Shown piece by piece: positions 1 to 64,000 of a stretch of 64,000 nucleotides of DNA (its first letter is position 1; each line of letters starts with the position of its first letter). Below the pieces are notes generated by a model. It ran no database searches. It saw only the letters and a program-made list of their open reading frames with translations, and was not told the DNA's origin. The translations under genes and the position numbers were made by a program. The stretch comes from Thermogladius calderae 1633 (lineage in GTDB: Archaea; Thermoproteota; Thermoprotei_A; Sulfolobales; Desulfurococcaceae). The stretch spans positions 992,001 through 1,056,000 of the forward strand of contig NC_017954.1 in assembly GCF_000264495.1 (NCBI RefSeq). Reading direction: 5' to 3'.

Positions 1-417
1 GGCTACATGACAAAAGACTACAGCTGGGGGCCTTCAACGGTTTACCTGGACTTCACAGACTTCATGGTGGGCTCTGTAATGCTAGTCGTGACAGCGCTCT
101 TCGAGACAATAATCGCGGGAATGTTCTTATGGCCTGAAGGCTACGAGGAGGTCAACAGAGGCGGGCTAATCAGGGTGCCAAAGGCCCTCTGGAAGTACGT
201 GCTGTCGATCATAGCCCCGATATACCTGGTCGCAATGCTCGTGTGGCTTCCAATGAGCACTAGAATAGAGACCATCATTTACCAGACCGGTGAGCCGCTG
301 ACGTGGCTGGGCCCGGCACTAGCCGGCCTCTCGGCAGCGTTCACCGTAGCCTTGTTCATTGTGGGCTTCGTACTGGGGGTGAAGTCGACGAAGCAGTTCG
401 AAAAAGTTGCGGGGTGA
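1..417 (+). CDS. Sodium:neurotransmitter symporter (NSS/SNF) family transporter, C-terminal part
   Basis: This is the 3' end of a gene that begins before the window; the frame is open from base 1. The product would be a Na+-coupled importer of amino acids in the cytoplasmic membrane. The 138 visible residues match the C-terminal layout of LeuT-like proteins: a membrane helix, the conserved stretch WPEGYEEVNRGGLIRVPK (compare the EEINRGG-I-KVP pattern of LeuT), a helix around PIYLVAMLVWLP, and a last helix near GLSAAFTVALFIVGFVLG followed by a short basic tail. The substrate cannot be read from this part. A small membrane protein follows at once, as in two-component NSS transporters such as MetPS. 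The family call is firm; the 5' half and its start are outside the window. Confidence 0.88.
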   Translation, partial: GYMTKDYSWGPSTVYLDFTDFMVGSVMLVVTALFETIIAGMFLWPEGYEEVNRGGLIRVPKALWKYVLSIIAPIYLVAMLVWLPMSTRIETIIYQTGEPLTWLGPALAGLSAAFTVALFIVGFVLGVKSTKQFEKVAG

Positions 418-421
418 CGGC

Positions 422-589
422 GTGGTGGAGACCATAGGCGTGTACAAAGACGTGCCGCTGACCGTAGACCCGGTCCTGGCAGTGGTGTTCGCTGCCATAG
501 GCTGGTTCGTGGTGCTGATACTGGTGTTCTACTCCCTACACCGCTGGTGGAAGCCAAAGAAGCCAGCCGAGGTTGCCAGTAAGGCTTGA
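422..589 (+). CDS. MetS-like small single-helix subunit of the NSS transporter
   Basis: This is a 55-residue protein with an extracytoplasmic-looking N-terminus, one hydrophobic helix (PVLAVVFAAIGWFVVLILVF) and a short basic, Pro/Lys-rich tail ending in WWKPKKPAE. I start it at GTG 422 because GGGGTGA at 411-417, which also holds the transporter's stop codon, makes a good ribosome site 4-5 bases upstream. A TTG at 407 is the longer alternative. Size, topology and position directly after an NSS symporter fit MetS-type accessory subunits, known from bacterial MetPS systems as needed for transport. The match is by layout, not by clear sequence identity, so the function is inferred. Confidence 0.6.
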   Translation: MVETIGVYKDVPLTVDPVLAVVFAAIGWFVVLILVFYSLHRWWKPKKPAEVASKA

Positions 590-1281
590 AGCACGGCAAA
601 CTAGCCGAGGACCTGACTCAACTCTCTTTTTTACTATCCCACCGTGGCCTAACTCGCGCTCATACCCTCTGCTCTAAGGCTGCCGGGGTACTCAAGCAGA
701 CCCCCGAGCCTCGAGGCGAGAGCGGCGACTACTCCAGCGTCTTGTCCAGGCTCGCAGACTCTATAAGCGTGCTCAGGCAGTGCGCGTCCTCTGCTACGCC
801 GGGCGAGAAAAAGGCGTGTAGTAGCGAGGCCAGGTCCGTCTACAGGTACTCTGTGCTCCTAAACCTCGTGTCTACCGGGAGGGTGAAGGAGCTTGTACGC
901 GCGAGGAAGGCGGGAGTCGCAGCAATAGCGCTGGGGCTCCCAACGGCGGCCCTCTTCGGCTTTCCCCCAATGGGCTTAGTACTGGTGTTTCTAGGAGTCT
1001 TGTGGACCTACTTCTACTTTGTGAGACTCAAGCTCATTGGCTGGACCACTTTCACGGCATCGCTGCTCCTGCTCACGCCGTTCCTAGTCAACGCGGTCAT
1101 GTACTTCGCGTACGCTGTCACGAGCCCAGGGGAAGTCGGGAGCGTGGCGAGCGAGCTGGGGGTGTCGCAAGGCATATCGTTAACCGTGCTCACCGCCTTG
1201 CTAATTATATCCGTAGCCGCGCTGGCGCTCGAGCTGTACGCGCTCTACAAGCTAGTGAAGTACAGAGTAGTTTTTGAGTAG
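586..1281 (+). CDS. Membrane protein of unknown function
   Basis: This predicted protein of 231 residues starts at a TTG that overlaps the previous stop codon by four bases (TTGA), so it is probably translated with the transporter genes. The first 105 residues are soluble, mostly helical and contain several cysteines (residues 29, 66 and 78). The rest holds about four membrane helices (near 110-127, 128-146, 155-180 and 195-220) and ends in a charged tail. I do not recognise a family. The coupling to the upstream symporter and small subunit is the only functional hint. Confidence 0.6.
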   Translation: MKHGKLAEDLTQLSFLLSHRGLTRAHTLCSKAAGVLKQTPEPRGESGDYSSVLSRLADSISVLRQCASSATPGEKKACSSEARSVYRYSVLLNLVSTGRVKELVRARKAGVAAIALGLPTAALFGFPPMGLVLVFLGVLWTYFYFVRLKLIGWTTFTASLLLLTPFLVNAVMYFAYAVTSPGEVGSVASELGVSQGISLTVLTALLIISVAALALELYALYKLVKYRVVFE

Positions 1282-1984
1282 TTTTCAACCCCATGACCGA
1301 GGTCGCCCCAACGCGCTTGATTGCAGGGTCTTCGCGGATACTCTAGTACATCGAGCTCGGTCAACAGAGTGGTCCTCGACGCGTAGAGGGAATCCGGAGA
1401 GCGGCTCTCTAGTATAGTATATTCGTGGATCACGTCTAGAGGTGGGCCAAGGTCTGAGGCGGGAGATGGCCGTGTACCGTGGCCTGCGGTCTCGAAATGA
1501 CACTGGTAATCGAGACCTCGGCACCTGTGGAGACCGCCATAGGACGGTTCATCGACCTCACGCTAAGGAGGACTTGAGATAGGCGTGTCTGGCTTCTAGC
1601 CTACGAGCACTCCCTCCTCCAGCTTCCTACCGAGAAACTCGAAGACATCTACACCCAGCATTCCAGCACGGCGTCTTCTGCGTCCTGGAGAAGCTCCCAC
1701 GGGACTGAAACGGCTCTGTGAGGTTTTCAAGGGTAAAGCCCACGCGCCCCGCTGCGATATCAAACCACTCGCTCTAAACCTCCTCGAAGTTATTATTCGC
1801 ACCAGGTCTCACAGAAAACACCAAGTTAGACCCTCTTCTTCACACAGATTCGCCGCGCCAGCCGAGCCCATATTTCTGCAAAGCAAATTGATCAGTTCGC
1901 GAGCCACGAAAATGAGTCTGTATTCTACATCGTCCTGGCCTCTCACGCACAACACGCTCTCGGCCCATTATCGCTGAGACATGC
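1282..1984. other. Gene-poor stretch of about 700 bases, probably decayed sequence
   Basis: No convincing gene is seen. Short readable fragments occur on the + strand, for example from an ATG at 1497 (26 codons to a TGA) and around 1597-1700, but they change frame and hit stops. Open frames on the minus strand here are arginine-rich and look like chance frames. The simplest reading is an old, degraded gene between two convergent units. No tRNA-like fold, repeat array or obvious terminator was found. Confidence 0.4.
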
Positions 1985-3175
1985 CTAGATATCGCCGATT
2001 ATCTGAAGAAGCTCGCTAAGACCTCCGCCTCCCGGGCGCACGTTGTCTACTACGATCACCCCGCGCGTTCTAAGCGAGAGCTTGAAAGAGCCTGGAACGG
2101 TCTTCGCGGACGCCAAGACGACTGCCTCGGGCTGAAATACCTCCTTGTATGCGATGAGCTGCTTCTCCACGTCTCTTGACCAGCGCTCGAAGTCCTCGTT
2201 CTTGCACTCTACTATAGCCTTCACTCTAAACCCCTCCTTGAGCTCCTCGCAACTGAGGCCTCCTGCGAGTATTGCTATGTCCGGTCTCAAGGGTGTTCTC
2301 TGCAGACCCAATCTTTGCTTGACAGCATTTGCGCGCTCGTAGAGCTCTTCTAAGGCTGGGGGCACCGCGAGGGATAATCCCTCCTGCCACAACATACCCT
2401 TACACATTGTGTGAGGAGTCGCGTCGAACTCGTACCAGAGCGAGCACAACCCGTCTCTGCACGTGAACGAAGCCACAGGGTAATAGGAGGTCTGACCGAA
2501 GTTCAAGTAAAGGTTTTGGAGCTTATTGCGCCTACGTAGTTCTCTAGCAATACCTGCTATTACCCAGAGCTGGTGCACCCACTTAGTGAGCTGCTCCAGC
2601 GACCTCTTCCTGGCAGTGTCGTTGTAAGGTATCAGGTAAGAAAGCGGATAGCTTGCCCCGCTCTCCAACTGGCATTCTACAAGCTCTGGGAGAATGACGC
2701 GGGCAGGATACCCCAGGGCGTTCCAAGCGGAGTTGGATAGTTCGGCGATGAAGCCGCGTAGGTCTTCGATCATTGGCGTATAGAGAGGTCTCCACTCGCT
2801 ACTCAAGAAATCCTGCTCTCCACGTGAAAGGTGAGTAAACGTGTACTCGTTGAGGTACGATAGCGGTAGTGTGGCCCCTCCGCTACCTCCAAGAGCGATG
2901 TTCTCGGCTGGAAGTACACGGGCGTAACAGGATATCCCCCTATTGCTAGCTGATATTATGACAGCCGTCTTTCCTCTGAGCACGCTTAAGTCGACCACGT
3001 ACTGGGCTTCGCCAACATCTGGGTCATACTTTTTGAAAGTGGCATAACGAGAAATGTGTACAAGTGACTTACCCTCAATGATGAAGTAGTACATGCTGCT
3101 CTTGCTTAAACCTCCATGCCACTCGGTGACGGTCACATATCCGGTAGTCACTCTCTCCCCCCCTCTCCTCTCCAA
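1985..3175 (-). CDS. PD-(D/E)XK nuclease-domain protein (orphan)
   Basis: This 396-residue protein has a C-terminal nuclease-like core. D299 lies in an RPDIAI strand, followed by E323 and K325 in IVECK, and Q339 in the next helix (EKQLIAY). This D...E-x-K...Q order is the signature of the PD-(D/E)XK restriction-like fold. The first 290 residues form a large unassigned domain with paired cysteines (C239, C244 and C258). No methyltransferase, ATPase or recognition subunit lies next to it, and it is flanked by gene-poor, A/T-rich DNA on both sides, so it may be a relic or stand-alone defence or repair nuclease. The start is uncertain: the ATG used is preceded by a purine-rich GGAGAGG stretch that overlaps the coding region. 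The role is inferred from the fold only. Confidence 0.6.
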   Translation of the reverse strand: MERRGGERVTTGYVTVTEWHGGLSKSSMYYFIIEGKSLVHISRYATFKKYDPDVGEAQYVVDLSVLRGKTAVIISASNRGISCYARVLPAENIALGGSGGATLPLSYLNEYTFTHLSRGEQDFLSSEWRPLYTPMIEDLRGFIAELSNSAWNALGYPARVILPELVECQLESGASYPLSYLIPYNDTARKRSLEQLTKWVHQLWVIAGIARELRRRNKLQNLYLNFGQTSYYPVASFTCRDGLCSLWYEFDATPHTMCKGMLWQEGLSLAVPPALEELYERANAVKQRLGLQRTPLRPDIAILAGGLSCEELKEGFRVKAIVECKNEDFERWSRDVEKQLIAYKEVFQPEAVVLASAKTVPGSFKLSLRTRGVIVVDNVRPGGGGLSELLQIIGDI

Positions 3176-3781
3176 TGCTCCAATATGCTTCTTAGTTAAT
3201 CAATGTTTAGTTAAATGTTTTACCGAAATGAGATTCACTAATAAGATGTGAAGCTATGCTTCGATGTGGTGTTTCATTGAACTTCTTGCCCTACTTACAT
3301 ATGCTTGCGAATTAACATGTAATTGGAGCCCTACCGTAAAATGTAGCATTTCCTCCGCGCTTCGTTATAAAGTTCATTGTAATCCAGAGGTTCTGCGTAC
3401 CGCACAACGTCTAACTCGCGTCAAGCGCTTCGACGTGTAAACTTTGACTACTTGTTTAGAGGCGCGTACTGTGGAGAGGAGATAATCGAAGCCTTTGATC
3501 CGAGGAGGCGCGGAGAAGTCTTGAGGAGACTTGTGAGCGAGGCAGGTAAAAGAACCGCCTCTATGGACGGGCTGTTGAGCAGAATCTACTACTTCTAAAA
3601 CCCGCCTCTTAGACTTTTCCCAGTATTAAATTCCCGCACCCCTTGCGCCGGTAAGCGTGTTGTGAGGGTGCCGCGGGCTACGAGTTAGTCTACGCCGATC
3701 CATTACAGCCGCGTGGCCAGGCCGTATATATGTGCCCGCGGCTATCCAAGAACGGTGAGGGGTTTGTGTCTGGGTGAGCGT
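3176..3781. other. Intergenic stretch, A/T-rich near the nuclease start, with one possible gene remnant
   Basis: Bases 3176-3380 are clearly richer in A/T than the neighbourhood and hold the likely promoter of the minus-strand nuclease gene. Bases 3383-3598 contain one open + frame, listed separately as a doubtful small gene. Bases 3600-3712 have a T-run (gacttttccc) after that frame and nothing else recognisable. Confidence 0.4.
3452..3598 (+). CDS. Doubtful small gene or gene remnant
   Basis: A 48-codon frame from TTG 3452 to TAA 3598 reads as a plausible charged, helical C-terminal domain (for example GEEIIEAFDPRRRGEVLRRL) and ends with RIYYF. The same frame stays open upstream to a stop at 3380 but has no ATG there. 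I do not recognise it. It may be the tail of a decayed gene, given the degraded surroundings, or a real small protein. Confidence 0.25.
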   Translation: MFRGAYCGEEIIEAFDPRRRGEVLRRLVSEAGKRTASMDGLLSRIYYF

Positions 3782-4630
3782 GTGAGGGGCGTCCTTTTCG
3801 ACTCCGAGCTCGAGTCGCTGCTGAGGGACGACCTACACCACCTGGACTTGACCACGGTTTACATGGGGGTCGAGTCCGAGAGGGGCGTCGCGAGGCTCGT
3901 GTCGAGGAGTAGAGGGGTGCTCGCTGGTGTCGAGGAGGCCGCTGACGTCTACGAGAAGGCGGGGGCTACCGTCGGGTACCTCCTGGGCAGCGGCTCCGAG
4001 GTGTCTAGCGGGGCAGTGGTGCTGGAGGCCGAGGGGAGGGCTTCTTCCCTCCACGCCGCCTGGAGGGTCGCGCAGGCCCTCGTCTCCTACATGAGCGGCG
4101 TGGCCACCTACACACGCTTAATGGTCGAGGCGGCGAGGAGGGTCAACCCGAGAGTCGTCGTGGCGACCACGAGGCAGACCCCACCGGGCTTGAGGAGGCT
4201 TTGGCTGAAGGCCGTCTTGGCTGGCGGGGGCGTAGTCCACAGGCAGAGCCTCTCGGACGAGATCCTCTTGTTCAGGAACCACCTGGTTTTCGCCGGGGGC
4301 AGGGGGCTGGGAGAGGTGGTGAGGTCTCTTAAGGCCAGGGTGGGCTACAAGCGGGTCGGGGTCGAGGTGGGCAGTCTCGAAGAAGCACTCGAGGCGGTCG
4401 AGGCTGGTGCGGACTACGTGCAGTTCGACCACGTAGACCCGGCAACCCTGAGGAGCTGGGTGTCGAGGCTGAGGAGCGAGTTCAGCGGTGTGTCGATCGG
4501 GGTCGGAGGCGGAGTAGACCTGGAGAACGTAGGCGAGTATGCCGCGACGGGAGTAGACGTCATAGTGACCTCGGCCCCCTACCACGCCAAACCCCTTAGC
4601 TTCACAACAATAATGGAGAGGAGGCCATAG
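3782..4630 (+). CDS. NadC/ModD-family phosphoribosyltransferase-like protein
   Basis: The fold is that of quinolinate phosphoribosyltransferase: an N-terminal open-sandwich domain starting near FDSELESLLRDDLHHLDLTT, then a barrel with GGGVVHR and the FDHVDP and GVGGGVD loops. Two lysines that bind quinolinate and PRPP in NadC are replaced: TRK reads TRQ (TTRQTPPG), and the IKDNH position reads LFRNH. With the LKAVLAGGGVVHR stretch, this resembles ModD, the NadC-like protein found in molybdate gene clusters, rather than a standard NadC. The ModD reaction is not established. GTG 3782 is chosen because homologues begin close to this point; the frame is open from GTG 3713. Molybdenum enzymes lie 8 and 22 kb away, which suits a cofactor-linked role, but that is inference. 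Confidence 0.65.
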   Translation: MRGVLFDSELESLLRDDLHHLDLTTVYMGVESERGVARLVSRSRGVLAGVEEAADVYEKAGATVGYLLGSGSEVSSGAVVLEAEGRASSLHAAWRVAQALVSYMSGVATYTRLMVEAARRVNPRVVVATTRQTPPGLRRLWLKAVLAGGGVVHRQSLSDEILLFRNHLVFAGGRGLGEVVRSLKARVGYKRVGVEVGSLEEALEAVEAGADYVQFDHVDPATLRSWVSRLRSEFSGVSIGVGGGVDLENVGEYAATGVDVIVTSAPYHAKPLSFTTIMERRP

Positions 4631-4705
4631 CCTGAAGACTAAGCGAGTCTCCGTCAACACAGCAGGCTCTCGGAGGCTTTGGAGTAGATGAGCAAAAGGC
4701 TTGGG

Positions 4706-4710
4706 AAAAA
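4706..4710 (-). terminator. T-run terminator after hisD
   Basis: Five A's on the + strand give a T5 run on the minus strand about 45 bases past the hisD stop. It fits archaeal oligo-T termination and also marks the convergent boundary with the NadC/ModD-like gene. Confidence 0.4.
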
Positions 4711-4752
4711 GAGTACCTTTGACCAGGAGTCGAGACCGCACGCCCCGAACTT

Positions 4753-6066
4753 CTACACCTTACCGACTCTCGTCCTGACCGCCTCGTAGTGGTTTGGTAG
4801 CCCCTCTACGAGAGACAGCTCTTTGAGGTGGCTCGCTAGCTTTTCCAGCGAGGAAGGGTCTGCGACATATGTTACGTCGATTACTTTCATGAAGTCGAGT
4901 ACTCCCAGCGATCCTCTTTTCTTTGCCCAGCCCCCAGTGGGTAGTACGTGGTTTGTCCCTACAACGTAGTCTCCTAAGGGGACAGGACTGTACTTGCCTA
5001 AGAATACGGACCCCGCATTCTTTATTCTCGATAGTACTTGGAATAGTAGACTGTCCGAGACGTGTACCTCTAGGTGTTCGGGGGCGTAGTCGTTTGCAAA
5101 CTCTATCGCTTCATCGAGACTGTCCGTGACCACTATGGCGCTATACGCTTCGAGAGCCTTCTTCACAATGTCGCTCCTCGGTATTTTCTCGACCAAGGTC
5201 TCAACAACATCCTTAACCCTTTCTGCTAAGCTGAGACTGGGCGTCACTAAAACCGCTGCCGCCGCCTCGTCGTGTTCTAGCTGCGAAATCAGGTCTCTGG
5301 CAACGTACTCGGGATCGGCAGTTTCGTCGGCAATTACGAGGATTTCCGAAGGACCGGCGAGAAAGTCTATGTCGACATCGGCGTACTCCTTTATAATCTG
5401 CTTAGCGGCAGTAAACCACAAGCCCCCGGGTCCAACAATCTTCTCGACTCTCGGGACAGACTCCGTTCCAAAAGCCAAGGCAGCAACGGCGTGAGCTCCT
5501 CCAACCTTGAATACCTCTCTCACGCCGAGGTAATCTAAGGCAACGAGTATATGAGGGTCCACGCTCCCATCGGGGGCTGGAGGAGTTGTAACAACAATCT
5601 CACTGACGCCCGCGACTTGAGCCGGTATGACTGTCATGAGAGCTGTTGAAGGGTAGAACGCCTTGCCACCCGGCACGTAAACACCCACGCTCTCTATAGG
5701 TCGAGTAACCTGGCCTATGTAAACACCTCTCTCGACTTCAATGAACCACGAGTCCTTGGGCTTTTGCTCTTCGTGAAACCTCCTTATGTTCTTGGCAGCG
5801 TACTCCACGGCTTTAACGAACCTTTCGGACACGGCGCTCCAGGCTTTTTTAAACTCGTTTTCGCTAACTCTCAGAGATTCAAGGACTCTCTTACCGTAAA
5901 ACCTCTCGTAGAACTCGAGTATAGCCATATCGCCCCTCTCCTTAACGCTCTTTATAATCTCCTCGACACCTGCCCTGATCCCGGTGATGTCAAGCCTAGA
6001 CCTGAGCTTGATCCTTGTAAGGAGGCCCGGGTCTGCTTCTCTCAACTTCACAATTCTTATAGCCAC
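4753..6066 (-). CDS. hisD: Histidinol dehydrogenase family protein
   Basis: HisD oxidises L-histidinol to L-histidine with two NAD+ and a Zn2+ ion, the last step of histidine synthesis. The 437-residue product shows the family hallmarks in order: a GVYVPGG loop, VGGAHAVAALAFGT, the GPSEILVIAD loop, SQLEHDEAA (zinc-ligand Q/E/H region), YAPEHLEV, GDYVVGTNHVLPTGG, and a C-terminal HYEAVR with the last zinc ligand histidine. I start at GTG 6066 because GGGTGGT sits just upstream; GTG 6075 is the longer option. No other his gene is in the window, and the gene diverges from a sodium:solute symporter. Isolated hisD-like genes beside transporters sometimes encode catabolic polyol dehydrogenases, so a role outside histidine synthesis remains possible. 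Confidence 0.85.
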   Translation of the reverse strand: MAIRIVKLREADPGLLTRIKLRSRLDITGIRAGVEEIIKSVKERGDMAILEFYERFYGKRVLESLRVSENEFKKAWSAVSERFVKAVEYAAKNIRRFHEEQKPKDSWFIEVERGVYIGQVTRPIESVGVYVPGGKAFYPSTALMTVIPAQVAGVSEIVVTTPPAPDGSVDPHILVALDYLGVREVFKVGGAHAVAALAFGTESVPRVEKIVGPGGLWFTAAKQIIKEYADVDIDFLAGPSEILVIADETADPEYVARDLISQLEHDEAAAAVLVTPSLSLAERVKDVVETLVEKIPRSDIVKKALEAYSAIVVTDSLDEAIEFANDYAPEHLEVHVSDSLLFQVLSRIKNAGSVFLGKYSPVPLGDYVVGTNHVLPTGGWAKKRGSLGVLDFMKVIDVTYVADPSSLEKLASHLKELSLVEGLPNHYEAVRTRVGKV

Positions 6067-6075
6067 ACATACCAC

Positions 6076-6192
6076 CCACAGCTTACTAACCGTTAAACGT
6101 GTATAGATTTATTTGGTAAACACCTAAATAAATATATTTACCCCTACGTAGAACATATAAACGAATAGTGTAACCAGGTAAGGGAAGGTTCT
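6076..6192. promoter_or_regulatory. Divergent promoter region between hisD and the SSS transporter
   Basis: This very A/T-rich stretch has TATA-like boxes in both directions: ACATATAAAC near 6153-6162, about 30 bases before the transporter ATG, and on the minus strand a box near 6104-6117 about 40 bases before hisD. The two genes are likely transcribed back to back and may share control. Confidence 0.5.
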
Positions 6193-7659
6193 ATGGAGGA
6201 GAAAATACTTGCCTCGTGGATTGGGATAGCGCTATACACGGTCCTGGTAACGTATGTGGGCGTGAAGTACTATGCTAAGATCAAGAGCATAAGCGACTTC
6301 GTGGTAGCGGGGAGGTCGCTTGGGTTCTGGGTTACGTGGGGCACTATTCTCGCAACGTGGTTCTGCTCGGGGACCTCTCTGGGAGGTGCTCAGATGACGT
6401 ACCTGTACGGTATGAGAGGAGTTGTAATGGACCCCATAGCCTCAGCGCTCGCAGTCATACTTTTTGGTCTCTTCTTCGCAGCTAAGTTAAGAAGGTTGAA
6501 GTACATCACGGTGGCCGACTTCTTCAGGTACAGGTATGGGCCTGAAATGGAAATAGCTTCGGCATTAGTCCAGATACTTGGGTACATTGGATGGCTGGGA
6601 GGGCTACTACTAGCGTACAGCGTTGTCTTCCAAATACTACTAGGCTGGGAGAGAGAGCCAGGGTTGTACTTAGCCACACTCATAACAATATTCTACACAA
6701 CGCTAGGCGGCATGTTCGCGGTAGCCCTACTAGACTTCATTAGAGTATTCATTTTCTGGGTAGCCATGTGGATCGGGCTCTACTTCGCCTTCGCGTACCT
6801 GGGAGGGGTAGACGTGCTGGTTAGCAAGCTCTCGCCAGACGACTTCAGCATACTTCCCGGCAGAGGCTACGAGTACCTGGGTTACGTGGGCTTATTCGGG
6901 CTCTTATACTACATTGCTTCGTGGATTAACCAGCCGCTCGGCTCGATATCATGCCAAGACCTTGTCCAAAGAGGGCTCTCAGCCAAGGACGAGAAGACAT
7001 CTTCGAGGGCCGCAATCGCGGCTGGGGTCAGCTACTGGATCATAGGTTTAACGGGCGGAGCCCTGTACGGGCTCATAGCCAAGGTGTTGTTCCCGGCACT
7101 CGATCAGCCCGAGATGGCCATGCCAATGGTTGTAATGTACACGGCTCCAACGTGGGCTTTCGCGCTATTTGTGGTAGGCTTACTGGCTACGATAATGAGC
7201 TCGGCCGACTCGGCGGCTCTAATACCACCCTCCATGTTCGCGAGAAACATCCTGCCCTACATAAAATCGGTGAGCGAGGAGAAAGCAGTCCAGATAATGA
7301 GAATCATAGTAGTAGTAGGGACTCTGGGAGCTCTGTGGATAGCTCTGTACCTGCCACACATATACTTCCTCACTCAAATGGCTTGGTACATGATGATGTT
7401 TGTTCAGACAATACCTTTCATTATGGGGATATACTGGAAGAAGGCCAACAGGATAGGCGCTATAACTCAAGCTGTTTTCAACGTAGCGATGTGGATAGTC
7501 CTCGGATCGTACTTCTACGGGCAGACAGGCGACGTGTGGGCAGCATTCTACATGCCAGGACCCATAATAATGCCGCTTGGACTAGTAGTATTTGTAGTGA
7601 CATCACTACTAACACAGCACATATCACCACCTAAAGAACTAGTTGAACTGCCAGCTTAG
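6193..7659 (+). CDS. Sodium:solute symporter (SSS family)
   Basis: This 488-residue integral membrane protein, with about 13 helices, belongs to the SSS family of Na+-driven importers (sugars, proline, pantothenate, organic acids). Visible marks are the N-terminal FVVAGRSLGFW segment, the first unwound helix around ATWFCSGTSLGGAQ, the second-helix region ending in RLKYITVADFFRYRYG, and the later ATIMSSADSAALIPPS motif that carries Na+-site serines. The substrate is not deducible. The ATG at 6193 follows AAGGGAAGG. It diverges from hisD across a short A/T-rich promoter region, and a T5 run follows the gene. Confidence 0.85.
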   Translation: MEEKILASWIGIALYTVLVTYVGVKYYAKIKSISDFVVAGRSLGFWVTWGTILATWFCSGTSLGGAQMTYLYGMRGVVMDPIASALAVILFGLFFAAKLRRLKYITVADFFRYRYGPEMEIASALVQILGYIGWLGGLLLAYSVVFQILLGWEREPGLYLATLITIFYTTLGGMFAVALLDFIRVFIFWVAMWIGLYFAFAYLGGVDVLVSKLSPDDFSILPGRGYEYLGYVGLFGLLYYIASWINQPLGSISCQDLVQRGLSAKDEKTSSRAAIAAGVSYWIIGLTGGALYGLIAKVLFPALDQPEMAMPMVVMYTAPTWAFALFVVGLLATIMSSADSAALIPPSMFARNILPYIKSVSEEKAVQIMRIIVVVGTLGALWIALYLPHIYFLTQMAWYMMMFVQTIPFIMGIYWKKANRIGAITQAVFNVAMWIVLGSYFYGQTGDVWAAFYMPGPIIMPLGLVVFVVTSLLTQHISPPKELVELPA

Positions 7660-7673
7660 ATCTACTAGAGGAC

Positions 7674-7678
7674 TTTTT
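7674..7678 (+). terminator. T-run terminator after the SSS transporter
   Basis: A T5 run (gactttttcc) lies 15 bases after the stop codon, typical of archaeal oligo-T termination. Confidence 0.45.
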
Positions 7679-7972
7679 CCCACACACTCCTCAGTATCGC
7701 CTTTTACACGCTCCCAATATCTTGTGGCGTATCAAGCAGTAGGGACTCGGTATACATGTAATACCTCTACCAACTATGGATAGGGAATACGGCCTTGAGC
7801 CACTATGAGTAAAGCCTACCGCTCGTCCATCGATCTCACCGTTAAACACGTTACCACATTACACCCGTACTCTAGGGTGTGAGGTCTCATCGGAATTGGA
7901 ATGTTGAAGTGAGAAAAAAGTGTGCTGACTCTGGTCGCATACTCAGCTCCTCATGCTTTTAATTCACTTCTC

Positions 7973-8125
7973 TTACCTCTCTAGTAACTCGCTCGCGATT
8001 CTCTCCTCGCTAATATTTTTGACCGCGTCGTCTTTGACCGCCAGCTCCCCGCCGGCTAGCACTTCTGCGCCACTGTTTCTTTAGAGACAGCTTATAACGG
8101 TCTCGACCGGGCTGTAAACAGGCAT
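7973..8125 (-). pseudogene. Short reading frame with one internal stop; possible broken small gene
   Basis: On the minus strand one frame reads MPVYSPVETVISCL, then TAA (8081-8083), then RNSGAEVLAGGELAVKDD and on to a natural-looking end SEERIASELLER. The same frame is used on both sides of the TAA, and the peptide is well balanced, so a nonsense-broken small gene is plausible. I do not recognise the family. The rest of 7679-8219 shows no other gene, repeat or RNA that I can support. Confidence 0.3.
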
Positions 8126-8219
8126 GTCCTCGCCGCATGCCTGCTGAGCAGTCACGTGGTTTTACGGGAGGAGAGAGGAGGGGGAAGAGGGCGGCCCTCT
8201 TTAAAAACAGGCTCGGAGC

Positions 8220-9152
8220 CTACAGGCCTAAGATCAGTTTTATCAGGGCCATCCTGGTGTACAGCCCGTTCTTCGCCTGCTCGAAGTACATTGCTTGGGG
8301 TAGGACGTCGACGTCTGTGGTGAGCTCCCACACCCTGGGTAGCGGGTGGAGGATTATTGGGATCCTGCTGAACTTCTTCAGGTAGTCGTAGGTGATGATG
8401 TAGCTCCCCTTGAGCCTCTCGTAGTCCTCGGGCTTCATCCTCTCCTTCTGCAGCCTCGTGACGTAGAGGACGTCCAGCTTCTCCATCACGTCGTCGGGCT
8501 TCTCGTAGAGCTCGTACTTCACCCTCCGCTGGTCGAGCACCTTCAAGACCTCCTCTCTGGGCGAGAGCTCCTTGGGTGAGATGAAGTAGATCTCGACGTC
8601 CCTGAAGTTGGAGAGCGTGTAGGAGAGGCTGGAGATGGTCCTCCCGTACCTCAGGTCGCCCATCATGCCCACTTTTACCCCGTCCACCCTGCCGAAGACC
8701 CTCCATATAGTGTAGACGTCCAGCAGGGCCTGGGTGGGGTGCTCGTTGTACCCGTCGCCCGCGTTGATCACGGGAGCCTTGCATATCTCCGCGGCCTTCT
8801 TCGCGAACCCCGGCTCCCTGTGCCTGACGACTACTAGGTCCGGCCCGTAGCTGTCGACGGTCCTCAAAGTGTCCTCGGGCGTCTCCCCCTTCGCCATGCT
8901 ACTGACCTCCTCCGGCCCGAGGTCCACGACGGAGCCGCCCAGCTTGACCATTGCGAACTGGAAGCTGAGCCTAGTCCTCGTGCTCGGCTCGAAGAACGCT
9001 GTGAACATCACCCTGCCCCTAGCGATGTCGAGCCTCTCACCCCTCTCCACTGCTCTACGGAGGTCCTCGGCGACCTGTATCAGTAGCTCGACGTCGCTCC
9101 TAGAGAACTGGAGGGCCGACACTACGTCCATGCCCTTGTACAAGGTTTTCAC
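8220..9152 (-). CDS. pyrB: Aspartate carbamoyltransferase catalytic subunit
   Basis: PyrB joins carbamoyl phosphate to L-aspartate, the first committed step of pyrimidine synthesis. The 310-residue chain has the carbamoyl-phosphate loop PSTRTR (residues 56-61), SMAKGE, the active-site RHRE and HPTQALLD segments, and HPLPR (269-273) before the C-terminal helix. GTG 9152 is chosen: the family begins at about LYKGMDVVSAL, and a GGTCGG ribosome site lies just upstream, while the longer open frame reads as non-coding. The regulatory subunit pyrI, usually next door in archaea, is not beside it. It diverges from pyrF. Confidence 0.93.
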   Translation of the reverse strand: MKTLYKGMDVVSALQFSRSDVELLIQVAEDLRRAVERGERLDIARGRVMFTAFFEPSTRTRLSFQFAMVKLGGSVVDLGPEEVSSMAKGETPEDTLRTVDSYGPDLVVVRHREPGFAKKAAEICKAPVINAGDGYNEHPTQALLDVYTIWRVFGRVDGVKVGMMGDLRYGRTISSLSYTLSNFRDVEIYFISPKELSPREEVLKVLDQRRVKYELYEKPDDVMEKLDVLYVTRLQKERMKPEDYERLKGSYIITYDYLKKFSRIPIILHPLPRVWELTTDVDVLPQAMYFEQAKNGLYTRMALIKLILGL

Positions 9153-9293
9153 CCGACCCGACAGGTATAATATCAACGCCGGAGCGGTAAATAGATTGCG
9201 TAGAGAGCGGGCCCACCGAATATTTACGGGCGGCCGCGGCGTACTTACGCGTTTAGATTTAAAAACCGGCGTCAAGATAGGATTCAAGGGCAC
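9153..9293. promoter_or_regulatory. Divergent pyrB / pyrF promoters
   Basis: For pyrF a TATA box (TTTAGATTTAAAAACC, 9252-9265) lies 29-42 bases before its TTG, so the transcript is nearly leaderless. For pyrB the minus strand has ATCTATTTACC at about 9186-9198, giving a short leader with a GGTCGG ribosome site. Both pyrimidine units may be co-controlled from here. Confidence 0.5.
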
Positions 9294-9968
9294 TTGCTGG
9301 TAGTAGCCCTAGATCCACCCTTCAGCCCAGTCCTTGGAGAAGACTACCTGAGAATAGTTAGAGAGGTCGACCCCTACGCGCAGGGCTTCAAGGTGGGTCT
9401 ACCACTCATCCTGAGAAGGGGGGTCGACGTTCTCGGGGAGATCAGAGAGGCCACGAGGAAGCCCGTCATAGCTGACTTGAAGCTGGCCGATATAGGGGAC
9501 GTGATGGCCAGCGCCCTGTGCGTCCTCGCCGAGCAGGGCGTCGACGCTGTCATAGCACACGGCTTCGTCGGCGTGGAGGGCTCGCTGGACAAGCTCGTGG
9601 AGGAGGCGGAGAAGCTGGGCGTCGAGGTGATAGTAGTGGCCTCCATGAGCCACAGGGGGTCCGAGAAGTACATCGACAAGCACGTGACCGAGATAGTCGA
9701 GGACTCCCTGAGGCTCGGTGTCCACGGCCTCGTCCTGCCGGCTACGCGGCCTAGTCTCATCAGGCTCGCCCGCGGGCTCGTCGGCGGGTCGCTGAGGATC
9801 TACTCACCGGGCGTCGGGCACCAGGGCGCCCAGCCCGGCGACGCCCTCTGCGCCGGGGCCGACTACGAGATCGTGGGGCGGGCTATAACCCGGAGCGAGA
9901 GCCCCGGGCAGGCGGCGAGGGCGGTCCTCGAGAGGCAGCTCGAGAGGGTGAGAGCTTGTCGTGGATAG
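9294..9968 (+). CDS. pyrF: Orotidine 5'-phosphate decarboxylase
   Basis: PyrF decarboxylates OMP to UMP, the last step of pyrimidine nucleotide synthesis. The 224-residue barrel shows the catalytic DxKxxD array (D61, K63 and D66 in IADLKLADIGD), D7 in ALDPP, K33 in FKVGLP, and the phosphate-binding YSPGVGHQG and IVGRAI loops. Start TTG 9294 is just downstream of a good TATA box, and no better start is in frame. It overlaps pyrE by 13 bases, so the two are translated as a unit. Confidence 0.93.
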   Translation: MLVVALDPPFSPVLGEDYLRIVREVDPYAQGFKVGLPLILRRGVDVLGEIREATRKPVIADLKLADIGDVMASALCVLAEQGVDAVIAHGFVGVEGSLDKLVEEAEKLGVEVIVVASMSHRGSEKYIDKHVTEIVEDSLRLGVHGLVLPATRPSLIRLARGLVGGSLRIYSPGVGHQGAQPGDALCAGADYEIVGRAITRSESPGQAARAVLERQLERVRACRG

Positions 9969-10549
9969 CCGCCGACCTGTACAGGCGCGGGATGGTCAAG
10001 CTAGGGCTGTTCAAGCTGACGTCGGGCCTCGAGAGCCCGTTCTACATCGACTTGAGGAGGCTGTACAGCTACCCCGAGCTCGCGGTGCGCGTTGTCGAGA
10101 GGGCTCTCTCTACGGTACCCTTCCACGGCGTCGAGGTCGTAGCCGGTGTAGAGACCGCCGGGATACCCCTCGCCGCGTTCCTCGCCTGCCGCACCGGCCT
10201 CGCGATGGCCTACGTTAGGAAGAACAGGAAGAACCACGCGACGGGCCAGGCCGTTGAGGGGGACGTCGCAAACAAGAGAGTCATGGTAGTGGACGACGTG
10301 GTCACGACAGGGGGGACGTTGCTGAGGTCTATAGACTACCTGAGAGAGGCCGGCGCCGCTGTGGTTAGGGCCCTCGTGGTCGTGGACAGGGAGCAGGGCG
10401 CGAGACAGCTCCTGACTAGACACGGAGTCGAGTTCTACGCCCTGACAACCGCTAGAGAAATATTCGAGGCGCTCTGGAGAGAGGGTCTCATCGCACACGA
10501 AGAATACAAGCGAGTAGTGGACTACCTAGACTCCTTCAAGCTACCCTAG
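9956..10549 (+). CDS. pyrE: Orotate phosphoribosyltransferase
   Basis: PyrE couples orotate to PRPP to make OMP, the substrate of the PyrF encoded just upstream. The 197-residue protein has the type I PRTase PRPP loop VMVVDDVVTTGGT (110-122) and the flexible-loop lysine and arginine region YVRKNRKNHATGQ (87-99). It starts at TTG 9956 inside the end of pyrF. A T5 run follows directly at 10553, closing the pyrFE unit. Confidence 0.92.
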   Translation: MSWIAADLYRRGMVKLGLFKLTSGLESPFYIDLRRLYSYPELAVRVVERALSTVPFHGVEVVAGVETAGIPLAAFLACRTGLAMAYVRKNRKNHATGQAVEGDVANKRVMVVDDVVTTGGTLLRSIDYLREAGAAVVRALVVVDREQGARQLLTRHGVEFYALTTAREIFEALWREGLIAHEEYKRVVDYLDSFKLP

Positions 10550-10552
10550 CTC

Positions 10553-10557
10553 TTTTT
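10553..10557 (+). terminator. T-run terminator after pyrE
   Basis: A T5 run (tctttttccc) lies four bases past the pyrE stop. Confidence 0.5.
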
Positions 10558-10666
10558 CCCCACTACCCGACGTCTCTACTGGCCTCCAGTACGAGAGACC
10601 GTATACTCTGCTACGAAAGGGCTTATAGCAAGCTACCCCTACACACCGTGGTGGGCCGTCTAGGTC

Positions 10667-11095
10667 TTACACCGGCCTCTTTCTAGAGCCCCTTATCTTC
10701 AGTAGCCCGGCGACCAGCAAGGCGAGGCCGAGTAGTATGGTCCCCGCGATTATGACCGGCAATTTCTCCACGTAGGGCATCGCGTTGTAGGCCCTCTCGC
10801 TGGCGTAGTAGACCTCCCTCATCTTAGCCGCCGCCTCGCCGACACTCCCTAGAGCGTTACTGAGAGAGGTCAGCCCGAGCTGGCTGAGCACGCTCGCCAG
10901 CTTATCGGTGTAGTTACCGAGCGTCGCCAGGGCGTTCATTGAAGAGACGTAGGGTTGGGAGTGGGTGAGGTTGTAGAGCCTCTCGACCTCCTCTCTCGAC
11001 ACCTTCACCTCCCCGGCGACTAGGGCTAGAGCGGCCCCTACAAGGAGGAGGCAGAGGCCGAAGCCGGCTAGGAAGCCCCCCAGAGTCGAGGCCAC
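10667..11095 (-). CDS. Small two-helix membrane protein, function unknown
   Basis: The predicted 142-residue protein has a hydrophobic helix at each end (about residues 5-27 and 109-131) and a helical, coiled region between them, ending in a basic tail (KIRGSRKRPV). Several hydroxylated and asparagine residues suggest that the middle part lies outside the cell. It is on the same strand as the molybdenum hydroxylase operon but separated from it by a T-run. No family is recognised. Confidence 0.55.
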   Translation of the reverse strand: MASTLGGFLAGFGLCLLLVGAALALVAGEVKVSREEVERLYNLTHSQPYVSSMNALATLGNYTDKLASVLSQLGLTSLSNALGSVGEAAAKMREVYYASERAYNAMPYVEKLPVIIAGTILLGLALLVAGLLKIRGSRKRPV

Positions 11096-11131
11096 GAGAC
11101 CACCCTCCCAGTCTGAGTAGGGCTAGGGAGT

Positions 11132-11137
11132 AAAAAA
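11132..11137 (-). terminator. T-run terminator after the first molybdenum hydroxylase operon
   Basis: Six A's on the + strand give T6 on the minus strand 11 bases beyond the stop of the MoaD-like gene. Confidence 0.5.
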
Positions 11138-11147
11138 GTACCAGGTC

Positions 11148-11405
11148 TCACCCGCCCTCGTAGAGTGGTGGCATCACTGTGACCACGTCCCCGTCCCTGA
11201 GCCTAGTCGTGGGGGCCGCCTGGAGGTCCCCCACGAGGAACCAGACGAGGTTGAGCCTCTCCTCGAGCCTCCTATAGGACTCGAACTCCCTCAACTTCTC
11301 GACCAGCCTCCTCAGCTCCACCTCCTCCTCGTCGAACTCGACGTCTACGAACCTCCTCCCGAAGATGCTCGCGGCCTCGCCCACGAAGAAGACTCTTACC
11401 CTCAA
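11148..11405 (-). CDS. MoaD/ThiS-like ubiquitin-fold sulfur carrier
   Basis: This 85-residue beta-grasp protein ends in Gly-Gly (PPLYEGG), the C-terminus that is adenylated and thiocarboxylated in MoaD during molybdopterin synthesis. The DGDVVTVMPPL segment before it is also typical. It is the last gene of an operon coding for a three-subunit molybdenum hydroxylase and abuts the 2Fe-2S subunit gene, so a dedicated role in supplying sulfur for the cofactor of that enzyme is likely but inferred. Archaeal MoaD-like proteins can also serve as SAMP-type protein modifiers. Confidence 0.75.
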   Translation of the reverse strand: MRVRVFFVGEAASIFGRRFVDVEFDEEEVELRRLVEKLREFESYRRLEERLNLVWFLVGDLQAAPTTRLRDGDVVTVMPPLYEGG

Positions 11406-11864
11406 CTACCCTCCTCCCAGGGCCTTGGCGAGGGCCTTCACTATGTTCACGTAGCCGGTGCAACGGCAGAGGTTGCCGCGTATCAGGCTCCTTATCTCCT
11501 CCTCGCTGTAAGCCCTCTTCTTACTCCTGAGGTACTCCCCCACCATGACGAACCCCGGTGTGCAGTAGCCGCACTGTATAGCCCCCTCCTCCACGAGCGC
11601 CCTCTGTACCGGGGTCGGGTTCCCGTCCTCGGACACTCCCTCGACGGTGACGACCTCTCTCCCGTTCACGTCGACGGCGAGCGTGAGGCACGAGAGGACG
11701 GGCTTCCCGTCGACGAGGACTGTACAGGCACCGCACTCGCCTATCCCGCAACCGTACTTCGTGCCCGTCAGCTTCAGCTTGTCCCTCAACACGTTGATCA
11801 ACAGCTCGTTGGGCGCTACGTCGACTTCCACCGGCTTCCCGTTGAGCTTGAAGCTGACCCTCAA
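11406..11864 (-). CDS. Molybdenum hydroxylase 1, 2Fe-2S small subunit
   Basis: This 152-residue electron-transfer subunit has two 2Fe-2S clusters. The N-terminal plant-ferredoxin-like part has C39, C44, C47 and C59, and the C-terminal four-helix part has C98, C101, C133 and C135 (CGYC...LCRC). This is the arrangement of CoxS/XdhC-type subunits. It passes electrons from the molybdenum centre of the large subunit to the FAD subunit. Its start overlaps the FAD subunit gene by four bases. Confidence 0.92.
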   Translation of the reverse strand: MRVSFKLNGKPVEVDVAPNELLINVLRDKLKLTGTKYGCGIGECGACTVLVDGKPVLSCLTLAVDVNGREVVTVEGVSEDGNPTPVQRALVEEGAIQCGYCTPGFVMVGEYLRSKKRAYSEEEIRSLIRGNLCRCTGYVNIVKALAKALGGG

Positions 11865-12757
11865 GCCATCCCACCCCTACTCCTCTCGAACGCCTTCATT
11901 AGAGCGTCGTAGACTAGAACCCTCGACACCTCCCTCCTGTACCACGCCGTAGCCCTCACGTCCGTTATAGGGTTGACCTCCTCGCTGACCACCCCCAGCA
12001 ACTCGAGTAACTCCTCCCCAACTCTCCGCCCCCTGAGTACGGCCTCGGTCTTCCTGGCCCTCATGGGGGTCGGGGCTACAGAGCCCAGGGCTACCCTGGC
12101 CTCCCTGACCACGTCCCCCTCGAACTCCGCGTAGACCGCCGCGCTTGCTATCGCCAGGTCCATGCTAGTCCTGGAGAGCTTGACGAAGGCCGAGGACCCG
12201 CCTCTCACGGGGACCCTGACCTCCACGAGGAGCTCGTTCGGCTGCATTACTGTCTTGCCAGGGCCCACGAAGAACTCCTCGAGCTTGACAGTCCTCACCC
12301 CCTTCACGCTCGCCAGGACCACCTCGGCGTCGTAGACCAGGAGGGGAGGAGCGGCGTCCGCGGCGGGGGAGGCGTTGCAGAGGTTGCCCGCTATCGTGCC
12401 CATGACCCTTATCTGCAGCCCGCCCATCTGCCTGACAGCGTCGGCGAGAGCGGGGAATCTCTCCACGGCCGGGTCTTCCTCGAGGTCGTGCCAGGTCGTC
12501 AAGGCCCCGATCCTGAGGACGCCCTCCTCCAGCCTTATGTAGCGGAGGCCGGGTATCCTCTTTATATTGACTATGTACTTCGGGCGCAGGGCCCCCGTCT
12601 TCATCTTCACGAGGAGGTCCGTGCCACCCGCGAGCACCTTGGCGTCGCCGCCTAGCCTGTCCAGCAGCTCCAGGGCCTCGCCGAGGCTCTTTGGCTCGTA
12701 GTACTCGAAGCTGGGCAGTATGTGCGTGTTCATGTAGTTTATGGCCGAGGGCCTCAA
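11861..12757 (-). CDS. Molybdenum hydroxylase 1, FAD subunit
   Basis: This CoxM-type subunit binds FAD and hands electrons to an acceptor. Its marks are the LAGGTDLLVKMK pyrophosphate-binding loop near residue 43, TIAGNLCNASPAAD (the second FAD loop), and the C-terminal domain with DVRATAWYRREV. Start: TTG 12757 has a strong GGAGGGACC site upstream and overlaps the large-subunit stop (TTGA). ATG 12733 is an alternative with no clear ribosome site. Confidence 0.9.
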   Translation of the reverse strand: MRPSAINYMNTHILPSFEYYEPKSLGEALELLDRLGGDAKVLAGGTDLLVKMKTGALRPKYIVNIKRIPGLRYIRLEEGVLRIGALTTWHDLEEDPAVERFPALADAVRQMGGLQIRVMGTIAGNLCNASPAADAAPPLLVYDAEVVLASVKGVRTVKLEEFFVGPGKTVMQPNELLVEVRVPVRGGSSAFVKLSRTSMDLAIASAAVYAEFEGDVVREARVALGSVAPTPMRARKTEAVLRGRRVGEELLELLGVVSEEVNPITDVRATAWYRREVSRVLVYDALMKAFERSRGGMA

Positions 12758-15108
12758 GCCGGTCCCTCCCTCTCCCTTATCAGCTTCAAGAGCTTGTCGG
12801 GCGTGACGGGCAGCTCGTAGACCCTTACACCGGTCGCGTTGTAGATGGCGTTGCAGATGGCCGCTGCCGCAGGGTTCATGGCCGCCTCCCCCAGCCCCTT
12901 CGCCCCGAAGGGGCCGGAGGGCTCCTTGGTCGAGGCGATCACGACCTTGAAGTCCTCTAGGCGGGGCAGGTCCTGAGCCGTCGGTATCTTGTAGTCGGTT
13001 ATGAGGAACCTGTTGGCCAGCTCGCCTGTCTCCGGGTTGTAGGGGGTGTCCTCCGAGAAGACCATGCCCCAGGCCATCGCGAACCCCCCGTGCAACTGGC
13101 CCTCCACCATGTCGGGGTTTATCGGGGTACCCACGTCCGCGCCCGCGACGACCCTCACGGGCCTGACCTTACCAGTCCAGGTGTCGACCTCCACCTCGAC
13201 GTAGTACACTGTGAAGCTCGGGGGCGCGCTGGTAGCCCTGTAGGTCACCACCGCTGCTATGGTGCCCCAGTTCTTCTGCCACACCTTCCTCGCCAGCTCC
13301 CTCAAGGTTATGCTGTACTGTGGCATGCCCTCGACGTAGATCACCGCGTCCTCCCTGGCCGGGTCGTACCTGATCCTGAGCGCCTCAGGGTTGACGGCCA
13401 TGGGGAGTAGCCTGACGGCCGCCTCGAGTATCTTCTGCTTTACGATGGACGCCGCCCTCCTGGCCGCCTCACCGCCCACGAAGACCCCTCTCGAAGCGTG
13501 TGTACAGACGTCGTAGGGGGTGTTCTCCGTGGTAGCCAGGGCTAGGTTTATCCTCTCCGGTGGCACCTGCAGTTCCTCGGCTATGATCTTGACGTGGGCG
13601 TCCAGCGTCCCCCCGCCGTGGTCCTGCAGCGCGGTGATGTAGTCCAGCGTCCCGTCCTCGTTGAGCTTGAGCACCGCCCCGGTGAAGTCTATGACCTCTC
13701 CCGAGATCGGGCCCCCAGCGCCAGACGTGTGGAAGCCCCTGCCGAGCCCCACGCCCCTCCTAAAGCGACCCTTCTTCTCCTCCGGCCTCCCCCTCTTATC
13801 CCAGCCGATGAGCTCCCTGCCCTTCAGCAGCAGCTCCGGTACCCCGTCCGACTTGATGACAGACCTGACCGTCGGGCCCTGGCCCCAGAATATGTCGCCC
13901 CTTCCGACGTAGTTCTTCAGTCTGAGCTCCACGGGGTCCATGCCCAGCTCCTCCGCCAGCTCGTCGATCACCGTCTCCACAGCCCACTGGACCTCGGGGG
14001 CCCCGTAGCCTCTCAGGGCGCAGCTGGGTACTTTGTTGGTGTAGACCGCTACGCCCTCGTACCTTATGTTCTTCCACTTGTACATGGAGACGAACCAGCC
14101 CAGCGAGGTGCCGAGCAGCGGGTAGGCCTGGATCTGGTGGGCCCCGATGTCGAGTATGTTGTGGAACTCCCCCGCAATTATCTCGCCGTCCCTCTTCGCG
14201 CCCACCTTGAGCCTCATGTGGAAGACGTAGTTGGAGTGGTCTAGCATGTCCTCTTCTCTAGTGTACGCGATCTTCACGGGCCTACGGGCCTTGAGGCACA
14301 GCGCCACAGCGATCGGGACCAGGTAGTTGACCTGGATGCTGGACCCGAAGGACCCTCCTATAGGGACTTTGACTACTGTGATCTTGCTCTCTGGTATGTC
14401 GAAGAGCTGGCTGATCAAGATCCTGGTGTTGTGTATTGTCTGCGTAGTCGTGTATATTGTCAGTTTACCGCCCGGCTCCGGGACGCATAGGACCGCCTTG
14501 GGCTCCAGCTGCATGTGGTACCTCTTACCGCTCTTGAAGCTCCTCTCGATCACGACGCTGGCCTCTCTAAACGCCTTGTCGACGTCCCCCTCCGTGTACG
14601 TGAGCCTGGCGGCTATGTTCCTCTCGACCTTGAGCACCTGGTCGCCCTTCATGATCTCCTCGTGTATGAGGGGGGCGGACGGGCTCATGGCCTCGAAGGG
14701 GTCTAGTACCGGCTTGTAGACCCTCTCCACCTCTATCCTGATCGACTCGATGGCCCGCTGCGCGAGCTCCTCGCTCGGGGCCGCGACCGCGGCTATTGGC
14801 TCGCCTATGTAGCGCGGCCTCTTGGTCAGTATGAGGTGGTCCTTGAAAGTTACCTCGTCGACGCTCACCAGCCTGGGGTTGAAGAGCTTGTGCGGCACCT
14901 CGTCGGGGGTGATAACGACCGCCCCGAGTCTCTCGGCCTCGGACACGTCTACCCTAGCAATGTCCGCGAACGCGTAGGGGCTCCTGTATATCCTGCCTAT
15001 GAGCATCCCCGGGGCCTCGAGGTCGTTGACGAACTTGAGGGCTCCCGTCACCTTCGGGATGGCGTCGTGTCTAGGAGCGCGCCTGCCTATGAACACGTAC
15101 TCGCTCAT
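12754..15108 (-). CDS. Molybdenum hydroxylase 1, large molybdopterin subunit
   Basis: This 784-residue catalytic subunit of the xanthine oxidase family hydroxylates a carbon next to a ring nitrogen or an aldehyde carbon using water. The catalytic glutamate is E741 in AKGLGEAAM, and the cofactor-contact glutamine is at 223 (TTTQTIH). The loop normally reading GGGFGGK is here GGSFGSS (251-257), and the arginine loop reads SCALRGYG. It lacks the RCSFR loop with the copper-binding cysteine of aerobic CO dehydrogenase, so it is not a CO oxidiser. The substrate is unknown. ATG 15108 is preceded by GGAG. It heads the operon large-FAD-2Fe2S-MoaD, divergent from the pyrC-like gene. Confidence 0.88.
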   Translation of the reverse strand: MSEYVFIGRRAPRHDAIPKVTGALKFVNDLEAPGMLIGRIYRSPYAFADIARVDVSEAERLGAVVITPDEVPHKLFNPRLVSVDEVTFKDHLILTKRPRYIGEPIAAVAAPSEELAQRAIESIRIEVERVYKPVLDPFEAMSPSAPLIHEEIMKGDQVLKVERNIAARLTYTEGDVDKAFREASVVIERSFKSGKRYHMQLEPKAVLCVPEPGGKLTIYTTTQTIHNTRILISQLFDIPESKITVVKVPIGGSFGSSIQVNYLVPIAVALCLKARRPVKIAYTREEDMLDHSNYVFHMRLKVGAKRDGEIIAGEFHNILDIGAHQIQAYPLLGTSLGWFVSMYKWKNIRYEGVAVYTNKVPSCALRGYGAPEVQWAVETVIDELAEELGMDPVELRLKNYVGRGDIFWGQGPTVRSVIKSDGVPELLLKGRELIGWDKRGRPEEKKGRFRRGVGLGRGFHTSGAGGPISGEVIDFTGAVLKLNEDGTLDYITALQDHGGGTLDAHVKIIAEELQVPPERINLALATTENTPYDVCTHASRGVFVGGEAARRAASIVKQKILEAAVRLLPMAVNPEALRIRYDPAREDAVIYVEGMPQYSITLRELARKVWQKNWGTIAAVVTYRATSAPPSFTVYYVEVEVDTWTGKVRPVRVVAGADVGTPINPDMVEGQLHGGFAMAWGMVFSEDTPYNPETGELANRFLITDYKIPTAQDLPRLEDFKVVIASTKEPSGPFGAKGLGEAAMNPAAAAICNAIYNATGVRVYELPVTPDKLLKLIREREGPA

Positions 15109-15170
15109 CGTCTCCACTCAATTAGTTATATCTACGTGATAGGATATATGTCGTTATTGAAGTGGGGGAT
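15109..15170. promoter_or_regulatory. Divergent promoter between molybdenum hydroxylase 1 and pyrC-like gene
   Basis: Only 62 bases separate the two starts. TTAGTTATATC near 15120-15130 is a TATA candidate for the pyrC-like gene about 40 bases before its ATG. The minus strand has A/T-rich CATATATCC near 15141-15149 for the hydroxylase operon. The closeness means that the two transcripts are probably controlled together or compete. Confidence 0.4.
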
Positions 15171-16505
15171 ATGAACGTTCTCGTGAGAGGGGGGCTAATC
15201 GTAACACCCGAGTACGTGTACCAGGCGGACGTCCTCGTGGAGAACGGGGTGATCAAGGAGGTCGGTAGAGGGCTGAATGCGCCTCCCGGCTTCGAGGTCA
15301 TAGAGGCCGGCGGGATGCTCGTCCTCCCGGGCGTGGTAGACGAGCACGTCCACATGCGCGAGCCGGGCTTGACCTACAAGGACGACTTCGAGCACGGTAC
15401 CAAGGCGGCTGCGGCAGGCGGCGTGACTACGGTCGTCGAGATGCCCAACACGCTCCCACCCGTGGACTCCGCCGAGAGAGTTGCCGAGAAGGCCAGGCTT
15501 CTACAGGGGAAGGCCTACGTCGACTTCGCCCTCTACGGGGTCATCCACGACGGGAGCGTGGGCAGGATAAGGGAGATGCTCGACGCGGGCGTCGTGGGGT
15601 TCAAGGTCTTCCTAGGCCCCACGACCGGCAACATACCGCCGCCCAGGCTGGGGAGCCTCGTGGAGGTGATGGAGTCCTCGGAGAAGTACGGGTTCACGGT
15701 CGCCTTCCACGCCGAGACGCACGAGCTGGTCGAGTACTTCACGGCGAGGTACAGGGCGCAGGGGTCTAAGCCCTCCCTCCACGACTTGGCGAGACCGCCT
15801 CTGGCGGAGGCCCACGCCATTAGAACGATAGGGTCGATACAGGAGCACGCCGGGGGCAGGTCTCTGATAGTCCACGTCTCGTCGAAGCAGGCGCTCGAGG
15901 CCGTCGAGGAGTTCAAGAGGAGGGGCGTCTCCATGTACGCCGAGACCTGCCCGCACTACCTGGTCCTGTCGGCGGACGACTACGAGAAGTACGGCCCCCT
16001 AATCAAAGTGAACCCGCCTATAAGGGGGAGGGACCACGCCGAGGCCCTGCTCCGCGGGGTGAACAGCGGGCTTATCGACACTATTGGTAGCGACCACGCG
16101 CCCCACGCTCCCGAGGAGAAGAGCGGGGACATATGGTCGGCGGCCTCGGGTATGCCCGGTGTACAGACGCTGCTCCCGCTCATGCTCGACCTGGCGCTCA
16201 GGGGCTTCATCGACGTGAGGAGGATACCCCTGCTAATGGCGAGGAACCCCGCCAAGCTGTTCAAGCTCTGGCCGTGGAAGGGCGAGATAGCCCCCGGGAG
16301 CTCCGGGGACCTCGTCGTCGTAGACCCGAGAGAGGAGTACGTGGTCAGGGAGGAGGACTTGTACTACAAGCACAAGCTGTCCCCCTACATAGGCTGGAGG
16401 CTCAAGGGGAGGGTGAAGTACACGATACTGAAGGGGGTAGTGGTGGCTAGAGACGGCGTCGTGGAAGGCAAACCGGTGGGCTCCTGGGTCAGGCCGGTTC
16501 GGTGA
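15171..16505 (+). CDS. pyrC: Dihydroorotase (class with carboxylated lysine)
   Basis: PyrC closes carbamoyl aspartate to dihydroorotate. All metal residues of a cyclic amidohydrolase are visible: H59 and H61 (DEHVHMREPG), K145 (GFKVFLG, probably carboxylated), H180, H235 and D308 (SDHAPH). R63 and N93 (MPNT) occupy the positions that hold the dihydroorotate carboxylate; allantoinases differ at both. This favours dihydroorotase although the C-terminus (SPYIGWRLKGRV) also resembles allantoinases and the gene diverges from a xanthine-oxidase-type operon. pyrB, pyrF and pyrE lie 5-7 kb away. ATG 15171 follows GGGGG; GTG 15162 is longer. Confidence 0.8.
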   Translation: MNVLVRGGLIVTPEYVYQADVLVENGVIKEVGRGLNAPPGFEVIEAGGMLVLPGVVDEHVHMREPGLTYKDDFEHGTKAAAAGGVTTVVEMPNTLPPVDSAERVAEKARLLQGKAYVDFALYGVIHDGSVGRIREMLDAGVVGFKVFLGPTTGNIPPPRLGSLVEVMESSEKYGFTVAFHAETHELVEYFTARYRAQGSKPSLHDLARPPLAEAHAIRTIGSIQEHAGGRSLIVHVSSKQALEAVEEFKRRGVSMYAETCPHYLVLSADDYEKYGPLIKVNPPIRGRDHAEALLRGVNSGLIDTIGSDHAPHAPEEKSGDIWSAASGMPGVQTLLPLMLDLALRGFIDVRRIPLLMARNPAKLFKLWPWKGEIAPGSSGDLVVVDPREEYVVREEDLYYKHKLSPYIGWRLKGRVKYTILKGVVVARDGVVEGKPVGSWVRPVR

Positions 16506-16573
16506 GCAGGTAATCTTCAATTTGGTAGGTTTATTTTATTATCCAAAAAGAATTCTAACACGTGGGTGGTCTG

Positions 16574-17773
16574 ATGACGGGTGTCTCGCGTAGGAGCAGG
16601 GCGATCAAGACCTCGCCTCACAGGGTTCTCGTAGCGCTCGCAGACCAGCTGAGGAGGAGCGGGAGGAGGGTCATAGACTTCACGGCGGGGCAGCCCGGTC
16701 TACCGCCGGACGCTAGCGCTCTAGCCGAGTTCATAGAGTTCATGTCGAAGAACACTTTCACGGCCTTCCGCTACGCCCCCACCCAGGGGCTGCCGGAGCT
16801 GAGGGAGGAGATAAGCGCCGACCTGAAGAAGTACGGGGGTGTGGACGTCCCGCCCGACAACATCGTGGTCACGACCGGGGGGCTGGACGGCATCATCCTC
16901 TCGCTGTACGCTACCACGGACCCCAACGACAGAGTCCTGCTCCTAGAGCCCTGCTACAGCATGTACTGGGACACCCTCACCTTCCTCGGCTTGGAGGCCG
17001 AGTGGTGTAGCGAGAGCGTCGACACGGGGTTCCAGCCGAGCGTGGACTGTATCCTAGACAAGATGAAGAAGGTCAAGGCCGTCCTCCTAGCCAGCCCCGA
17101 CAACCCGACCTCGAGGGTGATAAGCAGGGAGGTGGCGAAGGCCATTGCCGAGGAGGCCTCGAGGAGGGGCGTCTGGATACTCTACGATGTGGCCTACAAG
17201 CACCTGGTGTACGAGGGGGAGCACGTCTGGTTGGAGAAGTACGTGGAGAACCCCGACGTGCTCGTGAACATTGGTAGCTTTTCCAAGGACATCGCGATAC
17301 CGGGCGGTAGGCTCGGCTACGTTTACACGTTCAACAAGGAGCTGGCCCGCGAGATGGTGAAGCTCAAGGGGATACTCGGCATCGTGGCCCCGGTACCGAT
17401 GCAGTGGCTCGCGACACTGTACCTGAGGAAGGGGTATAAGGAGAAGTACCTCGACTACGTCCTCCCGATCTACAGGAAGAGGAGGGACGCCGCCTACGAG
17501 GCTGTGAGAAAGTACCTCCCTAGGGCGAGGGTCGTGAAGCCAACGGCTAGCATGTACGTGTTCCCAGACCTCTCCAGCTACCTGGCCGAGAAGAAGGTCA
17601 GCGACCTCGACCTGGCCGTTAAACTAGCGGAGGAGAAGGGCGTGGTAGCGTTACCGGGCTCCATATTCGGCCCGTCCGGTGTCAACCACTTGAGGATAAC
17701 CTTTGTCACCAACGACGAGAAGACTATTGAAGAAGGGGTCAGGCTCATAGGGGAGTACCTGGGCGAGGCCTAG
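16574..17773 (+). CDS. Class I/II PLP-dependent aminotransferase
   Basis: This 399-residue fold-type I aminotransferase is of the AspC/alanine transaminase group. It shows the N-terminal FTAGQPGLPP segment, the VTTGGLDGI cofactor loop, SPDNPTSRV (the substrate-carboxylate asparagine region), the YDVAYKHL aspartate-tyrosine, the PLP lysine in SFSKDIAIPGGRLGYV, and a C-terminal HLRITFV with the carboxylate-binding arginine. The exact amino donor is not readable. ATG 16574 has GGGTGGT just upstream, and a TATA-like GGTTTATTTTATT lies near 16527. The next gene starts on the last base of its stop, so the three genes to 18862 look like one transcript. Confidence 0.87.
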   Translation: MTGVSRRSRAIKTSPHRVLVALADQLRRSGRRVIDFTAGQPGLPPDASALAEFIEFMSKNTFTAFRYAPTQGLPELREEISADLKKYGGVDVPPDNIVVTTGGLDGIILSLYATTDPNDRVLLLEPCYSMYWDTLTFLGLEAEWCSESVDTGFQPSVDCILDKMKKVKAVLLASPDNPTSRVISREVAKAIAEEASRRGVWILYDVAYKHLVYEGEHVWLEKYVENPDVLVNIGSFSKDIAIPGGRLGYVYTFNKELAREMVKLKGILGIVAPVPMQWLATLYLRKGYKEKYLDYVLPIYRKRRDAAYEAVRKYLPRARVVKPTASMYVFPDLSSYLAEKKVSDLDLAVKLAEEKGVVALPGSIFGPSGVNHLRITFVTNDEKTIEEGVRLIGEYLGEA

Positions 17774-18186
17774 TGTCCGCCTACGCTGTTAAGGGGGTCT
17801 ACCCCGTCAGGCTGGAGAGGAACTCCCTCGTCCCGGACGCCATCGCTACCGCCGTTCTCGAGAGGGGGCTGAGGGGAGGGTTGGTGCTGGCGATAGGGGG
17901 CTTGAAGCACGCGGAGCTCGGTGTCTACGACAGGGGGGCCGGCAGGTACGTTGTACAGACGCTCGACGCGGCCGCAGACGAGACGCTCGAGGTGGCGCCG
18001 ATGCTGGGCAACTACCTGGTGACGAGCAGCGGCCACGTCTCGGTCCACCTCCACGTCAACCTGGCGTGGCGTAGGGGTAGCGCCGCCGGCCACCTGGTCA
18101 GCGGTCTAGTCGACCCGTTTCTAGAGGTGTTCCTCGTAGAGGTCGGCGACGTGGTGAGAGAGGTTTTCTTCCACAGGGACGTCTAG
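17773..18186 (+). CDS. DUF296/PPC-domain protein
   Basis: This 137-residue protein matches the PPC (plants and prokaryotes conserved) domain, seen in AT-hook DNA-binding proteins of plants and as a lone trimeric protein in prokaryotes. Marks are AIGGLKHAELGVYD, the core HLHVNLA histidines, and AGHLVSGLVDPFLEVFLVEV near the end. In lone proteins the conserved histidines may bind a metal. It starts at GTG 17773, overlapping the aminotransferase stop by one base, and is followed five bases later by an unknown gene. The biochemical role of the lone PPC domain is not established. Confidence 0.75.
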   Translation: MSAYAVKGVYPVRLERNSLVPDAIATAVLERGLRGGLVLAIGGLKHAELGVYDRGAGRYVVQTLDAAADETLEVAPMLGNYLVTSSGHVSVHLHVNLAWRRGSAAGHLVSGLVDPFLEVFLVEVGDVVREVFFHRDV

Positions 18187-18190
18187 CCTC

Positions 18191-18862
18191 ATGTACGTCT
18201 TCACCACCTTCACGGAGAGCGGCTACAGGAAGCTGGCCTCCTTTATTAGGCGTGTGCGCGGGTCGGTTGCCGTACCAATCCCGGGCTCCCTGTGCGAGGA
18301 CGCCCGCCGACTAGGCCCGGACAGCCTGAGGAAGAGGGGGGTCCCCGCGAGCTTCGCTAGGGTCTGGCGGCCCGTCCTCGGCCTGCTCGCCTCCACTAAC
18401 ACGCCGCGCGTCGAGTGCTACCTCGGCGAAGTGGACTTCGAGGAGGCTAGGTACAGGGCCGTTGATGCGGCCTCCCTCATCATTAGAGCCGACGTGTACG
18501 GGGTAGCCGACTTGGAGGAGTGGGTGCGAGTGTTCAGGAGAGGCGCCCAGCCGGTGCGGGAGGTGGGGGAGTTCACGGTCGTTGACGACTACGTCAAGGC
18601 CTACGCGACCCTCAAGGCGAACCCTGGAGCCCCCTACACCGCCCTCGAGGAGGTCGTCCCAACCCCCTTCGACCTGCTCGCCCTACTCGCGCTAGGGGAG
18701 CTGAGCCGGGACTTGTTCGGTAGGCTCGTGGAGTTCTCCCTGAGGTACTTCAACGACTACCTGTTGAGGTCCGTGAACCTGACGAGGGCGTATCGGAGGC
18801 TCGTCAGGGACCGGGAGTACATGGACTTCCTCGTCTCGCACAACATACCTGTTTTCGAGTAG
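18191..18862 (+). CDS. Protein of unknown function
   Basis: This predicted soluble 223-residue protein has no recognised motif. It begins with a beta-like MYVFTTF, has a region rich in arginine around residues 20-60, and a helical C-terminal half. It is probably co-transcribed with the aminotransferase and the DUF296 gene (5-base gap) and ends just before the PEP carboxykinase promoter. It is likely a lineage-specific archaeal family. Confidence 0.6.
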   Translation: MYVFTTFTESGYRKLASFIRRVRGSVAVPIPGSLCEDARRLGPDSLRKRGVPASFARVWRPVLGLLASTNTPRVECYLGEVDFEEARYRAVDAASLIIRADVYGVADLEEWVRVFRRGAQPVREVGEFTVVDDYVKAYATLKANPGAPYTALEEVVPTPFDLLALLALGELSRDLFGRLVEFSLRYFNDYLLRSVNLTRAYRRLVRDREYMDFLVSHNIPVFE

Positions 18863-18870
18863 ATATATAC
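18861..18870 (+). promoter_or_regulatory. TATA box of PEP carboxykinase
   Basis: AGATATATAC lies 36-45 bases before the ATG at 18906. The downstream TACTTATTAACT stretch is A/T-rich and suits the transcription start. The box overlaps the end of the preceding gene. Confidence 0.5.
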
Positions 18871-18905
18871 GGATATGTGTAGTACTTATTAACTAGGGGT
18901 GCTAC

Positions 18906-20807
18906 ATGCCCACCGCACTCCCTAGAGGGGTATCCGAGAGGGTCGTCGAGGTCCTTAGGAGGTATGCCGACAGGGAACACCTGGAGAGGCTCCTCGCGAT
19001 CCCGGACCCCCGCCTCCACAGCTGGGTCGCAGACGTGGCAGAGACCGCCGACCCGGAGAGGATCTACGTCAACACGGGCTCGCCTGAGGACTTGGAGTTC
19101 ATAAAGAGGCGTGCCCTAGAGAACAGGGAGGAGCTCCCTACGAAGTACAAGAACAAGACCGTGCACTTCGACGGGCTATACGACCTAGCGAGAGACAGGG
19201 AGAACACGAGGATACTAGTCCCGCCCGGGCACAGTATAGCCATGGTGAACACGCTCGAGAGGGAGAGGGGCCTAGCCGAGATCAGGGAGCTCTTCAAGGG
19301 CGTGATGAGAGGGAACACGATGTACATTGGGTTCTACTGCTTCGGGCCGAGGGACTCGCCGTTCTCCCTCTACGGGGTCCAGATAACGGACTCGGCGTAC
19401 GTGGCCCACAGCGAGAACATACTTTACAGGGTCTGCTACAGCGTGTTCGTGGAGAGGGGCGGTAGGCTGAAGTACATGAGGTTCCTGCACGCGACTGGTG
19501 AGAGGAACGAGCTGGGCTGGAGCAAGAACGTCGAGAAGAGGAGGATATACATAGACCTCGACGACCACATAGTCTACAGCGTGAACACCCAGTACGCCGG
19601 GAACACGGTGGGCCTGAAGAAGCTCTCGCTCAGGCTGTGCGTGAACCAGGGCAAGAAGGAGGGGTTCCTCTGTGAGCACATGTTCATAGTCGGGGTCAAG
19701 GGGCCGGGGGGCCGGGTGACGTACGTGACGGGTGCCTACCCCGCCGGCTGCGGCAAGACGTCCACCGCGCTAGTGGCAGACACGCTCGTCAGCGACGACC
19801 TGGCAATAATACACGCCTACAACGGTGAGGCCAGGGCGATAAACCCCGAGGTGGGTTCCTTCGGGATAATAGACGGGATAAACCCTGTCGACGACCCGGA
19901 GATCTACAGAATACTCCTGGACCCCGAGACCGAGGTGATCTTCAGCAACGTCCTCCTCACGGAGGACGGGGATGTCTGGTGGAGGGGGAGGCCCGAGCCC
20001 CCCAGGAGCGGGTTGAACTACGCGGGTCCCTGGAGGCCGGGGCTTAGGGACGATAAAGGGAGGGAGGTGCTCCCGTCCCACCCCAACGCCAGGTTCACGA
20101 CGTACCTCAAGTACCTGAAGAACCTGGACCCGAGGATAGAGGACCCCTTGGGCGTCCCCGTGGAGGCGATGATATTCGGCGGGAGGGACTCGGACACGAA
20201 CTTCCCGGTTGAGGAGGCCTTCGACTGGGTACACGGCAACGTGACGAAGGCCGCCGCCCTCGAGTCGGAGAGGACGGCCGCGGTCCTCGGCCAGGTTGGG
20301 GTCAAGGAGTTCAACCCCTACGCCATACTAGACTTCCTCTCGGTGTCCCCCGGCGAGTTCCTGAGGCTTCACCTGGACTTCGCGGGGAGGTTGACACGCT
20401 TACCCAAGATATACAGCGTCAACTACTTCCTCAGGGACAAGGAGGGCAGGTTCCTGAACGAGAAGACAGATAAAGTGGTCTGGTTGAAGTGGATAGAGCT
20501 GAGAGTACACGGCGACGTGGAGGCTCTCGAGTCGCCGACGGGCCTCATACCAGTCTACGAAGACCTGGCCAAGCTGTTCAGAGACGTGCTTGGAAAAGAG
20601 TACACGGAGCAGGCCTACAGGGAGCAGTTCAAGGTCAGGGTGGCCAAACAGATAGAGAGGGTCAACAGGGTTGTAGAGGTGTACAAGAAGATCCCCGACA
20701 CTCCCCCCGTGTTCTTCGACGTGATGAGGGAGCAGCTGAGGAGGCTCGAGGAGGCGAGGCTCAGGTACGGGGACTACATTGACCCGTTCCAGCTGGACAA
20801 AAAGTAG
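18906..20807 (+). CDS. pckG: Phosphoenolpyruvate carboxykinase (GTP)
   Basis: It interconverts oxaloacetate and PEP with GTP/GDP and Mn2+, linking C4 acids to gluconeogenesis. The 633-residue length fits the GTP family. The nucleotide P-loop AGCGKTST (280-287) includes the reactive cysteine C282 typical of GTP-type enzymes, with VSDDLAII after it for metal binding. FCLR-type substrate loops are represented by FYCFGP (143-148). A later DTNFPVEEAFDW segment belongs to the guanine-binding region. It has its own TATA box and converges on the liv genes. Confidence 0.92.
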   Translation: MPTALPRGVSERVVEVLRRYADREHLERLLAIPDPRLHSWVADVAETADPERIYVNTGSPEDLEFIKRRALENREELPTKYKNKTVHFDGLYDLARDRENTRILVPPGHSIAMVNTLERERGLAEIRELFKGVMRGNTMYIGFYCFGPRDSPFSLYGVQITDSAYVAHSENILYRVCYSVFVERGGRLKYMRFLHATGERNELGWSKNVEKRRIYIDLDDHIVYSVNTQYAGNTVGLKKLSLRLCVNQGKKEGFLCEHMFIVGVKGPGGRVTYVTGAYPAGCGKTSTALVADTLVSDDLAIIHAYNGEARAINPEVGSFGIIDGINPVDDPEIYRILLDPETEVIFSNVLLTEDGDVWWRGRPEPPRSGLNYAGPWRPGLRDDKGREVLPSHPNARFTTYLKYLKNLDPRIEDPLGVPVEAMIFGGRDSDTNFPVEEAFDWVHGNVTKAAALESERTAAVLGQVGVKEFNPYAILDFLSVSPGEFLRLHLDFAGRLTRLPKIYSVNYFLRDKEGRFLNEKTDKVVWLKWIELRVHGDVEALESPTGLIPVYEDLAKLFRDVLGKEYTEQAYREQFKVRVAKQIERVNRVVEVYKKIPDTPPVFFDVMREQLRRLEEARLRYGDYIDPFQLDKK

Positions 20808-20812
20808 TCTGT

Positions 20813-21529
20813 TCAGTATATCAGGTAGGCCTTCTTCAACATCTCGTTAGATAGCAGGCTCCTGCCGTCTCCCTCGAGCACGACCCTTCCGTTCTCGAGG
20901 ACGTAGCCGCGGCTCGAGATCTCCAGTGCGTTCTTGACGTGCTGCTCCACTACCAGCATCGTGAGCCCGTACTCCTTGTTCAGCTTCACTACGAGGTCGA
21001 AGAGCGCTAGTACCACCTTAGGCGCTAGTCCCAGGCTCATCTCGTCGACCAACAACAGCATGGGCGAGGTCATCAGCCCCCTGCCAAGCGCAAGCATCTG
21101 CGCCTCGCCACCCGACAGCGAGCCCGCTAGCTGGCCCCTCCTCTCTTTGAGCCTCGGGAATATGCTGTACACGAGCTCGAGCCTCTCCCTCACCTTCGAC
21201 TTGTCCCTCTCGAGGTAAGCCCCCGCTAGCAGGTTCTCCTCGACGGTGAGGTTAGGGAAGATCCCCCTGCCCTCCGGCACCATTGTGAGCCCCAGCGCCA
21301 CCCGCTCGTGGACTCTCTTGCCGGAGATGTCGACAGACTTGAAGACGACGCTCCCGCTGTACAGCGTGGTGTAGCCCATGATAGTCCGGAGTAGTGTCGT
21401 CTTGCCGGCTCCGTTGGGGCCTACGACGGCGACTATCTCGCCTTTGTCGACGTAGAGGGAGACGTCGTGCAGGACCTTGAACTCGCCGTAGCCCGCGTTA
21501 ACCCTCCTAAGCTCGAGTAGGCGGGTCAT
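20813..21529 (-). CDS. livF: LIV-type ABC transporter ATPase (LivF)
   Basis: This 238-residue ATPase has Walker A GPNGAGKTT near residue 37, the signature LSGGEAQM, and Walker B MLLLVDEMSLGLAP. VPEGRGIFPNLTVEENLL is the typical LivF Q-loop region. It is the last gene of a four-gene liv unit. ATG 21529 is the start: the frame is open further upstream but reads through the livG end as arginine-rich shadow. It works with LivG at the cytoplasmic face of LivHM. Confidence 0.9.
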   Translation of the reverse strand: MTRLLELRRVNAGYGEFKVLHDVSLYVDKGEIVAVVGPNGAGKTTLLRTIMGYTTLYSGSVVFKSVDISGKRVHERVALGLTMVPEGRGIFPNLTVEENLLAGAYLERDKSKVRERLELVYSIFPRLKERRGQLAGSLSGGEAQMLALGRGLMTSPMLLLVDEMSLGLAPKVVLALFDLVVKLNKEYGLTMLVVEQHVKNALEISSRGYVLENGRVVLEGDGRSLLSNEMLKKAYLIY

Positions 21530-21537
21530 CCGACCAC

Positions 21538-22287
21538 CTAGACGGGCTTGATACCAAGGTACGCCTCTATCACCCTGGGGTTCGAGGCGACCTCCTCTGG
21601 GGGGCCCTCGGCGATCACCCTGCCCTCGTGGAGTACCACGACCCTCTTGCTCAGGGACATTACGAACCTCATGACGTGCTCGACCACTACGATGGTCAAG
21701 CCCCGGTCGCTCCACACCTTCTTGATGACCTCGGCCAGCCTCTCCTGCTCGTGGGGCCTGAGGCCGGCGGCGATCTCGTCCAGCAAGAGGAGTTGGGGCC
21801 CGGTGGCCAGGGCTCTAGCCAGGTCTACAAGCTTGTGCTCCATTAGCGTGATCTCGCTCCCCAGCCTCCCCCATTCCTCCCTTGGTAGACCGATCAACTC
21901 TAGGACCTCGACGGCTGTTTTACGGGCCTCCTCCACGCTGTCCGTCCTCAGGAGAGCCCCTGTTGTCACGGCCTCTAGGACGGTCAGGTTCCTGAAAGGC
22001 CTCACCTTCTGCCACGTCCTGGCTATACCCAGCTTCGCCACCTCGTGGGGCTGTAGGCCGGTTATGTCCCTACCCATGAAGAACACCCTGCCCCTGTCAG
22101 GCTTGTACACCCCGGTGATACAGTTGAACAGCGTCGTCTTACCGGAGCCGTTGGGCCCTATGAGGCCGACTATCTCCCCTCTACCCACGCTGAGGGTGAC
22201 GTCGTTGAGCGCCACTACACCGCCGAACCTCTTCGTCACGTTCTCGACCCTCAGGATGACTTCCGGGCCGCTCACTTCCTCCACCAC
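21538..22287 (-). CDS. livG: LIV-type ABC transporter ATPase (LivG)
   Basis: This 249-residue partner ATPase has Walker A GPNGSGKTT, the LivG-type RTWQKVRPFRNLTVLEAV region, and Walker B LLLLDEIAAGL. The signature motif is the diverged form ITLMEHK in place of LSGGQ, as seen in one branch of LivG proteins. It overlaps livM by 16 bases. Confidence 0.9.
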   Translation of the reverse strand: MVEEVSGPEVILRVENVTKRFGGVVALNDVTLSVGRGEIVGLIGPNGSGKTTLFNCITGVYKPDRGRVFFMGRDITGLQPHEVAKLGIARTWQKVRPFRNLTVLEAVTTGALLRTDSVEEARKTAVEVLELIGLPREEWGRLGSEITLMEHKLVDLARALATGPQLLLLDEIAAGLRPHEQERLAEVIKKVWSDRGLTIVVVEHVMRFVMSLSKRVVVLHEGRVIAEGPPEEVASNPRVIEAYLGIKPV

Positions 22288-23225
22288 CTCCTCAACTGGT
22301 TGAAAAGCCCGGCTAGGCCCTCTGGCTTGAGGATCCCGACGACTATCAGGGCCACGCCGTAGAGGAGGAGGTCTAGGCCGGGGAAGACCCCGCCCAGGGT
22401 GCTACGCAGGTACTCGCCTAGAGCCCTGAAGACCACGGCGGCCGCTATCGCCCCGCTAATAGAGCCTAGGCCCCCGATTATCCCCATTATAGCGATGCTT
22501 ATAGCGAGCCCAGCGTCGAAGAGCCTGTACGAGAAGCTCGAGTATATGACCACCTGTAAAAACCCGGCCGCGCCCGTTATGAACGAGTATATGGCTAGAG
22601 CTATCAGCTTGTAGAGCCTCGTGTCGACGCCGATAGCCTCGGAGACGAGCTCGTCCTCCTTTATATTCCTCAAGTAGTAGCCGATCTTGGAGCCCGTGAT
22701 GTAGATGTTGACGAGTATGACCGCCAACAAGACCACGTCGACTATGATGAAGAGCTCGAAGTAGGTCCTGGGCCTCAGGTACAGCCAGCCCCACTTGTTC
22801 GGCAAGTAGAAGTCCCAGGGGCCCATGAAGTACCTGAACAAGTTGTTCAGTATGACGACAAGGGAGGCTGTCATCAGGGCGTACCAGACCTCTCTGACCC
22901 CGAACCTGAACGTGGGTATACCGATCAACACTGCCAGACCCGCGGCCACGGCGCCGCCCGCCCACACGCCCACCACTGGCGGTAGCCCGAGCCTCATCCA
23001 CAAGAGCGAGGTCACTATACCCCCGAGAGCCATGTAAGCGCTCGAAGCCAAGTCCAGCTGCCCGGTCAGGCCGCCGATGATGTTCCAAGCGGCGACGAAG
23101 GACGCGAACAGCGCTACCTGGGTCAGTAAGAGCATGTAGTAGTTGTTCCCCGACACTAGGAAGCCCACTGCCAGTAGGGCGGCTTGGAAGAGGGCGATCG
23201 AGAGTAGAGTGCTCCTCGTCAACAC
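22272..23225 (-). CDS. livM: LIV-type ABC transporter permease (LivM)
   Basis: This 317-residue permease has about 9-10 membrane helices. Visible family segments include GQLDLASSAYMALGG (the G-x-lSLG-x-a-f-x-xGAY-like region near residue 55) and the C-terminal IMGIIGGLGSISGAIAAA loop that contacts the ATPases. It starts at GTG 23225, six bases after the livH stop. Confidence 0.9.
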   Translation of the reverse strand: MLTRSTLLSIALFQAALLAVGFLVSGNNYYMLLLTQVALFASFVAAWNIIGGLTGQLDLASSAYMALGGIVTSLLWMRLGLPPVVGVWAGGAVAAGLAVLIGIPTFRFGVREVWYALMTASLVVILNNLFRYFMGPWDFYLPNKWGWLYLRPRTYFELFIIVDVVLLAVILVNIYITGSKIGYYLRNIKEDELVSEAIGVDTRLYKLIALAIYSFITGAAGFLQVVIYSSFSYRLFDAGLAISIAIMGIIGGLGSISGAIAAAVVFRALGEYLRSTLGGVFPGLDLLLYGVALIVVGILKPEGLAGLFNQLRRWWRK

Positions 23226-23231
23226 ATCTCT

Positions 23232-24107
23232 TCACCTCTTCGCGAAGAAGCCCCTCGGCTTAAACCACAGTATGAAGAAGAAGATCAGGTATACCACGGC
23301 CATCTTCACCGAGGGGCTTATGAGGCTGCCCATAGACTCGGCTATCCCGATGATCACGGCCGAGACGACCAGGCCCCGTATGCTGCCGAGCCCTGCTAGT
23401 GCGACGGCCACCCAGGAGACCAGGCTGAAGGAGGTCCCTAGGTAGGGCCACACCTGCCCCATCTCCATCCACAGGCCCGAGGCGATCCCAACCAACACCA
23501 TTCCGATCGCGAACGTGAGCATGTAGACTCTCCCTACGTTGATGCCCATGAGCATGGCACTAGACCTATCGTCTGTAACAGCCCTCATTGCCAGGCCTAG
23601 CTTAGTCCTCGACAAGAACTGGTCTAGTAGGAAGAGTACGAGGACCGATATGGCCGCCGACAGCACCTTTGACTCGTATATCACGAACGGCCCTATGCTT
23701 AGGCCTTCCGAGAACACGGGGTTAGGGTAGCCCCTCGGCTCGGCCTTGAAGTAGCCTAGGGCTATGTTCTGGAGCACGAAACCTAGCCCGACCGTTACAG
23801 CTATCTGGATAAGGGGTTCCTTGCCGAGTACAGGGTTTATCAGCCCTTTCTGTATCGCGAGCCCCAGCACAAACAATACTGGTAGCACTAGGAGCATCGA
23901 CAACAAAGGGTCTATGTTCAGGTATGTCGATATCAGCCACACGAAGTACGCCGAGATCATGACTAGGTCTCCGTGGGCGAAGTTGATTATGTCCATGACC
24001 CCGAATATGAGGGCTAGGCCTGAGGCTACTATCGCGTAGAACAAGCCTAGGAAGACACCGTCCATAACCTGCTGTAGGATGGCGATCAGTACTCCTCCAA
24101 CCGACAT
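23232..24107 (-). CDS. livH: LIV-type ABC transporter permease (LivH)
   Basis: This 291-residue permease begins with the typical QQVMDGVFLGLFYAIVASGLALIFGVM region and INFAHGDLVMISAY, and has the ATPase-contact loop ALAGLGSIRGLVVSA near the C-terminus. It is the first gene of livHMGF. About 110 bases with A/T-rich sequence and a T-run separate it from livK, which is transcribed first on the same strand. Confidence 0.9.
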   Translation of the reverse strand: MSVGGVLIAILQQVMDGVFLGLFYAIVASGLALIFGVMDIINFAHGDLVMISAYFVWLISTYLNIDPLLSMLLVLPVLFVLGLAIQKGLINPVLGKEPLIQIAVTVGLGFVLQNIALGYFKAEPRGYPNPVFSEGLSIGPFVIYESKVLSAAISVLVLFLLDQFLSRTKLGLAMRAVTDDRSSAMLMGINVGRVYMLTFAIGMVLVGIASGLWMEMGQVWPYLGTSFSLVSWVAVALAGLGSIRGLVVSAVIIGIAESMGSLISPSVKMAVVYLIFFFILWFKPRGFFAKR

Positions 24108-24209
24108 CTATACAACACCCCGTACGTGCGTGTACGGATGTGTCCTCTGTATATAGGTGTGGGACGATTCTTAATAAAATTGGCTTGGTTAGGGAGCAGT
24201 CGGGGACGT

Positions 24210-24219
24210 AAAAAAAAAA
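24210..24219 (-). terminator. T10 terminator directly after livK
   Basis: Ten A's on the + strand form a T10 run immediately after the livK TGA. It is the longest T-run I noticed between genes here. Partial termination at this point would give more binding protein than membrane components, a common need in ABC importers. Confidence 0.6.
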
Positions 24220-25548
24220 TCAGCTACCGGGTCTAGGGAATACGGGTTGGACGCCCTCCTGTGGCTGAGGCCACACAACGACAGGTGTTAGAGTGCCGTT
24301 TATCAACTGTACTTGTAGTACGGCTGTACCCGCGTACAGGTTCTCGCCGTTCGGCGCGAACTTGATCCTGCCCGTCGGGTAGAGCTGGGCGGCTATGCTG
24401 TTGCTCTCGTTCAGGTCTAGGCTGAGGAAGGCCTGCCTCAAGTGGTCCGGGTTCAACGGGTCGTCCGGGAACATCTGGCCGGCCTTCTCGAGCGCCTCGT
24501 AGATCGTGAAGAAGGAGTAGAAGACCTCGCCGGCAGCCTCGGTCGGCATCTTACCGTACCTCCTCATGAACTCGCTGACCAGCTTCTTGTTCCACTCCGT
24601 CGGCTTCGCCGGGTTGTAACTGTAGGTGTTGGTGTAGTACAGGACGGCGTCGCCGGCCGCCTTAATGGAGTCCGGGTCCGTGAAGCCGCACGCGCCGGCG
24701 CCGGCTATGAACTTGGGGTTCAGCCCGGCGGCCTTCGCCGTCTTTGCGAACAGGACCCCGTCGCTGAAGTAGGGGACAGCTATTATGATGTCAGGGTTCA
24801 ACCTCTTGATCTGGTCTATGATCGGGCTCATGTCCGTGATGTCGTACGGGTAGGTTATGTGCGACGACACCTCCACGCCGTACTTCACTAGCTGGAGGTG
24901 GGCTCCGTTGCTAACCGTAGTCCCGAACACTGAGTCCTCGTTGATGATCACGGCTGTCCTAATGGTCACGTTATACTTCTTAGCCATATCCATGACGAAG
25001 TCCACGGCCGAGACTCCGTGAGCGCTGGCTCTGGGGGCCACTCTGAAGAAGTACATCCAGCCCTGGTTAGCCAGGTCGTCTACTAGGGCGTCCGTCACCA
25101 GGATGACCTTGTTCTGCTCGGTCACAGTACCCATCGCCATCGTGAACCTGCTGATGTACGCCCCGTATATTATGGGGACGTGGTACTGCGAGATCAGCTT
25201 CTCCGCCGCCAGCCTAGCGGACTCGGGCGACGTACCAGCGTCCTCGACCACGATGTCCAGCTTCGCGCCCCCGAGCGACCTAACCCCGCCTAGCTCGTTG
25301 TTGATTATGTCCACGACAAGCCTGGCGGCGTCGACCGCCTCTCTACCGAATATAGCGTAAGGGCCCGTCAAGGGCTGGACAACGCCGATGACGACCTTCT
25401 CAATCTTAACCTTGGTAGGGGTTGGAGACGGGGAAGGTGTCGGACCGGGCTTCGAGGTGTAAATGTAGTAGCCCAGCGCAGCCGCAACTATCGCTACGAT
25501 CACCACTATGGCGATTATTAAGGGGGTTCGAGAGGGTTTACTAGCCAT
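24220..25548 (-). CDS. livK: LIV-type ABC transporter substrate-binding protein
   Basis: This periplasmic-binding-protein fold type I (branched amino acid/amide family) protein has 442 residues. An N-terminal membrane helix (IIAIVVIVAIVAAALGYYIY) without lipobox cysteine anchors it outside the cell through a Pro/Ser/Thr-rich linker (PGPTPSPSPTPTK), usual in archaea. The mature part begins VVIGVVQPLTGPYA. The ligand is not readable; relatives bind branched amino acids, amides, urea or aromatic acids. ATG 25548 is chosen for AAGGAGTGG upstream; ATG 25572 is also in frame. TATA-like AGTTTTTATT is at 25591-25600. Confidence 0.9.
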   Translation of the reverse strand: MASKPSRTPLIIAIVVIVAIVAAALGYYIYTSKPGPTPSPSPTPTKVKIEKVVIGVVQPLTGPYAIFGREAVDAARLVVDIINNELGGVRSLGGAKLDIVVEDAGTSPESARLAAEKLISQYHVPIIYGAYISRFTMAMGTVTEQNKVILVTDALVDDLANQGWMYFFRVAPRASAHGVSAVDFVMDMAKKYNVTIRTAVIINEDSVFGTTVSNGAHLQLVKYGVEVSSHITYPYDITDMSPIIDQIKRLNPDIIIAVPYFSDGVLFAKTAKAAGLNPKFIAGAGACGFTDPDSIKAAGDAVLYYTNTYSYNPAKPTEWNKKLVSEFMRRYGKMPTEAAGEVFYSFFTIYEALEKAGQMFPDDPLNPDHLRQAFLSLDLNESNSIAAQLYPTGRIKFAPNGENLYAGTAVLQVQLINGTLTPVVVWPQPQEGVQPVFPRPGS

Positions 25549-25630
25549 AAAACCGACCCACTCCTTATACATATATGTGTAGTATGGTGAAATAAAAACT
25601 TTAGTGGGAAAACTGTTTAATCGCGTTGAT

Positions 25631-26092
25631 TCACTTGATTAGCCTTGAGACAGCCCTGAGGATCTTAACGTAGCCGGTGCACCTGCACAGGTTACCCTCG
25701 ATAGCCTTCTTGGCGTCCTCCAAGGTCTTTATCAGCCCCTTCTTCAACCCTGCGTACACGGTCAGGACAAAGCCCGGCGTGCAGAAGCCGCACTGGACAG
25801 CCCCCTCCTCTACCAGGGCCTTGACTATCCTCCCCGCCAGCTCGTCCCCCTGGAGCCCCTCGAGCGTCACCACCTCTCTGCCCTCGACCTGCGGCGTTAG
25901 GACTAGGCACGAGTACACGGGCTCGCCGTCGATCAGGACGGTGCAGGCGCCGCACTCTCCTCTCTCACACCCCCTCTTCACGCTCGTGACCTTCAACCTG
26001 AGCCTGAGGGTGTCAAGCAACACCTCGTTGGGCTCGACGTCCACCTCAACGGGTTGGTTGTTCAGCTTGAAAGAGACCCTCACACACCTCAC
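25631..26092 (-). CDS. Molybdenum hydroxylase 2, 2Fe-2S small subunit
   Basis: This 153-residue subunit has the eight cluster cysteines at 42, 47, 50 and 62 (first 2Fe-2S) and 101, 104, 136 and 138 (second, CGFC...LCRC). It is clearly paralogous to the small subunit at 11406-11864. Its start overlaps the FAD subunit stop by four bases. It is the last gene of this operon, and unlike the first cluster no MoaD-like gene follows. Confidence 0.92.
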   Translation of the reverse strand: MRCVRVSFKLNNQPVEVDVEPNEVLLDTLRLRLKVTSVKRGCERGECGACTVLIDGEPVYSCLVLTPQVEGREVVTLEGLQGDELAGRIVKALVEEGAVQCGFCTPGFVLTVYAGLKKGLIKTLEDAKKAIEGNLCRCTGYVKILRAVSRLIK

Positions 26093-26964
26093 CTCCTGAG
26101 CTTCCCTGCGACCTCCCTCAAGGCGTCCTTGAGTAGAGTGGAGGCGAGGTGCCTCCTGTACTCCGCCGTGGCCCTTACGTCCGTGATCGGCGATATGTCC
26201 TGCTGGACTAGCCTCGAGGCCGTTTCAATGGACTCGTCGCTCAACCCCTTCTCGTTCAAGTACGCCTCTACAGTCACAGCCCTTACAGGCCTCGGCGCCA
26301 CGGAGTTCAAGGCCACCCTGAACCTCAGCTCTCCCCCTGGTCTGACCTCGACCCCTAGAGCCAGCCCTACTACAGAGAGCGTGAAGGCGCTTCTCCGGCC
26401 GAACTTCCTGTAGGCCCAGTACTCGCTGAGCCCCTCTACCACTGGGACCTCGAACTCGGCGATCATCTCACCGGTCTCCATTGCTGTTTTACGCGGGCCT
26501 AGCACGAACTCCCCTAGGTTAATAGACCTCGACCCGCCGGGACTCCTCAGCTTCACGACAGCGTCGTGGACGAGCAGGGGCGGGGCTGTGTCCGCGGCGG
26601 GCGAGGCGTTCGCTATGTTCCCGCCGATCGTGGCGACGCTCCTGATCTGCCAGCTAGCCATGTTGTACACGGCTTGGTGGAGTAGTGGTAGCTTCTCCTT
26701 GACCACGTCGGACCTCAGAATCTCCTCCAGGGTCGTCAAGGCGCCGATCCTTACCTTGGAGCCCTCGTCGACTACGTACCTGAGCTCCCTCAAGCCGCCC
26801 AGGTCGATGACCGCCCTCGGCCTGTAGCGCCCTATTTTCAGGTCTACTAGCAGGTCTGTACCCCCAGCCAGAAACTTGTAGTCGCCCAGCTTGCTAGCTA
26901 GCTCTACAGCCTCCTCGACGCTCCCAGCCCTGTAGTACTCGAAGGAGGGCAACTTGTAGAACAT
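26089..26964 (-). CDS. Molybdenum hydroxylase 2, FAD subunit
   Basis: This 291-residue CoxM-type flavin subunit has FAD loops FLAGGTDLLVDLK and TIGGNIANASPAADT, and a C-terminal domain with TDVRATAEYRRH. It lies four bases after the large subunit gene and is translated with the small subunit. It should carry electrons from the iron-sulfur subunit to an unidentified acceptor. Confidence 0.9.
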   Translation of the reverse strand: MFYKLPSFEYYRAGSVEEAVELASKLGDYKFLAGGTDLLVDLKIGRYRPRAVIDLGGLRELRYVVDEGSKVRIGALTTLEEILRSDVVKEKLPLLHQAVYNMASWQIRSVATIGGNIANASPAADTAPPLLVHDAVVKLRSPGGSRSINLGEFVLGPRKTAMETGEMIAEFEVPVVEGLSEYWAYRKFGRRSAFTLSVVGLALGVEVRPGGELRFRVALNSVAPRPVRAVTVEAYLNEKGLSDESIETASRLVQQDISPITDVRATAEYRRHLASTLLKDALREVAGKLRR

Positions 26965-26968
26965 CCTA

Positions 26969-29326
26969 TCACCTCTTCAGAGAGCCTGTCAGCTCCAGGA
27001 CGTACTCCGGGGTGATGGGAAGCCTGGTCACGTTGACGCCGAGCGCGTGGGAGACAGCGTTGGCGATAGACGCCGGGATCGGTATGAGCGCCATCTCGCC
27101 CACCCCCTTAGCACCCATAGCACCGTACTTGTAGACGTCCTCCACGTAGATCGGCTTCTCGACCTCCGGCACCTCCATGACCGTGGGTATAACGTAGTCC
27201 GTGAAGTCCGCGTTTAGTATTGAGCCCTTCTCGTCGAAGACGAGCTGCTCGTAGAGAGTGTAGCCTATACCCTGCACGACAGCACCCTCGACCTGCCCCT
27301 CGACCTGGACCGGGCTTATGATCCTACCGGAGGCGAGTGCCGGCCACACCCTCAAGACCCTGACGACTCCTGTCTCCGTGTCCACCTCCACCTCGCTCAC
27401 CACCACGATGTAGCTGAAAGCCGGGTAGGCGAAGCCCTGCCCAACCGTGTCGTCGAACTTGCCCTTGGGTAGGAAGAAGTAGCCGGTAGCAGAGAGCTCT
27501 ACGCCCTTGGCGTAGGCCTCCCTCACGAGGTCCACCCACCTCACGTACCTCTCCGGGTTGTCCCTCTGGTAGACCCTCCCGTCCCTGAAGACGAGCTTGT
27601 CGGGCTCTACCCCGAGTACGTCGCCGGCGAGCCTGGCGAGCCTCTCCCTTATCCTCCCCGCCGCGACCTCGACACCTATACCGCCAATCCCGGTCCCCCT
27701 CGAGGCGTGTGTAGCCCCCGTGTCCGGGGCCTCGGTGGTGCCGAAGACGACCCTGACGTTCTCGGGTGGGACGCCCAGTAGCTCTGAGACTATCTGGACG
27801 TGCGAGCTGGTCGGGCTCCCCTGGCCCATCTCGACTATCCCCGTGTACACCGTGACGGATCCGTCCTTCTCCACCTTCACCACGGCGTTGGACCAGTCGG
27901 GGACGCCCCTCGAAGTGCTTATGCCGTGCCAGGCCACGCCCACGCCTATACCTCTCCTCCACCTGCCGTCCTTCTTGTTGTACTCGCTGTACTCCCTCCT
28001 CTTCTGGGACCACCCGGACTTCGCGGAGACCTTCTCCAGCGCCTCTCCCACGCCGACCGAGTGGTCTAGCACCTGGTTTGTGAGAGTCCTGGAGCCGGGC
28101 CTGAGGATGTTCTTCAGCCTGAACTCCACCGGGTCTAGCCCCAGCTTCTCGGCTAGCAGGTCCATCTGCCTCTCGACCGCGAACTGTACACTGGGGTTGC
28201 CGAAGCCCCTGAAGGACCCCTGGTACACCTTGTTCGTGTAGACGGCGTAGCCGTCCACTCTCGCGTTAGGCACCTCGTAGGGACCAGAGGCATGCATCGT
28301 GGCCCTCCACAGTATGAAAGGCGCCCTGTTAGCGTACGCGCCGGTGTCGTGTATGATCGTCACGTCGATCGCCGTCAGCTTACCTTCCCTGTTCGCGCCG
28401 CTCTTGTACCGTATTATGGTAGCCTCCCTCTTCGGGTGGACCTTGATCGACTCCTCTCTCGAATAGACGATGAAGGCCGGCCTCCCCGTGAGGTAGGCCA
28501 CTAGAGCGGCCTTCGCGACCGTGAGAGGCCCCTCGTCGTCCTTCCCGCCGAACCCGCCGCCCAGGTAGGGGACAACTACCTTAACCCTACTGGCTGGCAG
28601 GCCTAGGACTCTCGCAGTGATATCCCTGGCGAGGTGGGGGTGCTGCGCCGCGCCTATTATCGTCACCCTCCCCTCCGAGTCCGGGATCGCTAGTGCGGCC
28701 TCTGTCTCCAGGTAGGCGTGGTCTTGGTGGTGGGTCCTGTACTCGTTCTCTACGACGACCTCGGCCTCGCTAAACCCTCTCTCGACGTCGCCCTTCCTCA
28801 CCTTTGTCCTGAACGCGATGTTCGACCCGGCCTCCTCGTGTACTAGCACGTCGCTCCTCGACATGGCCTCAAGCGGGTCGAGGACGTAGGGCAGAGGCTC
28901 GTAGTCGACTCTGACGAGCTGCGACGCCTCCACAGCCCTCTCCCAAGACTCGGCAGCGACGAGGGCCACGACCTCGCCGACGTACCTGACCTTCCCCTCC
29001 GCTAGCAGGGGCTGGTCGGGAAGAGCGTAGCCGACCTGGTTGACGCCCGGTATGTCCCTGTGCGTTACTACGGCCCTGACCCCGCTGACGTCGAGCGCCT
29101 CCTTTAAGTGGAGCCCCTTGATCCTCGCGTGTGGGTGCGGGCTCAACACCTGCTTTACGAAAAGCGCGTTCCCGTACACGTACTTCACGAAGTAGTCCTC
29201 TGTGAACAGGGCTCTCCCCAGGGCTTTCTCCAGCGCGTCGACCCTCGTGAACTCTCTGCCCACTACGAAGTACGACTCTGCTGACAGGTACTTCTCGAGT
29301 ATAGAGTATGGGTCCTCCAGGGACAA
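26969..29326 (-). CDS. Molybdenum hydroxylase 2, large molybdopterin subunit
   Basis: This 785-residue catalytic subunit of the xanthine oxidase family carries the classical cofactor loop GGGFGGK (256-262), Q228 in GAAQHP, the arginine loop GSFRGFGNPSVQ, and the catalytic glutamate E744 in AKGVGEMAL. It differs in these loops from the first enzyme in this window, so the two probably act on different substrates. It has no RCSFR copper loop, which argues against CO oxidation. Candidate substrates are purines, nicotinate-like heterocycles or aldehydes. The livHMGFK importer lies just downstream on the same strand. Confidence 0.9.
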   Translation of the reverse strand: MSLEDPYSILEKYLSAESYFVVGREFTRVDALEKALGRALFTEDYFVKYVYGNALFVKQVLSPHPHARIKGLHLKEALDVSGVRAVVTHRDIPGVNQVGYALPDQPLLAEGKVRYVGEVVALVAAESWERAVEASQLVRVDYEPLPYVLDPLEAMSRSDVLVHEEAGSNIAFRTKVRKGDVERGFSEAEVVVENEYRTHHQDHAYLETEAALAIPDSEGRVTIIGAAQHPHLARDITARVLGLPASRVKVVVPYLGGGFGGKDDEGPLTVAKAALVAYLTGRPAFIVYSREESIKVHPKREATIIRYKSGANREGKLTAIDVTIIHDTGAYANRAPFILWRATMHASGPYEVPNARVDGYAVYTNKVYQGSFRGFGNPSVQFAVERQMDLLAEKLGLDPVEFRLKNILRPGSRTLTNQVLDHSVGVGEALEKVSAKSGWSQKRREYSEYNKKDGRWRRGIGVGVAWHGISTSRGVPDWSNAVVKVEKDGSVTVYTGIVEMGQGSPTSSHVQIVSELLGVPPENVRVVFGTTEAPDTGATHASRGTGIGGIGVEVAAGRIRERLARLAGDVLGVEPDKLVFRDGRVYQRDNPERYVRWVDLVREAYAKGVELSATGYFFLPKGKFDDTVGQGFAYPAFSYIVVVSEVEVDTETGVVRVLRVWPALASGRIISPVQVEGQVEGAVVQGIGYTLYEQLVFDEKGSILNADFTDYVIPTVMEVPEVEKPIYVEDVYKYGAMGAKGVGEMALIPIPASIANAVSHALGVNVTRLPITPEYVLELTGSLKR

Positions 29327-29396
29327 ACGAGGAGCCCTCTGATATAAAGTCTAGGCCCCGTAGAATAATAACCTTTCCTTTTTCACCCGTCTCGAA

Positions 29397-30140
29397 CTAC
29401 TTAGACGTCCTAAGCTTGTAGAAGACCGACTGTACGACTGTGCCCTTGGCCCCCTCCAGGTAACGCCCCACTACAACCCCGTTAGATATAAGTATGTACT
29501 CCCTCCCATTGGGGTAGACCACCACGACCATCCACTCGCCTGACTTGACCTTGCTGGCCAAGTAGTGGGCTTTAGGTAGCCCGTCCGAGGCGTGAACCAG
29601 CTCGACCTCCCTCAAGTACTCGGCTCTAACCAGTGCGAGAGAGAGGTCTACCTTGATGTCCACTGGCATCGTCTCCCAGAAAGGCTTCTCCTCTACTTCC
29701 ACTCGTGGGACTCTAGGGGACCTAAGCCTGTCGGCGATGTCGACTTTACGGCACCTCCCTTCGGCTAGGGCGGTGTAGTTGGAGAACAGGGTCGAGTAGA
29801 CCTTGGCCAGTTCCCTCTTGGCAAAAAAGCCCCCAGCGACCTCGTACTCTAACTTAAAGAAGGCGCCTCCGAGGTAGTAGAGCCTCAGCCACCCCAGGTA
29901 GGCGCTCGTCTTCGGCTCAGGGCCCTTTCTAAGCTCTATCTTCCAGCCCCGGGGCTCCTGCCAGAGCTTGTACTCGCACGCGTGGTCTACCGGCCTAGAG
30001 AACTTCACGCTTACACTGTCACCAGATATCTCGCAGGAGGACACCACGGGTAGTATCCCGAGGAATAAGCAGGGCTCTAGTATCAAGTAGTCCACGAAGC
30101 TGGGCGGGCACCTGCCTACCTCTATCTGAGTGGACATCAT
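29397..30140 (-). CDS. Unknown protein, paralogue of the gene at 33463-34311
   Basis: This 247-residue soluble protein of unknown function follows sufD on the same strand. Its N-terminal half contains EPCLFLGILPVVSSCEISGD, and the C-terminal half SGEWMVVVVYPNGREYILIS plus NGVVVG. Both blocks line up with the protein encoded just upstream of sufC, which has KPCELLKMIPIVSDCSVSGD and KGTWLVVETYASGKRYVVVENGVVQG in the same order. The two paralogues thus bracket sufCBD. The cysteine pair in the first block is kept in both. An accessory role in Fe-S assembly is an inference from position only. Confidence 0.65.
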   Translation of the reverse strand: MMSTQIEVGRCPPSFVDYLILEPCLFLGILPVVSSCEISGDSVSVKFSRPVDHACEYKLWQEPRGWKIELRKGPEPKTSAYLGWLRLYYLGGAFFKLEYEVAGGFFAKRELAKVYSTLFSNYTALAEGRCRKVDIADRLRSPRVPRVEVEEKPFWETMPVDIKVDLSLALVRAEYLREVELVHASDGLPKAHYLASKVKSGEWMVVVVYPNGREYILISNGVVVGRYLEGAKGTVVQSVFYKLRTSK

Positions 30141-30220
30141 CTAGACAACGCTGACATACTTTTCTCGACTAAGCAAACTATGTAGTAATATGGGCGAAGG
30201 ATTTTAAATAGTCAGCTCAA

Positions 30221-31246
30221 CTAAGCCTCGAGGTGTGGGGCAACGCGTCTCAACACTTCCTCCACCAGAGTGTTTGAGAGCGCGGCGTCGTTGAGCCCCT
30301 CCTTCACTAGCCCTCTCACAAACAGCATACTTGCCTCCCGTAGGTCGAGCCCACGCGAGGCCAGGTAAAAGAGCTGCTCGGTACTCAACTTGACGTTCCT
30401 GGCGTAGTGCCTGGCCTCCGCGACGTTGTTCGTCTTTACCTCTAGCCTCGGCTGCATGAAGGCTAAGCCCCCGAGTTGGAGGGCCTCGATACCGTAGACG
30501 AGCGAGCCCTCCTTGGATCCCTCTTCGGCTACGAGAGTGCCCCTGGCCACAGCCGTGGACTCGTCTAGGCTTACGAGCAGTTGCCTCACGTGGAGAGCCG
30601 GGCCAACGCCTCTCGCGAGCCCATAGATGTCGAGGTCTACGACGCTCCTCCCTAGAGCCAAAACAACAGTCTTCTCGTTGAGCGTCGACGAGTCTACTGA
30701 GACGAGCTCTTCGACTTTCAGGACGCGGGTGGACTCGACCAACTGGGCTCTCTCGCTCGCGCAACAGCCTTGTCTAGAGACTAACCGGAGATAGCTCGCC
30801 GGACCTTCCCCGGCCTTAACTCTCAGCAGGAGTCTAGACCCTGGCCCAGCGTCTAGTGTCAGAGACAGGCTGAGAGACCCCTTCGAGTTGAGGTTCAACT
30901 CCAACACGTACAGCCCGCTACCACTGGCTACCAGGTTGAGTCCTACCGCCGAGAACAGGTTACTGGAGTCTACGTTTACCACAGCCTTGCCCGGTGCACC
31001 TCCGAGTTCTATATCGTACCGGCCCGACTCGTACTTCTCGTGGAGTAGACAGTAGACACTACTACACTCACCCGTGGGTTCGCCTCGTATTGGAGACTCT
31101 GTGACCCTAGCGCCTTCCACGCGGACAACGGGCCCGCCGATACCGTCCGCTCTAGAAGCCTCCTCGACCAGCCTAGCGTACTCGTAGGGGTTGATGTAGT
31201 GTTTTATTGTCGGGGAGTCGCCTACAACCTGGAGCAGGCCCTTCAA
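30221..31246 (-). CDS. sufD: SufD-like Fe-S cluster scaffold component
   Basis: This 341-residue protein is of the SufB/SufD beta-helix family, and it forms the scaffold with SufB on which clusters are built with SufC ATPase. The C-terminal region shows the family pattern AEARHYARNVKLSTEQLFYLASRGL (helical domain that binds SufC; residues about 283-307), ending in EVLRRVAPHLEA. The N-terminal part is diverged and cysteine-bearing (GCCASE). TTG 31246 is the start: it overlaps the sufB stop as TTGA, with GGTGTAGG upstream. Confidence 0.85.
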   Translation of the reverse strand: MKGLLQVVGDSPTIKHYINPYEYARLVEEASRADGIGGPVVRVEGARVTESPIRGEPTGECSSVYCLLHEKYESGRYDIELGGAPGKAVVNVDSSNLFSAVGLNLVASGSGLYVLELNLNSKGSLSLSLTLDAGPGSRLLLRVKAGEGPASYLRLVSRQGCCASERAQLVESTRVLKVEELVSVDSSTLNEKTVVLALGRSVVDLDIYGLARGVGPALHVRQLLVSLDESTAVARGTLVAEEGSKEGSLVYGIEALQLGGLAFMQPRLEVKTNNVAEARHYARNVKLSTEQLFYLASRGLDLREASMLFVRGLVKEGLNDAALSNTLVEEVLRRVAPHLEA

Positions 31247-32646
31247 CCTACACCACCGTACTCCTCGAACTCCAGCTCGACCACTCTCTTCAGCATACTG
31301 GCGAATTCGAAGGGTAGCTTTCTGAGTACGTCTCTGACAAAGCCGTTTACTACCAGAGAGACGGCCTCGTTCCTCCTCAACCCCCTCGACATCAAGTAGA
31401 ACACCTGGTCCTCGCTCAGCCTGAGAGTAGAGGCCTCGTGGCCTACGTCGGCGTCTCTCTCGAGCAGGTGGACGATCGGGTAGGTGTAGGACCCGCTCTT
31501 CTCGTCGAGTATCAGGCTCTCGCACTCGACGTGGCTGAACGAGCCTACAGCCCCCTTGTTGACCTGAGTGAGCCCTCTGTAGACGCTGAGACCGCCGTTT
31601 GCTACGATACTCTTCGACAACACCCTGCTAGAGGTCCTCGGAGCGGCGTGTATGACCTTAGAGCCCGTGTCCTTTATGTAGCCACCGTTGCTGATGCTGA
31701 GGAGGGTCGAGACGGTCTTGGCTCCCTCGCCCCTGAGGACGGTGGAGGGGTAGGTCACCGTGATCTTGCTACCGATGCTCCCCTCAACCCACTCCACGAA
31801 GGCGTTCTCCTCGGCGACGGCCCTCTTGTTGTTGAAGTTTATGACGTTCCTGCTCCAGTTCTGGACTGTGACGAAGGAGACTCTTGATGAGGGGTGGGCG
31901 TATATCTCGACCATGCCGTCGTGGAAGCTCTCCCTCCTAAGCCTGGGCGCGCTACAGCCCTCTATGAAGACCAGCTCGCTACCCTCGTCTGCTACTATGA
32001 GCGAGTGCTCGAACTGCCCCTCCATCTCCTTCCCTAGGAAGAAGAAGGCCTCGACCGGGTAGGGGACTCTCACCCCCTTCGGCACGTAGACGAAGACGCC
32101 GCCGCTCCACAACGCGTAGTGTAGTGCGGCGAACTTGTGGTCCGTGTACGGGAAGACCCTCGAGAAGTACTTCTTCACCAGGTCGGGGTACTTCTGGACG
32201 GCTTCCTCCATCGGCACCATTACGACGCCTAGCCTCCTCAGGAAGTCCTTCATACCCACGAAGACGCTCTCGCTGTCGAGTACGGTTGTGAGCCCGGCTA
32301 GGTACTTGGCGTACGTCTCGGGTAGGCCCAGCCTCTCGTAGATCCTCCTCACGTCCTCCGGGAGGTCGCTCCAGTCGCTCGCCACCTCGACGTCCGGCTT
32401 CGTGTAGAGCGTCGTTATCTCGTCGAGGTCTATTCTCTGGATGTACGGTAGCCACTGCGGTACAGGGGCCTTCTCGAAATAATCTAGTGCCCTGAGCCTG
32501 AGCCTCCTCATCCACTCGGGCTCTTTCTTGGACCTGCTGATCTCCTCTACTAGGCCCCTGCTGACCCTGCCAGTTATCTCCACTCTACTCCTGTACTCGA
32601 CGCCCGTGAGCTCTTCTAGCTCAAAAACCCGGATGTCAAAGCCCAT
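31243..32646 (-). CDS. sufB: SufB Fe-S cluster scaffold protein
   Basis: This 467-residue core scaffold has family segments PKGVRVPYPVEAFFF, the IVADEGSELVFIEGCSAP strand with the conserved cysteine near residue 230, the VQNWSRNVINFNNKRA block, and the C-terminal SufC-binding LSEDQVFYLMSRGLRRNEA. It overlaps sufC by 11 bases and sufD by four, giving an operon order sufC-sufB-sufD. It acts in the cytoplasm. Confidence 0.95.
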   Translation of the reverse strand: MGFDIRVFELEELTGVEYRSRVEITGRVSRGLVEEISRSKKEPEWMRRLRLRALDYFEKAPVPQWLPYIQRIDLDEITTLYTKPDVEVASDWSDLPEDVRRIYERLGLPETYAKYLAGLTTVLDSESVFVGMKDFLRRLGVVMVPMEEAVQKYPDLVKKYFSRVFPYTDHKFAALHYALWSGGVFVYVPKGVRVPYPVEAFFFLGKEMEGQFEHSLIVADEGSELVFIEGCSAPRLRRESFHDGMVEIYAHPSSRVSFVTVQNWSRNVINFNNKRAVAEENAFVEWVEGSIGSKITVTYPSTVLRGEGAKTVSTLLSISNGGYIKDTGSKVIHAAPRTSSRVLSKSIVANGGLSVYRGLTQVNKGAVGSFSHVECESLILDEKSGSYTYPIVHLLERDADVGHEASTLRLSEDQVFYLMSRGLRRNEAVSLVVNGFVRDVLRKLPFEFASMLKRVVELEFEEYGGVG

Positions 32647-33373
32647 TCTGGGACACCACGGAGGAGTAGCCCTCCCTTGCGATCTTGTCCACTAGCTCTA
32701 CTCCCCCAGAGGACACGACGACGCCGTTGTGCATCACCAGGACTCTGGAGGGCCTGACAAGCTGTAGTAGTGAAGGGTAGTGGGTTATGAGGAGGACGCA
32801 GGCCCCCTCCCTCACAACGCTGTTCATGTAGTCGACGAGGAGCCTCACCCCCTCCAAGTCGAGCCCGCTGTCCGGCTCGTCCATTAACAGGCACTTGGGT
32901 TTCAACAGGAGGGCCTGTAGGAACTCCGACCTCTTCTTCTCCCCACCCGAGAACCCCTCGTTCAGCCCCCTGTCTAGGAGCTCCCTCTTAAGCCCCAGCT
33001 TAACCGCTGTCTCTTCCAGTAGAGGGTCGACCTTCTCTATCTGTCTCCACGAAGTGTTGATGGCGTTGAACAAGTCCCTTAGAGAGACCCCTTTGACCTC
33101 GACTGGGTTCTGGAAGAAGAGGAACAAGCCTCTCCGGGCCCTCTCGTAAGGTGGGAGGCTGGTGATGTCCTCCCCGTTCAGGACAACCTTCCCCTTCACT
33201 ACCTTGTAGCCCGGGTGGCCCATAACCGCGTAGGCGAGACTGGTCTTGCCGCTACCGTTAGGCCCCATTAAAGCGACTATCTCCCCGTCCCCTACCTCGA
33301 CGGTGACGTCCCTGACAACCAGCTTACCGCCCACTTCGACGCTAACGTTTTCTACCAGCAGCAATGTAAGCAC
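32636..33373 (-). CDS. sufC: SufC ATPase
   Basis: This 245-residue ABC-type ATPase has no membrane partner. It has Walker A GPNGSGKTS (near 38), the ARRGLFLFFQNPVEVKGV Q-loop typical of SufC, signature FSGGEKKRSEFLQA, and Walker B CLLMDEPDSGLDLEG. It drives conformational change of SufBD. The gene has its own TATA box and an almost leaderless start at GTG 33373. Confidence 0.95.
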   Translation of the reverse strand: MLTLLLVENVSVEVGGKLVVRDVTVEVGDGEIVALMGPNGSGKTSLAYAVMGHPGYKVVKGKVVLNGEDITSLPPYERARRGLFLFFQNPVEVKGVSLRDLFNAINTSWRQIEKVDPLLEETAVKLGLKRELLDRGLNEGFSGGEKKRSEFLQALLLKPKCLLMDEPDSGLDLEGVRLLVDYMNSVVREGACVLLITHYPSLLQLVRPSRVLVMHNGVVVSSGGVELVDKIAREGYSSVVSQNGL

Positions 33374-33400
33374 CCTATTGCAATGTCAGGTTTGGTTAAC

Positions 33401-33410
33401 CTAATAAACT
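33401..33410 (-). promoter_or_regulatory. TATA box of the sufCBD operon
   Basis: The minus strand reads AGTTTATTAG, 28-37 bases upstream of the sufC GTG, with no other gene start between. This places the transcription start at or just before the start codon. Confidence 0.5.
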
Positions 33411-33462
33411 TAGTGGGACTGGTGGAGAAAGGGTTGTTAGTTTGAAAATAGACAAATCCCAC

Positions 33463-34311
33463 TCAGGAACCGGCTACTTCGTACGCTATGACAGTCAACG
33501 GCTCGCCGCTACAGTCCTGATCGCAGAAGAGGCCCTGTACAACTCCGTTCTCGACTACCACGTACCTCTTACCCGAGGCGTAGGTCTCCACGACGAGCCA
33601 CGTCCCTTTAACGAGCTCGCTCGAGGTTATTTGCTCTACTTTGACGCCGCCGGGTAGGATCTTGAAAGAGCGTGACTCCCTCATGAGCCTCGCCCTGGTC
33701 CTAGGGTCGGACAGGTCGTACTTGAACGTGGCGGCAGGCTGGGGAGGCGGCTGCTTTACCTCTTCGGCTTTCGCTGGTCTCGGAGGCTGTTGTACAGCTC
33801 GCGGCGGTTGCGGGGGCGGTAGCGGTGGCGGGGGCCTCTCTTCGCGGGCGGGCCTCCTCTCCTCCAATGGCTGTCCAAGCCTCGAGCACACTACCGGGAT
33901 TACGCCTCGCAGCGCCAGCAAGCTCGTCTCGAGGTTTCTCTGAGCCTGTCCCCTCACCCTGAACCCGGCCTCGAGCTTGTAGTCTATGCTGAGGGTGTTG
34001 CCCTCGAGTGTAAGCCAGAGCTCTGTCAGCCTAGCCCTCGGCTCCCCCTCCTCCAGGTAGTCGAGAGACAAGGCTATCTTGGTCTCGGTCTTCTCTAGAG
34101 CAGTGTAGACTCCTACGGCTTTAAAGAACTCGTCGCTGAAGGCGAGCCTCACCGTGTCACCCGAGACGGAGCAGTCGGAGACGATGGGTATCATCTTCAG
34201 CAACTCGCACGGCTTGGACATGAGCCTCTTGACGCAGTCGACGTCTTCTTGCCGTATGCTGATGTTTAGAGCCAAACAGGACCCCTTTACTCTTATGTAG
34301 AGTTCTAACAC
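33463..34311 (-). CDS. Unknown protein with proline-rich linker, paralogue of 29397-30140
   Basis: This 282-residue protein has two parts. The N-terminal domain (about 1-140) contains SKPCELLKMIPIVSDCSVSG, and the C-terminal domain (about 200-282) contains KGTWLVVETYASGKRYVVV and NGVVQGLF. They are joined by a long Pro/Arg/Glu-rich linker with runs such as PPPPLPPPQPP. Both domains match the shorter protein on the other side of the suf genes. Two cysteines in CDQDC near the C-terminus are unique to this copy. No known family is recognised. It is transcribed in the same direction as sufC, upstream of it. GTG 34311 is the assumed start. Confidence 0.6.
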   Translation of the reverse strand: MLELYIRVKGSCLALNISIRQEDVDCVKRLMSKPCELLKMIPIVSDCSVSGDTVRLAFSDEFFKAVGVYTALEKTETKIALSLDYLEEGEPRARLTELWLTLEGNTLSIDYKLEAGFRVRGQAQRNLETSLLALRGVIPVVCSRLGQPLEERRPAREERPPPPLPPPQPPRAVQQPPRPAKAEEVKQPPPQPAATFKYDLSDPRTRARLMRESRSFKILPGGVKVEQITSSELVKGTWLVVETYASGKRYVVVENGVVQGLFCDQDCSGEPLTVIAYEVAGS

Positions 34312-34362
34312 TTATGTAATATAACGTTGATTTTCAATAAGTACGTCAAGGAAGCAGGGCTT

Positions 34363-35304
34363 CTAAACGACCTGGCTTTTAGTTAAAGGGACGTACTTCG
34401 ACTGGTCTATCTTCTCGAAGACCTTGTTTAGCACTGCCCTCAGGCTGACCTCGCCCGGTATACCTGCCGCTCTCGCGTGACCGCCCCCGCCCAGGTCTCT
34501 GGCGATCGACGAGACGTCTATGTAGTCGCTCCTCAGGCTGACACCTCGCGGGTACCTGACGATGTAGAGATGGGCTATAAGACCGTTCTTCTCCGATACG
34601 TCGACGATCTCGCCGGGGTGTACTCGTGGGTCTACGTCGGGGAATACCATTATCCTGAACCCGTCTCTCTCGACGATGTCCATCCTGGCGATCGCCTCCC
34701 TGATTAGGTTCTCGTAGACCACCGAGACCTCTCTGTTGTACAGCTCGATCATCCACGCAGGGGCCAGGTCTCTCCTCTTAAAGGACTCCAACGCCTTGTA
34801 CCTCACCTCCCAGCCGTACCACCTCAGCACCCTTCTCCACCTCACTGTAAGCTCGTACTTGTTGAGGAAGAAGTCGTCGTCGTAGGAGAGCTTGAGGAGC
34901 TCTTCGACGAACTTGTCTCCTCTCAACCCGAGTTTGCTGGCGACAAGGTCGGCCGCGGTGTAGTTGGGGTCGACCACGTATGTCAGCACGTCGTCGAAGC
35001 CCACTAGCTCTCTGTACACGCCTGGGTCCCACTCGTGGTGGTCCAGCCAGTAGACCCTGATCCTCCTCTTCTTGGCCTCCTCGAGGAACGTAATCAGGGC
35101 TTTCAGGCTAGACACCTGGGGGTTCAAGTCCGCTATCCAGACCTCTCTAACTGGCGGGGTCTGGCGGAGGACTTCTAAGAGGTAGTTGGGTAGCGAGGTC
35201 ACCGAGGCCAGTATCTGCTGTACCGGCCTAACCTTGAAGTAGATGAAGGCCGCCGACGCGAGGCCGTCGATATCCCAGTGCGTTATCGAGACTCTACTCA
35301 ACAC
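34363..35304 (-). CDS. DHH-family phosphoesterase
   Basis: This 313-residue protein has DHH-superfamily metal motifs: HWDIDG (residues 8-13), ADLNP, the DHH itself in WLDHHEW, and the DHHA1 domain GGGGHARAAG near the C-terminus. Relatives hydrolyse short oligonucleotides, pAp or cyclic dinucleotides (NrnA-like), or act as archaeal RecJ-like exonucleases. The short length fits the NrnA/nanoRNase group better than RecJ. It is a single gene, not obviously linked to its neighbours. Confidence 0.8.
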   Translation of the reverse strand: MLSRVSITHWDIDGLASAAFIYFKVRPVQQILASVTSLPNYLLEVLRQTPPVREVWIADLNPQVSSLKALITFLEEAKKRRIRVYWLDHHEWDPGVYRELVGFDDVLTYVVDPNYTAADLVASKLGLRGDKFVEELLKLSYDDDFFLNKYELTVRWRRVLRWYGWEVRYKALESFKRRDLAPAWMIELYNREVSVVYENLIREAIARMDIVERDGFRIMVFPDVDPRVHPGEIVDVSEKNGLIAHLYIVRYPRGVSLRSDYIDVSSIARDLGGGGHARAAGIPGEVSLRAVLNKVFEKIDQSKYVPLTKSQVV

Positions 35305-35351
35305 TACCTACCCAGGGCGTGTAAGTTAATTTGTAAGCACTGTTTAAAAAA

Positions 35352-37247
35352 CTAACGTGGGTTATGCGGGAGCCTCTGCGCGACATACAGGCTCCTCGTG
35401 TACGAGGACACTACGCTACTATCGCTGAGTAGCAGGATAGAGACAGGCGCCTCTCCGGCAGACGTCGCCCGGACCCTGAAGGCTACGTTGTTGACTGTCC
35501 TAGCCTTCAAGACGACCTGCCTGGGGGCCCCGGCTAGGTCCCTGAGAACGTAGGAGTCTACGAGTATGTTGACCTTTACGTCCCTGTCTAGGTTGTTCTC
35601 CACGGAGGCGACGAGCTCGCACTCCCCTCCCATGTAAAGGTCCCCCCTGACCTTGACGTCCACAACCTTGACTTTACCGAGCCTGTCCTGCAACACCCTG
35701 TAGGCCTCGTCGAGCCACGCGTTTATGACCCCGGGGCTCCAGAACTCCGCCCACCAGTAGTCGCTGTCGAGGGCGTGCCATAGTGCGTACCTCGCTGACG
35801 CGCTGTAGCTGTCCCTCCCCTGGATCATGTTCTCGTAGGCCCTGAGGAGCCTCAGGGCCTCGGCCACCCTCGTCCAGTGCTTCTCCTGCTCAGCGACCTC
35901 GCCACGCCACTTGTTGAAAGTCCCAAGCCACGTGTTGGTGGGTATGTTGGTGAGCACCCTCCTCGCCGGCACCTCCTCGAGGGCCTCCCTGAGGTGCGTC
36001 GTCTTGATGAAGTTGAAGTCGGACAAGGCCTCGAGGTAGAGGAGGAGCTTGTCCGAGAAGTACGCGGTGAGGGGAGGGTTCTTCGAGAACGCCATCCAGT
36101 TCTCGCCGTCGAGCGCTATTGTCACTATCCTCGCCGCCTTCTCGAGCCACTTCCCCGCCACCATGTACGCGAACTCGTACGCGTTCCTCCAAGCGTGTAG
36201 CTCGGACACGAAGTTGTTCTGGAAGCTCAGGACGTTGCTGAGGTAGCTGTCCCTGAAGAACACGGTTATGTGGCTCCTGGTGGAGGGGTCTAAGAGGATG
36301 TACGGCTCGTAGTGCGTCGCCCTCTCGCCCTCCGCGTAGTAGAAGTGGTTGGAGTCGTCCAGCACCGTGTACTCCAGCCCGTTGTCCTGGAGTATCTTCA
36401 CAAGCTTCATAGAGAACGCCATCTCGGGGGTCCAGAACCCCAGGGGCTCGTACCCGGCTAAGACCTCCTTGCTCACCTTGACCCCGTAAGCGACCTCCTC
36501 GGCGACGACGTCGGGTGCGTCTAGCACGTCTGTCAGGAAGCCCAGTATCGTGTGAGCGTACACGCTGGTCAGAATGTCTACCCTACCGCCCCTGGCGAAC
36601 TCCACGTAGGATTTCAGTGTCTCCTCAACTAGCTTCACCTCGTCGCTCTCCCTGGCGAGCCCCCTCCCGTCTTTGAAGACCACACGCCCCTTGACGGCCA
36701 TGTCCCACTGGTAGAGCAGGCTGGGGCTAAGGTTGAACGTAGCGGAGTAGCTCGGGTGGTTCTTCAGCAAGACCGCGTGGTAGTGGTAGGGGCCACGGCC
36801 GTAGGGGTTGAGTATGTCCTTGTAGACGTACGTGAAGGCCCAGTCCGCGTGGAACCTGCCTGCGGGGTCGTAGTTAGGGGCCTGGTGGTTGTGCCACACA
36901 AAGGCCACTTTAACAGGCCTCCTCGACGACGGGTCGCCCGTGATGTAGGCTACCTCGTCGACCGCCGAGGAGTCCAGGTAGAGCTTCAACTTGTGTATAC
37001 CGGGCTGTTCGATCAAGGAGACCGAGGTTATGTCTACGACTCTCTCCCCCGCCTTCAGGTTCACCGTCTTTTCGGCCTGGACAGCGTTCTTCTCGTCGAC
37101 CAGCCTGACTCTCAGGCTTCTCTCGTTCCCCCTGTTCTCGAGGAGTATGTGCGCCTTGGCCTCCCCGCCGGGCTTGTAGAGCGGTTTGTCCAGCACGAGG
37201 TAGGCCTCTACGCCGTTTACGTGTTTAAAAGGGACGATGCTAGACAA
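35352..37247 (-). CDS. GH57 glycoside hydrolase with flanking beta domains
   Basis: This 631-residue protein has a central glycoside hydrolase family 57 barrel: HNHQAP (119-124), the nucleophile glutamate E275 in GFWTPEMAF, and acid/base D380 in ALDGENW. An Ig-like N-terminal region (1-110) and a C-terminal beta region (about 535-631) surround it. No signal peptide is seen, so it should act in the cytoplasm on storage alpha-glucan. It is the last gene of a glycan operon and starts at TTG directly after the glgA stop. Exact specificity (amylase, pullulanase or transferase) is not visible. Confidence 0.8.
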   Translation of the reverse strand: MSSIVPFKHVNGVEAYLVLDKPLYKPGGEAKAHILLENRGNERSLRVRLVDEKNAVQAEKTVNLKAGERVVDITSVSLIEQPGIHKLKLYLDSSAVDEVAYITGDPSSRRPVKVAFVWHNHQAPNYDPAGRFHADWAFTYVYKDILNPYGRGPYHYHAVLLKNHPSYSATFNLSPSLLYQWDMAVKGRVVFKDGRGLARESDEVKLVEETLKSYVEFARGGRVDILTSVYAHTILGFLTDVLDAPDVVAEEVAYGVKVSKEVLAGYEPLGFWTPEMAFSMKLVKILQDNGLEYTVLDDSNHFYYAEGERATHYEPYILLDPSTRSHITVFFRDSYLSNVLSFQNNFVSELHAWRNAYEFAYMVAGKWLEKAARIVTIALDGENWMAFSKNPPLTAYFSDKLLLYLEALSDFNFIKTTHLREALEEVPARRVLTNIPTNTWLGTFNKWRGEVAEQEKHWTRVAEALRLLRAYENMIQGRDSYSASARYALWHALDSDYWWAEFWSPGVINAWLDEAYRVLQDRLGKVKVVDVKVRGDLYMGGECELVASVENNLDRDVKVNILVDSYVLRDLAGAPRQVVLKARTVNNVAFRVRATSAGEAPVSILLLSDSSVVSSYTRSLYVAQRLPHNPR

Positions 37248-38810
37248 TCAAACCGCCCCGTATACCTCGAGTAGCCTCGAGACAGACCTCGCCCAACTGA
37301 AATCCACCGATCTATGGACACAAGATCTCCTTATAATCGATGGAGCTCTAGGCTCCTCCTCGAGCAGCCTCCTTATAGCCGGGTCCACTATCTTTTTAGA
37401 CACCCGTGTGGGTTGAGCTTTGCTGTCCCCGGCGGCCATGAACAGTGTTAGGTCTGCTAGGTAGGAGGCTAGCTGCTCCACCGACCCGTTCTCGAAGAGC
37501 ACCCCTGTCCCACGTACCCCGTGTACCCTTATGTCGAGGACTGTCGTCTTGAACCCGCCGGTGTCGCTCGCTAGAACCGGGGTGCCCGAGGCCATCGCCT
37601 CTAGTGCTACGAGGCCGAAGGGCTCGTAGATGCTCGGGGCGACAAACACGCTTGCGGCGTAGTGGGCGGGGACGAAGACCCTCTTCTCCACGTGGCCGAA
37701 GACTATCTTCAGGTTCTTGTCGAACAGCCTGAGCCTCCTGACCATGAACTCGAGGATGCTCTCGGAGCCTGGCACTGGGATGACCATTAAGAGTACCCTG
37801 ACCGAGGGGTTCCTGACCAAGACCTTCTCGAGGGCGTTGAGCAAAAGGTCGAAGCCCTTCTGCCTGGAGACCCTACCGGTGGCCAGTACCAGGTTACCGT
37901 CCTCCTCGAAGCACTGGTGCCAGGTGTCGCTCGCGGCTTCCACTCCCAGGGCCTTGAGCGTCCTGTAGGCCTCGTCGGAGAGTTCGCTGACGCTCCCCGA
38001 GCACAGCTCCTTGAACACGGCCCTCCTCGCTAGGGCTCTGTCGGCCACCCCCCTGTCCCCCGCTAGCTCCTTGACGTGCTTCTGGACAAACTCGGGCGTC
38101 CACGAGCTCGCGTTTGGCACCGTGAGGACTCTCAGGCCGTGGTTGAGGCCCACCCACTTCTCGACGGTCCTAGCGTAGTCGTCGCTAACGGTGACCGTGG
38201 CGTCGGAGACGAGGGGGACGAGCTTGTCGGTAAACCCCTGTGAGGCCTCGTAGTAGAACCTCAAGTCCCTCACGCCGTGCTTACCCCTAACCCGCTTCCC
38301 GCTCGCCAGGGACTCCAGGTCCTCTAGCCTCGCCCTCGACCTCGAGAGCAGGTGCACGTGGTAGACAAGCCTCGTCTTCACCCCCTTCTCGAGGGACAGG
38401 CTGTTCACCGCCACGATTGAGAGGCCCGAGTGCCAGTCGTTGGCGTGGAGGACGTCGGGCCAGGCACCCTCGTCCAGGGACTTCTCGTACAGGGCCTTCA
38501 CCACGCGCGTGAAGACGAGGGCCTTCGCGTAGAGGTCGCCACCGTAGACGTCGCTGCTGTTGAAGAGGCCGCCGCTGACAATGTAGTGCCTCAAGCCGGC
38601 GATGTCCGAGGAGAACACCTTGTAGACCTCGCCATCGACCTTGTACTCTAGTAACACCTCCCCCTCGGGGGTGAGTCCATGCGAGGGTGTCACTAAAACG
38701 GCCTCGACTCCCCTCTCGTTGAGGCCCCTGGCCAGCTCCGGCGGTACTTCGGCCAGACCGCCGACCTTCCTCGTCGTCTTGGACTCGAAGGTCAGGATCC
38801 AGGCCCTCAA
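37248..38810 (-). CDS. glgA: Glycogen synthase (GT5)
   Basis: This 520-residue GT-B glycosyltransferase elongates alpha-1,4-glucan from an NDP-glucose donor. The N-terminal KVGGLAEV (residues 15-22) is the family donor/acceptor loop (KxGGL). The C-terminal domain shows LATGRVSRQKGFDLLL, and APSIYEPFGLVALEAMASGTPVLASDTGG with the catalytic glutamates. It lies between two GH57 genes, eight bases after the upstream one, so storage-glucan synthesis and trimming are made together. Confidence 0.92.
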   Translation of the reverse strand: MRAWILTFESKTTRKVGGLAEVPPELARGLNERGVEAVLVTPSHGLTPEGEVLLEYKVDGEVYKVFSSDIAGLRHYIVSGGLFNSSDVYGGDLYAKALVFTRVVKALYEKSLDEGAWPDVLHANDWHSGLSIVAVNSLSLEKGVKTRLVYHVHLLSRSRARLEDLESLASGKRVRGKHGVRDLRFYYEASQGFTDKLVPLVSDATVTVSDDYARTVEKWVGLNHGLRVLTVPNASSWTPEFVQKHVKELAGDRGVADRALARRAVFKELCSGSVSELSDEAYRTLKALGVEAASDTWHQCFEEDGNLVLATGRVSRQKGFDLLLNALEKVLVRNPSVRVLLMVIPVPGSESILEFMVRRLRLFDKNLKIVFGHVEKRVFVPAHYAASVFVAPSIYEPFGLVALEAMASGTPVLASDTGGFKTTVLDIRVHGVRGTGVLFENGSVEQLASYLADLTLFMAAGDSKAQPTRVSKKIVDPAIRRLLEEEPRAPSIIRRSCVHRSVDFSWARSVSRLLEVYGAV

Positions 38811-38817
38811 CTCTAGA

Positions 38818-40740
38818 CTACCACGCGACCCTCGTCTCTACGGTGAGCCTGACCTCTCTCCCCGGGTCTAGCTCGACCTGGTCCACGAACTGGACTGCTA
38901 GCCCCTGGTACATCTCCATAAGCCCCTTCTCGGTCCTCGCTAGAGTAGACAGCGGTGCCACCCACACCTCCAGCTCTCTACTCGCCGACAGCACTACGTC
39001 GGGGTAGACGGGGCTCGACACCCTTACAGAGCTGGCCCTGCCCACGTACTTGTCCCTGACGCTCATCCGCGAGCCGCCCACCGAGTAGGAGAGCTCCCCC
39101 TCGCCCACCCTGTCTACCTTAGGCGCCAGGTGGTACTCGTAGCCCACCTTGGCCCTTACGACACCGCCCCTCAGGTTCCTCACTGCGTAGTCGATAGCGA
39201 AGCCGTTGTCTAAGAACCTCACCCTCTTCTCCACTTCGACCTCGGCGACCCTACTCCCGAAGACGTAGTAGCCACCTGTAGCCCTCAGCGTCACACCCTC
39301 CTTGTCCATGTGAGTGAGGTAGTGCCTAGCCAAAGCGAGGTCGCTGAGGTCCTTGAAGGGCGTGTTCCACAGCCAGTCGTCTATCCCCGTGTCGGTGCTC
39401 CACAAGTGGACTCTAGCGCTGACACGCCTGTACCAGTCGGGCGTGAACTTCGCCCCCTCGAGGTAGGGCTCCGCGTACCTGCTCATCGTGTCCTGGAGGT
39501 TGTGCTCGAGCCCCTTCCTCTTGACGTCGAACTCGAAGACAGTGCCGCCGTCCCGGAGGTCTATGTAGACGTTGTAGTCCTTGCCTTCGACCAGGAGCTC
39601 GTCTAGGCCGTCGTAGTCGAAGTCCTCTAGGAGGAGTTTACGGGCCTCCTCCTCGAAGTAGCCCGCGGCCTCCTCGGCAGCTCTCTCCGCCTTGATGTAG
39701 TTCTCGTAGATCGCCTGCCTGAGGTGGGACAGGTACACTCCTCCGAACAAGCCGTGCCAGTACGCGTCGTTGCACTGCGCGAGCAGGTAGCTCCTCCAGG
39801 CCTCCTCCAGCCCGCCGCCCGCGCGCTCCAGCTTCCTCCTCACCCACAGCATCTTCTTGTGCATGTTGTTGACCTCGGCGTACTTGACGATGAAGTTCCT
39901 GAAGAACCCGCCGCTCCACTCCAGCATCTTGTCGTAGCTGCCCGGGGGCAGGTAGACCAGGCCCTTGACCCCGAACTGCTTCAAGTACTCGGAGGGGTGT
40001 ATGGTCTGTATCTCCCTCTCGAACCTCAGCTTGTTCAGGAACTCCCTGAGCCACCACCTTGCCCAGCCGGGGTCTCTCCACTCGCCGAACTTCTCGGCGT
40101 CACTACCCCAGACAAGCACGGGGTTGTCGAGGCCCCTTACTCTGGTCTTCATGAAGTCGATCACTCTGTCCGGGTGCTCCCAGGGGAGGACGTACCGGAG
40201 GGCTGTGTCTATGAAGAACGCCGCGAGTCTACTCCCCGCGTCCTCTGTTAGCCAGGGGTACAGGGAGTCACTACTGGCCTTGTTCGCCCTCTGGAGCGTG
40301 GAGTCGTCGAGTAGGACGTACTCTATACCGCTCCTCGCGAAGTGCCCGACTAGTCCGGGCTCCCAGACCCTCTCCGGTAGCCAGGCACCTCTCGGCTTGA
40401 GCCCAAAGACCTTTTCTGCGAGCCTCATGTACTCCCGTAGCTGGAGGTCCCTGTCCTCACCGGGGAGTATCGGGAGGATCGCCTCGCCCAGGCTCCCTCC
40501 CAGCACCTCGACCACACCGTACTGTGCTAGCTTGGCGAGCTCGTTGAGCCAATCGGGGTAGTACTCGCTGGCGTACAGTAGGAGCGGGCCGCTCACGTGT
40601 ACTGTGAACTTGAGGTCGCTGAACTCCTTCAGCACCTCGAGTAGTAGCTTGTAGCTGTTTTCGAAGATCCTGTCGTTGACCTTCTTCAGTTGCCCTGTCG
40701 GCTGGTGGAAGTGTATTGCGAACACGAAGTAGCCGGGCAA
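38818..40740 (-). CDS. GH57 4-alpha-glucanotransferase
   Basis: This 640-residue protein closely follows the Thermococcus litoralis 4-alpha-glucanotransferase layout. HFHQPTGQ lies at the N-terminus, the nucleophile E123 is in WLPERVWEP and the acid/base D214 in WGSDAEKFG; both numbers coincide with the characterised enzyme. A large C-terminal beta domain (about 380-640) follows. It would transfer maltooligosaccharide chains between glucans. It ends eight bases before glgA and starts three bases after the amylase stop. Confidence 0.88.
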   Translation of the reverse strand: MPGYFVFAIHFHQPTGQLKKVNDRIFENSYKLLLEVLKEFSDLKFTVHVSGPLLLYASEYYPDWLNELAKLAQYGVVEVLGGSLGEAILPILPGEDRDLQLREYMRLAEKVFGLKPRGAWLPERVWEPGLVGHFARSGIEYVLLDDSTLQRANKASSDSLYPWLTEDAGSRLAAFFIDTALRYVLPWEHPDRVIDFMKTRVRGLDNPVLVWGSDAEKFGEWRDPGWARWWLREFLNKLRFEREIQTIHPSEYLKQFGVKGLVYLPPGSYDKMLEWSGGFFRNFIVKYAEVNNMHKKMLWVRRKLERAGGGLEEAWRSYLLAQCNDAYWHGLFGGVYLSHLRQAIYENYIKAERAAEEAAGYFEEEARKLLLEDFDYDGLDELLVEGKDYNVYIDLRDGGTVFEFDVKRKGLEHNLQDTMSRYAEPYLEGAKFTPDWYRRVSARVHLWSTDTGIDDWLWNTPFKDLSDLALARHYLTHMDKEGVTLRATGGYYVFGSRVAEVEVEKRVRFLDNGFAIDYAVRNLRGGVVRAKVGYEYHLAPKVDRVGEGELSYSVGGSRMSVRDKYVGRASSVRVSSPVYPDVVLSASRELEVWVAPLSTLARTEKGLMEMYQGLAVQFVDQVELDPGREVRLTVETRVAW

Positions 40741-40742
40741 GG

Positions 40743-42284
40743 CTATACACCCAGGTACTCGTTTATATGCCTCGCGATCAGCTCCTTGGCCTCGCGGGGC
40801 TCTCTCTTCTCGGCCTCACTGATCCTGTCTGCTAGGTCGCCGAGCATAAAGACGTTTCTCACCCAGCTCGAGAAGTCGCCCCTCCTCGCGTGGAAGAGGA
40901 CTATGTCGTCCGGCACGCCCCTCACCTGGTCGGCGAGCTCCAGTAGGCTCGAGGCCTTGAGGCCGATGAAGCCCTCGAGAGGTGAGTAGAAGTAGAAGGC
41001 CTTCTCGGGCGGCGTCTTGAACCTCCTCGCGAACCCCCTCGGGTTCCTGGCTATCGAGCTGGCCACAAGCATAGACAGGACCCCCACAGCCTCCATGAAC
41101 AGGGCGTAGGCGTCCGGGGCGTTCTTGTAGGGCGAGAAGTATGCGTGGACCTCGCCTATGCTACCGAACTTCGTGGCTTGGTAGTACAGGTGGTCGCTTA
41201 TCGTGAGGAGCTTCCACAGCCTCCTCAACCCCGGCTCGTCAAGCGCCACCACGTAGTAGTAGAGGTCGTAGAGCGCCTTCATAGAGGCCTGCTGCATGCT
41301 GTTCCCCAGCCAGGCGCTCAGGTCCCGCTCGTCCGCCCAGCTTATCGAGGACCAAGGCGGGACGTCGAATACGTCCCTAGCCGGGTACTTGTCTACCACC
41401 TCGCTCGGCGTAGAGAACGAGAGGTTCGTGTACTTCAGGACCTCGCCGGGGAGCCAGCGGAGGAACTCGTGTATGCCGGTCTCAGGCCAGTGGTGCTCGC
41501 CGAAGGTCTCGTAGTCCACGGCTATCATAATCACGTCGCCGGGGGTGGCAGCCAGCCAAGCCGAGTACTTGTCAGCCGTCAACGGGTACTGGTCCCAGTT
41601 CCTGTCGCTGAACCTGAACCCTACGTCGTCGCTCAGCCTGTAGTTCCTCGTCAACACCCTTATCTCGCTACCGTACGCCTTGTAGACGTAGTTCGGGGAC
41701 CTCCAGCCCAGTACCCTGTCGACGCCCTCCGTCAACACGACCTTGTAGCCCAGCCCGGCGAAGACGGCGGCTATGTCGTTGTTGTACGAGAACTCCGTGT
41801 TCTCGATGCTAGTAGGCCTGTAGCCGACGGTCTCCTCCATTAGCCTCCTGTGCTCTGTGACCTGCTCGACGAGCTCTTTGTACTCGGGGACGCCGAGAAA
41901 GGCGACCATGCTGTGGTAGTAGGTCTGGCTCGCGAACTCCACCAGGCCTGTCTCCGCCAGCTTCCTGAAGAGCTCGATCACTTGCGGAGCCCACCGCCTA
42001 GCCTGCTCTACGAAGACCCCCGAAACCGAGTAAGTGACCTTGAACTTCCTGTCCCAGTCCTTGTAGCGGTTGATGTTCTCCAGTACGATCTGAGTAGCGG
42101 GTATATAACACTTGGCAGCCGCCCTCTCCATCACGAGTTTGTTCAGGGGCTGGTCGAAGAGAGCCTCCTCCACGTCTCTCAGCGTGAGCTCGCCTTTGAG
42201 GGCCCTCTCGACAAGCCTCTGGTAGACGTTCCTAGCGAGACGGTAGGGCTGGTGGACCTCGAACACGAAAACAACGTCGGGCAT
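40743..42284 (-). CDS. GH57 alpha-amylase-type hydrolase
   Basis: This 513-residue cytoplasmic GH57 enzyme has FEVHQPYR at the start, nucleophile E164 in ENTEFSYNN, and acid/base D257 in VDYETFGEH. It has the helical C-terminal domain but no signal peptide. It is the first gene of the four-gene glycan operon and has its own TATA box. It likely cuts alpha-1,4 links in storage glucan or malto-oligosaccharides. Confidence 0.87.
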   Translation of the reverse strand: MPDVVFVFEVHQPYRLARNVYQRLVERALKGELTLRDVEEALFDQPLNKLVMERAAAKCYIPATQIVLENINRYKDWDRKFKVTYSVSGVFVEQARRWAPQVIELFRKLAETGLVEFASQTYYHSMVAFLGVPEYKELVEQVTEHRRLMEETVGYRPTSIENTEFSYNNDIAAVFAGLGYKVVLTEGVDRVLGWRSPNYVYKAYGSEIRVLTRNYRLSDDVGFRFSDRNWDQYPLTADKYSAWLAATPGDVIMIAVDYETFGEHHWPETGIHEFLRWLPGEVLKYTNLSFSTPSEVVDKYPARDVFDVPPWSSISWADERDLSAWLGNSMQQASMKALYDLYYYVVALDEPGLRRLWKLLTISDHLYYQATKFGSIGEVHAYFSPYKNAPDAYALFMEAVGVLSMLVASSIARNPRGFARRFKTPPEKAFYFYSPLEGFIGLKASSLLELADQVRGVPDDIVLFHARRGDFSSWVRNVFMLGDLADRISEAEKREPREAKELIARHINEYLGV

Positions 42285-42314
42285 TTAAACACCAGTATTA
42301 CAGATTACTCTAAG

Positions 42315-42325
42315 CCAAATAAACC
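42315..42325 (-). promoter_or_regulatory. TATA box of the GH57-glgA operon
   Basis: The minus strand reads GGTTTATTTGG 31-41 bases upstream of the alpha-amylase ATG, in a 77-base gap after the maltokinase gene. The four downstream genes can therefore be expressed apart from the regulator-maltokinase pair. Confidence 0.5.
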
Positions 42326-42361
42326 ATAATGACGGGATCTTTAAACATGTGATTAAACTGT

Positions 42362-43762
42362 TCAGTATAGTCGCAGTAGGCCCAGTAAGGGTATGGGGGT
42401 CCAGTCAGGCCTGTACATCAGCTCGTAAGCGAGCTCGTAGAGGGCCCTCTCGACGATCCACGGCTTTAAGAGGCTGTCCACGTCGCGTACCAGCCTGTCG
42501 CCAAGGCCGTGTAAGCCGAGGGGGCCTGTCCTCGCGAGGTAGGAGTACACCATTGAGGTCAGGTGGGTCCTCCTCCAAGCCTGTGCGGGGTCTTCCTCGA
42601 GAACCCTCCTTGCCAAGCTGTCTACGCTGCCTCCAAGCGTGTTGAGCAAGGCCGCAAAGGAGAGGTAGTGGAAGCTCCTCACGAGTGAAGCGACGTCTCT
42701 TAGAGGGGGCTCCTTCTCTAGCCTCTCCTCGAGGCTCCTACCGGGCTCGCCCTCGAAGTCTATTATGTAGAACTCGTTCTCGCCGGGGTCGTAGATCATC
42801 TGGAGGAGGTGGAGGTCCTGGTGTATCCTCGCCTTGTAGGCGTGGAGGAACCTGTCCAGGAGGCTACGCGCCTCCTCGACGGCTTGTAGACCCCTCTTCT
42901 CGAATACCTCCCTCCAGTAGGCCAGCCACTCGAACCCCTTAACCCTCGCGTACTCGTCGAACTTCTCTAGTATGAACTTCACCCTCTTGCTCAGCCTCTC
43001 CTCCCACTTCAACACGTCTCTGTCAGACACCTCCTCGAGGCCGAAGAAGCCTCTGTCGCCGGGCTTGTTTAGAGCGCTGTGTAAGCCGCCTGTTATCACG
43101 CCCAGCTTGGCCGAGAGGCCCACGTTCAGCCTCGTCCCCTGGTTCTTCAGCCACTCGGTGAGCTCGACGTAGAACGGGTAGCCGGCGTCGTTGTAGCCTG
43201 GTATGTACTGGAGGAGCATGGCGATAGGCTCTCCGTCCTCGTAGACGAGGCCTCTCACGCGGGGGGCGTTCTTGAACCCCTCCCTACTCAACTTCACGAG
43301 GCACTCGTACTCCATGTTGACTCTGGGGAGTAGCCTGTAGCTCTTCAACACCAACCTCTCGCCGCTCACAGTCTCTACCAGGGAGAGGACGTTCGTAGAG
43401 TCGAGCGTTAGAGGTCTAGCCGAGACCACGACTGGGGTTAGGTCGCTCGACAGCTCGACGTCTACGCCGGGCACCCTCTTCACTGCGTCGAGGAACCTCT
43501 TGTCGTACTCCGCCTCGTATATGAACCTCCCCTTGTAGGGTATCAGCCTGTCGCTCGGTAGACCCGGGTGGTCGCCCAATATGAATGATGCCTGGTAGAC
43601 GTTGTCCCCGTCGCTGAACTTGAGGTGGGCGATGTCCTCTACGAAGGCCGTTTTAACCAGGACTGGTCTTCTCCCCCCGGTCTTCCACGGCCACCATCTA
43701 GCTCTAGTGATGTAATCTTCCAGTAGCCCGAGGGCCCCGCTCCACTCACCCGTTCCCGACAT
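42362..43762 (-). CDS. Maltokinase-like sugar kinase
   Basis: This 466-residue protein of the maltokinase (Mak/Pep2) group, with an aminoglycoside-phosphotransferase-like kinase fold, phosphorylates maltose to maltose 1-phosphate in bacteria. Visible marks: RWWPWKTGG at the N-terminal cap, the catalytic loop RIHQDLHLLQ (usually H-G-D-L-H), the metal site IIDFEGEPGRSLEERL, the following PLRDVASLVRSFHY, and the C-terminal ELAYELMYRPDW. No GlgE (maltosyltransferase) is in this window, so the fate of the phosphosugar is open. It overlaps the regulator gene upstream by one base. Confidence 0.82.
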   Translation of the reverse strand: MSGTGEWSGALGLLEDYITRARWWPWKTGGRRPVLVKTAFVEDIAHLKFSDGDNVYQASFILGDHPGLPSDRLIPYKGRFIYEAEYDKRFLDAVKRVPGVDVELSSDLTPVVVSARPLTLDSTNVLSLVETVSGERLVLKSYRLLPRVNMEYECLVKLSREGFKNAPRVRGLVYEDGEPIAMLLQYIPGYNDAGYPFYVELTEWLKNQGTRLNVGLSAKLGVITGGLHSALNKPGDRGFFGLEEVSDRDVLKWEERLSKRVKFILEKFDEYARVKGFEWLAYWREVFEKRGLQAVEEARSLLDRFLHAYKARIHQDLHLLQMIYDPGENEFYIIDFEGEPGRSLEERLEKEPPLRDVASLVRSFHYLSFAALLNTLGGSVDSLARRVLEEDPAQAWRRTHLTSMVYSYLARTGPLGLHGLGDRLVRDVDSLLKPWIVERALYELAYELMYRPDWTPIPLLGLLRLY

Positions 43763-44277
43763 TACTTCTCGACCGCTACCAGCTGGAGGATCATTTTGAG
43801 GTAAGAGAGCAGGTCGTTCGAGTTCTTCACCCCACCGCTCTGGATGAGGCTCGCCAGGTACTCGTCCCCGACAGCGTCTCTAGCCCAGTTAGCCAAGTAG
43901 CCTTGGGCGATGTGCTTGTCTACAAGGGTCTTGTCCACGAGGTCGTAGGCCAGGAGAGCGTACAGCTGGGCGTAGCTCTTGAAACTGACTGGTACGGGTT
44001 GCCCCGTGGAGGGGTCGGTTATCAGGTATGCGGGGACGTCTCTCTTCGTCTTCAGGTTGAGTATGGTCTTCTTCAGCTTCAGCCCCTTCTCGGTCAAAAC
44101 GAGGCCCTTCTCGCTCCTCGCTACTAAACCGTCCTTCTCGAGCTGGCGTACGTACTTCCTGAGACTTGACATGGTCAAATTAAGTTTCTGCTGAACGCTA
44201 CCGAGGTCCAAATAGCCGTTTTCATCGCTCAATAACAGGATCTTGAGGTGGGACTGCTTCAAGAGGCGATCCCTCAC
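43762..44277 (-). CDS. Winged-helix regulator of the glycan genes
   Basis: This 171-residue protein has an N-terminal winged helix (residues 1-75: VQQKLNLTMSSLRKYVRQLEKDGLV is the recognition part) and a helical C-terminal domain including AQGYLANWARDAVGDEYLAS. The latter resembles small helical domains found near GH57 genes, but I cannot name it with certainty. It is probably nearly leaderless, from TATA-like AAGTTTTTAAC at about 44300-44311. Co-transcription with maltokinase, immediately upstream of the glycan operon, suggests that it senses sugar state and controls both units. Confidence 0.65.
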   Translation of the reverse strand: MRDRLLKQSHLKILLLSDENGYLDLGSVQQKLNLTMSSLRKYVRQLEKDGLVARSEKGLVLTEKGLKLKKTILNLKTKRDVPAYLITDPSTGQPVPVSFKSYAQLYALLAYDLVDKTLVDKHIAQGYLANWARDAVGDEYLASLIQSGGVKNSNDLLSYLKMILQLVAVEK

Positions 44278-44318
44278 AGAAATAAATAGCGGGTGTTGTT
44301 AAAAACTTATCCAGCAAC

Positions 44319-45593
44319 CTATTTAGCTAAGAGGATCTTCTCGGGGCTCACGCTCTTGACGCCCACGTACAGGAGTAGTATGCTGACCGCTACCAGCACT
44401 GCCAGGTGTAGCATGGAGTAGTAGACCATTCCGTACACGTAGTCCTGTATCACCAGTATCGAGTGCGTGTAGGGTAGTACCATCAACGGGTACAGGATGC
44501 TCGGCTCGATCTTGGGGTAGTCGATCATGAAGCCCGAGAAGAACAGCGCCATGCCGATCATGTTGACCATGGTCGCGATGTTGCTCGCGCTCCTAACCCC
44601 CTGGGTCCTGGTCACGAACGGGGTCGCGATAGCCACCGTTACGAGGATCGTGAAGAAAGCCGTAACAGCGTGGAGGAGCACCAGCTTTAGGTCTATGACA
44701 AGCCAGAAGAAGCCGCCGACGGAGAGGGCTATCAAGTACATGTAGACCATTAGGCTCGCCACGTCCGAGAGGCTCGACACTAGTCCGAGTATAGACGCTG
44801 CTATCAGCTTCCCTGTGATGACCTCCGAGACGCCCAGCGGTGTAGCCAGCAGCAACTCAATGGTCTTCCTCTCCCTCTCCCCCACGATACCGTCTACCAC
44901 GTACATGGAGGCTGGGGACACGACGAAGATGAGGCCGAGTATCAAGACCTTGGCGATGAAGGGCTTGATCTGCTCTAACGGCGAGGCTGGGGCTCCCGAG
45001 GGGGTGATGACTATTATGGGGCCCGCCACGACGGGTTGAAGTATGGAGTCCACGCTGAAGGATCCAGGCCCGAGCCCGGACATCAGGGCGAGCTGCCCGA
45101 CCTTGACCTCCGAGAGGTTCCTCGAGAACTGGGAGAGGGTGGAGAGCACCGTGTTCTCCGCGTTGAGAGCCGGCTGTACACTGGCCTTCCTTATTATCTC
45201 TACTCTCGCCTGCTCCGTGAGGCTGGTCGCGTTACGCGAGAACCACTTCGGTACTACGACTACCAGGTCGTATAACGTCAGGTTGCCCGGCTCATACGTG
45301 TATGCGTGGACGTTGCATCCAGTGGCGGCGAGCGCCCGCGTCAAGTTGCCCACCAGCCACTCGGAGGACACGGTTACGTTGAGAGTGGGGTTGCTGTACG
45401 TAGTGTTGTCCATGTCCACTATGGCGACGTTAACGGGCTGCTGTGTCGACAGTAAGAGGACTGTGAGCCCTATAAGGGGCATCGACACGACGGGGAGTAG
45501 AATTGCTGCGAACAACGTCTTCTTGTCCCGCCACAGGTCCAGCAACTCCTTCCACACCACGACCTCCACGGCCCTAGGCCTCATCTCAACCAC
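44319..45593 (-). CDS. ABC-2 type transporter permease
   Basis: This 424-residue membrane protein of the NatB/ABC-2 group has an N-terminal helix (residues 25-45), a large extracellular loop (about 50-215) rich in asparagines, and five or six helices in the C-terminal half. VDGIVGERERKTIELLLATPLGVSEVI is the hallmark ABC-2 coupling segment. It forms an exporter with the ATPase encoded upstream (stop/start overlap). The substrate is unknown (sodium, drug or polymer). Start GTG 45593 or ATG 45584. Confidence 0.85.
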   Translation of the reverse strand: MVEMRPRAVEVVVWKELLDLWRDKKTLFAAILLPVVSMPLIGLTVLLLSTQQPVNVAIVDMDNTTYSNPTLNVTVSSEWLVGNLTRALAATGCNVHAYTYEPGNLTLYDLVVVVPKWFSRNATSLTEQARVEIIRKASVQPALNAENTVLSTLSQFSRNLSEVKVGQLALMSGLGPGSFSVDSILQPVVAGPIIVITPSGAPASPLEQIKPFIAKVLILGLIFVVSPASMYVVDGIVGERERKTIELLLATPLGVSEVITGKLIAASILGLVSSLSDVASLMVYMYLIALSVGGFFWLVIDLKLVLLHAVTAFFTILVTVAIATPFVTRTQGVRSASNIATMVNMIGMALFFSGFMIDYPKIEPSILYPLMVLPYTHSILVIQDYVYGMVYYSMLHLAVLVAVSILLLYVGVKSVSPEKILLAK

Positions 45594-46305
45594 CCGTCGC
45601 CCTCACGAAGACCTCCTCGAGGTTGCTGGCGCCGTATTTCCTCTTCAAGTCCGACGGGCTGCCCACCTCTACGACGCGGCCCTTGTTGATGAACGCCACC
45701 CTGTCACACACGTACTCGACCTCGAGCATGTTGTGGCTGCTGAGGATTATAGTCGACTTGTTCTCCCTAGCGAAGCCCTTTATCAAGTCCCTTACCTTAA
45801 TGCTGGAGTAGACGTCGAGCCCGCTCGTGGGCTCGTCTAGGAGGGCTACTTTCGGTTTCCTCATCAAGACGAGGCTGAGCAGTAGCCTCCTCTTCATCCC
45901 CTTACTGTACTCCCCGGCCTTCTTGTAGAGGTCTCCGCCCAGGCCGCTCACAGTAGCACCGTACCTCACGGTCTCGTCTACGTCACCCCCGTAGATGCTC
46001 GCGTAGAACTTCAAGTGCTCTAGACCGGTCAGCCGGGTGTAAACGTCCGCCTCCTCCGGGAGGTAGCCGAGGACTCTCTTTGCCTCGCCCGACTCCTTGA
46101 ACGGGTCTAGACCCATTATGGAGACCATCCCGCTGTCCGGCTTGACGAGCCCGGCGATCATCCTGAGCGTAGTGGTCTTCCCCGCCCCGTTGGGCCCTAT
46201 GAGGCCGAAGATCTCGCCCTCGTAAACCTCGAGGGTCACGTCCTCGACGGCCACCACCCTGCCGAAAGCCTTCCGCAGGTGCTCCACTCTGACGGCTACG
46301 GCCAA
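45586..46305 (-). CDS. ABC transporter ATPase of the ABC-2 exporter
   Basis: This 239-residue ATPase has Walker A GPNGAGKTT (37-45), YLPEEADVYTRLTGLEHL, signature YSKGMKRRL (a variant of LSGGQ typical of this exporter group), and Walker B VALLDEPTSGLD. TTG 46305 is the start, with GGAGGGTGG upstream. The longer open frame to 46398 reads as proline-rich non-coding sequence. Confidence 0.88.
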   Translation of the reverse strand: MAVAVRVEHLRKAFGRVVAVEDVTLEVYEGEIFGLIGPNGAGKTTTLRMIAGLVKPDSGMVSIMGLDPFKESGEAKRVLGYLPEEADVYTRLTGLEHLKFYASIYGGDVDETVRYGATVSGLGGDLYKKAGEYSKGMKRRLLLSLVLMRKPKVALLDEPTSGLDVYSSIKVRDLIKGFARENKSTIILSSHNMLEVEYVCDRVAFINKGRVVEVGSPSDLKRKYGASNLEEVFVRATGG

Positions 46306-46424
46306 GCCGCCACCCTCCGGTGATAGCCGGGTATTACTTGCACTCCGTGGAGGGGGTATCCCTGGGTACGGGTTACCTATAAAAATTAACACACGCATCC
46401 AAATTAAGTGAACGGGGTATTGTT

Positions 46425-47087
46425 TTGAGCCCTAGCTCTGTTTACGACCGTGTGAGAGCTTTCCTAGACAAGTACGGTGACAAGGGCTTCCTTGTTTTAA
46501 AGGCTGCTCTCGAGGTGGCTGGAGACCCGAACGTCGACCACAGGTACGGCGACTTCAGCTTCAAGCACCTGGTCCTAAAGCTAGCGAGGCTGGGCTTCAA
46601 CTACAACCCTGTCAACCTCTTGAGGAGCCTGGAGAAGGAGTACGGTGTCGTGGAGAAGTCCTACACATCCAGCAACCAGACGTGGTGGAGGTTCATAGAC
46701 GTCGAGGCTGTGAAGAGCGCTGTGTACGGGGGCGCAGGTGAGCCCGACGACCCCAAGCTGGCTTTACTGAAGCTGAAGTACGAGAGCCTGGAGCCCGCCA
46801 GAGTGAGGAGCACCCTCTTGAAGCTCGCCTCTAAGCCCAGCCTCAGCAGCGTAGACAAGGAGTTGTTCAGGGGCATCGTCTTCAACGAGTTGACCAAGCT
46901 GGTGGAGCTCTACTACGAGATGTCGAACTACGAGGAGTACTTCGCCGCCCAGTTGAGCGAGGTGAGAGAGCTCCTCAGGCTAGCCGAGCTCGTGTCGGCG
47001 AAGATGTCAAAGGATAAAATGCTGGGCGAGAGTAAACTCCGCCTAGAAGAGACCCTGAGGGCCTTCGGACTACATGATAATACATGA
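46425..47087 (+). CDS. Unknown helical protein upstream of the HTH-ThiN regulator
   Basis: This 220-residue mostly alpha-helical, charged soluble protein has a probable winged-helix-like stretch at 45-90 (FKHLVLKLARLGFNYNPVNLL...WWRFID) and a long helical C-terminus. No catalytic motif is seen. It starts at TTG 46425 and overlaps the next gene by 14 bases, so the two proteins are likely made together. It belongs to a gene family I cannot name. Confidence 0.6.
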   Translation: MSPSSVYDRVRAFLDKYGDKGFLVLKAALEVAGDPNVDHRYGDFSFKHLVLKLARLGFNYNPVNLLRSLEKEYGVVEKSYTSSNQTWWRFIDVEAVKSAVYGGAGEPDDPKLALLKLKYESLEPARVRSTLLKLASKPSLSSVDKELFRGIVFNELTKLVELYYEMSNYEEYFAAQLSEVRELLRLAELVSAKMSKDKMLGESKLRLEETLRAFGLHDNT

Positions 47088-47952
47088 CATCGCTAGTAAG
47101 AAGATCCTCCCCCACCTAAGGGGGCTCTTAATCCACGAGCTACACCGGAGGAACATTAGCCAGCACAGGATATCCAAGCTCCTCGGCGTCTCCCAGCCCC
47201 TGGTAAACAAGTACTTGAGCAAGCCCTACACAGGGTACAAGGAGAAGCTCGTCGCAATGGGGTTCTCCGAGGACGAGATCCTCTACGTGGTCAACAACCT
47301 CGCCTCGTACCTCGAGAAGGGCGACGTCCTCAGGTTCGTGATAGTCTCCAACTACTACGTCAACGAGTTGGCGACGAGGTACGCCTGCCGGCACTTGTAC
47401 TGGCTGAGGGAGTTCTGCGTGAAGGGCTCGCTAGTGGACCCGTTCATCGACGAGTACAAGGACTTCGTCAACAAGCTGTTGTCGAAGCCGATGCTCTACA
47501 AGCTGATACCCGAAGTAGGCACGAACATAGCCTACGCACCCCGCGAGGCAGTAGACCTAGGCGAGGTGATCGCCCTCACGGGGAGGATAGTGAGGCTGGA
47601 CGGCGAGGTGGCTTACGCGGGCGAGCCAATGTACGGTGCTAGTAGGCACCTGGCTAGAATACTCGTGCTAGCCCGGAAGTACAACAGAGGGAAGAGGGTC
47701 GTGATGAACTTGGCGAACCTTCCTTGGATAAGCGAGCTCTCGGCCAGGATGGGCCTGAAGGTCGTCGAGACGGGCCCGCACGACAGCCAGGACTCCTTCT
47801 GGAGAGCGGTCGGAGAGGCCGTCGCCCAGAAGCCGGACGTTATCGTGGATCAGGGCGGTAAAGGGCTCGAACCCAACATCTACCTGTTAGCACGCGACTT
47901 CGTGGAGCTTGAGAACGTGCTGGACTACATACTGCAACACGGCGTGGTCTGA
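47074..47952 (+). CDS. HTH-ThiN transcriptional regulator (ThiR-like)
   Basis: This 292-residue protein has an N-terminal helix-turn-helix (residues 25-60, RNISQHRISKLLGVSQPLVNKYL) and a C-terminal ThiN domain, the thiamine-phosphate synthase fold (PEVGTNIAYAPREA, the GRIVRLDGEV strand, GASRHLARILVLARKY). This fusion is the architecture of ThiR, an archaeal regulator that binds thiamine phosphates. Here the next genes make coenzyme A, not thiamine, so it may sense another phosphorylated ligand or link both vitamins. The following panE starts two bases after its stop. Confidence 0.82.
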   Translation: MIIHDIASKKILPHLRGLLIHELHRRNISQHRISKLLGVSQPLVNKYLSKPYTGYKEKLVAMGFSEDEILYVVNNLASYLEKGDVLRFVIVSNYYVNELATRYACRHLYWLREFCVKGSLVDPFIDEYKDFVNKLLSKPMLYKLIPEVGTNIAYAPREAVDLGEVIALTGRIVRLDGEVAYAGEPMYGASRHLARILVLARKYNRGKRVVMNLANLPWISELSARMGLKVVETGPHDSQDSFWRAVGEAVAQKPDVIVDQGGKGLEPNIYLLARDFVELENVLDYILQHGVV

Positions 47953-47953
47953 C

Positions 47954-48901
47954 ATGCCGGCCTACGCCAAGTACTGTATCGTGGGAGGGGGTGCTGTAGG
48001 GTCCGTTCTAGCCTTCTACCTGTCGAGAGGAGACCCGGGCCAGGAGGTCGCCGTCTTCTACAGGAGGAGCGAGTCTGTGAAGGCCGTCGAGAAGGCTGGT
48101 GGAGTGATCGTAGAGTTCGGGGGTAGTACGAGCCTAGTACGTGTAAGGCCCCTCCTCTACACTGAGACCGGGGTGGAGTGCGACTACGTTATAAACGCCG
48201 TGAAGGCCGTCGACGTCCCCTCCACGCTGGACTTGATGAGGGCTGTATCAAGGTTAGCCCGCTTAATCCTAATGGTGCAGAACGGGTTCGGGAGCCTCGA
48301 GCTAGCCGAGGAGGCCTTCCCAGACAAGTGCGTGGCGGGCGGCGTCGTCTACTTCGGCGCTGAGAGGGTCAGAGAAGACTACGTGAAGCACACGGGAGGC
48401 AACTCCGTTGTCGTCGGCTCGAGGAGAGGTTGGTGCGAGGGCCTCGACGAGCTGGCCGAGTCCCTCAGGAGAGGCGGCTGCGACGTCAAGGTGGTGGACA
48501 ACATAGACTTCTACAGGTGGCTCAAGCTCGGCTTGAACAGTGTCGTGAACCCTTTGACGGCGATCGCCCGCGCCAGGAACAAGGTCGTGTTACTAGAGGA
48601 GGCGAGGTCCCTGGTGGAGATGATACTGAGCGAGGTCGTAGAAGCAGCGAGGCTCCACGGCGTCTCGCTAGACAAAGAGAAGCTCCTTAGACACGTCCTC
48701 AATGGGGCTCAGGCGACAGGGGAGAACTACTCGAGTATGGCGCAGGACTTGATGAAGGGGAGGAAGACCGAGGTAGACTACATTAACGGGTTCGTGGCGA
48801 GGACTCTAGAGTCTGCTGGTTGGAATATAAGCGTGAACAAGGTTATCACACTACTAATACACATGATCGAGGGATGGCATGAGCAAGAAGGTCACAGTTA
48901 G
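47954..48901 (+). CDS. panE: Ketopantoate reductase
   Basis: It reduces 2-ketopantoate to pantoate with NAD(P)H, the second step of CoA synthesis. The 315-residue protein has the N-terminal nucleotide loop VGGGAVGSVLA (residues 10-20), the QNGFGSLE segment, and the catalytic lysine in FYRWLKLGLNSVVNPLTAI, with the C-terminal substrate part SSMAQDLMKGRKTEVDYINGF. ATG 47954 is taken; upstream codons in frame belong to the regulator gene. It overlaps panB by 23 bases. Confidence 0.9.
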   Translation: MPAYAKYCIVGGGAVGSVLAFYLSRGDPGQEVAVFYRRSESVKAVEKAGGVIVEFGGSTSLVRVRPLLYTETGVECDYVINAVKAVDVPSTLDLMRAVSRLARLILMVQNGFGSLELAEEAFPDKCVAGGVVYFGAERVREDYVKHTGGNSVVVGSRRGWCEGLDELAESLRRGGCDVKVVDNIDFYRWLKLGLNSVVNPLTAIARARNKVVLLEEARSLVEMILSEVVEAARLHGVSLDKEKLLRHVLNGAQATGENYSSMAQDLMKGRKTEVDYINGFVARTLESAGWNISVNKVITLLIHMIEGWHEQEGHS

Positions 48902-49700
48902 AGACATTATAAAGAAGAAGGGCGCAGAGAAAATAGCCGCCATAACAGCCTACGACTACACCACGACGAAGATCGTAGACCAGGCAGGGGTCGACATCAT
49001 CCTTGTAGGAGACAGTGTTGGCATGGTCGTACACGGCCTACCCTCTACTATCCCGGTGTCGATGGAAATGATGCTGCTTCACGTGGAGAGCGCCGCGAGG
49101 GCTAAGCCGAGGGCGCTACTAGTGGGCGACATGCCCTTCCTGAGCTACGAGGCGAGCGTCGAGGACGCTGTCTACAACGCTGGCCTGATGCTCAAGAAGG
49201 GGGCCGAGGCCGTCAAGATCGAGGGGGGTGCGGAGATGGCTGACGTCATAAAGGCCATGGTCAAGGCTGGTATCCCTGTCATGGGCCACATAGGGCTGAC
49301 ACCCCAGAGGTACCTGCTCCTCGGGGGCTACAAGAGGAGGGGCGTGAAGGCGTCTGAGGTAGAGAAGATCGTCGAGGACGCGAAGGAGATAGAGAAGGCC
49401 GGGGTCTTCGCGATAGTCATAGAGTTCACTGCCGCCGACGTAGCCGCGGAGGTCACTAAGCAGGTCTCTGTGCCGACTATATGCATAGGCAGCGGCTGGA
49501 TGTGCGACGGGCAGATACTAGTCCTCCACGACGTGCTCGGCTTATCGGAGTCGACTCCCCCGTTCGCCAAGAAGTACGCCGACCTGAGGGGGGCCATCCT
49601 GAGTGCCGTGTCCGAGTACGTGCGGGAGGTGAAGGCCGGCCTGTTCCCCGGGAAGGAGCACTCGTTTTTCTCGGACGCTTATAATCGAGGAAGCGAGTAG
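48879..49700 (+). CDS. panB: 3-methyl-2-oxobutanoate hydroxymethyltransferase
   Basis: It transfers a one-carbon unit from methylene-tetrahydro(methano)pterin to 2-ketoisovalerate to form ketopantoate. The 273-residue barrel carries VGDSVGMVVHG (metal aspartate and glycine-rich loop), GDMPFLSYE, AVKIEGG with the catalytic lysine-glutamate, PVMGHIGLTPQ, and IGSGWMCDGQILVLHD. In thermophilic archaea this step is commonly feedback-regulated at the PanE step. It precedes apgM by 17 bases. Confidence 0.95.
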   Translation: MSKKVTVRDIIKKKGAEKIAAITAYDYTTTKIVDQAGVDIILVGDSVGMVVHGLPSTIPVSMEMMLLHVESAARAKPRALLVGDMPFLSYEASVEDAVYNAGLMLKKGAEAVKIEGGAEMADVIKAMVKAGIPVMGHIGLTPQRYLLLGGYKRRGVKASEVEKIVEDAKEIEKAGVFAIVIEFTAADVAAEVTKQVSVPTICIGSGWMCDGQILVLHDVLGLSESTPPFAKKYADLRGAILSAVSEYVREVKAGLFPGKEHSFFSDAYNRGSE

Positions 49701-49717
49701 TTAAACAGGGGGTTTAA

Positions 49718-50998
49718 ATGGGCTTGAAGTACAAGCTACTCTACCTCGTAATCGACGGGGCCTCGGACAGGTTGAGCGACCCCGTCACCACGCTGGAGGC
49801 ATCCCACAAACCCTACCTGGACAAGCTCGCGAAGTACGGGGTCTGCGGCCTCATGTACACAGTGGGTAGGGGTATAGCGCCGGAGAGCGACGAGGCGGTG
49901 ATATCGCTACTGGGCTACGACCCCCACGAGGTGTACACTGGGAGGGGGCCTATAGAGGCTGTTGGCGCTGGCATGTCCTTCAAGGACGGCTACGAGATCG
50001 CCTTCAGGTCGAACTTCGCCACTATAGATACCTCTACCAGGCAGATAGTAGACAGGAGGGTGGGCAGGAGCCTCACGAGTGAGGAGGCCAGGATGCTGGC
50101 CGGGCAACTGGACGGCATGGAGCTGGGGGTGCACGACGGCTACGTGAGGGTCAAGGCTACCATCGGGCACAGAGCAGTGGTGATAATCGGGAGCCGATCC
50201 CGCAGGCTCTCCCCCATGGTGAGCAACAACGACCCGGCTTACGTGAGGAAGGGGCTGATAAGCGTAGCAGTGAAGGACTTTCAGCCGTACATAGCTAGGG
50301 TAGAGCCTCTCGAGGACACACCCGAGGCTAGGATAACCGCCGAGCTCGCGAACGCGTTTGTGGAGAAGGCCATCGAGGTCCTAGACAAACACCCGGTGAA
50401 CGAGGAGAGGCGGAGGAGGGGTCTACCCCCGGCCAACGCGATCCTCCTCAGAGACGCGGGAGGGTCGTTACCGAGAGCGCAACCCCTGACGGAGAAGTAC
50501 AAGTGCAGGTTCGCAGTCCTAGCAGAGATGCCCGTCGAGGTCGGCATAGGCAGGATATTCGGCGCCGAGACAGTAGTCCTCGACCCCCCGAGCGGGAACC
50601 CGAGAAGGGACTACGAGGAGAGGTTCGAGGCCACTATGAAGGCGCTCAGCAACAACGAGATCGTCTACGTCCACCTCAAGGGCCCGGACGAGCCCGGGCA
50701 CGACGGTGACTTCGAGCTGAAGAAGAGGAGGATCGAGGAGATAGACAAGTACTACGTGAGCCTCCTGGTCGAGAACAGGCCTAGCAGGCTCGCCGTGATA
50801 GTGACAGCCGACCACTCCACCCCGCCTAGCGTGAGGGCGCACACCGACGACCCAGTCCCCGTCGTCTTCAACGCGGAGGGCGTCGCGCCAGACGACGTGG
50901 ACGCCTTCACGGAGAGGAAGTGCGCCAGGGGGAGGCTGGGGGTCTACGAGCACGGGTGGCAGCTACTCCCAGACATCTACTCCAGGTTCTTGGTGTAG
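49718..50998 (+). CDS. apgM: 2,3-bisphosphoglycerate-independent phosphoglycerate mutase, archaeal type
   Basis: It interconverts 3- and 2-phosphoglycerate in glycolysis and gluconeogenesis. The 426-residue alkaline-phosphatase-superfamily enzyme shows the metal site VIDGASDR, the phosphoserine loop PESDEAVISLLGYD, KGPDEPGHDGD, and VTADHSTPPSVRAHTDDPVP with metal ligands. It sits inside the CoA operon between panB and pantoate kinase although its reaction belongs to central metabolism. The gaps to both neighbours are below 20 bases. Confidence 0.93.
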   Translation: MGLKYKLLYLVIDGASDRLSDPVTTLEASHKPYLDKLAKYGVCGLMYTVGRGIAPESDEAVISLLGYDPHEVYTGRGPIEAVGAGMSFKDGYEIAFRSNFATIDTSTRQIVDRRVGRSLTSEEARMLAGQLDGMELGVHDGYVRVKATIGHRAVVIIGSRSRRLSPMVSNNDPAYVRKGLISVAVKDFQPYIARVEPLEDTPEARITAELANAFVEKAIEVLDKHPVNEERRRRGLPPANAILLRDAGGSLPRAQPLTEKYKCRFAVLAEMPVEVGIGRIFGAETVVLDPPSGNPRRDYEERFEATMKALSNNEIVYVHLKGPDEPGHDGDFELKKRRIEEIDKYYVSLLVENRPSRLAVIVTADHSTPPSVRAHTDDPVPVVFNAEGVAPDDVDAFTERKCARGRLGVYEHGWQLLPDIYSRFLV

Positions 50999-51004
50999 AA
51001 GCCG

Positions 51005-51913
51005 TTGGGCAAGGCGAGAGTTTTTGCCCGCGTACCCCTCCACGTCTCCGGCTTCTGGGCCCCGGTCAAAGGCCCCGACGCCCAGCACACGGGTAGTTTA
51101 GGGGCCGGGCTCGTCCTAGACCTCTGGGTAGTCGCTAGGCCCTCTAGTAGTGGTTGCTATATCGAGGCCAACGGGGTGAGGGCGCTAGAGGGCCACGCCC
51201 GCAGGATCTGCGGGCTGGAGGGCTTCAACTTAGGCGTATCCGCGTCGTCTCCTGTAGGCCTAGGTAAAGGCTTCGCCCTGTCTAGCGCCCTGTCGCTCTC
51301 CCTCAGCACCCTGATCTCGGTGGCTCTGGGCAGAGGAGTCTCCGAGAGGTCGACGTGGAGCGCCCACGTAGCAGAGGTAGAGCACAGTACGGGTCTTGGG
51401 GACGTAATGGCCCAGTTCCACGGGGGCCTGGTTGTCAGGACCAGGCCCGGACCCCCGGGCGTCGGGGAAGCCGTGGTTGTGAGGGGTCTCAAGCCCGCGC
51501 TCGTAGTCGCCGAGCTGCCGGGGTCTGAGCCCACGCCGGCGGTTCTCTCCAGGATGGGCCCGTGGGCCCGGGAACTAGTCGATAAAGCCGTGGAGAGGCT
51601 CTTGGAGACCCGCGACGTCGCCCTCTTCTTCGAGCTGTCGAGGTCCTTCACGAGGAGGCTTTTCGACTACAGTAGGGTGGAAGACCTGCTCGCTGGCGTT
51701 AGGGGGGTGGCGGGGTTCTACTTGAAGAAGAGCGCCCTCGTGGTCTGGGTTGAGAGGGAGTGGAGCCACGACCTTGCCTCTTTATTAAAGGGTCGTGGGC
51801 TAAACACGTTTGAGACAACGGTGTCGGACGAAGGTGTCGGGCTTGTACATTCCACCGAGCCACCCGAGGCGGGAGAGCCTGCTGATAAGGGAGAGGCTGG
51901 TCGAAGGCTTTAA
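51005..51913 (+). CDS. Pantoate kinase (GHMP family)
   Basis: It phosphorylates pantoate to 4-phosphopantoate, the archaeal alternative to bacterial pantothenate kinase. The 302-residue protein begins [14 protein letters not shown], characteristic of pantoate kinases, and has a GSLGAGLVL stretch and the GHMP ATP loop [21 protein letters not shown] 51005 is seven bases after apgM. The C-terminus overlaps the synthetase gene by about 70 bases. Confidence 0.88.
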
Positions 51914-52622
51914 GAGGGGGTACGTGGTCCCAGAGGGCTTAATAGCCCATGGTCGGGGCGAGTGTTTCGACTACCTGATAGGGGAGGAGACGAGGGAGTT
52001 CGCCCGTAAGGCTATAAGGGCCGCTGCCGCCGCGCTACTCCTAGCGAAGCACCCGGTCATATCCGTTAACGGTAACACGGCCGCTCTTGTCGCAGAGCAC
52101 GTTGTAAGGCTCGCGGAAGAGGTCCTGGCGAGGATCGAGGTGAACCTCTTCTACAGAACACGCGAGAGAGAGGAGCTTATCGCCGGTGTCCTGAGAGAGG
52201 CTGGCGCACGAGAGGTGTTGGGGGTGGGCGAGGACGCCTCCGCGACCATACCGGAGCTGTTCAGCGAGAGAAGGAGGGTGAGCCCCAGGGGGATCCTCGT
52301 CGCGGACGTCGTGTTGGTGCCCCTCGAAGACGGGGACAGGACGGAGGCTCTTAGACGGATGGGTAAGACCGTCATCGCGGTCGACCTGAACCCGCTTTCG
52401 AGAACCGCGAGGGCGGCGAGCATAACGATCGTAGACAACGTTGTGAGGGCAATGCCCGCTCTAGTGGAGGAGGTGAGAGAGCTCAAGAAGAGGCCTAAAA
52501 ACGAGCTACAGGCGATACTGGCCTCATACGACAACAACCAAGTGCTGGCGGAAGCCCTGGACTTCATAAGGGACAGGCTAGCCGAGATCGCGAGTAGTAT
52601 GCGGGGCTCTAGCACTCGATAG
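51843..52622 (+). CDS. 4-phosphopantoate-beta-alanine ligase (phosphopantothenate synthetase)
   Basis: This archaeal enzyme joins 4-phosphopantoate and beta-alanine with ATP to give 4'-phosphopantothenate. The 259-residue protein begins [20 protein letters not shown] and has [18 protein letters not shown], the VNGNTAALV nucleotide stretch, and [15 protein letters not shown] 51843 is chosen by family N-terminus; GTG 51834 is possible. Together with the kinase it replaces PanK and PanC. The beta-alanine source and CoaBC are not in the window. Confidence 0.9.
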
Positions 52623-52771
52623 GGCTACGAAAGGGCTAGGCGGGAGTGGAGTAGAGGGTAAACGCCCAGCAGAACCGTGGAAATAGGCGGGTTCTACCCC
52701 TAAGATGGCACCCTACTGGTGGCTACCGGGCATCAAACCCCTTGCTCGCTCACCGGACCAGCTGTATCCCG

Positions 52772-54019
52772 TTAATCCCCCTGGCGGCTTGGTCGCCTAG
52801 CGAGGCCCAGCACTTGCTGGACTACTCTCTCGGCACCTGTCGACGCCTCGAAGGGCTTTAGCTCAAGCACTACTACGTCGGGGCACCCCAGCGACTCCAA
52901 CAACTTTTTGGCTTCGACGCCTTTGCCTCCCCAGCCGTGGACGTCTACGAAAAGCACCTTGCCGCAGCCTGTCTTGTGCGCCACCAGCTCGAGCGTGTAC
53001 TTGACGAGGGGAAACATACTATTCTCGTACACGGTTGAGACGACCACAATTAGGCCGGCTCCGAGAGCGTCGTTGACGATGTCGCTGACGTGGTGGCGGT
53101 GCTTGTCGTTGAAACCGTGCAGGCTGACCTCCACGCCCTCTTCTTTGAGGCGCCGGCTCAGCTCTACAACTAGCTTCTCCGAGTGCCCGTACATTGAGGC
53201 GTAGAGAAGCAGGACCTTACCGCCTCTGCTAGTAGACCAGTCCAGGTATAGGTCGAGTAGACCGCTTGCCTCCGCTCTATCTAGGACGAGTCCGTGGCCG
53301 GGAGCCACAAGCTCGCTCGACGATATCGCCTCTTTTAGCTTACCGGACGCCTTCACCACGAAGTCCCTGTAGTGGGCTACGACGTCGGCGAAGTACTTGC
53401 GTGCGAGGGCGTAGTACTCTCTCCTCTGCTCCTCGCCGAGCTCCCTTAAAGCTACGGCCCTGTGGGAACCGAAGGAGCCGAAGATGTCGCAGGTGAAGAG
53501 CACGCCCAGCTCTTCTACTTGCGACACGATGGTCTCAGGCCAGTGGAGCCACGGGACGTGGCTGAACCTCAGGGTCAGTGAGCCTACCGACATCCTCTCG
53601 CCGTCGGCCACCGGCTTGAAGTCGGGCTCCAGCCCGTAGAAGTCCTTGATGAGCTTCCTGGTCAGGGGGTGGCCGAGGACCCTCACCCCCTTCTTAGCCT
53701 CGAGCACTTCAGGGAGGGAGCCCGAGTGGTCTGGCTCCATGTGGTTGACTACTACATGGCTAAGCCTGTCGAGGACGCCTAGCTGCCTCAGCTTGTCGAC
53801 TAGGAGAGGCCCGTAGCCGGTCTTCCAACCGTCGACGAGGATCACGCCCTGCCCATAGTCGACAACGTAAGCGTTGTAGGACACACCCTCGGGGATCTCC
53901 CAGAGGGCCTCGAAGAACTTAGTCTCGCCGTCGACCAGCTTAAGGACCTTAACGCCCGGCTTGACCTCGCCTACAACCACCTGGAAAGACCCGTGGTCTT
54001 CCACCGAGTAAGCCGGCAC
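52772..54019 (-). CDS. fprA: Flavodiiron protein (A-type flavoprotein)
   Basis: It reduces O2 to water (or NO to N2O) at a di-iron site using FMN, protecting anaerobes. The beta-lactamase-like domain keeps all ligands: H93, E95, D97 and H98 (NHMEPDH), H159 (WLHWPET), D178 (FTCDIFG) and H242 (APGHG). A flavodoxin domain follows from about 266, with the FMN phosphate loop YASMYGHSEKL, and the total is 415 residues. It is monocistronic and converges with the CoA operon. Confidence 0.92.
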   Translation of the reverse strand: MPAYSVEDHGSFQVVVGEVKPGVKVLKLVDGETKFFEALWEIPEGVSYNAYVVDYGQGVILVDGWKTGYGPLLVDKLRQLGVLDRLSHVVVNHMEPDHSGSLPEVLEAKKGVRVLGHPLTRKLIKDFYGLEPDFKPVADGERMSVGSLTLRFSHVPWLHWPETIVSQVEELGVLFTCDIFGSFGSHRAVALRELGEEQRREYYALARKYFADVVAHYRDFVVKASGKLKEAISSSELVAPGHGLVLDRAEASGLLDLYLDWSTSRGGKVLLLYASMYGHSEKLVVELSRRLKEEGVEVSLHGFNDKHRHHVSDIVNDALGAGLIVVVSTVYENSMFPLVKYTLELVAHKTGCGKVLFVDVHGWGGKGVEAKKLLESLGCPDVVVLELKPFEASTGAERVVQQVLGLARRPSRQGD

Positions 54020-54359
54020 CGTAAACCCTCACACCCCGTTATGTCAGTAGATTCTAATAAGCTCAGAACCACGAATCTTAGGAGTTTCTCCCCTGCCAGC
54101 TGGTATCAGAGGACTCGTCCCACCCTGTTTAGGCGTTGACCACAGTGCGCAGTGTGCCCCGGGATAGGAGGCTCAAGGACTCACTTCTCCTGGCCTTTCT
54201 AGGCGTGGAGTGTGGTGAATCCGGGATACACGAGGGGCTTAGCCTATAAAAGGGGTTTAAACCGCTACTCGCCGGAGTTACCCGGCGCTATAACACACGA
54301 GATCGACCGGCTGGGATACTAACGCGAAAGGCCCGTGTCGTTTGGGGGGAGGGGAAAAA
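54020..54359. other. Intergenic stretch between fprA and the broken phosphodiesterase gene
   Basis: I see no gene in these 340 bases. A GC-rich hairpin (CGCCGG at 54280-54285 with CCGGCG at 54292-54297, six-base loop) lies about 60 bases past the phosphodiesterase stop on the minus strand, followed on that strand by a CCCCTTTTATAGG tract. It could serve as a weak terminator or contain a distant promoter. The fprA promoter should be within 54030-54070, where A/T-rich TTATTAGAATC-like sequence occurs on the minus strand. Confidence 0.35.
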
Positions 54360-56108
54360 CTATTTGATCTTCCTCCTAGCCAGGAGGACGACAACGTACC
54401 CAATGACCGCTATAGCCATCAACGACCCCACGTACAATGGGTCGGTGTACTTCTCCATGACGGTCACGAGGCTGACAGACGTCCAGGTTGTAGTGCTTGT
54501 CTGTGTTATAGTACTTGTCTGTGTTAGAGTCTGCCAGGAGGTGACCGTAGACGTTACATACGAGGTGACCGTTTCAGTCTTCGTCTCCACCATTATGGTG
54601 TAGATTGGGCCTGTTATTGGTAGAGGGGTGCCAGTAGAATTCAGCGGTGGCTGTATACCGAGTAACATGGCAACAGTCGGCGCTACGCTAGTGGACTGGA
54701 CCAGCCCGAGGACGCCGTGCCCGACGCCGGCCCCCACAGCGGCGAAGACCGCGTAGAGCTCGGGGTAGTAGGGCAGGTCCTGGTGGTTAGCGGTAATGGT
54801 CTTCAGCGGGACTACGTCGACAAACGGGCTCCCGGTAGGGGAGAAGCCTCCCAATGGAGCGTAGCCGGGCTTCGTGCTGATAACCACGTCCCCGACTCTG
54901 TCACCCCAGAGACCGAAGGCCGCTGCCTCGCTCTTCTTCATGACCACGCTGAACACCGGCTCCTGGGTCACGGGGTCTCTGACAGAGGCTAGGGCGTCCA
55001 TGACCTTTGCGACAACGCTGTCGTAGTCTGACGGGTCTACGATCCCGCCTGCCTCCCTGCCCTTCAAGTTGATGAATACCTGGTTGTACCCGTTGTACCA
55101 CGCAACCGTCTCGTTCAGTAGGACTACTCCACCACTCCTCTTCAAGAGGCCGGCGTTCTCGAGAATGTTGTTTACGTACACCAGCTTGGCCACAGGCCAC
55201 TGGCCGTGGTCCGACACAACGATGACCGCCGTGTTCGAGAGGTCGACCTCCGTGAGTATCATTTGTACGAACTCGTCAGCCCACTTCACAGCCTGCTTCA
55301 CGTAGTTGACGTACTTGGGAGCCGTCTTCGGGTCGTAGTAGGGCATGCTCGGGTCTGTAAGGCCGAGGAACTGGTGGTAGACGTTGTCTACTATCGGGGT
55401 GTAGGTCATCAGGAGATTCCAGTCCGTGTTCTTGATAAGCCACCTCGTGAACTCCATGAAGAACCTGTTCGCGAAGTAAACCGTCTCCATGTAGGTGTCC
55501 TCGTCGTACCAGCCGTTTGCAAGACCGAAGTAGTCGCCGTCCGTTATCATACCCGTCTTCGTCACGACCTCGTTCCAAACCCTCCAGGCAACATCCCTAT
55601 TGCTGAACCACCTAGTTGCGGTCTCAAACGGCCTCGTGAGGCTCCTGTATACTCTGAAGTTTGTCAAGGAGAGGTTGAGGGCCTTGAAGAGCGGCGCTAT
55701 AACGTATGTGTTCCCCTTGTAGACGAGGGTTGTGTTCAAGGGCTTGCTCCACTCCCCCTCTCGCAGGACAGCCAGGGCGTTACTCAGGTCCTTAGACCTC
55801 GGGACTATAGCGACCCTGTCGGGGGTGCCCGAGCCGGTGGTGTCTACTATGTAGAAGTACCAGGTCTCGTCGCCGAACGTGAACGAAGCCTCCCAGGCCT
55901 TGTACACGGTGAGCCCAGGCAAACTACCGGTCCAGCCGGAGGCCTCCGCCACGTTCACGTAGTAGGCGGCAGGGACCGAGCGGTTGGTCGTGTAGAGGGC
56001 CGAGTTGGACGGCGGGCCCATGGAGGAGTCGTAGGGGTTGAACACCATCGAGCCCCTCATCTTCCCCTCCCAAGCCCACGGGTCGCTCTGCGGGAAGGGG
56101 TTCTGGTT
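54360..56108 (-). pseudogene. Surface alkaline-phosphatase-superfamily phosphodiesterase, 3' fragment
   Basis: The frame codes for the C-terminal two thirds of a nucleotide pyrophosphatase/phosphodiesterase-like ectoenzyme. Counted from ATG 56060 it keeps the late metal ligands D225 and H229 (TPIVDNVYH) and D284-H285 (VVSDHGQW), then a Thr/Ser-rich stalk and a C-terminal membrane helix (residues about 538-560) with basic end RRKIK. The N-terminal part with the first metal aspartate and the nucleophile threonine is absent. The frame reads sensibly past the ATG to a TGA at 56109-56111 (QNPFPQSDPWAWEGK), so the ATG is not a true start. The gene's promoter and signal peptide appear at 57561-57690, beyond a TnpB-like element. 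It is very likely inactive. Confidence 0.7.
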
Positions 56109-56286
56109 TCATAGCGGTTTGTGTTGGTTGATATCTCCGCTCGCCTCATCACCCCCTATCTAGCCTCCTCACCCGCTCTTCGGGAGCCTGTCTCCCTCGA
56201 GCGAATGAGGTGCTTCATAGAAGCCCTTCCTCCCCCTCACAACTGCTCATCGAGTTCATAGTGGGCTCCTCAATATATTTATTTTG

Positions 56287-56314
56287 GACAGAAACGTTTA
56301 TAAGCATTTCTGTC
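56287..56314. promoter_or_regulatory. 28-bp palindrome around the TATA-like box of the AbrB-like/TnpB-like pair
   Basis: GACAGAAA (56287-56294) and its exact inverse TTTCTGTC (56307-56314) flank CGTTTATAAGCA, whose centre TTATAA is itself palindromic. Twelve of fourteen base pairs match. The TTTATAA core lies 32-39 bases before the ATG at 56336, where a TATA box belongs. A dimeric protein bound here would block initiation; the small AbrB-like protein encoded next is the obvious candidate, but that is inference. Confidence 0.6.
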
Positions 56315-56335
56315 ATTCGATTATGTAGGGGACTG

Positions 56336-56488
56336 ATGATGTCTGAGACTTTCGTATTTAGGGCCACTCTTTCTAAGCTTGGGAGAGGAAAGTCCCTTGG
56401 CATCTATATTCCTAAGAGTGTTGCTATGAAGATGAAGCATCTGTATGGTAGAGAGGTGGTTGTGGTTGTCTACACTGTTGTTGAATAG
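56336..56488 (+). CDS. Small AbrB/MazE-like DNA-binding protein
   Basis: This 50-residue protein resembles the swapped-hairpin AbrB fold: a first strand FVFRATLSKLG, then GRGKSLGIYIPKSVAMKMK (the strand-helix unit seen in AbrB and MazE-type proteins), and a last strand EVVVVVYTVVE. ATG 56336 (or 56339) follows GGGGA. The stop codon overlaps the start of the TnpB-like gene. Such proteins act as dimers that bind palindromes and as antitoxin-type repressors. A palindrome covers its own TATA region. The family call rests on pattern, not on search. Confidence 0.6.
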   Translation: MMSETFVFRATLSKLGRGKSLGIYIPKSVAMKMKHLYGREVVVVVYTVVE

Positions 56489-57551
56489 AGAGAACATAGG
56501 GCGACTCATTGAAGCGGTGGCGGTGAATGGAAAACTGGTAGTAGAAGACGGGGAAGACTATATGAAGCTACTTAGGCTGGCGAGAGCCTATTCAAAGACC
56601 GTGAAGGCATCGGTGAATTATGTCATTAAGGGTGTCTCGCACAGCGATACGTCTAAACGCCTATACAGTATATTACCGGACTATGTGTATCTCGAAACAG
56701 CTTATAAAAACGCTAAGACCATAGTGTCGTCTGCGACAAAATGTGAGATAAAGAGGTTCTGGACTGCCTCGAGGGGGAACAGGTTCGACTATGGGAATAG
56801 GAATATAAAGCTGGTACCTAGAGAAGGCTTCTTTGAAGTACTGATTAAATATCCTTGGGACAGAAGCTGGATTAGAGCTAAAGCCTTCTTCGGCGAGAAG
56901 TACATTCCCATGCTTAGAGAGCTCGTGGAGCTGGCAAGCAGAAGAGAAGAAGGCTATGGTGTGGTAATAAGCTTTAAGGAGTATCCCAAGATACATATTC
57001 AGGTTCCTATACAGCTATACCTGAAACACTTCTCGAATACCCAGCAAACCAGTGGCAGAGGCTTTGTGGCTGGTTTTGATTTGAATAGCGATAGGGTCAA
57101 TATGGTAATTGTGGATAGAGATGGCGAAATAGTTTATGTGAAGAGTGTTAGGTTCCCCGAGGTGACGTCACACGGTTCTCCTGCCGAATTAAACAAGCAG
57201 AAAAGACTGCAAGCATTGTCTCGTTTAATCAGGTTAGCAAAGCTAGTGGGGGCAACCCATGTAGCTTTCGAAAACCTCCTCGATATTAAAAAGAGGAGGT
57301 ATACCAGAAGCCCTAGTGCTAATAGGAAGATAAGTAGATTCGCTAAGAGGCAGCTTTTACTACACGGTATATTGAGGAGCTTGAGAGAGGGATTGTGTGT
57401 AGTGCTAGTAAACCCGAAGGGCACGACAAAATCAGAAGAGCACGAGAGGATCATGAAGACGAGAGGGCTAGACAGACACATGGCATCCGCATACCTAATA
57501 GCCTTAAGAGGGCTAAGTAGGATTCATATCAATAGCTATAAACAGACATAA
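56481..57551 (+). CDS. TnpB-like RuvC nuclease lacking the zinc ribbon
   Basis: This protein of about 356 residues is related to IS200/IS605 TnpB, the RNA-guided nuclease ancestor of Cas12. Counted from TTG 56481, the RuvC residues are D200 (GFDLNSD), E264 (VAFENLL) and D331 (GLDRHMASAYLIAL), so the catalytic triad is complete. The usual four-cysteine zinc ribbon between the second and third motifs is missing; its place is taken by VNPKGTTKSEEHERIMKTR. The N-terminal half is helical and basic, as in the RNA-binding part of TnpB. Start TTG 56481 overlaps the small gene's stop; starts back to GTG 56445 are open. Similar zinc-less proteins are annotated as TnpB-related accessory proteins. Confidence 0.75.
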   Translation: MNRENIGRLIEAVAVNGKLVVEDGEDYMKLLRLARAYSKTVKASVNYVIKGVSHSDTSKRLYSILPDYVYLETAYKNAKTIVSSATKCEIKRFWTASRGNRFDYGNRNIKLVPREGFFEVLIKYPWDRSWIRAKAFFGEKYIPMLRELVELASRREEGYGVVISFKEYPKIHIQVPIQLYLKHFSNTQQTSGRGFVAGFDLNSDRVNMVIVDRDGEIVYVKSVRFPEVTSHGSPAELNKQKRLQALSRLIRLAKLVGATHVAFENLLDIKKRRYTRSPSANRKISRFAKRQLLLHGILRSLREGLCVVLVNPKGTTKSEEHERIMKTRGLDRHMASAYLIALRGLSRIHINSYKQT

Positions 57552-57560
57552 AACCCAAAA

Positions 57561-57644
57561 CAGCGGTCGTAGGGCGTAACTCGGCGGTGTGACCGAGACC
57601 AATAGGACTGCGAGCACTATAGCGAGGACGAGCGCCCTATTCAT
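57561..57644 (-). pseudogene. Signal-peptide fragment of the disrupted phosphodiesterase gene
   Basis: From ATG 57644 the minus strand reads MNRALVLAIVLAVLLVSV followed by TPPSYA-LRPL: a textbook signal peptide with a basic start, a hydrophobic core and an Ala-ending cleavage site after residue 24. GAGGGTG lies six bases upstream as ribosome site. The frame then runs into the TnpB-like element and stops at 57513. Position and direction fit the lost 5' end of the surface phosphodiesterase at 54360-56108. Perhaps 200-260 codons between them are missing, so insertion was accompanied by deletion. Confidence 0.6.
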
Positions 57645-57680
57645 ACAACACCCTCATTAGAATAAATTTGTCGGCGCGAG

Positions 57681-57690
57681 GGTATAAGCC
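57681..57690 (-). promoter_or_regulatory. TATA box of the disrupted phosphodiesterase gene
   Basis: The minus strand reads GCTTATACCC about 37-46 bases before the ATG at 57644, giving a short leader that includes the GAGGGTG ribosome site. The remaining bases 57691-57899 hold no gene; a GGGCT...AGCCC inverted repeat at 57767-57802 followed by TTTTCTTC may be a + strand terminator. Confidence 0.4.
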
Positions 57691-57899
57691 TGCGGAGGGT
57701 AGAGCGTTCAAGAAACCAGCGACCACGAGCACACAACGCCTAAGCTAGATGACAAGCCACAGAGTAGGGCTACGGGTTGGCCTAACGGGCCGGGCTCAGC
57801 CCTTTTCTTCACTTCACCAGTCCGTGGAGGTGCATTTCATCACTACTCTAACTATCCCGCTAAGACGGCTTATAATCCCCCGACATGGGCGGGCAGCGT

Positions 57900-60569
57900 T
57901 TAGTCGTAGACCCACACTTTCTTCCTAACCTCGTCTATCAGTATTATCGCTGCCGACGGTAAGAAGGCTATGACCGCTAGTTCGACCGGGCCTAACGGCA
58001 CTACGCGAAACAGGCTGCTGAGCGGGGTGTACAAGACGATCAACTGGAGTCCCAACGAGGCCAGGAGAGCCGGTGGCAGCCACTTGTTCCAGGCCAGCCT
58101 GAAGAGCGAGTGCCGCTCGCTACGCGAGGCCATCGCTCTACCGAACTCTGAGAGGGCTATCGTAGTGAAGGCGACCGTCCTGGCGTACTCGAGCCCCTTG
58201 GAGAGGGACTGAGCGAACAGCCCTATCGCGAAGGCCGCTATGACTACACCGGTGAGCGTGTAGTAGAGCAGCTTCTTCCCTGTTACCAGCCTCGCCCCTC
58301 TCGGCCTGGGCGGCCTCGTGTAGAGGCCCGGCTCGGGGGGCTCTAGACCCAGTGCGAGGGCTGGGAAGGCGTCTGTCGTCACGTTGATCCAGAGGAGGTG
58401 GACCGGTTCGAGGATGTAGGGCAGGCCTAGGAGCTCCGCTCCGAAGACGGAGCTGACCTCGCCGAGGTTGCAGGAGAGTAGGTAGGAGATCGGCTTCTTC
58501 AGGTTTTCGTATATCCACCTCCCCATCTTGATCGCCTCCACGATCGTAGCGTAGTTGTCGTCTAGTAGAACCAGCTGAGAGACCTCCTTAGCGACGTCCG
58601 TCCCCCTGACTCCCATCGCGACCCCGACGTCGGCCTCCTTGAGCGCTGGGGCGTCGTTCACGCCGTCCCCTGTCATGGCGACCCTGTACCCCCTCTTCTT
58701 CAGCGCCCTTACGATCCTCAGCTTGTGCTCGGGCGTTACCCTCGCGTACACGGAGACCTTGTCAACTACCCTCGCGAGCTCCTCGTCGCTCATCCTGTCT
58801 AGTTGCCAGCCCTCTAGGACGTTGTCCTCGCCTACCTCGAGGCCGATCATCCTCGCAACGGCCATGGCTGTGAGCTTGTGGTCCCCCGTGACCATGACCG
58901 TCCTCACACCCATCCTCTTGGCCTCCTCGACAGCCTCCCTCACACCCTCGCGTGGAGGGTCTATGATAGCCATCAAGCCGACGAAGACGAGACCGTTCTC
59001 TGGGTCGTCCCCCTCGCCTGACAGCCTCTTGTACGCGATGCTGAGCACCCTGAACCCCTGTGAAGAGTAGTACTCGATCCTCTTCATGACCGTCTCCACG
59101 TCTAGTGGCGTAATCGCCTCCTCGCCCGAGGGCCGCAAGATGCCCGCGGAGTTCTTTAGTACCACCTCGGGGGCGCCGGTGACCACGGAGACTAGGCCGC
59201 CGTTGTGCTCGTGCACCGTGCTCCTCATCTTCCTGAACCGGTCGAACGGGTTCTCCGAGACGAGCCTGTACTTCTCCTTGACCTCGCCGACCCTACCTGG
59301 GCCGACGACCTTTACACCCATCACGAAGACGGCCAGCTCGGTCGGCGACTTCCTAGTCGCCAGGCTCTCCAGGCCCGCGACGTCTATCGTGTAAGCAGTG
59401 TGTGCTAGGGCCAGCTCGCCCACTTTCTCGAGCAGGCGATCGTCGGCGTCTCGCGTAATCGGTCTCGCCTCCCCCTCGACTCTGAAGCCCTCGCCCGTGA
59501 ACTCGAACTCGCCGCCTGTTGTCCAGAGGTACTTGACCATCATCTCCCCCCTGGTCACAGTACCCGTCTTGTCCGTGCAGATCACGTTGACCGAGCCCAG
59601 CGCCTCGACGGCGGCCAGTCTCCTCACAAGGGCCTTCTTCTCCGCCATCTTCCTAGCCCCTATCGCGAGCAGGCCCGTCGCAATGGCGGGGAGCCCCTCC
59701 GGGACTGCTGCGACGGCCAGCGCTATGGCTACGAGGAGGGCTGTCAGTAAACTGGTCTTCTCGACGAGGAGCGTAGTCGCGAAGACGACGCCGGATATCC
59801 CGAGTATTACAAAGCCCACCTTCCTACCCAGGTCCTCCAGCTCCACCTCTAGGGGAGTTGGCTGCTCCTCCGCCTCCTCCACGGCCCTCGTTATCCCCCC
59901 CAGCAATGTCCTCGGCCCTGTTGCCACCACGACACCCCTGCCCCTCCCCCTAACCACTGTGGTTCCCATGAACGCCATGTTCGCCCTGTCGCCGAGGGGG
60001 GTCTCAGGCGGGAGTACTTGCTCGTGGTCCTTCTGGACTGGAGCGGACTCGCCCGTGAGAGAGGACTCGTCTACCTCTAGGTTGTCGCTCAATACAAGCC
60101 TGAGGTCGGCCGGTACCCTGTCCCCCTCCTCTACCAACACTATGTCTCCCGGCACCAGCCTAGAGGCCTCCACGACCTTGGTAACGCCGCCCCTGATAAC
60201 CTTGGCTGTCGGCGACGCGAGCTTCCGCAGCTCTTGCAGCGCTCTCTCGGCCCTGTACTCCTGGACAAAGCCCATAACGCCCATGACGAAGACCACGGCG
60301 AGGATCAGGGCGGCGTCTAAGAGCTCCCCTAAAAACCCCGAGATCACGCTGGCGGCCACGAGGATCAGTATCAGGGCGTTCGTGAACTGCCTCGCGAAGA
60401 TCAGGGCCGGGTGCCTCCGCTTGGCCTCGAGGATGTTCGGGCCGTAGGCCTGGAGCCTCCTCTCCGCCTCCTCCTCGCTCAGACCCCGGAGGCTCGACCC
60501 CAGCTTCTCAAGAACCTCGTCCACGCTCAGCGAGTGCCACGGAGCGGTCTCGACGCTTGTCTGCCCCAA
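57900..60569 (-). CDS. P2A-type Ca2+-transporting P-type ATPase
   Basis: This 889-residue cation pump shows TGES (172-175) in the actuator domain, the phosphorylated aspartate D333 in CTDKTGT, TGDGVNDAPALKEADVG in the hinge, and PEGLP (290-294) in membrane segment 4. NVTTDAFPALALGLEPPE in segment 6 resembles SERCA/PMR1 pumps, so Ca2+ (or Mn2+) export is likely. The N-terminal cation-ATPase domain (HSLSVDEVLEKLGSS) is complete, and C-terminal helices M7-M10 are present. Start TTG 60569. It stands alone. Confidence 0.9.
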   Translation of the reverse strand: MGQTSVETAPWHSLSVDEVLEKLGSSLRGLSEEEAERRLQAYGPNILEAKRRHPALIFARQFTNALILILVAASVISGFLGELLDAALILAVVFVMGVMGFVQEYRAERALQELRKLASPTAKVIRGGVTKVVEASRLVPGDIVLVEEGDRVPADLRLVLSDNLEVDESSLTGESAPVQKDHEQVLPPETPLGDRANMAFMGTTVVRGRGRGVVVATGPRTLLGGITRAVEEAEEQPTPLEVELEDLGRKVGFVILGISGVVFATTLLVEKTSLLTALLVAIALAVAAVPEGLPAIATGLLAIGARKMAEKKALVRRLAAVEALGSVNVICTDKTGTVTRGEMMVKYLWTTGGEFEFTGEGFRVEGEARPITRDADDRLLEKVGELALAHTAYTIDVAGLESLATRKSPTELAVFVMGVKVVGPGRVGEVKEKYRLVSENPFDRFRKMRSTVHEHNGGLVSVVTGAPEVVLKNSAGILRPSGEEAITPLDVETVMKRIEYYSSQGFRVLSIAYKRLSGEGDDPENGLVFVGLMAIIDPPREGVREAVEEAKRMGVRTVMVTGDHKLTAMAVARMIGLEVGEDNVLEGWQLDRMSDEELARVVDKVSVYARVTPEHKLRIVRALKKRGYRVAMTGDGVNDAPALKEADVGVAMGVRGTDVAKEVSQLVLLDDNYATIVEAIKMGRWIYENLKKPISYLLSCNLGEVSSVFGAELLGLPYILEPVHLLWINVTTDAFPALALGLEPPEPGLYTRPPRPRGARLVTGKKLLYYTLTGVVIAAFAIGLFAQSLSKGLEYARTVAFTTIALSEFGRAMASRSERHSLFRLAWNKWLPPALLASLGLQLIVLYTPLSSLFRVVPLGPVELAVIAFLPSAAIILIDEVRKKVWVYD

Positions 60570-60672
60570 TACGGTTCCCAGGACGAGTTAATACCGGTGA
60601 CCGGGTAATATAAGAGAGATGGCAAGCCGGGTGGTCTAGCGTCGACACAAGGGTAGGCGGTCTAGACCGTCC

Positions 60673-61699
60673 ATGGCCCCCGCGGGCGAGGCTTCAGGAG
60701 CCCCTGCGAGACGGCTACGCTAGGTGCCTCGTCTGCGAAAGGGGGTGTACTATACCCCCCGGTGGGCGTGGGGCCTGCTGGAACTACACCAACGTGGGCG
60801 GCGTCCTCTACGCGACGGGGTACGGGAAGCTGAGCGCAGTCGAGGTCAGGCCGATCGAGATCAAACCCCTGTTCCACTACTGGCCTAACTCCCTGGCACT
60901 GACCTACAGCAACTACGGCTGCAACTTCTACTGCCCCTGGTGCCAGAACAACCACTTAAGCTACGCTAGGCCACCGGAGCAAGGCGAGGTCACGCCTCTG
61001 GAGGAGCTGGTCGAGCTCGCCATATTGAGCGGGGCCGACGGGTTGTCGGCGAGCTTCAACGAGCCGGCTACCCAGTTCGACTACGTCGTCGACGCTACCT
61101 TACTCGCTAGGGAGAGAGGGCTCTACTCGATGGTGGTCACCAACATGTACTACACCGAGAGCGCGCTCAGGAAGCTTGTGGAGGCGGGCGTCGACGGCTT
61201 CTCGGCGGACGTCAAGGGGTGCCCGGGTATGACGAGGGCGCTCAAGGGAGTAAGCCACGAGGTGGTGTTCAGGAACGCGAGAGCGGCACTAGACCTAGGG
61301 GCGCACGTCGAGATGGTCTACCTCGTCGTGACAAACACGAACGACAGCGAGGACTGCTACAAGTGGATAGTAGACAAGCACCTCGATTTACTCGGGACGG
61401 ACGTCCCTCTCCACGTCAACAGGTACTACCCGGCCCACAGGTGGAGGGAGCCCCCGACACCGCTGAGCAAGCTCATGGAGATAAGGGAGTACGCTAGGAG
61501 GAGCGGGCTGAACTACGTCTACGTGGGGAACGTCGGCGACCCGGAGCTCGAGACTACCCGCTGCCCGAGGTGCGGTAAAGTGCTGGTCAGGAGGTCTGGT
61601 TACAGGGTCACGTACTTCAACGCTGTTCGGGAAGAGGGGAAGTACAAGTGCCCGAGGTGCGGGCTCACTATACCGATACGGGGCAGGTACGTGCCGTGA
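60673..61699 (+). CDS. amrS: AmmeMemoRadiSam-system radical SAM protein, start region frame-disturbed
   Basis: The frame shows the radical SAM cluster motif CNFYCPWC (C-x3-C-x2-C), SASFNEPATQ and the AdoMet-binding region, and ends with a zinc-ribbon pair of CPRCG motifs. It belongs to the group found with AMMECR1 and Memo proteins, whose reaction is unknown. GTG 60794 is the first standard start, but the same frame upstream (60704-60793) codes for the family's N-terminus RCLVCERGCTIPPGGRGACWNY. No ATG, GTG or TTG precedes it in frame. An ATG at 60673 is joined to it if one C of the C5 run 60677-60681 is dropped, giving MAPRARLQEPL. Frameshift, sequence error or a CTG 60704 start are the options. 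Confidence 0.75.
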
Positions 61700-61881
61700 G
61701 AGCACAGCCTCCCGCGGGGTCTTCAGAGGGAGGAATTCCTTTCATCTAGTCAAGGCGACCGAAAGGTCATCATCTGTATTTACAGAAGTTATTTTACTCC
61801 GTTATTAAATCCTAATCTGTAGGGTGGTCCCCTTTACACGGAAGCCTGTTCTCCCTACCCCCTGGCACCCGGCTCGCGCTG

Positions 61882-63699
61882 ATGGGTAACGAGGCTATTG
61901 CGAGGGGGGCGTGGGAGGCTGGCGTCCGGGTGGTCACGGGCTACCCCGGGACGCCCTCCAGCGAGGTCATCATGACTTTCCACGAGGAGGGGAGGGGTCT
62001 CCCGATTTACGTGGAGTGGGCTGTCAACGAGAGGGTCGCCTTCGAGATAGCCTACGGAGCCGCTATAGGCGGCGTAAGGGCGCTGGTCACGATGAAGGCT
62101 CCGGGCCTGAACGTAGCCAGCGACCCCGTGCTCTCGGCGGCCTACTCGGGCGTTGAGGGCGGGCTGGTGATACTGGTTGCGGACGACCCAGGCCCTCACA
62201 CCACGCAGACGGAGCAGGACAGTAGGTGGTACGCTAAGCTCTCGAAACTCCCCATGTTCACCGCGTCTACCCCGCAGGAGGCCAAGGACACCGTGAAGAG
62301 ACTGTTCAGGGTCAGCGAGGAGCTGAAGCTTCCGGTCATCTTCAGGACGACGACTAGGCTCAACCACGCTGTGGGCGACGTAGTCCTAGGCGAGGTCGAG
62401 GAGCGCGACGCGAGACCGTCCTTCAAGAAGGACCCCCCGAGGTTCGTGAGAGCCGGGATGAAGTGGAACTTGGAGAGGCACGCCTGGTTGAACGGTGTTT
62501 TGAGGAGGGTCGAAGAGGTCGCGTCTAGCCTCGGCTTCAACAAAGTGGAGGGCTCGGGCGAGTACTGCGTGGTCACAGAGGGCGTCGCCTACAACTACGT
62601 CTACGAGGCCCTCAGAGGGCTCGGGGAGGCCCGAGTCAAGGTCCTGAGGGTAGACCAGCTGTACCCGGTCCCCAGTAAGTTCCTCGCGGAGAACCTGTCT
62701 AGCTGCCGGAGGGTGATCGTTGTCGAGGAGCTGGACCCCTACCTCGAGGCCGAGGTCAAGAAGCTCGCGTACGAGGAGAGGCTCGGCGCCGAAGTAATGG
62801 GGAAGGAGGAAGGCCTCCTCCCGCTGGAGGGGGAGCTTAACCCGTCCCTCGTAAAGGGGGCCTTGTACAGGTGGCTCGGGGTACCGCAGGGGCAGGAGTC
62901 CACGCCGGCCGCTGACGTGAGATTGCCCGAGAGGCCTCCCCCTCTCTGCCCGGGCTGCCCGCACGCCTTCAGCTATATAGCGCTGAAGCTCGGTATAGCC
63001 AGGGCCGGGTACAAGCTCAGCGAGGTCCCGGTCTTCGGCGACATCGGCTGCTACGCGCTCAGCGTGAACAGGCCTATCGAGGCGATCTGGACCGAGCACA
63101 GCATGGGGGCGAGTATCTCGATGGCTATGGGGCTCAAGGTCGCCGGCTACGACAAGCCCGTAGTCGCCACTATCGGGGACTCGACTTTCTTCCACGCGGG
63201 TATACCCTCCCTCATAGAGGCCGTCCACAAACGCGTCGACATGTTGGTGCTGATCCTAGACAACAGAGTTGTAGCCATGACAGGGCACCAGTCGACACCC
63301 AGCTGGGAGGTCACCGAGTCGGGTAGGCAGGCCCGGGGGATCGACATAGTCGAGGTCGTCAAGTCCATCGGGGTAGACGAGGTGGCGGTAGTAGACCCCT
63401 ACGACTTCAACAAGATGGTCGAGACTGTAGCGTCCATGATCAAGAGGCCGGGGGTCAAGGTGTTAGTAGCCCAGCACCCGTGCCGACTAATGGAGGTCAG
63501 GCAGCTCAAGACGGTCAAGAAGTACAGGGTTATAGAGGACAAGTGCACGGGTTGCAGGGCGTGCGTCAACGTGACTGGCTGCCCAGCACTCTACATCGAG
63601 GACGGGAAGGCGAAGATCGTGGAGGACGACTGCACAGGCTGCGGTCTGTGCGCTAGGTTCTGCCCGTACAAGGCTATAGTCGAGGTGGGCGGGGCTTGA
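61882..63699 (+). CDS. iorA: Indolepyruvate:ferredoxin oxidoreductase alpha subunit
   Basis: IorA with IorB oxidatively decarboxylates aryl pyruvates (indole-, phenyl- and hydroxyphenylpyruvate) to aryl-acetyl-CoA, reducing ferredoxin, in amino-acid fermentation. The 605-residue chain has GYPGTPSSEV with the pyrophosphate-contact residues, the TPP motif GDSTFFHAG...LDNRVVAMTGHQ, GDIGCYAL, CPGCPHAF, and a C-terminal dicluster ferredoxin domain (CTGCRACVNVTGCP and CTGCGLCARFCP). ATG 61882 is the first standard start, yet the frame upstream (LFSLPPGTRLAL) reads like the family N-terminus, so a CTG start at 61846 is conceivable. Confidence 0.93.
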   Translation: MGNEAIARGAWEAGVRVVTGYPGTPSSEVIMTFHEEGRGLPIYVEWAVNERVAFEIAYGAAIGGVRALVTMKAPGLNVASDPVLSAAYSGVEGGLVILVADDPGPHTTQTEQDSRWYAKLSKLPMFTASTPQEAKDTVKRLFRVSEELKLPVIFRTTTRLNHAVGDVVLGEVEERDARPSFKKDPPRFVRAGMKWNLERHAWLNGVLRRVEEVASSLGFNKVEGSGEYCVVTEGVAYNYVYEALRGLGEARVKVLRVDQLYPVPSKFLAENLSSCRRVIVVEELDPYLEAEVKKLAYEERLGAEVMGKEEGLLPLEGELNPSLVKGALYRWLGVPQGQESTPAADVRLPERPPPLCPGCPHAFSYIALKLGIARAGYKLSEVPVFGDIGCYALSVNRPIEAIWTEHSMGASISMAMGLKVAGYDKPVVATIGDSTFFHAGIPSLIEAVHKRVDMLVLILDNRVVAMTGHQSTPSWEVTESGRQARGIDIVEVVKSIGVDEVAVVDPYDFNKMVETVASMIKRPGVKVLVAQHPCRLMEVRQLKTVKKYRVIEDKCTGCRACVNVTGCPALYIEDGKAKIVEDDCTGCGLCARFCPYKAIVEVGGA

Positions 63700-64000
63700 G
63701 CAGGGTGTTCAACATCCTCATATCCTCGGTAGGCGGGCAGGGTGGACTGACGCTGTCGAGGATAATGGCCGTGGCCGCTGTGAGGCAGGGGCTCAGCGCG
63801 AGGACTGGAGAGACGTTGGGGATGGCGCAGAGGTTCGGTAGCGTTCTCAGCTTCGTGAGAGTCGGTGAGGACGTCCAGTCACCGATATTCGGCCCGGGCG
63901 AGGCGGACTACATCATCGGCCTGGAGCTCTTCGAGACTGTGCGGGCCACGAGGTATCTCCGCGACACCGGAGTTGTCTTCGCAGCCGACGAGTACAAGCC
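63696..64000 (+). CDS. iorB: Indolepyruvate:ferredoxin oxidoreductase beta subunit, N-terminal part
   Basis: The gene starts at TTG 63696, overlapping the iorA stop by four bases (TTGA), and runs off the window. The 101 complete codons show the 2-oxoacid oxidoreductase gamma-domain start NILISSVGGQGGLTLSRIMA, then QGLSARTGETLGMAQRFGSV and the FGPGEADYIIGLEL segment, which are standard for IorB. It is the partner of the upstream subunit. Confidence 0.9.
   Translation, partial: MSRVFNILISSVGGQGGLTLSRIMAVAAVRQGLSARTGETLGMAQRFGSVLSFVRVGEDVQSPIFGPGEADYIIGLELFETVRATRYLRDTGVVFAADEYK

What the first reader, a model, noticed from the sequence alone, without database searches (positions are those of the whole stretch)
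56336..57551. AbrB-like protein paired with a zinc-less TnpB-like nuclease
Seen: a 50-residue AbrB/MazE-like frame whose stop codon overlaps the start of a RuvC protein with all three acidic residues but no zinc-ribbon cysteines between motifs II and III. Known: TnpB proteins are RNA-guided nucleases with a zinc ribbon; AbrB/MazE-fold proteins are repressors and antitoxins. Inference: the pair could be a self-regulated nuclease module, with the small protein limiting expression of the nuclease in a way that recalls toxin-antitoxin control. I do not know of a described system of this composition.
Basis: partly seen in the sequence, partly recalled or inferred. Interest (0 to 1): 0.72.

Follow-up and report, generated by a model that had tools for sequence, protein, structure and literature searches.

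The report
Archaeal TnpB element with repressor, outward RNA
A small jumping DNA element of heat-loving archaea carries a Cas12-like DNA-cutting protein, a tiny gene-switch protein made just before it, and on the opposite strand a folded RNA that reads out of the element's left end; the RNA looks like the nuclease's guide RNA moved to an unexpected place and controlled by the same switch.

Summary
The pair is real and conserved. It is a ~1.48 kb TnpB-type insertion element (56099 to ~57574) sitting in a phosphodiesterase gene that is uninterrupted in a close relative.

The 357-aa nuclease keeps the RuvC D/E/D triad, lacks the zinc ribbon (as do its 33 aligned relatives), and its model matches Cas12f/TnpB (Z 15-21). 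In one nuclease clade 37 of 40 members have the short AbrB-like gene; the three others are truncated or frameshifted. Sister clades carry a true MazE/AbrB or a ribbon-helix-helix gene in the same place; another clade has none. The gene is a swappable regulator, not an obligate antitoxin.

Two things were missed. (1) A perfect inverted repeat, unique in the genome, is centred on the TATA box; its arms covary across the clade, so an autorepressor operator is likely. (2) The left end encodes, on the opposite strand, a three-hairpin RNA with strong covariation (Rfam's Sulfolobus sRNA Sso133). It accompanies the nucleases in all regulator classes and also occurs as ~300-nt units without the nuclease. 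The nuclease 3' end, where TnpB guide RNA normally lies, shows no RNA signal.

Best reading: the guide RNA was moved to a divergent left-end gene under shared repression. Its guide function is inferred, not shown.

The parts
56099..57574 (+). whole insertion element; left junction host GCGGGAAGG|GGTTCTGG, right junction within ...GTCGTA(GG)|CGTAACTCGG (2-nt ambiguity: shared GG)
   Evidence: Comparison with uninterrupted gene in same-genus L153; simple insertion at AGG^CA for relative L037
56097..56282 (-). left-end structured RNA (candidate relocated guide RNA; homologue of Rfam Sso133), three hairpins, reads leftwards out of the element
   Evidence: CM R1 152 bits, a training sequence; fold z -4.5 on minus vs -2.4 on plus; covariation; Sso133 26.8 bits in window at 56165-56228, 87-92 bits in five Sulfolobales copies
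56097..56157 (-). terminal RNA hairpin whose closing stem lies on the element boundary; kink-turn-like here (closing stem, GAU bulge, GA opposite GA, with one extra A), canonical kink-turn in many relatives
56287..56314 (.). perfect inverted repeat GACAGAAA-CGTTTATAAGCA-TTTCTGTC centred on the TATA box: predicted operator and symmetric promoter
   Evidence: only site in the genome with up to 2 mismatches
56336..56488 (+). small AbrB-like DNA-binding protein, 50 aa
56478..57551 (+). zinc-ribbon-less TnpB-like RuvC nuclease, 357 aa, TTG start
57552..57574 (+). short non-coding right end (about 23 nt) with no RNA structure signal
54360..56098 (-). 3' part of the interrupted type I phosphodiesterase-like host gene
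57575..57644 (-). 5' part (signal peptide) of the same host gene; 364 bp of host sequence between the two AAGG|C sites is missing

Best explanation
This is a non-autonomous TnpB-type insertion element, probably moved in trans by an IS607-like serine transposase that recombines at GG dinucleotides. It has three working parts. (1) A zinc-ribbon-less TnpB/Cas12f-fold nuclease. (2) A left-end RNA on the opposite strand, transcribed divergently from a symmetric promoter, whose structured scaffold ends at the element terminus; its 3' continuation would be flanking host DNA. I infer that this is the nuclease's guide RNA, relocated from the usual tnpB 3' end, so that the RNP would recognise the empty donor site left by excision and favour retention of the element. 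(3) A 50-aa AbrB-like dimeric repressor, translationally overlapping the nuclease, that binds the palindrome on the TATA box and holds down the nuclease operon, and presumably the divergent RNA. Shown by computation: the element and its junctions, the conserved pair, the swapped regulator classes, the palindrome and its covariation, the structured antisense RNA and its association with these nucleases. Inferred: repression, promoter bidirectionality, guide function, mobilisation in trans.
For: Element: uninterrupted gene in L153; insertion at AGG^CA with empty sites in two relatives; GG is the known IS607 overlap dinucleotide (PMC4058570); two IS607 TnpA-TnpB pairs in this genome. Nuclease: triad, AF2 pLDDT 89, Z 20.7 to Cas12f and 15.2 to ISDra2 TnpB over nearly the whole chain. 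Regulator: 37/40 in the clade, MazE and RHH in sister clades, 8 changes on the tree vs 32.6 shuffled. Operator: TATA-centred palindromes; cognate arms match better than permuted ones, 15/20000; unique in genome. RNA: covariation score 0.301 vs 0.169 shuffled and 0.09-0.13 slid, 22 pairs with two-sided change; mean z -4.7 on the RNA strand, -3.1 on the other, about 0 at the nuclease 3' end; CM finds it upstream and antisense beside relatives with MazE and RHH genes that were not in its training set; clade without regulator has the same terminal motif. Standalone ~300-nt copies with TATA-like sequence 5' of the RNA. Archaeal TnpB-linked ncRNAs with kink-turns bind L7Ae (PMC3124441). No synonymous constraint at the nuclease 3' end.
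Against: No RNA-seq, binding or cleavage data. That Sso133 is an expressed RNA rests on Rfam listing it as an sRNA; its primary paper is not in the library. Flanks of group A copies have fixed bases on both sides of the GG core, so the side of the TAM, and hence of the guide, cannot be read from them. L108 and L124 have weak RNA matches 3' of the nuclease on the same strand (19.6 and 21.2 bits), which would be the canonical order; L124's nuclease ORF is broken. The window's own small protein has no significant database hit and Foldseek hits are weak. Structure on the left-end DNA could also serve a transposase. The plus strand of the left end also folds better than shuffles (z -2.4).
Confidence: 0.62

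Rival explanations
1. The left-end RNA is not a guide but a regulatory or antisense RNA, for example one that limits the element's own expression or is a platform for L7Ae; the nuclease uses a conventional guide RNA from its 3' end.
For: The RNA is encoded opposite the genes; Sulfolobus has known transposon-linked regulatory RNAs (PMC3674436); canonical omega-RNA at a tnpB 3' end is reported in S. acidocaldarius (PMC12817955).
Against: The RNA overlaps no coding sequence of the element; the nuclease 3' end has z near 0 and no synonymous constraint; only ~23 nt lie between stop codon and right end; the RNA is found with the nucleases whether or not a regulator gene is present.
Confidence: 0.22
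2. The left-end hairpins are DNA features: transposase recognition or folding of the end, as in IS200/IS605, and any transcript is incidental.
For: They lie at the terminus; standalone units keep both ends like a miniature element; group B ends carry short palindromes.
Against: Consensus fold is better on the minus strand (-7.6 vs -3.2) and its pairs show 85 G-U against 8 A-C cells (though that structure was chosen on the minus strand); the structured region is ~185 nt with three hairpins and a kink-turn, which is an RNA motif; Rfam lists this sequence as an sRNA.
Confidence: 0.12
3. The small protein is an antitoxin-like direct inhibitor of the nuclease.
For: Gene order and stop-start overlap recall mazEF; the AbrB/MazE and RHH folds are usual antitoxin DNA-binding domains (established knowledge).
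Against: No neutralising extension (47-54 aa); unrelated folds swap at this position while the nuclease stays the same; a nuclease clade does without it.
Confidence: 0.08

Closest known systems
TnpB of IS200/IS605 and IS607 elements (ISDra2 TnpB, ISFba1 TnpB)
   Same: RuvC triad, whole-chain fold, mobile-element context, kink-turns also reported in archaeal TnpB-linked RNAs (PMC3124441) and possible in IS607 reRNA (PMC11061315)
   Different: No zinc ribbon; structured RNA at the left end on the opposite strand instead of across the tnpB 3' end; small repressor gene in front
IscB (OMEGA) loci
   Same: Guide RNA gene upstream of the nuclease gene (from memory)
   Different: Different nuclease family; here the RNA is antisense and would carry its guide at the 3' end, not the 5' end
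Rfam Sso133 (RF02814), Sulfolobus sRNA
   Same: Same RNA: 87-92 bits in left ends of five Sulfolobales copies, 52 bits in a sixth
   Different: Rfam describes it only as an sRNA; no link to a nuclease element was found in the papers I could search
DUF2080 (PF09853), 'putative transposon-encoded protein'
   Same: Small archaeal protein of transposons; weak match to one relative of the small protein (E 0.047)
   Different: No significant match to the family as a whole (1 of 26 members); neighbourhood of true DUF2080 genes not examined
mazEF/vapBC-type toxin-antitoxin operons
   Same: Small AbrB- or RHH-type gene in front of, and overlapping, a nuclease gene, with a promoter palindrome
   Different: No antitoxin tail, swappable fold, dispensable in one clade, partner is a TnpB

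Membership tests
TnpB RNA-guided nuclease | RuvC D/E/D catalytic triad | tested here: met
   D201, E265, D332; D201 and E265 invariant and D332 nearly so in 34 sequences
TnpB RNA-guided nuclease | TnpB/Cas12 whole-chain fold | tested here: met
   AF2 pLDDT 89; Z 20.7 Cas12f, 15.2 ISDra2 TnpB
TnpB RNA-guided nuclease | zinc ribbon between RuvC II and III | tested here: not met
   No cysteine pairs there in the window protein or its aligned relatives; several Cas12 types also lack it (from memory)
TnpB RNA-guided nuclease | omega-RNA overlapping the tnpB 3' end and right end | tested here: not met
   z near 0, no synonymous constraint, ~23-nt right end
TnpB RNA-guided nuclease | RNA-guided DNA cleavage next to a TAM | not testable with these tools
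   Needs biochemistry
IS607 family element | crossover at a GG dinucleotide without target duplication | tested here: met
   AGG^C junctions in window and L037, GGG^C at the left flank of L034; group B and L002 use other bases
IS607 family element | encodes a serine recombinase TnpA | tested here: not met
   No such gene between the ends; TnpA present elsewhere in the genome
IS200/IS605 family element | Y1 HUH transposase in the genome | tested here: not met
   PF01797 absent from G000
AbrB/MazE DNA-binding family | PF04014 match | tested here: inconclusive
   None for the window protein; 6 of 26 relatives weakly; PF04014 significant for the gene in the same position in a sister clade
AbrB/MazE DNA-binding family | swapped-hairpin (cradle-loop) fold | tested here: inconclusive
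   Best Foldseek hits RIFT Ph1, MazE, VapB but E above 1; Z 3.5 to RIFT Ph1
type II toxin-antitoxin module | antitoxin with toxin-neutralising extension | tested here: not met
   47-54 aa, DNA-binding domain only
Rfam Sso133 | score above gathering threshold | tested here: not met
   Window 26.8 vs 44 bits; six Sulfolobales copies pass it, five at 87-92 and one at 52 bits

The most novel reading that the evidence does not exclude
A separate branch of TnpB (OMEGA) systems in archaea in which the guide RNA is a gene of its own at the left end, on the opposite strand, reading its guide from the left flank, and is co-repressed with the nuclease by a swappable small repressor (AbrB-like, MazE or ribbon-helix-helix) at one symmetric promoter; standalone copies of the RNA gene could supply further guides in trans.
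Probability: 0.55. Interest if true: 0.85.

Novelty: new variant of a known kind. Interest (0 to 1): 0.72.

Why it matters
In the TnpB systems read about or recalled here the guide RNA is cut from the nuclease mRNA's 3' end. An element that has uncoupled the two, placed them back to back, and put both under one small repressor would be a natural step from a transposon nuclease towards a system with separate RNA genes, as in CRISPR. It would give function to an orphan Sulfolobus sRNA (Sso133), would predict many standalone guide RNAs in Sulfolobales and Desulfurococcales genomes, and can be tested in genetically tractable Sulfolobus.

Tried and rejected
(1) Viral contigs: no relative of the nuclease. 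(2) phmmer/hmmsearch of both proteins against PDB sequences: nothing. (3) Canonical omega-RNA at the nuclease 3' end: no structure, no synonymous constraint. (5) IS200/IS605 Y1 transposase: absent. (6) Global RNA alignment of 36 left ends gave few consensus pairs; a 14-sequence subset gave a clean structure. (7) An automatic kink-turn scan found a match in 25 of 36 left ends, some of them plainly spurious; I count only those at the terminus, about 19, and do not use the number as a statistic. (8) Reading the guide side from flank conservation: both sides carry fixed bases, undecided. (9) Paper searches for AbrB + TnpB, Sso133, left-end or antisense TnpB guide RNA, kink-turn + TnpB: no description of this arrangement found; subscription papers, including the original Sso sRNA reports, are not in the library.

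Full report
Observation. The small ORF is 56336-56488 (50 aa) and the nuclease ORF runs from TTG 56478 (or 56481) to 57551 (357 aa), overlapping by 11 nt. Pfam has nothing significant for either; NCBIfam gives the nuclease TIGR01765 at its cut-off and weak TnpB/Cas12f2 matches. In a 34-sequence alignment the RuvC triad D201/E265/D332 is kept (D201 and E265 in every row, D332 with a rare exception), and the zinc ribbon is replaced by a short conserved loop, NPKGTTxSxEHxxxMxxxGLDRHxASAY. AF2 (pLDDT 89) gives a whole-chain match to Cas12f (Z 20.7) and to ISDra2 TnpB (Z 15.2).

Element. The genome is one contig of 1,356,318 bp, the size I recall for Thermogladius calderae 1633 (memory, not tested). 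A same-genus genome has the phosphodiesterase gene uninterrupted (L153, 721 aa). Comparison places the left junction at GCGGGAAGG|GGTTCTGG (56098|56099) and the right one at (GG)|CGTAACTCGG (57574|57575); 364 bp of host DNA between two AAGG|C sites is missing in the window strain. In relative L037 the insertion is simple: TCTAGG|...|CAATTT, against TCTAGACAATTT and TCTAAGCAATTT in two empty genomes. L034's left flank is GAATGGG|C in another genome (L170), whose right side is rearranged. Crossover at GG without duplication is the IS607 habit (PMC4058570). The genome has no Y1 transposase but has two IS607 TnpA-TnpB pairs. Sulfolobales copies share sharp ends, about 1.5 kb apart.

Regulator. Homologues of the nuclease occur in 74 of 229 genomes of the class. 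Of 106 homologous ORFs collected from fetched loci (the same place is often present twice), 59 have the short AbrB-like gene, 7 a MazE/AbrB gene, 12 a ribbon-helix-helix gene and 28 none. On a tree of 76 distinct sequences the four states need 8 changes against 32.6 when shuffled; one clade of 40 has the AbrB-like gene in 37, and the other three copies in it are truncated or frameshifted; a clade of 20 has none, including the second copy in this genome (L002). The MazE group includes Baldrarchaeota and Odinarchaeota contigs, the RHH group a Thermococci contig. The position is constant and the fold changes, which argues for a regulatory role and against a specific protein-protein antidote. The tree is a quick one and some deep joins are long-branched.

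Operator. In the AbrB-like clade the TATA box upstream of the small gene is the centre of an inverted repeat. In the window it is GACAGAAA-CGTTTATAAGCA-TTTCTGTC, perfect, and the only such site in 1.36 Mb with up to two mismatches. In 20 representatives with distinct arms, cognate arms are more complementary than permuted ones (5.55 vs 4.82 of 9 positions, 15 of 20000 permutations reach it). Relatedness can inflate this, but the arms do change together (GACAGAAA/TTTCTGTC here, GACGGGAAA/TTTCCGTC in L071). A symmetric TATA element could serve both directions; the first conserved motif of the left-end RNA usually lies 29-47 nt from its centre.

Left-end RNA. The ~190 nt between the left end and the TATA box are conserved across groups whose proteins are about half identical. 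Rfam calls this sequence Sso133, a Sulfolobus sRNA, on the strand opposite to the nuclease: 87-92 bits in five Sulfolobales left ends, 52 in a sixth, below threshold in the window. Fourteen sequences give a three-hairpin consensus: 82.6% of cells paired, 22 pairs with two-sided changes, covariation 0.301 against 0.169 shuffled and 0.09-0.13 slid. The third hairpin closes on the element terminus; in many groups it is a canonical kink-turn (AGGGG-NAU-GA-GGAC / GUCC-GA-CCCCU; GCCGU-AAU-GA-ACCC / GGGU-GA-ACGGU), in the window a variant with one extra A. Eleven elements average z -4.7 on this strand, -3.1 on the other, and about 0 at the nuclease 3' end. A covariance model (the window is in its training set) finds the RNA upstream and antisense beside nucleases with AbrB-like, MazE and RHH genes; the clade without regulator has the same terminal motif by alignment. 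In L108 and L124 weak matches lie 3' of the nuclease on the same strand, the canonical order; I treat this as suggestive only.

Standalone copies. The model hits 74 of 229 genomes, several of them without a nuclease match at E 1e-5. Twenty inspected loci show mostly RNA units among ordinary host genes. Two in one genome are 98.7% identical over 300 nt and diverge at the RNA 3' end; L190 keeps the window element's right end, promoter and RNA without genes; L202 keeps RNA and small gene. The RNA with its promoter is thus often what is kept when the genes are lost.

Mechanism. Shown: element, pair, swaps, palindrome, structured antisense RNA. Inferred: the small protein dimer represses the shared promoter; the RNA binds the nuclease; its 3' extension into left-flank DNA is the guide; the RNP would attack the empty site after excision. 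Literature support: archaeal TnpB-linked RNAs with kink-turns bind L7Ae (PMC3124441), and IS607 TnpBs are RNA-guided, with a possible kink-turn in their RNA (PMC11061315). The side of the TAM remains open, because group A flanks are fixed as A-GG-C-R on both sides.

Verdict. Ordinary in being a TnpB-type insertion element; unusual in lacking the zinc ribbon, in carrying a swappable small regulator on a palindromic promoter, and in having its only structured RNA at the left end on the opposite strand. No paper I could search describes this arrangement, but the library lacks most subscription journals.

Noticed in passing
G000:C1:1122358-1125756 (L204) and 1354224-1356318 (L205): Two complete IS607-type TnpA-TnpB pairs in the same genome; the second TnpB (428 aa) also seems to lack the zinc-ribbon cysteines.
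   Followed up: partly
L002:420-2700 (G000:C1:1143580-1145860): A second, distant zinc-less element without regulator gene splits an endonuclease III/MutY-like gene (LPGVGR | YTAGALLSFAYGKPAPVVDGN).
   Followed up: partly
L194, L195 (G203), L184, L185 (G025), L190 (G124): Standalone ~300-nt units of the left-end RNA with TATA-like sequence 5' of it, up to ten hits per genome (ten was the scoring cap), in some genomes with no nuclease match.
   Followed up: partly
L108:3605-3782, L124:3881-4053: Weak matches of the RNA model 3' of the nuclease on the same strand (canonical order); L124 also has a serine-recombinase fragment between nuclease and RNA.
   Followed up: partly
L059, L055, L065, L063, L115 and others: Ribbon-helix-helix gene in the exact place of the AbrB-like gene, overlapping the nuclease start.
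   Followed up: yes
L198:2780-3590: A HEPN/MNT-like gene pair lies between a nuclease element and a standalone RNA copy.
   Followed up: no
L050:3698-4484: A CRISPR array (DR25 repeats) lies next to a copy of the element.
   Followed up: no
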